NCBI GenBank assembly: GCA_040755715.1
Contig: JBFLXN010000181.1
Span: 1 to 5,291, forward strand
DNA: 5,291 nucleotides
Direction: 5' to 3'
DNA from: JBFLXN01 sp040755715 [NCBI: Candidatus Edwardsbacteria bacterium]
GTDB taxonomy: Bacteria > Edwardsbacteria > AC1 > JBFLXN01
Position numbers and translations under genes: made by a program. A model generated the notes under the pieces. The model was not told where the DNA came from and made no database searches. It saw nothing but the letters and a program-made list of their open reading frames with translations. How positions within the stretch are numbered: the first letter of the stretch is position 1; each line of letters opens with the position of its first letter. Positions 1 to 5,291 of the stretch are shown in pieces.

Positions 1-63
1 GAGAGGGGGAAACAGGAGGGAGTGGGTCTCTTTCAACCCCGACCTAAAGGTCGGGGCTATTAA
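1..63 (+). CDS. Possible 3' end of rplR (50S ribosomal protein L18), partial
   Basis: Frame 1 is open from the window edge to a TAA at 61-63, giving a tail with GKQEGVGLF followed by about ten residues. L18 normally sits directly before S5 in spc operons and ends in an A-R-x-G-G-L-x-F-like motif, which EGVGLF loosely resembles. If this is right, the natural C terminus has been extended by roughly ten residues (QPRPKGRGY) encoded by the palindrome at 37-56. The assignment rests on gene order and a weak motif over only 20 codons. Frame 2 is also open over this stretch, to about position 96, so the reading frame is not certain. The region could instead be non-coding repeat DNA. Confidence 0.35.
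   Translation, partial: ERGKQEGVGLFQPRPKGRGY
37..56. repeat. Perfect 8-bp palindrome, CCCCGACC / GGTCGGGG
   Basis: CCCCGACC at 37-44 and GGTCGGGG at 49-56 are perfect complements around a TAAA loop. No T run follows (CTATTAAAA), so a canonical intrinsic terminator is unlikely. The arms share CCCCGAC/GTCGGG with the palindrome at the far end of the window (5277-5291), so this looks like one copy of a dispersed hairpin repeat. It lies inside the putative rplR tail. Confidence 0.8.
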
Positions 64-88
64 AAAACAACTTATTTCCTAAAAATAA

Positions 89-161
89 AGGCCTCATCCT
101 GTCAAAAATTAATGCGACATAGCACTACTTACCGAGTTCCGATAAAATCGGGACGAGGCTT
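89..161 (+). promoter_or_regulatory. Structured leader upstream of rpsE with competing hairpins
   Basis: GCCTCATCC (91-99) can pair with GGACGAGGC (151-159) with one A-C mismatch; a G-U and an A-T pair extend the stem to 89/161. Nested in its loop, GTTCCGAT (136-143) pairs with ATCGGGAC (147-154) around AAA, with one wobble. The two helices compete for bases 151-154, so they cannot both form fully. The structure ends about 7 nt before the rpsE Shine-Dalgarno. Regulation is conceivable, but the inner hairpin resembles the dispersed CCGA/TCGG palindromes elsewhere in the window, so it may simply be repeat DNA. No promoter is evident in the gap. Confidence 0.45.
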
Positions 162-167
162 ATCTTG

Positions 168-175
168 AAAGGAGG
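168..175 (+). promoter_or_regulatory. Strong Shine-Dalgarno (AAAGGAGG) for rpsE
   Basis: AAAGGAGG lies 6 nt before the TTG at 182 and is near-perfectly complementary to the 16S rRNA tail. It decides the start: rpsE begins with TTG, a weak initiator, and this is the strongest ribosome binding site in the window. Confidence 0.9.
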
Positions 176-181
176 TTTAAG

Positions 182-739
182 TTGCCGAAGGTTGATTTAG
201 CAAGTTTAGGTGAATTGACTGAACAAATCATAGACATCAATCGGGTAGCAAAAGTAGTGAAAGGAGGGAAACGGTTCGGTTTTACCGCTCTGGTGAGCGT
301 GGGCGATGGCAATGGTTATGTAGGCGTAGGATTAGGCAAGGCTAAGGAAATCTCTGAAGCCATCCGTAAAGCTACTGAACAAGCCAAGAAAAATATTAGA
401 CCAGTGCCAATAGTGGATGGAACTATTCCCTATCAAGTATTAGGCAAATTTGGGGCAAGTAAAGTCGTTTTAAGACCGGCTTCTTCGGGAACAGGGATAA
501 TCGCCGGAAATACGGTCAGAGCAGTTCTAGAACCCTGTGGTATCAAAAACATTTTAACAAAAAGCCTCGGGTCTAATAATCCTCATAATCTAGTCAAAGC
601 CACACTTGATGGCCTTTCCCAACTTCGTCTGCCAGAAGAAGTTATTAAAGAAAGAAATAAGACAGAAGAAAAATTAAGAGACGATAGTCGTTTGACAGTA
701 GAAACAATCTCTGCGAAACCAGAAAGTAAAATGAATTAG
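182..739 (+). CDS. rpsE: 30S ribosomal protein S5
   Basis: S5 is a small-subunit protein near the decoding region and mRNA entry side, involved in translational accuracy. The 185-residue product has the S5 N-terminal RNA-binding domain at about residues 11-76, with [11 protein letters not shown] and [21 protein letters not shown]. The C-terminal domain follows at about 90-155, with [22 protein letters not shown], the S5-typical [16 protein letters not shown] and then a charged tail. It is somewhat longer than the 167 residues of E. coli S5, the excess being mainly the hydrophilic C terminus after about residue 155. The TTG start is chosen because a strong AAAGGAGG sits 6 nt upstream and the N terminus has normal length. 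rpmD follows 12 nt after the stop, so the two are surely co-transcribed. The VKGGKRF loop is where spectinomycin-resistance changes map in other bacteria; nothing abnormal is seen there. Confidence 0.98.
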
Positions 740-751
740 TGAGGGGGAGAA

Positions 752-937
752 ATGACTGGAAAACTAAAGATTACACAAATCAGAAGCGCTATTAATCGTA
801 GAGAAAACCAGAAACAAACGATTCGGGCTTTAGGCATTAAGAAATTACATCAAGGCGTAATTCACGAGAATTCACCCCAAATTAGGGGAATGATAAAAAA
901 AGTAGAGCATTTACTAAAGGTTGAGAAAATCCTGTAG
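752..937 (+). CDS. rpmD: 50S ribosomal protein L30
   Basis: L30 is a small large-subunit protein with an alpha/beta ferredoxin-like fold. The 61-residue product matches the usual 58-62 residue length. It shows the family pattern LKITQIRSAINRRENQKQTIRALGI, with basic residues then TIRALGIKKLHQGVIHENSP and IRGMIKKVEHLLKVE at the C terminus. The ATG at 752 has a purine-rich GAGGGGGAG just upstream, beginning 2 nt after the rpsE stop. Position between S5 and L15 is canonical. Some bacterial lineages lack L30, so its presence is a mild taxonomic constraint. Confidence 0.97.
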   Translation: MTGKLKITQIRSAINRRENQKQTIRALGIKKLHQGVIHENSPQIRGMIKKVEHLLKVEKIL

Positions 938-952
938 TGTGAAAATGATAGA

Positions 953-988
953 TTCGCAGAGGAATTTCAGCGTAATCTGCGGATTACG
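953..988 (+). repeat. Overlapping alternative hairpins in the rpmD-rplO gap
   Basis: CGTAATC (971-977) and GATTACG (982-988) form a perfect 7-bp stem around TGCG. TTCGCAGA (953-960) can instead pair with TCTGCGGA (976-983), with one wobble, and this uses the loop and part of both arms of the first hairpin. The two folds exclude each other. The gap is 78 nt, much longer than the 12-nt rpsE-rpmD gap. The structure ends about 14 nt before the rplO Shine-Dalgarno region. Whether it is regulatory or another inserted palindrome cannot be told from one sequence. Confidence 0.55.
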
Positions 989-1015
989 AAACCTCAAAAA
1001 TAGGTAAGGGAAAAA

Positions 1016-1465
1016 ATGATTAAACTTGGTGAGTTGCGACCAGCTAAGGGTGCCGTAAAAAAGAAGAAACGACTCGGCTGTGGTGAAGGGTCAGGACACG
1101 GAGGAACTTCTACCAAAGGGCATAAAGGACAAAAGGCAAGAGCTGGGAAAGGAAGTAAAGTTCCTCCCTGGTTTGAGGGAGGACAGATGCCATTACAACG
1201 AAGATTGCCCAAGCGAGGATTTACCAGCAAGTTCAGGAGAGAATTCCAAATCGTAAACCTGAAAGAATTAAACAGATGCCTTCCCCAAACAGTAATTACT
1301 CCCGAAGTATTAAGAGAGAAAGGACTAATTAAGAAACTGGATTTACCCGTGAAGATTTTAGGTGAGGGGGAAATAAAAGAGCCTCTCCAAGTGCAAGCGC
1401 AGGCTTTTTCCAAACAAGCTTTGGAAAAGATTGAAAAGCAAGGAGGGAAAGCAATCTTAATCTAA
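1016..1465 (+). CDS. rplO: 50S ribosomal protein L15
   Basis: L15 binds 23S rRNA through an extended basic N-terminal arm and acts in late large-subunit assembly. The 149-residue product is close to the usual 144-150. The N-terminal arm (about residues 1-75) contains KKKKRLGCGEGSGHGGTSTKGHKGQKAR, in parts, and then FEGGQMPLQRRLPKRGF, the L15 hallmark. The globular C-terminal half carries VNLKELNR, LREKGLIKKLDLPVKILGEGE and ends QGGKAILI, matching the family's AGGK-like end. The ATG is preceded by AGGTAAGGG and five A residues. A cysteine replaces the commoner arginine in RLGxG, a minor oddity. A long antisense open frame at 994-1413 is a compositional shadow of this gene. Confidence 0.98.
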   Translation: MIKLGELRPAKGAVKKKKRLGCGEGSGHGGTSTKGHKGQKARAGKGSKVPPWFEGGQMPLQRRLPKRGFTSKFRREFQIVNLKELNRCLPQTVITPEVLREKGLIKKLDLPVKILGEGEIKEPLQVQAQAFSKQALEKIEKQGGKAILI

Positions 1466-1467
1466 TT

Positions 1468-1595
1468 TCAAAAATCAAAAATTTCCGCCTAAGGCGGATC
1501 CGTCCGTCATTTTAGCGGAAAAATGCAAAATGACAAATCAAAATCCAAAAATGTTTTTAAAATATTTGACTTTTGGTTTGCAATTTTGATTTTTG
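1468..1595. repeat. MITE-like AT-rich block bounded by 14-bp inverted repeats
   Basis: The block starts 3 nt after the rplO stop with two exact heptads, TCAAAAA TCAAAAA (1468-1481). CAAAAATCAAAAATT (1469-1483) pairs with AATTTTGATTTTTG (1582-1595) with one bulged A, so the whole block can be closed by a 14-bp stem. Inside are TCCGCC-TAA-GGCGGA (1484-1498), an outer TTTCCGC/GCGGAAA pair (1482-1488 with 1515-1521), and an imperfect long hairpin between about 1524-1553 and 1561-1590. The left arm of that hairpin is heptad-periodic: ATGCAAA, ATGACAA, ATCAAAA, TCCAAAA from 1523 to 1550. No coding potential is visible. It may be a non-autonomous repeat or an accretion of several short repeats. Confidence 0.6.
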
Positions 1596-1637
1596 TCCGA
1601 TGACTCCGAAGAGTCTGAGTATCGGACTCCTTCGGAG
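1596..1637. repeat. Nested palindromes in the secY leader (TCCGAT ... ATCGGA; CTCCGAAG ... CTTCGGAG)
   Basis: TCCGAT (1596-1601) pairs with ATCGGA (1621-1626) and encloses the perfect hairpin GACTC-CGAA-GAGTC (1602-1615). CTCCGAAG (1604-1611) is also a perfect complement of CTTCGGAG (1630-1637), and CTCC-TTC-GGAG (1627-1637) folds on its own. These pairings are mutually exclusive. The stretch follows directly on the AT-rich block and is open in the secY frame, so it is also the source of a spurious N-terminal extension of SecY. Confidence 0.7.
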
Positions 1638-1655
1638 ATATTTATATTTTGCATT

Positions 1656-1672
1656 CCCGAACGAAGTGAGGG
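1656..1672 (+). promoter_or_regulatory. Tandem-GA hairpin carrying the secY Shine-Dalgarno
   Basis: CCCGAACGAAGTGAGGG can fold as CCC/GGG, a GA/GA step (tandem G-A pairs), AC/GT and a GAA loop. Its 3' arm contains GAGG(G), which lies 7-8 nt before the ATG at 1680 and is the only ribosome binding site candidate for secY. Folding would therefore hide the site. A second copy of the same core is at 5207-5225, so this is a dispersed repeat that appears to have become the secY translation signal. Confidence 0.6.
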
Positions 1673-1679
1673 TTGTCTT

Positions 1680-2993
1680 ATGTTTGAAAAAATAACCAAT
1701 GTGTTTCGCATTCCGGAGTTGCGTCAACGTATTCTCTTTACTTTGGGGCTGTTGATTGTCTATCGTTTAGGGGGACATATTCCTTCAGCCGGCATTAATA
1801 CCGCCGCTTTAGCCGAGTTCTTTCGCCAGGCACGCGGCACCTTCTTCGGTCTGTATGACCTCTTTGTGGGTGGCAATTTGAGACGAGCAACAATCTTCGC
1901 CCTAGGCATAATGCCCTATATCTCTGCTTCTATTATCATGCAACTATTAGGTGCTGTCTTTCCCTATTTAGAAAAATTACAGCGAGAAGGCGAAGTCGGA
2001 CGGAGAAAGATTAATCAATATACTCGCTATGCCACTGTCCTTCTTTCAATGATTCAATCTTTAGGCATTAGTAGTTTCCTGGAGAGTTTAGCCCCCAGTG
2101 GGGTGCCGGTAGTGCCACATCCAGGTATAAGTTTCAAATTGCTGACGATGTTGACGATGACCTCAGGAACCATTTTTGTAATGTGGCTGGGCGAACAGAT
2201 TACGGAAAGAGGCATTGGTAATGGTATTTCTCTGATTATCTTTATTGGTTGTCTGGATGAGATTCCCAGCTATGTTATGCAAACCTATACAATGTGGCGG
2301 GGGGGGGCACTGCAGCTCGTGCCACTTATCTTCATTTTTGTGGTTATGTTTTTAGTCACCGCCTCCGTAGTTCTAATGACCCAGGCAGCCAGAAAGATTC
2401 CGGTGCAATATGCCAAAAGAATCGTCGGTCGCAAAGTTTACGGTGGACAAAGCACCTATATTCCTTTAGGTTTCAACACCGCAGGGGTAATTCCCATCAT
2501 CTTTGCTTCCAGTCTTTTGGTTTTTCCCGGAACTTTAGCCACCTTTATGAAAAGCGAAAGTATGAAAGTAATTGCAGGCTGGTTTTCACCTCACTCGGTA
2601 GTTTACAATGTAGCTTATGGACTGTTAATTATCTTCTTCGCCTATTTTTATACAGCCATCGTCATTAATCCCGTGGAGTTAGCAGAGAATATGAAAAAAT
2701 ACGGTGGGTTTATCCCAGGAATTAGACCTGGTCAAAAAACTTCCGAATATATAGATAAGGTCTTAACCCGCATCACTCTGCCAGGAGCTATCTTTTTCGC
2801 TTTGATAGCCATTTTGCCTACTGTTCTCTATGCGGCGGCCAATGTCCCCTTTTATTTTGGTGGCACTACGCTTCTAATCATCGTCGGCGTTGCCTTGGAT
2901 ACATTACAACAAATTGAATCACACCTCTTAATGCGACACTACGAAGGATTTATCAAAAAGGGGAAAATTTCGGGAAGATATGGAAGAATGTAG
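1680..2993 (+). CDS. secY: Protein translocase subunit SecY
   Basis: SecY is the ten-helix inner-membrane channel for Sec-dependent export and membrane insertion, working with SecE, SecG and SecA. From the ATG at 1680 the product is 437 residues, typical for the family. MFEKITNVFRIPELRQRILFTL begins as usual (helix 1 at about 18-38). The plug/helix-2 region is at about 62-100 with RATIFALGIMPYISASII. EQITERGIGNGISLI lies near 185. The C4 loop PVQYAKRIVGRKVYGG is near 240, and the C5 loop has GIRPG with Arg349, corresponding to the SecA-contact arginine (E. coli R357). The end is TLQQIESHLLMRHYEGF. The frame stays open upstream to a TTG at 1593, but those 29 codons are hydrophilic repeat-derived sequence without family resemblance, so ATG 1680 is preferred. 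A run of nine G (2299-2307) encodes part of Arg207-Gly-Gly. The TAG stop coincides with the start of the inverted repeat at 2991. Confidence 0.97.
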   Translation: MFEKITNVFRIPELRQRILFTLGLLIVYRLGGHIPSAGINTAALAEFFRQARGTFFGLYDLFVGGNLRRATIFALGIMPYISASIIMQLLGAVFPYLEKLQREGEVGRRKINQYTRYATVLLSMIQSLGISSFLESLAPSGVPVVPHPGISFKLLTMLTMTSGTIFVMWLGEQITERGIGNGISLIIFIGCLDEIPSYVMQTYTMWRGGALQLVPLIFIFVVMFLVTASVVLMTQAARKIPVQYAKRIVGRKVYGGQSTYIPLGFNTAGVIPIIFASSLLVFPGTLATFMKSESMKVIAGWFSPHSVVYNVAYGLLIIFFAYFYTAIVINPVELAENMKKYGGFIPGIRPGQKTSEYIDKVLTRITLPGAIFFALIAILPTVLYAAANVPFYFGGTTLLIIVGVALDTLQQIESHLLMRHYEGFIKKGKISGRYGRM

Positions 2994-3020
2994 TTGATAG
3001 TGTATAGTAGATAGTTGATA
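2993..3020 (+). repeat. Four GTNNATA heptads (left end of the element)
   Basis: Units GTTGATA, GTGTATA, GTAGATA and GTTGATA follow one another with exact 7-nt spacing, sharing GT at positions 1-2 and ATA at 5-7. The first G is the last base of the secY stop codon. Inverted copies (TATNNAC) occur at about 3300-3322. Confidence 0.8.
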
Positions 3021-3024
3021 GTTA

Positions 3025-3304
3025 AGGGAAGGAGAATGCTTCGGTTTGACACAACATACAAGAAAGAGTGCGATTTCCATTTTCTCCAGCATTGCTGAAG
3101 GAAGCAGAGTAGGTTCAGCAAAACCGATTTCAGACGGTATATCCAAATTTCTCTTGGTTTACTGTATAAATTGGTGATTCAATTGTTCGTGGCTCTGGAT
3201 AGCGGTTACCTAACGAAAGATATGTTTGATGACTCTATAATGAATCAGAAATCATAGCAAAGATGCTCTCTAATCTTTCTAGGTCGCAATCCCACAAGCC
3301 ACAA
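3025..3304 (+). pseudogene. Decayed four-helix-bundle protein (23S rRNA intervening-sequence protein family)
   Basis: Frame 1 reads ECFGLTQHTRKSAISI then FSSIAEGSRVGSAK (about 3034-3123), matching the family core FGLT-x-Q-x-RKSAISIPSNIAEGS. The match continues in frame 3 from about 3126 with DFRRYIQISLGLL and later ALDSGYLTKDMFD. It resumes in frame 2 from about 3242 with ESEIIAKMLSNLSRS and HKPQ, a typical C-terminal end. Both frame changes fit single-base losses, the first in the A run at 3120-3123. The N-terminal helix (about 30-40 residues) and any start codon are missing. The intact family is about 115-125 residues, occurs inside 23S rRNA intervening sequences and also as free-standing genes, and is structurally related to the Avd protein of diversity-generating retroelements; its function is not established. 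This copy cannot make a normal protein. Frames were read by eye, so shift positions are approximate. Confidence 0.85.
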
Positions 3305-3324
3305 ACTATAAACTATCAACTAAG

Positions 3325-3966
3325 ATGCAGATAGTTCTGCTTGGTCCACCTGGAGCTGGTAAAGGAACACAAGCAATCCAATTTAGTAAAAAGTTCTCCA
3401 TACCTCATATTTCCACCGGAGATATTCTTCGCCACGCCGTGCAAGAGCAAAATGAACTGGGTCAAGCAGTCAAAGAAATTATGGAAAGAGGGAAACTGGT
3501 TCCAGATGAAATAATGAGTCAACTGATAGAAAAAAGATTACAAAAAGAGGATACAGAAAAAGGTTTCATTTTAGATGGTTTTCCACGGACGATAAATCAG
3601 GCAAAGAAACTGGACGAAATTTTAGCAAAACATAATACAAAGATTGAATGTGTCTTTTATATTGAAGTAAAAGAAAAAAAACTCTTTCAAAGACTTTCTT
3701 CCCGATTGGTATGTGAATCCTGCAAAACACTTTACAATCTAAAGACGAACCCTCCAAGAAAGAAAGGGAGATGTGACCGCTGTGGGGGGAGATTGATTAT
3801 CCGACACGATGATAAAATAGAAACAATTATTGAACGACTGAGAATTTATAGAAAACAAAACAAACCATTGTTGAGATTCTATCAGAAAAAAGGAATAGTT
3901 TTACCCATCAATGGTGAGCTGAGTCCCCAAGAAGTCTTTGCCCAAATGATGGCCATTGTGCCGTGA
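3325..3966 (+). CDS. adk: Adenylate kinase (EC 2.7.4.3), zinc-lid type
   Basis: Catalyses ATP + AMP to 2 ADP in the cytosol. The 213-residue product is standard length for the long-lid bacterial form. The P-loop GPPGAGKGT is at residues 7-15. The AMP-binding segment includes STGDILR (30-36) and the strand/loop GFILDGFPRTINQA (80-93), with Arg36 and Arg88 in the expected places. The lid begins after RLSSRLVC and contains four cysteines at 130, 133, 150 and 153 (CxxC...CxxC), predicting structural zinc. RHDDKIETIIERL near 160-172 is the usual post-lid motif. The ATG lies 2 nt after the inverted-repeat element and has no visible Shine-Dalgarno (CAACTAAG precedes it). The stop overlaps the start of map by 4 nt (GTGA), so the two are translationally coupled. 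Confidence 0.98.
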   Translation: MQIVLLGPPGAGKGTQAIQFSKKFSIPHISTGDILRHAVQEQNELGQAVKEIMERGKLVPDEIMSQLIEKRLQKEDTEKGFILDGFPRTINQAKKLDEILAKHNTKIECVFYIEVKEKKLFQRLSSRLVCESCKTLYNLKTNPPRKKGRCDRCGGRLIIRHDDKIETIIERLRIYRKQNKPLLRFYQKKGIVLPINGELSPQEVFAQMMAIVP

Positions 3967-4721
3967 TTATCTTGCGTTCTGAAAAAGAAATAGAAAAAAT
4001 TGGAAGAAGTTGTCAAATTGTTGAGGAAACCTTCTCAGTCATTGAAGAACTCATTAGACCAGGCGTTAGAACAAAAGAAATAGAGAGAAAAGCCGAAGAA
4101 ATCATTAGACGGAGAGGAGGTTACCCCGCTTTCAAGGGATACAACGGTTTTCCAGGAGCTGTCTGCATTTCCATTAACGAAGAAGTGGTTCACGGAATTC
4201 CCGGAGAGCGAAGACTTGAACCGGGAGAAATAGTGGGAATTGATATCGGTGTTCTTAAAGACGGCTATTATGGCGATGCGGCGAGGACTTATGCTGTAGG
4301 AGAGATTTCTCCCGAGGCCAGGCAATTGCTGGAAGTCACTCAAGAGGCTTTGAAAAAAGGGATTGAACAGGCAGTGGTAGGGAATCGCCTTTTTGATATT
4401 TCTCATACTATTCAATCAATGGTGGAAACAGCTGGTTTTTCAGTGGTAAGAGCTCTTTGTGGACACGGTATTGGTATAGCTTTGCATGAAGAACCACCGG
4501 TGCCAAACTATGGGAAAAAGGGTATGGGGCCAAAACTTAAATCCGGAATGGTATTGGCTATTGAACCAATGGTGAATCAAGGCGACTCTGAAGTAATTAC
4601 ACTTGGTGATAATTGGACAGTTGTTACTAAAGATGGTTCTCTCTCTGCACATTTTGAGGAAACTGTGGTAATTACTGAAGAGGGGCCCAAAATACTTACG
4701 AGACAAATAATAAAAAGCTGA
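3963..4721 (+). CDS. map: Type I methionine aminopeptidase (EC 3.4.11.18)
   Basis: Removes the initiator methionine from nascent proteins at the ribosome. The 252-residue product has the pita-bread fold signature: His77 in NEEVVHGIPG, and metal ligands Asp94 (VGIDIG), Asp105 (YGDAART), His168 (CGHGIG), Glu201 (AIEPM) and Glu232 (AHFEETV), matching the E. coli set D97, D108, H171, E204, E235. His175 in LHEEP is also conserved. Length and absence of a long N-terminal extension fit the bacterial type I enzyme. The start is GTG at 3963, overlapping the adk TGA; no strong ribosome binding site lies just before it, so expression probably depends on coupling to adk. The TGA stop falls inside the first heptad of the AGCNNAN repeat, and the last few residues (QIIKS) may come from that sequence. 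Confidence 0.98.
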   Translation: MIILRSEKEIEKIGRSCQIVEETFSVIEELIRPGVRTKEIERKAEEIIRRRGGYPAFKGYNGFPGAVCISINEEVVHGIPGERRLEPGEIVGIDIGVLKDGYYGDAARTYAVGEISPEARQLLEVTQEALKKGIEQAVVGNRLFDISHTIQSMVETAGFSVVRALCGHGIGIALHEEPPVPNYGKKGMGPKLKSGMVLAIEPMVNQGDSEVITLGDNWTVVTKDGSLSAHFEETVVITEEGPKILTRQIIKS

Positions 4722-4750
4722 AAGCAAAAAGCCAACAGCGAATAGCAAAA
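4716..4750 (+). repeat. Five AGCNNAN heptads filling the map-infA gap
   Basis: Units AGCTGAA, AGCAAAA, AGCCAAC, AGCGAAT and AGCAAAA follow one another without a break. All share AGC at positions 1-3 and A at position 6. The array starts inside the last sense codon of map, contains its TGA stop, and ends one base before the infA ATG. No Shine-Dalgarno is present in it. Confidence 0.8.
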
Positions 4751-4751
4751 T

Positions 4752-4970
4752 ATGCCTAAAGAGAAAGCAATCCAAGTAGAAGGAACAGTGATAGAAAACT
4801 TACCTAATGCAATGTTTAGGGTAGAGTTGCCTAATGGACATCGGGTCCTAGCACATATTTCTGGGAAGATGAGGATGCATTTTATTAAGATATTGCCAGG
4901 CGATAAAGTCGCAGTAGAACTTTCACCTTATGATTTGAGTAGAGGCAGGATTATTTATCGGTTTAAGTAA
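4752..4970 (+). CDS. infA: Translation initiation factor IF-1
   Basis: IF-1 binds the A site of the 30S subunit and helps IF-2 and IF-3 select the initiator tRNA. The 72-residue product is exactly the usual length and is one OB-fold (S1-like) domain. Hallmarks are [59 protein letters not shown] and the end [10 protein letters not shown]. The ATG at 4752 gives the canonical MPKEK start. The 30 nt between map and infA are AGCNNAN heptads without a Shine-Dalgarno, so initiation must rely on an A-rich unstructured leader or re-initiation after map. The stop is followed after 18 nt by rpmJ. Confidence 0.98.
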
Positions 4971-4988
4971 AATAGGGAGAATACTCTC

Positions 4989-5102
4989 ATGAAAGTTAGA
5001 GCTTCAGTGAAACTTATTTGTAATCATTGCAAATTAGTATGCCGGAAGGGAGTATTGCGTGTTATTTGCAAAAACCCAAGACACAAACAGAGACAAGGTT
5101 AA
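4989..5102 (+). CDS. rpmJ: 50S ribosomal protein L36
   Basis: L36 is the smallest large-subunit protein and binds 23S rRNA. The 37-residue product reads [16 protein letters not shown], then [18 protein letters not shown] and RQG, a full-length match. The zinc ribbon ligands Cys11, Cys14, Cys27 and His32 are all present, so this is the zinc-binding (C+) form. Cys18 is an extra cysteine where arginine or another residue is more usual. AGGGAGA (4974-4980) is a good Shine-Dalgarno 8 nt before the ATG; GAGA-ATAC-TCTC (4977-4988) could form a weak 4-bp hairpin over it. The gene follows infA by 18 nt, the canonical order. Confidence 0.98.
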
Positions 5103-5111
5103 GATAGTTGT

Positions 5112-5139
5112 GAGTTATGAGTTCGGAGTTATGAGTAAG
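5112..5139 (+). repeat. Four GAGTTNN heptads after rpmJ, forming half of a hairpin
   Basis: Units GAGTTAT, GAGTTCG, GAGTTAT and GAGTAAG are contiguous; a degenerate unit TAGTTGT (5105-5111) precedes them. AGTTCGGAGT (5120-5129) pairs with ACTCTGAACT (5151-5160) with a single G-U, giving a 10-bp stem with a 21-nt loop. No T run follows immediately, so a terminator role is not supported. Confidence 0.75.
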
Positions 5140-5206
5140 AAAAATCTCTGACTCTGAACTAAAAACACGACTTTGTTAAAATTTTGTCTAAAATTGGCAC
5201 GATTTA

Positions 5207-5225
5207 TCCTGAACGGAGTGAAGGA
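5207..5225 (+). repeat. Second copy of the GAACGRAGTGA tandem-GA hairpin
   Basis: TCCTGAACGGAGTGAAGGA can fold as TCCT/AGGA, a GA/GA step, AC/GT and a GGA loop. GATTT (5201-5205) and AAATC (5226-5230) extend the stem past a bulged A5206. It shares its core with 1659-1669 but has different arms that are still complementary. Confidence 0.7.
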
Positions 5226-5237
5226 AAATCAACACTG

Positions 5238-5270
5238 ACAAGCGTTTAAGCCTTCTGGGCTTGTTCTTCT
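5238..5270 (+). terminator. Weak candidate intrinsic terminator
   Basis: AAGCC (5248-5252) pairs with GGCTT (5258-5262), or alternatively ACAAGC (5238-5243) with GCTTGT (5259-5264). The pyrimidine-rich GTTCTTCTCTT follows. The stem is short and the tail is not a pure T run. Given that rpsM is normally co-transcribed with rpmJ, this could equally be repeat DNA. Confidence 0.2.
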
Positions 5271-5291
5271 CTTGTCCCCCGACAAGTCGGG
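5271..5291. repeat. Overlapping palindromes at the window edge (CTTGTC/GACAAG and CCCGAC/GTCGGG)
   Basis: CTTGTC (5271-5276) pairs with GACAAG (5281-5286) around CCCC, and CCCGAC (5278-5283) is complementary to GTCGGG (5286-5291). The second pair shares its arms with the palindrome at 37-56. The window cuts the element, so its full extent is unknown. The 189 nt after rpmJ hold only such repeats and no start of rpsM. Confidence 0.6.

Follow-up and report, generated by a model that had tools for sequence, protein, structure and literature searches.

The block between secY and adk in the window (the whole 5,291-nt stretch of DNA analysed here) is probably the decayed copy of a mobile element of ~0.4–0.6 kb, in which a gene for a four-helix-bundle protein (IVP/S23, the protein family of 23S rRNA intervening sequences) is enclosed by mutually inverted arrays of 7-nt units, and which would have moved as a hairpin with the IVP protein. 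Comparisons of genome sequences showed that the gene and its arms behave as one unit, which occupies unrelated sites across related genomes, and that sister species lack it at the corresponding positions. The same comparisons showed dispersed inverted pairs of arrays that lack a gene, and copies located both between genes and inside 23S rRNA. Living relatives of the element are found in many bacteria and resemble a kind of mobile DNA that has attracted little attention.

Anatomy of the block between secY and adk

The gene order in the window is rpsE-rpmD-rplO-secY-block-adk-map-infA-rpmJ. All eight neighbour genes are open frames, each matching its own family. The block and its borders comprise the following features.

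1680–2993, forward strand: secY, the intact upstream neighbour
2991–3023, forward strand: left arm, a period-7 array whose outer 18 nt are inverted to the right arm
3028–3120, forward strand: IVP remnant, frame piece 1 (profile positions 25–55)
3105–3254, forward strand: IVP remnant, frame piece 2 (profile positions 50–99)
3224–3298, forward strand: IVP remnant, frame piece 3 (profile positions 90–114), weak and without a Pfam hit when taken alone
3292–3322, forward strand: right arm, a period-7 array inverted to the left arm
3325–3966, forward strand: adk, the intact downstream neighbour

The outer 18 nt of the two arms (2991–3008 and 3305–3322) match at 17 of 18 positions in inverted orientation. 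The inverted-repeat score of 16 was reached in none of 5,000 Markov-1 simulations (best 13) nor at any of 606 other positions in the window tried with equal spacing (best 10), so that the repeats reported in a preliminary description of this DNA are borne out and lie far above chance. A point missed there is that the repeats are tandem 7-mer arrays. The left arm reads TAGTTGA TAGTGTA TAGTAGA TAGTTGA TAGTT, with the right arm inverted to it. The left arm opens with TAG, the stop codon of secY, and 2 nt separate the end of the right arm from the ATG of adk. The transcript of the block folds with the arms paired (RNA fold z of −4.4). An IVP gene between complementary inverted ends that form an RNA stem is also the anatomy of the 23S rRNA intervening sequences with an S23/IVP reading frame, such as that described in Coxiella (PMC4990558). 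However, the window copy lies between protein genes and not inside a 23S rRNA gene, and it has inverted period-7 arrays on both sides of the IVP gene, as expected of the element proposed here. No Rfam match at gathering scores was found in the window. A sigma-70 promoter within the element was considered and rejected, with one match vs. 1.2 expected by chance.

The three frames match collinearly a profile built from 61 intact relatives. Two of the pieces match PF05635 singly below the gathering score (E values of 4.8e-4 and 1.1e-3), and the third has no PF05635 match alone. When the three frames were joined with X at the breaks, the match rose to 55 bits (E value of 1.1e-14, cut-off 33.8), and TIGR02436 was matched with 47.9 bits (cut-off 24). 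The profile check thus agrees with the earlier assignment of the three consecutive frames to the 23S rRNA intervening-sequence protein family. The first 24–28 profile positions are absent and the frame changes twice; therefore, the gene is dead, and no complete open IVP gene is found in the block. An intact gene, with frameshifts introduced into the source record by faulty sequencing or assembly, is very improbable, as the eight neighbour genes read through and match their families, and the N-terminal quarter of the IVP gene is missing rather than merely shifted.

All five period-7 arrays of the window lie in or at gene spacers; 200 simulations gave 0.2 arrays on average and never more than 1. 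Those outside the block belong to the following features.

1520–1594 (arms 1520–1555 and 1559–1594), no strand assigned: inverted pair of heptamer arrays without a gene, between rplO and secY, score 18
4714–4749, forward strand: single period-7 array of another unit, at the end of map and in the map-infA spacer
5106–5136, forward strand: single period-7 array of another unit, after rpmJ

The array at 1520–1550 is half of the gene-less pair, whose arms are 3 nt apart. The pair has a folding z of −2.46 (3 of 200 shuffles fold equally well), and its 7-nt unit differs from that of the IVP block. It is possibly a gene-less relative of the IVP element. A palindrome-rich stretch, observed by eye, adjoins the pair at 1597–1640.

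IVP genes and heptamer arrays in many bacteria

The placement of the window by SecY is loose, the best relative having 67% identity in a locus without an adk match, and a search for the secY-adk junction in close relatives gave none. Among 80 secY loci, adk follows secY in 58, with an approximate spacer of −4 to 134 nt in these distant relatives vs. 331 nt in the window; the 22 loci without adk were left out of this comparison. No relative of SecY was found in a viral collection, and one IVP protein tried against phages gave no match. A PF05635 search covering 35 of the 80 secY genomes found no match in the genome of the best SecY hit and matches in 18 of the 34 others. The search returned 81 matches, 78 of which were examined, and 61 genes were retained after leaving out 17 that were below the cut-off, interrupted, short or without flanks.

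Inverted repeats were scored by comparing 200 nt on each side of the gene, with a threshold of at least 14. This score was reached by 42 of the 61 complete IVP genes vs. 17 of 210 control reading frames taken from these loci. Period 7 (counted with 14, its multiple) stood above all other periods tested (3 to 15). At a threshold of 12, it was detected upstream of 29 and downstream of 25 of the 61 IVP genes, compared with 0–4 for the other periods. The control flanks also carry period 7 (24 and 29 of 210, or 11–14%); therefore, arrays exist without the gene and are common in these genomes, yet they are concentrated at IVP genes. The GTNNATA ends proposed in the preliminary description are not conserved. 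The ends are instead inverted arrays of 7-nt, sometimes 8–9-nt, units, whose sequence varies by copy: the unit differs between copies, whereas the two arms of one copy match. Units of 8 or 9 nt instead of 7 were seen by eye at five loci (L159, L173, L174, L180 and L464). Within Bacteroidota, the IVP family is present in 157 of 198 genomes, and 20 of the 30 IVP loci inspected have an inverted score of at least 14.

In the secY-region loci, 30 period-7 arrays were counted in 240 kb of the 18 IVP-bearing genomes vs. 6 in 255 kb of the 17 others. Array density correlates with IVP presence across these 35 genomes (rho of 0.39, p = 0.021), with a weak difference in the Mann-Whitney test (p = 0.067); arrays of periods 5, 8, 10 and 11 are similar in the two groups. 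These counts bear on a serious rival explanation, which we consider possible though not probable: the heptamer arrays themselves may be mobile or expanding, by slippage or through RAYT/IS200 enzymes, and the IVP genes may be passengers that came to lie between two inverted arrays or entered through recombination of like arrays. The higher array density in IVP-bearing genomes argues against IVP genes being passengers, as does the occurrence of the IVP family as the cargo in several phyla.

Gene and arms as a unit in one Bacteroidota genus

Ten genomes of one Bacteroidota genus contain 119 IVP matches. After removal of 12 of 118 profile hits, which were duplicates, short or lacking flanks, 106 distinct genes with flanks remained. 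An inverted score of at least 14 was found for 76 of these 106 genes vs. 40 of 1,263 random mismatched pairs, in which the left flank of one gene was combined with the right flank of another. The arm score is below 12 in 20 of the 106. Two-sided flank synteny placed the genes at 44 sites, 19 of them with a single gene, a number that short flanks may have inflated by splitting some sites.

The 7-nt units differ widely between the sites of the genus. For 60 non-syntenic pairs of IVPs at least 60% identical, the mean arm similarity is 11.25, compared with 5.35 in permuted data (s.d. of 0.29, 200 permutations). The four pairs with more than 80% protein identity, all from sites 4 and 17, have a mean arm similarity of 12.2. 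Related IVPs at unrelated sites therefore carry related arms, indicating that the gene and the arms travel together. That the arm unit tracks the IVP subfamily across unrelated sites also speaks against the genes being passengers of independent arrays. Five pairs of copies from unrelated sites were aligned, three of the pairs lying within one genome. On the right side, their DNA homology ends at the arm or close to it; on the left, the limit is either the arm or a conserved motif adjoining it.

A further alternative, which we regard as unlikely, is that the element has no mobility of its own. IVP genes would then be horizontally exchanged host genes, their flanks would be selected as RNA stems for RNase III processing or for control of the neighbouring messages, and slippage would generate the heptamers. 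The strong RNA fold of the block is in keeping with this alternative, as is the excision of 23S inserts by RNase III, which is known (PMC4990558). Comparisons at the same site point in the same direction: the arms of one copy match each other better than they match the arms of sister species (means of 20.2 vs. 16.5; better in 14 of 20 sites and 121 of 200 pairings). The effect is modest and suggests that the match is restored, whether through fold-back copying or through selection for the stem. Against this alternative stand the homology that ends at or near the arms in copies at unrelated sites, the 23 of 75 copies on the strand opposite to both neighbours, and the dispersed gene-less pairs. 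In one case of joint arm turnover (L297, genome G124 at site 0), both arms together differ from those of most sister species, and the IVP gene is retained at 59–65% identity.

The position of the copies relative to their neighbours was counted for 75 elements, one of 76 having been left out for want of both neighbours, with mechanically found open reading frames taken as the neighbours. For upstream neighbours oriented towards the element, the distance between their stop codon and the start of the left arm is at most 14 nt in 36 of 42 cases. Where the neighbour on the other side is convergent, its stop codon and the end of the right arm are at most 20 nt apart in 28 of 31. The window copy, whose arm begins with the secY stop codon, fits this placement. 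The 75 elements are 380–643 nt long, with a median of about 480 nt, and the 332 nt of the window block fit a copy with an internal deletion.

Filled, empty and gene-less sites

The site upstream of a thiolase gene (site 9) is filled in four genomes and empty in five, with one lacking coverage. The gaps at the "empty" sites are 49–60 nt long and contain, by eye, a one-sided array of another unit. Site 17 carries the element in two sister genomes and lacks it in five, the remaining three being rearranged or without a match. G233 alone has the element at site 43; in the nine other genomes, the matched flanks are 9–132 nt apart. Four of these nine junctions were inspected: those of G235 and G124 carry an inverted pair that has no gene but the same GTGATAT-type unit as the G233 element, and the other two have no clear pair. 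Comparison of the core of the G235 pair with three IVP loci gave no support for an IVP remnant. Site 0 is occupied in nine of the ten genomes of the genus, indicating that some sites are old and stable. No target-site duplication was evident by eye at the sites read, where the flanks have diverged. These filled and empty sites, together with the inverted flanks and the arm-bounded homology, support the earlier suggestion that the block is the relic of a small element bounded by the repeats.

Clear gene-less inverted pairs of the GTGATAT type were found in 6 of 20 further regions, picked from short BLAST hits of the searches with sites 43 and 17. A whole-genome pattern of the AGGTGTTAG type gave 2 to 49 matches per genome, with overlaps counted separately, and 0–1 in the backward-read control. 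G234 has about eleven plus/minus pairs of this type whose members lie too close for a gene to fit between them, and one pair that flanks an IVP gene. Matches to AGGTNTTAG number 8–49 in seven genomes with the corresponding IVP subfamily and 33, 9 and 2 in three without it. Matches to GTGATAT number 1–48 in seven genomes with the subfamily and 0, 0 and 3 in three without it, with up to 6 in the backward control. There is thus no tight link per genome between the unit and the IVP subfamily. The excess of tight pairs in G234, the pairs of like unit in G235 and G124 at the site filled by an IVP gene in G233, and the arrays of a unit in genomes without its IVP subfamily all favour the explanation that the arrays move and the IVP genes are passengers.

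A promoter-like motif shared with DNA-uptake and recombination genes

The motif GTAAGG-N15-GCTCTTAC is present within 260 nt upstream of 35 of the 106 IVP genes of the genus, at 17 of the 44 sites. A looser form was found upstream of 39 of the 106 genes, downstream of none of the 106 and in 10 of 496 random windows. The exact form occurs 121 times in ten genomes, compared with no occurrence in the backward control. The asymmetry and spacing of the motif suggest a promoter. The Bacteroidetes SOS boxes GGA-N5-TCC and CTAA-N5-TTAG (PMC8565304) were rejected as its identity, differing in sequence and spacing. Ten motif-carrying loci gave no Rfam match at gathering scores.

In the genus of G222 (L349–L398), each genome has 5–19 motif copies, and the motif precedes an IVP gene in 11 cases (30 loci). 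The 13 motif sites of G222 comprise four IVP genes, ComEC, RecF, RecQ, a GIY-YIG nuclease, three Y1-transposase-like genes, a PAS sensor and one unknown gene; RecF, RecQ and two of the Y1-like genes were named by likeness to scanned homologues. Both scanned Y1-like homologues fall short of the NCBIfam RAYT cut-off, and one of them of the Pfam cut-off too. The motif was also seen at integron integrases (TIGR02249) in two other scanned genomes. ComEC among the motif genes suggests a link to competence, and RecF and RecQ equally suggest one to damage. That Y1 transposases share the motif of the IVP genes is a further point for the IVP genes being passengers. Of 198 Bacteroidota genomes, 14 carry the motif, mostly those of the studied genus and one other with nine copies; the rest have one or two. 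Its presence in so few genomes rules it out as a universal part of the element, and it is therefore host wiring.

Copies on plasmids and in 23S rRNA

A search with one IVP protein matched 24 plasmid records. Ten of these were read, and nine of the ten plasmid-borne copies have an inverted score of at least 15. One of the ten lies between ribonucleotide reductase genes. Three of the ten (L535, L540 and L542) lie inside CRISPR-Cas gene clusters of cyanobacterial plasmids, twice between cas6 and cas4 and once between cas10 and cmr3.

The copy of Azospirillum lipoferum (L543) lies within 23S rRNA. Its arms are 36 nt long and 86% matching, with 7-mers like GACAGAG and GACGGAT, close to the GACAGAT heptamers reported for the Coxiella 23S insert (PMC4990558). 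No rRNA was found in 20 other IVP loci searched. The suggestion that these genes spread as repeat-flanked cassettes is in line with the comparative data, namely the arm similarity of related IVPs at unrelated sites, the filled and empty sites, and the plasmid and 23S copies. Free-standing cassettes and rRNA inserts do not exclude each other, as the Azospirillum 23S copy has heptamer arms of the same kind and the Coxiella 23S insert has heptamers as well. From the shared arms, the arm-bounded homology, the filled and empty sites, the gene-less pairs and the 23S copy, IVP genes therefore look like the cargo of heptamer-armed mini-elements, for which rRNA intervening sequences are one location.

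The function and origin of rRNA inserts were called unclear 25 years after their discovery (PMC4990558), and the part of that text available contains no statement of heptamers as a general feature of IVP genes. The shared anatomy (arms, empty sites, gene-less copies and a motif in one genus) makes the origin and function of rRNA inserts a testable question.

A proposed mechanism and its relation to known systems

In the mechanism that we propose for the decayed element and its relatives, one strand would fold, by pairing of its arms, into a long hairpin. The IVP protein would bind the folded arms, as proposed for RAYT transposases on REPIN hairpins, and would help to copy or insert the folded strand, probably as single-stranded DNA. 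At transcribed sites, the RNA stem would make the insert tolerable, because RNase III can excise it as in 23S inserts. The window copy would have been inserted after the secY stop codon and would then have lost its N terminus and reading frame, leaving the flanking genes intact. More tentatively, and with some doubt on our part, IVP genes across bacteria, rRNA inserts included, could be the autonomous members of one widespread class of mobile DNA with inverted heptamer arms. A four-helix-bundle protein, which is no known recombinase, would act on the folded arms, and the gene-less heptamer pairs would be non-autonomous offspring that spread via single-stranded DNA and that at least one genus expresses together with competence genes.

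The nearest working model for such an element would be the REPIN/RAYT plan of hairpin-forming doublets and a cognate gene, and we infer by analogy that the IVP protein drives the movement in a RAYT-like part. REPINs are likewise inverted doublets dispersed between genes, with the cognate gene beside like repeats and a family-specific pairing (PMC3116915). Gene-less doublets are dispersed in the Bacteroidota genus, and the window has one pair, of a unit other than that of the block. However, the repeats here are tandem 7–9-mers, and the gene encodes a four-helix bundle and not a Y1 (HUH) transposase (PMC3116915). Of the terminal inverted repeats and target-site duplication that mark insertion sequences and MITEs, the IVP element has inverted repeats; no duplication was evident by eye at the sites read, whose flanks have diverged. 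The Avd protein of diversity-generating retroelements has a four-helix-bundle fold related to that of IVP. However, no reverse transcriptase was found among the eight window genes scanned.

Heptameric intergenic repeats have been described in Xanthomonas and Nostoc, those of Xanthomonas often in inverted pairs (70 in Xcc and 75 in Xac, PMC4692102). They are heptamers as here, but the part of that text available does not mention S23, "four helix" or "intervening", and it reports generally no association with mobile elements, which counts against a mobile-element interpretation. The TAACTGA repeats of Beggiatoaceae, Cyanobacteria and Bacteroidetes are intergenic direct arrays of 7 nt, mostly located just upstream of start codons (PMC4679880). 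They differ from the arrays here in having one fixed unit and were interpreted as translational control; S23 and "four helix" are absent from the part of the text available. Similarly, "S23", "four helix" and "intervening sequence" are absent from the available part of the text on the heptamer elements of Geobacter metallireducens (PMC2700814). The proposed element would offer a source for these over-represented heptameric repeats, often inverted in Xanthomonas (PMC4692102, PMC4679880). A published link between heptamers and IVP genes was not found in the open-access literature searched, which is no proof of its absence. The protein XCC0516, whose structure is PDB entry 2gsc, is an IVP homologue from an organism that we take to be Xanthomonas campestris.
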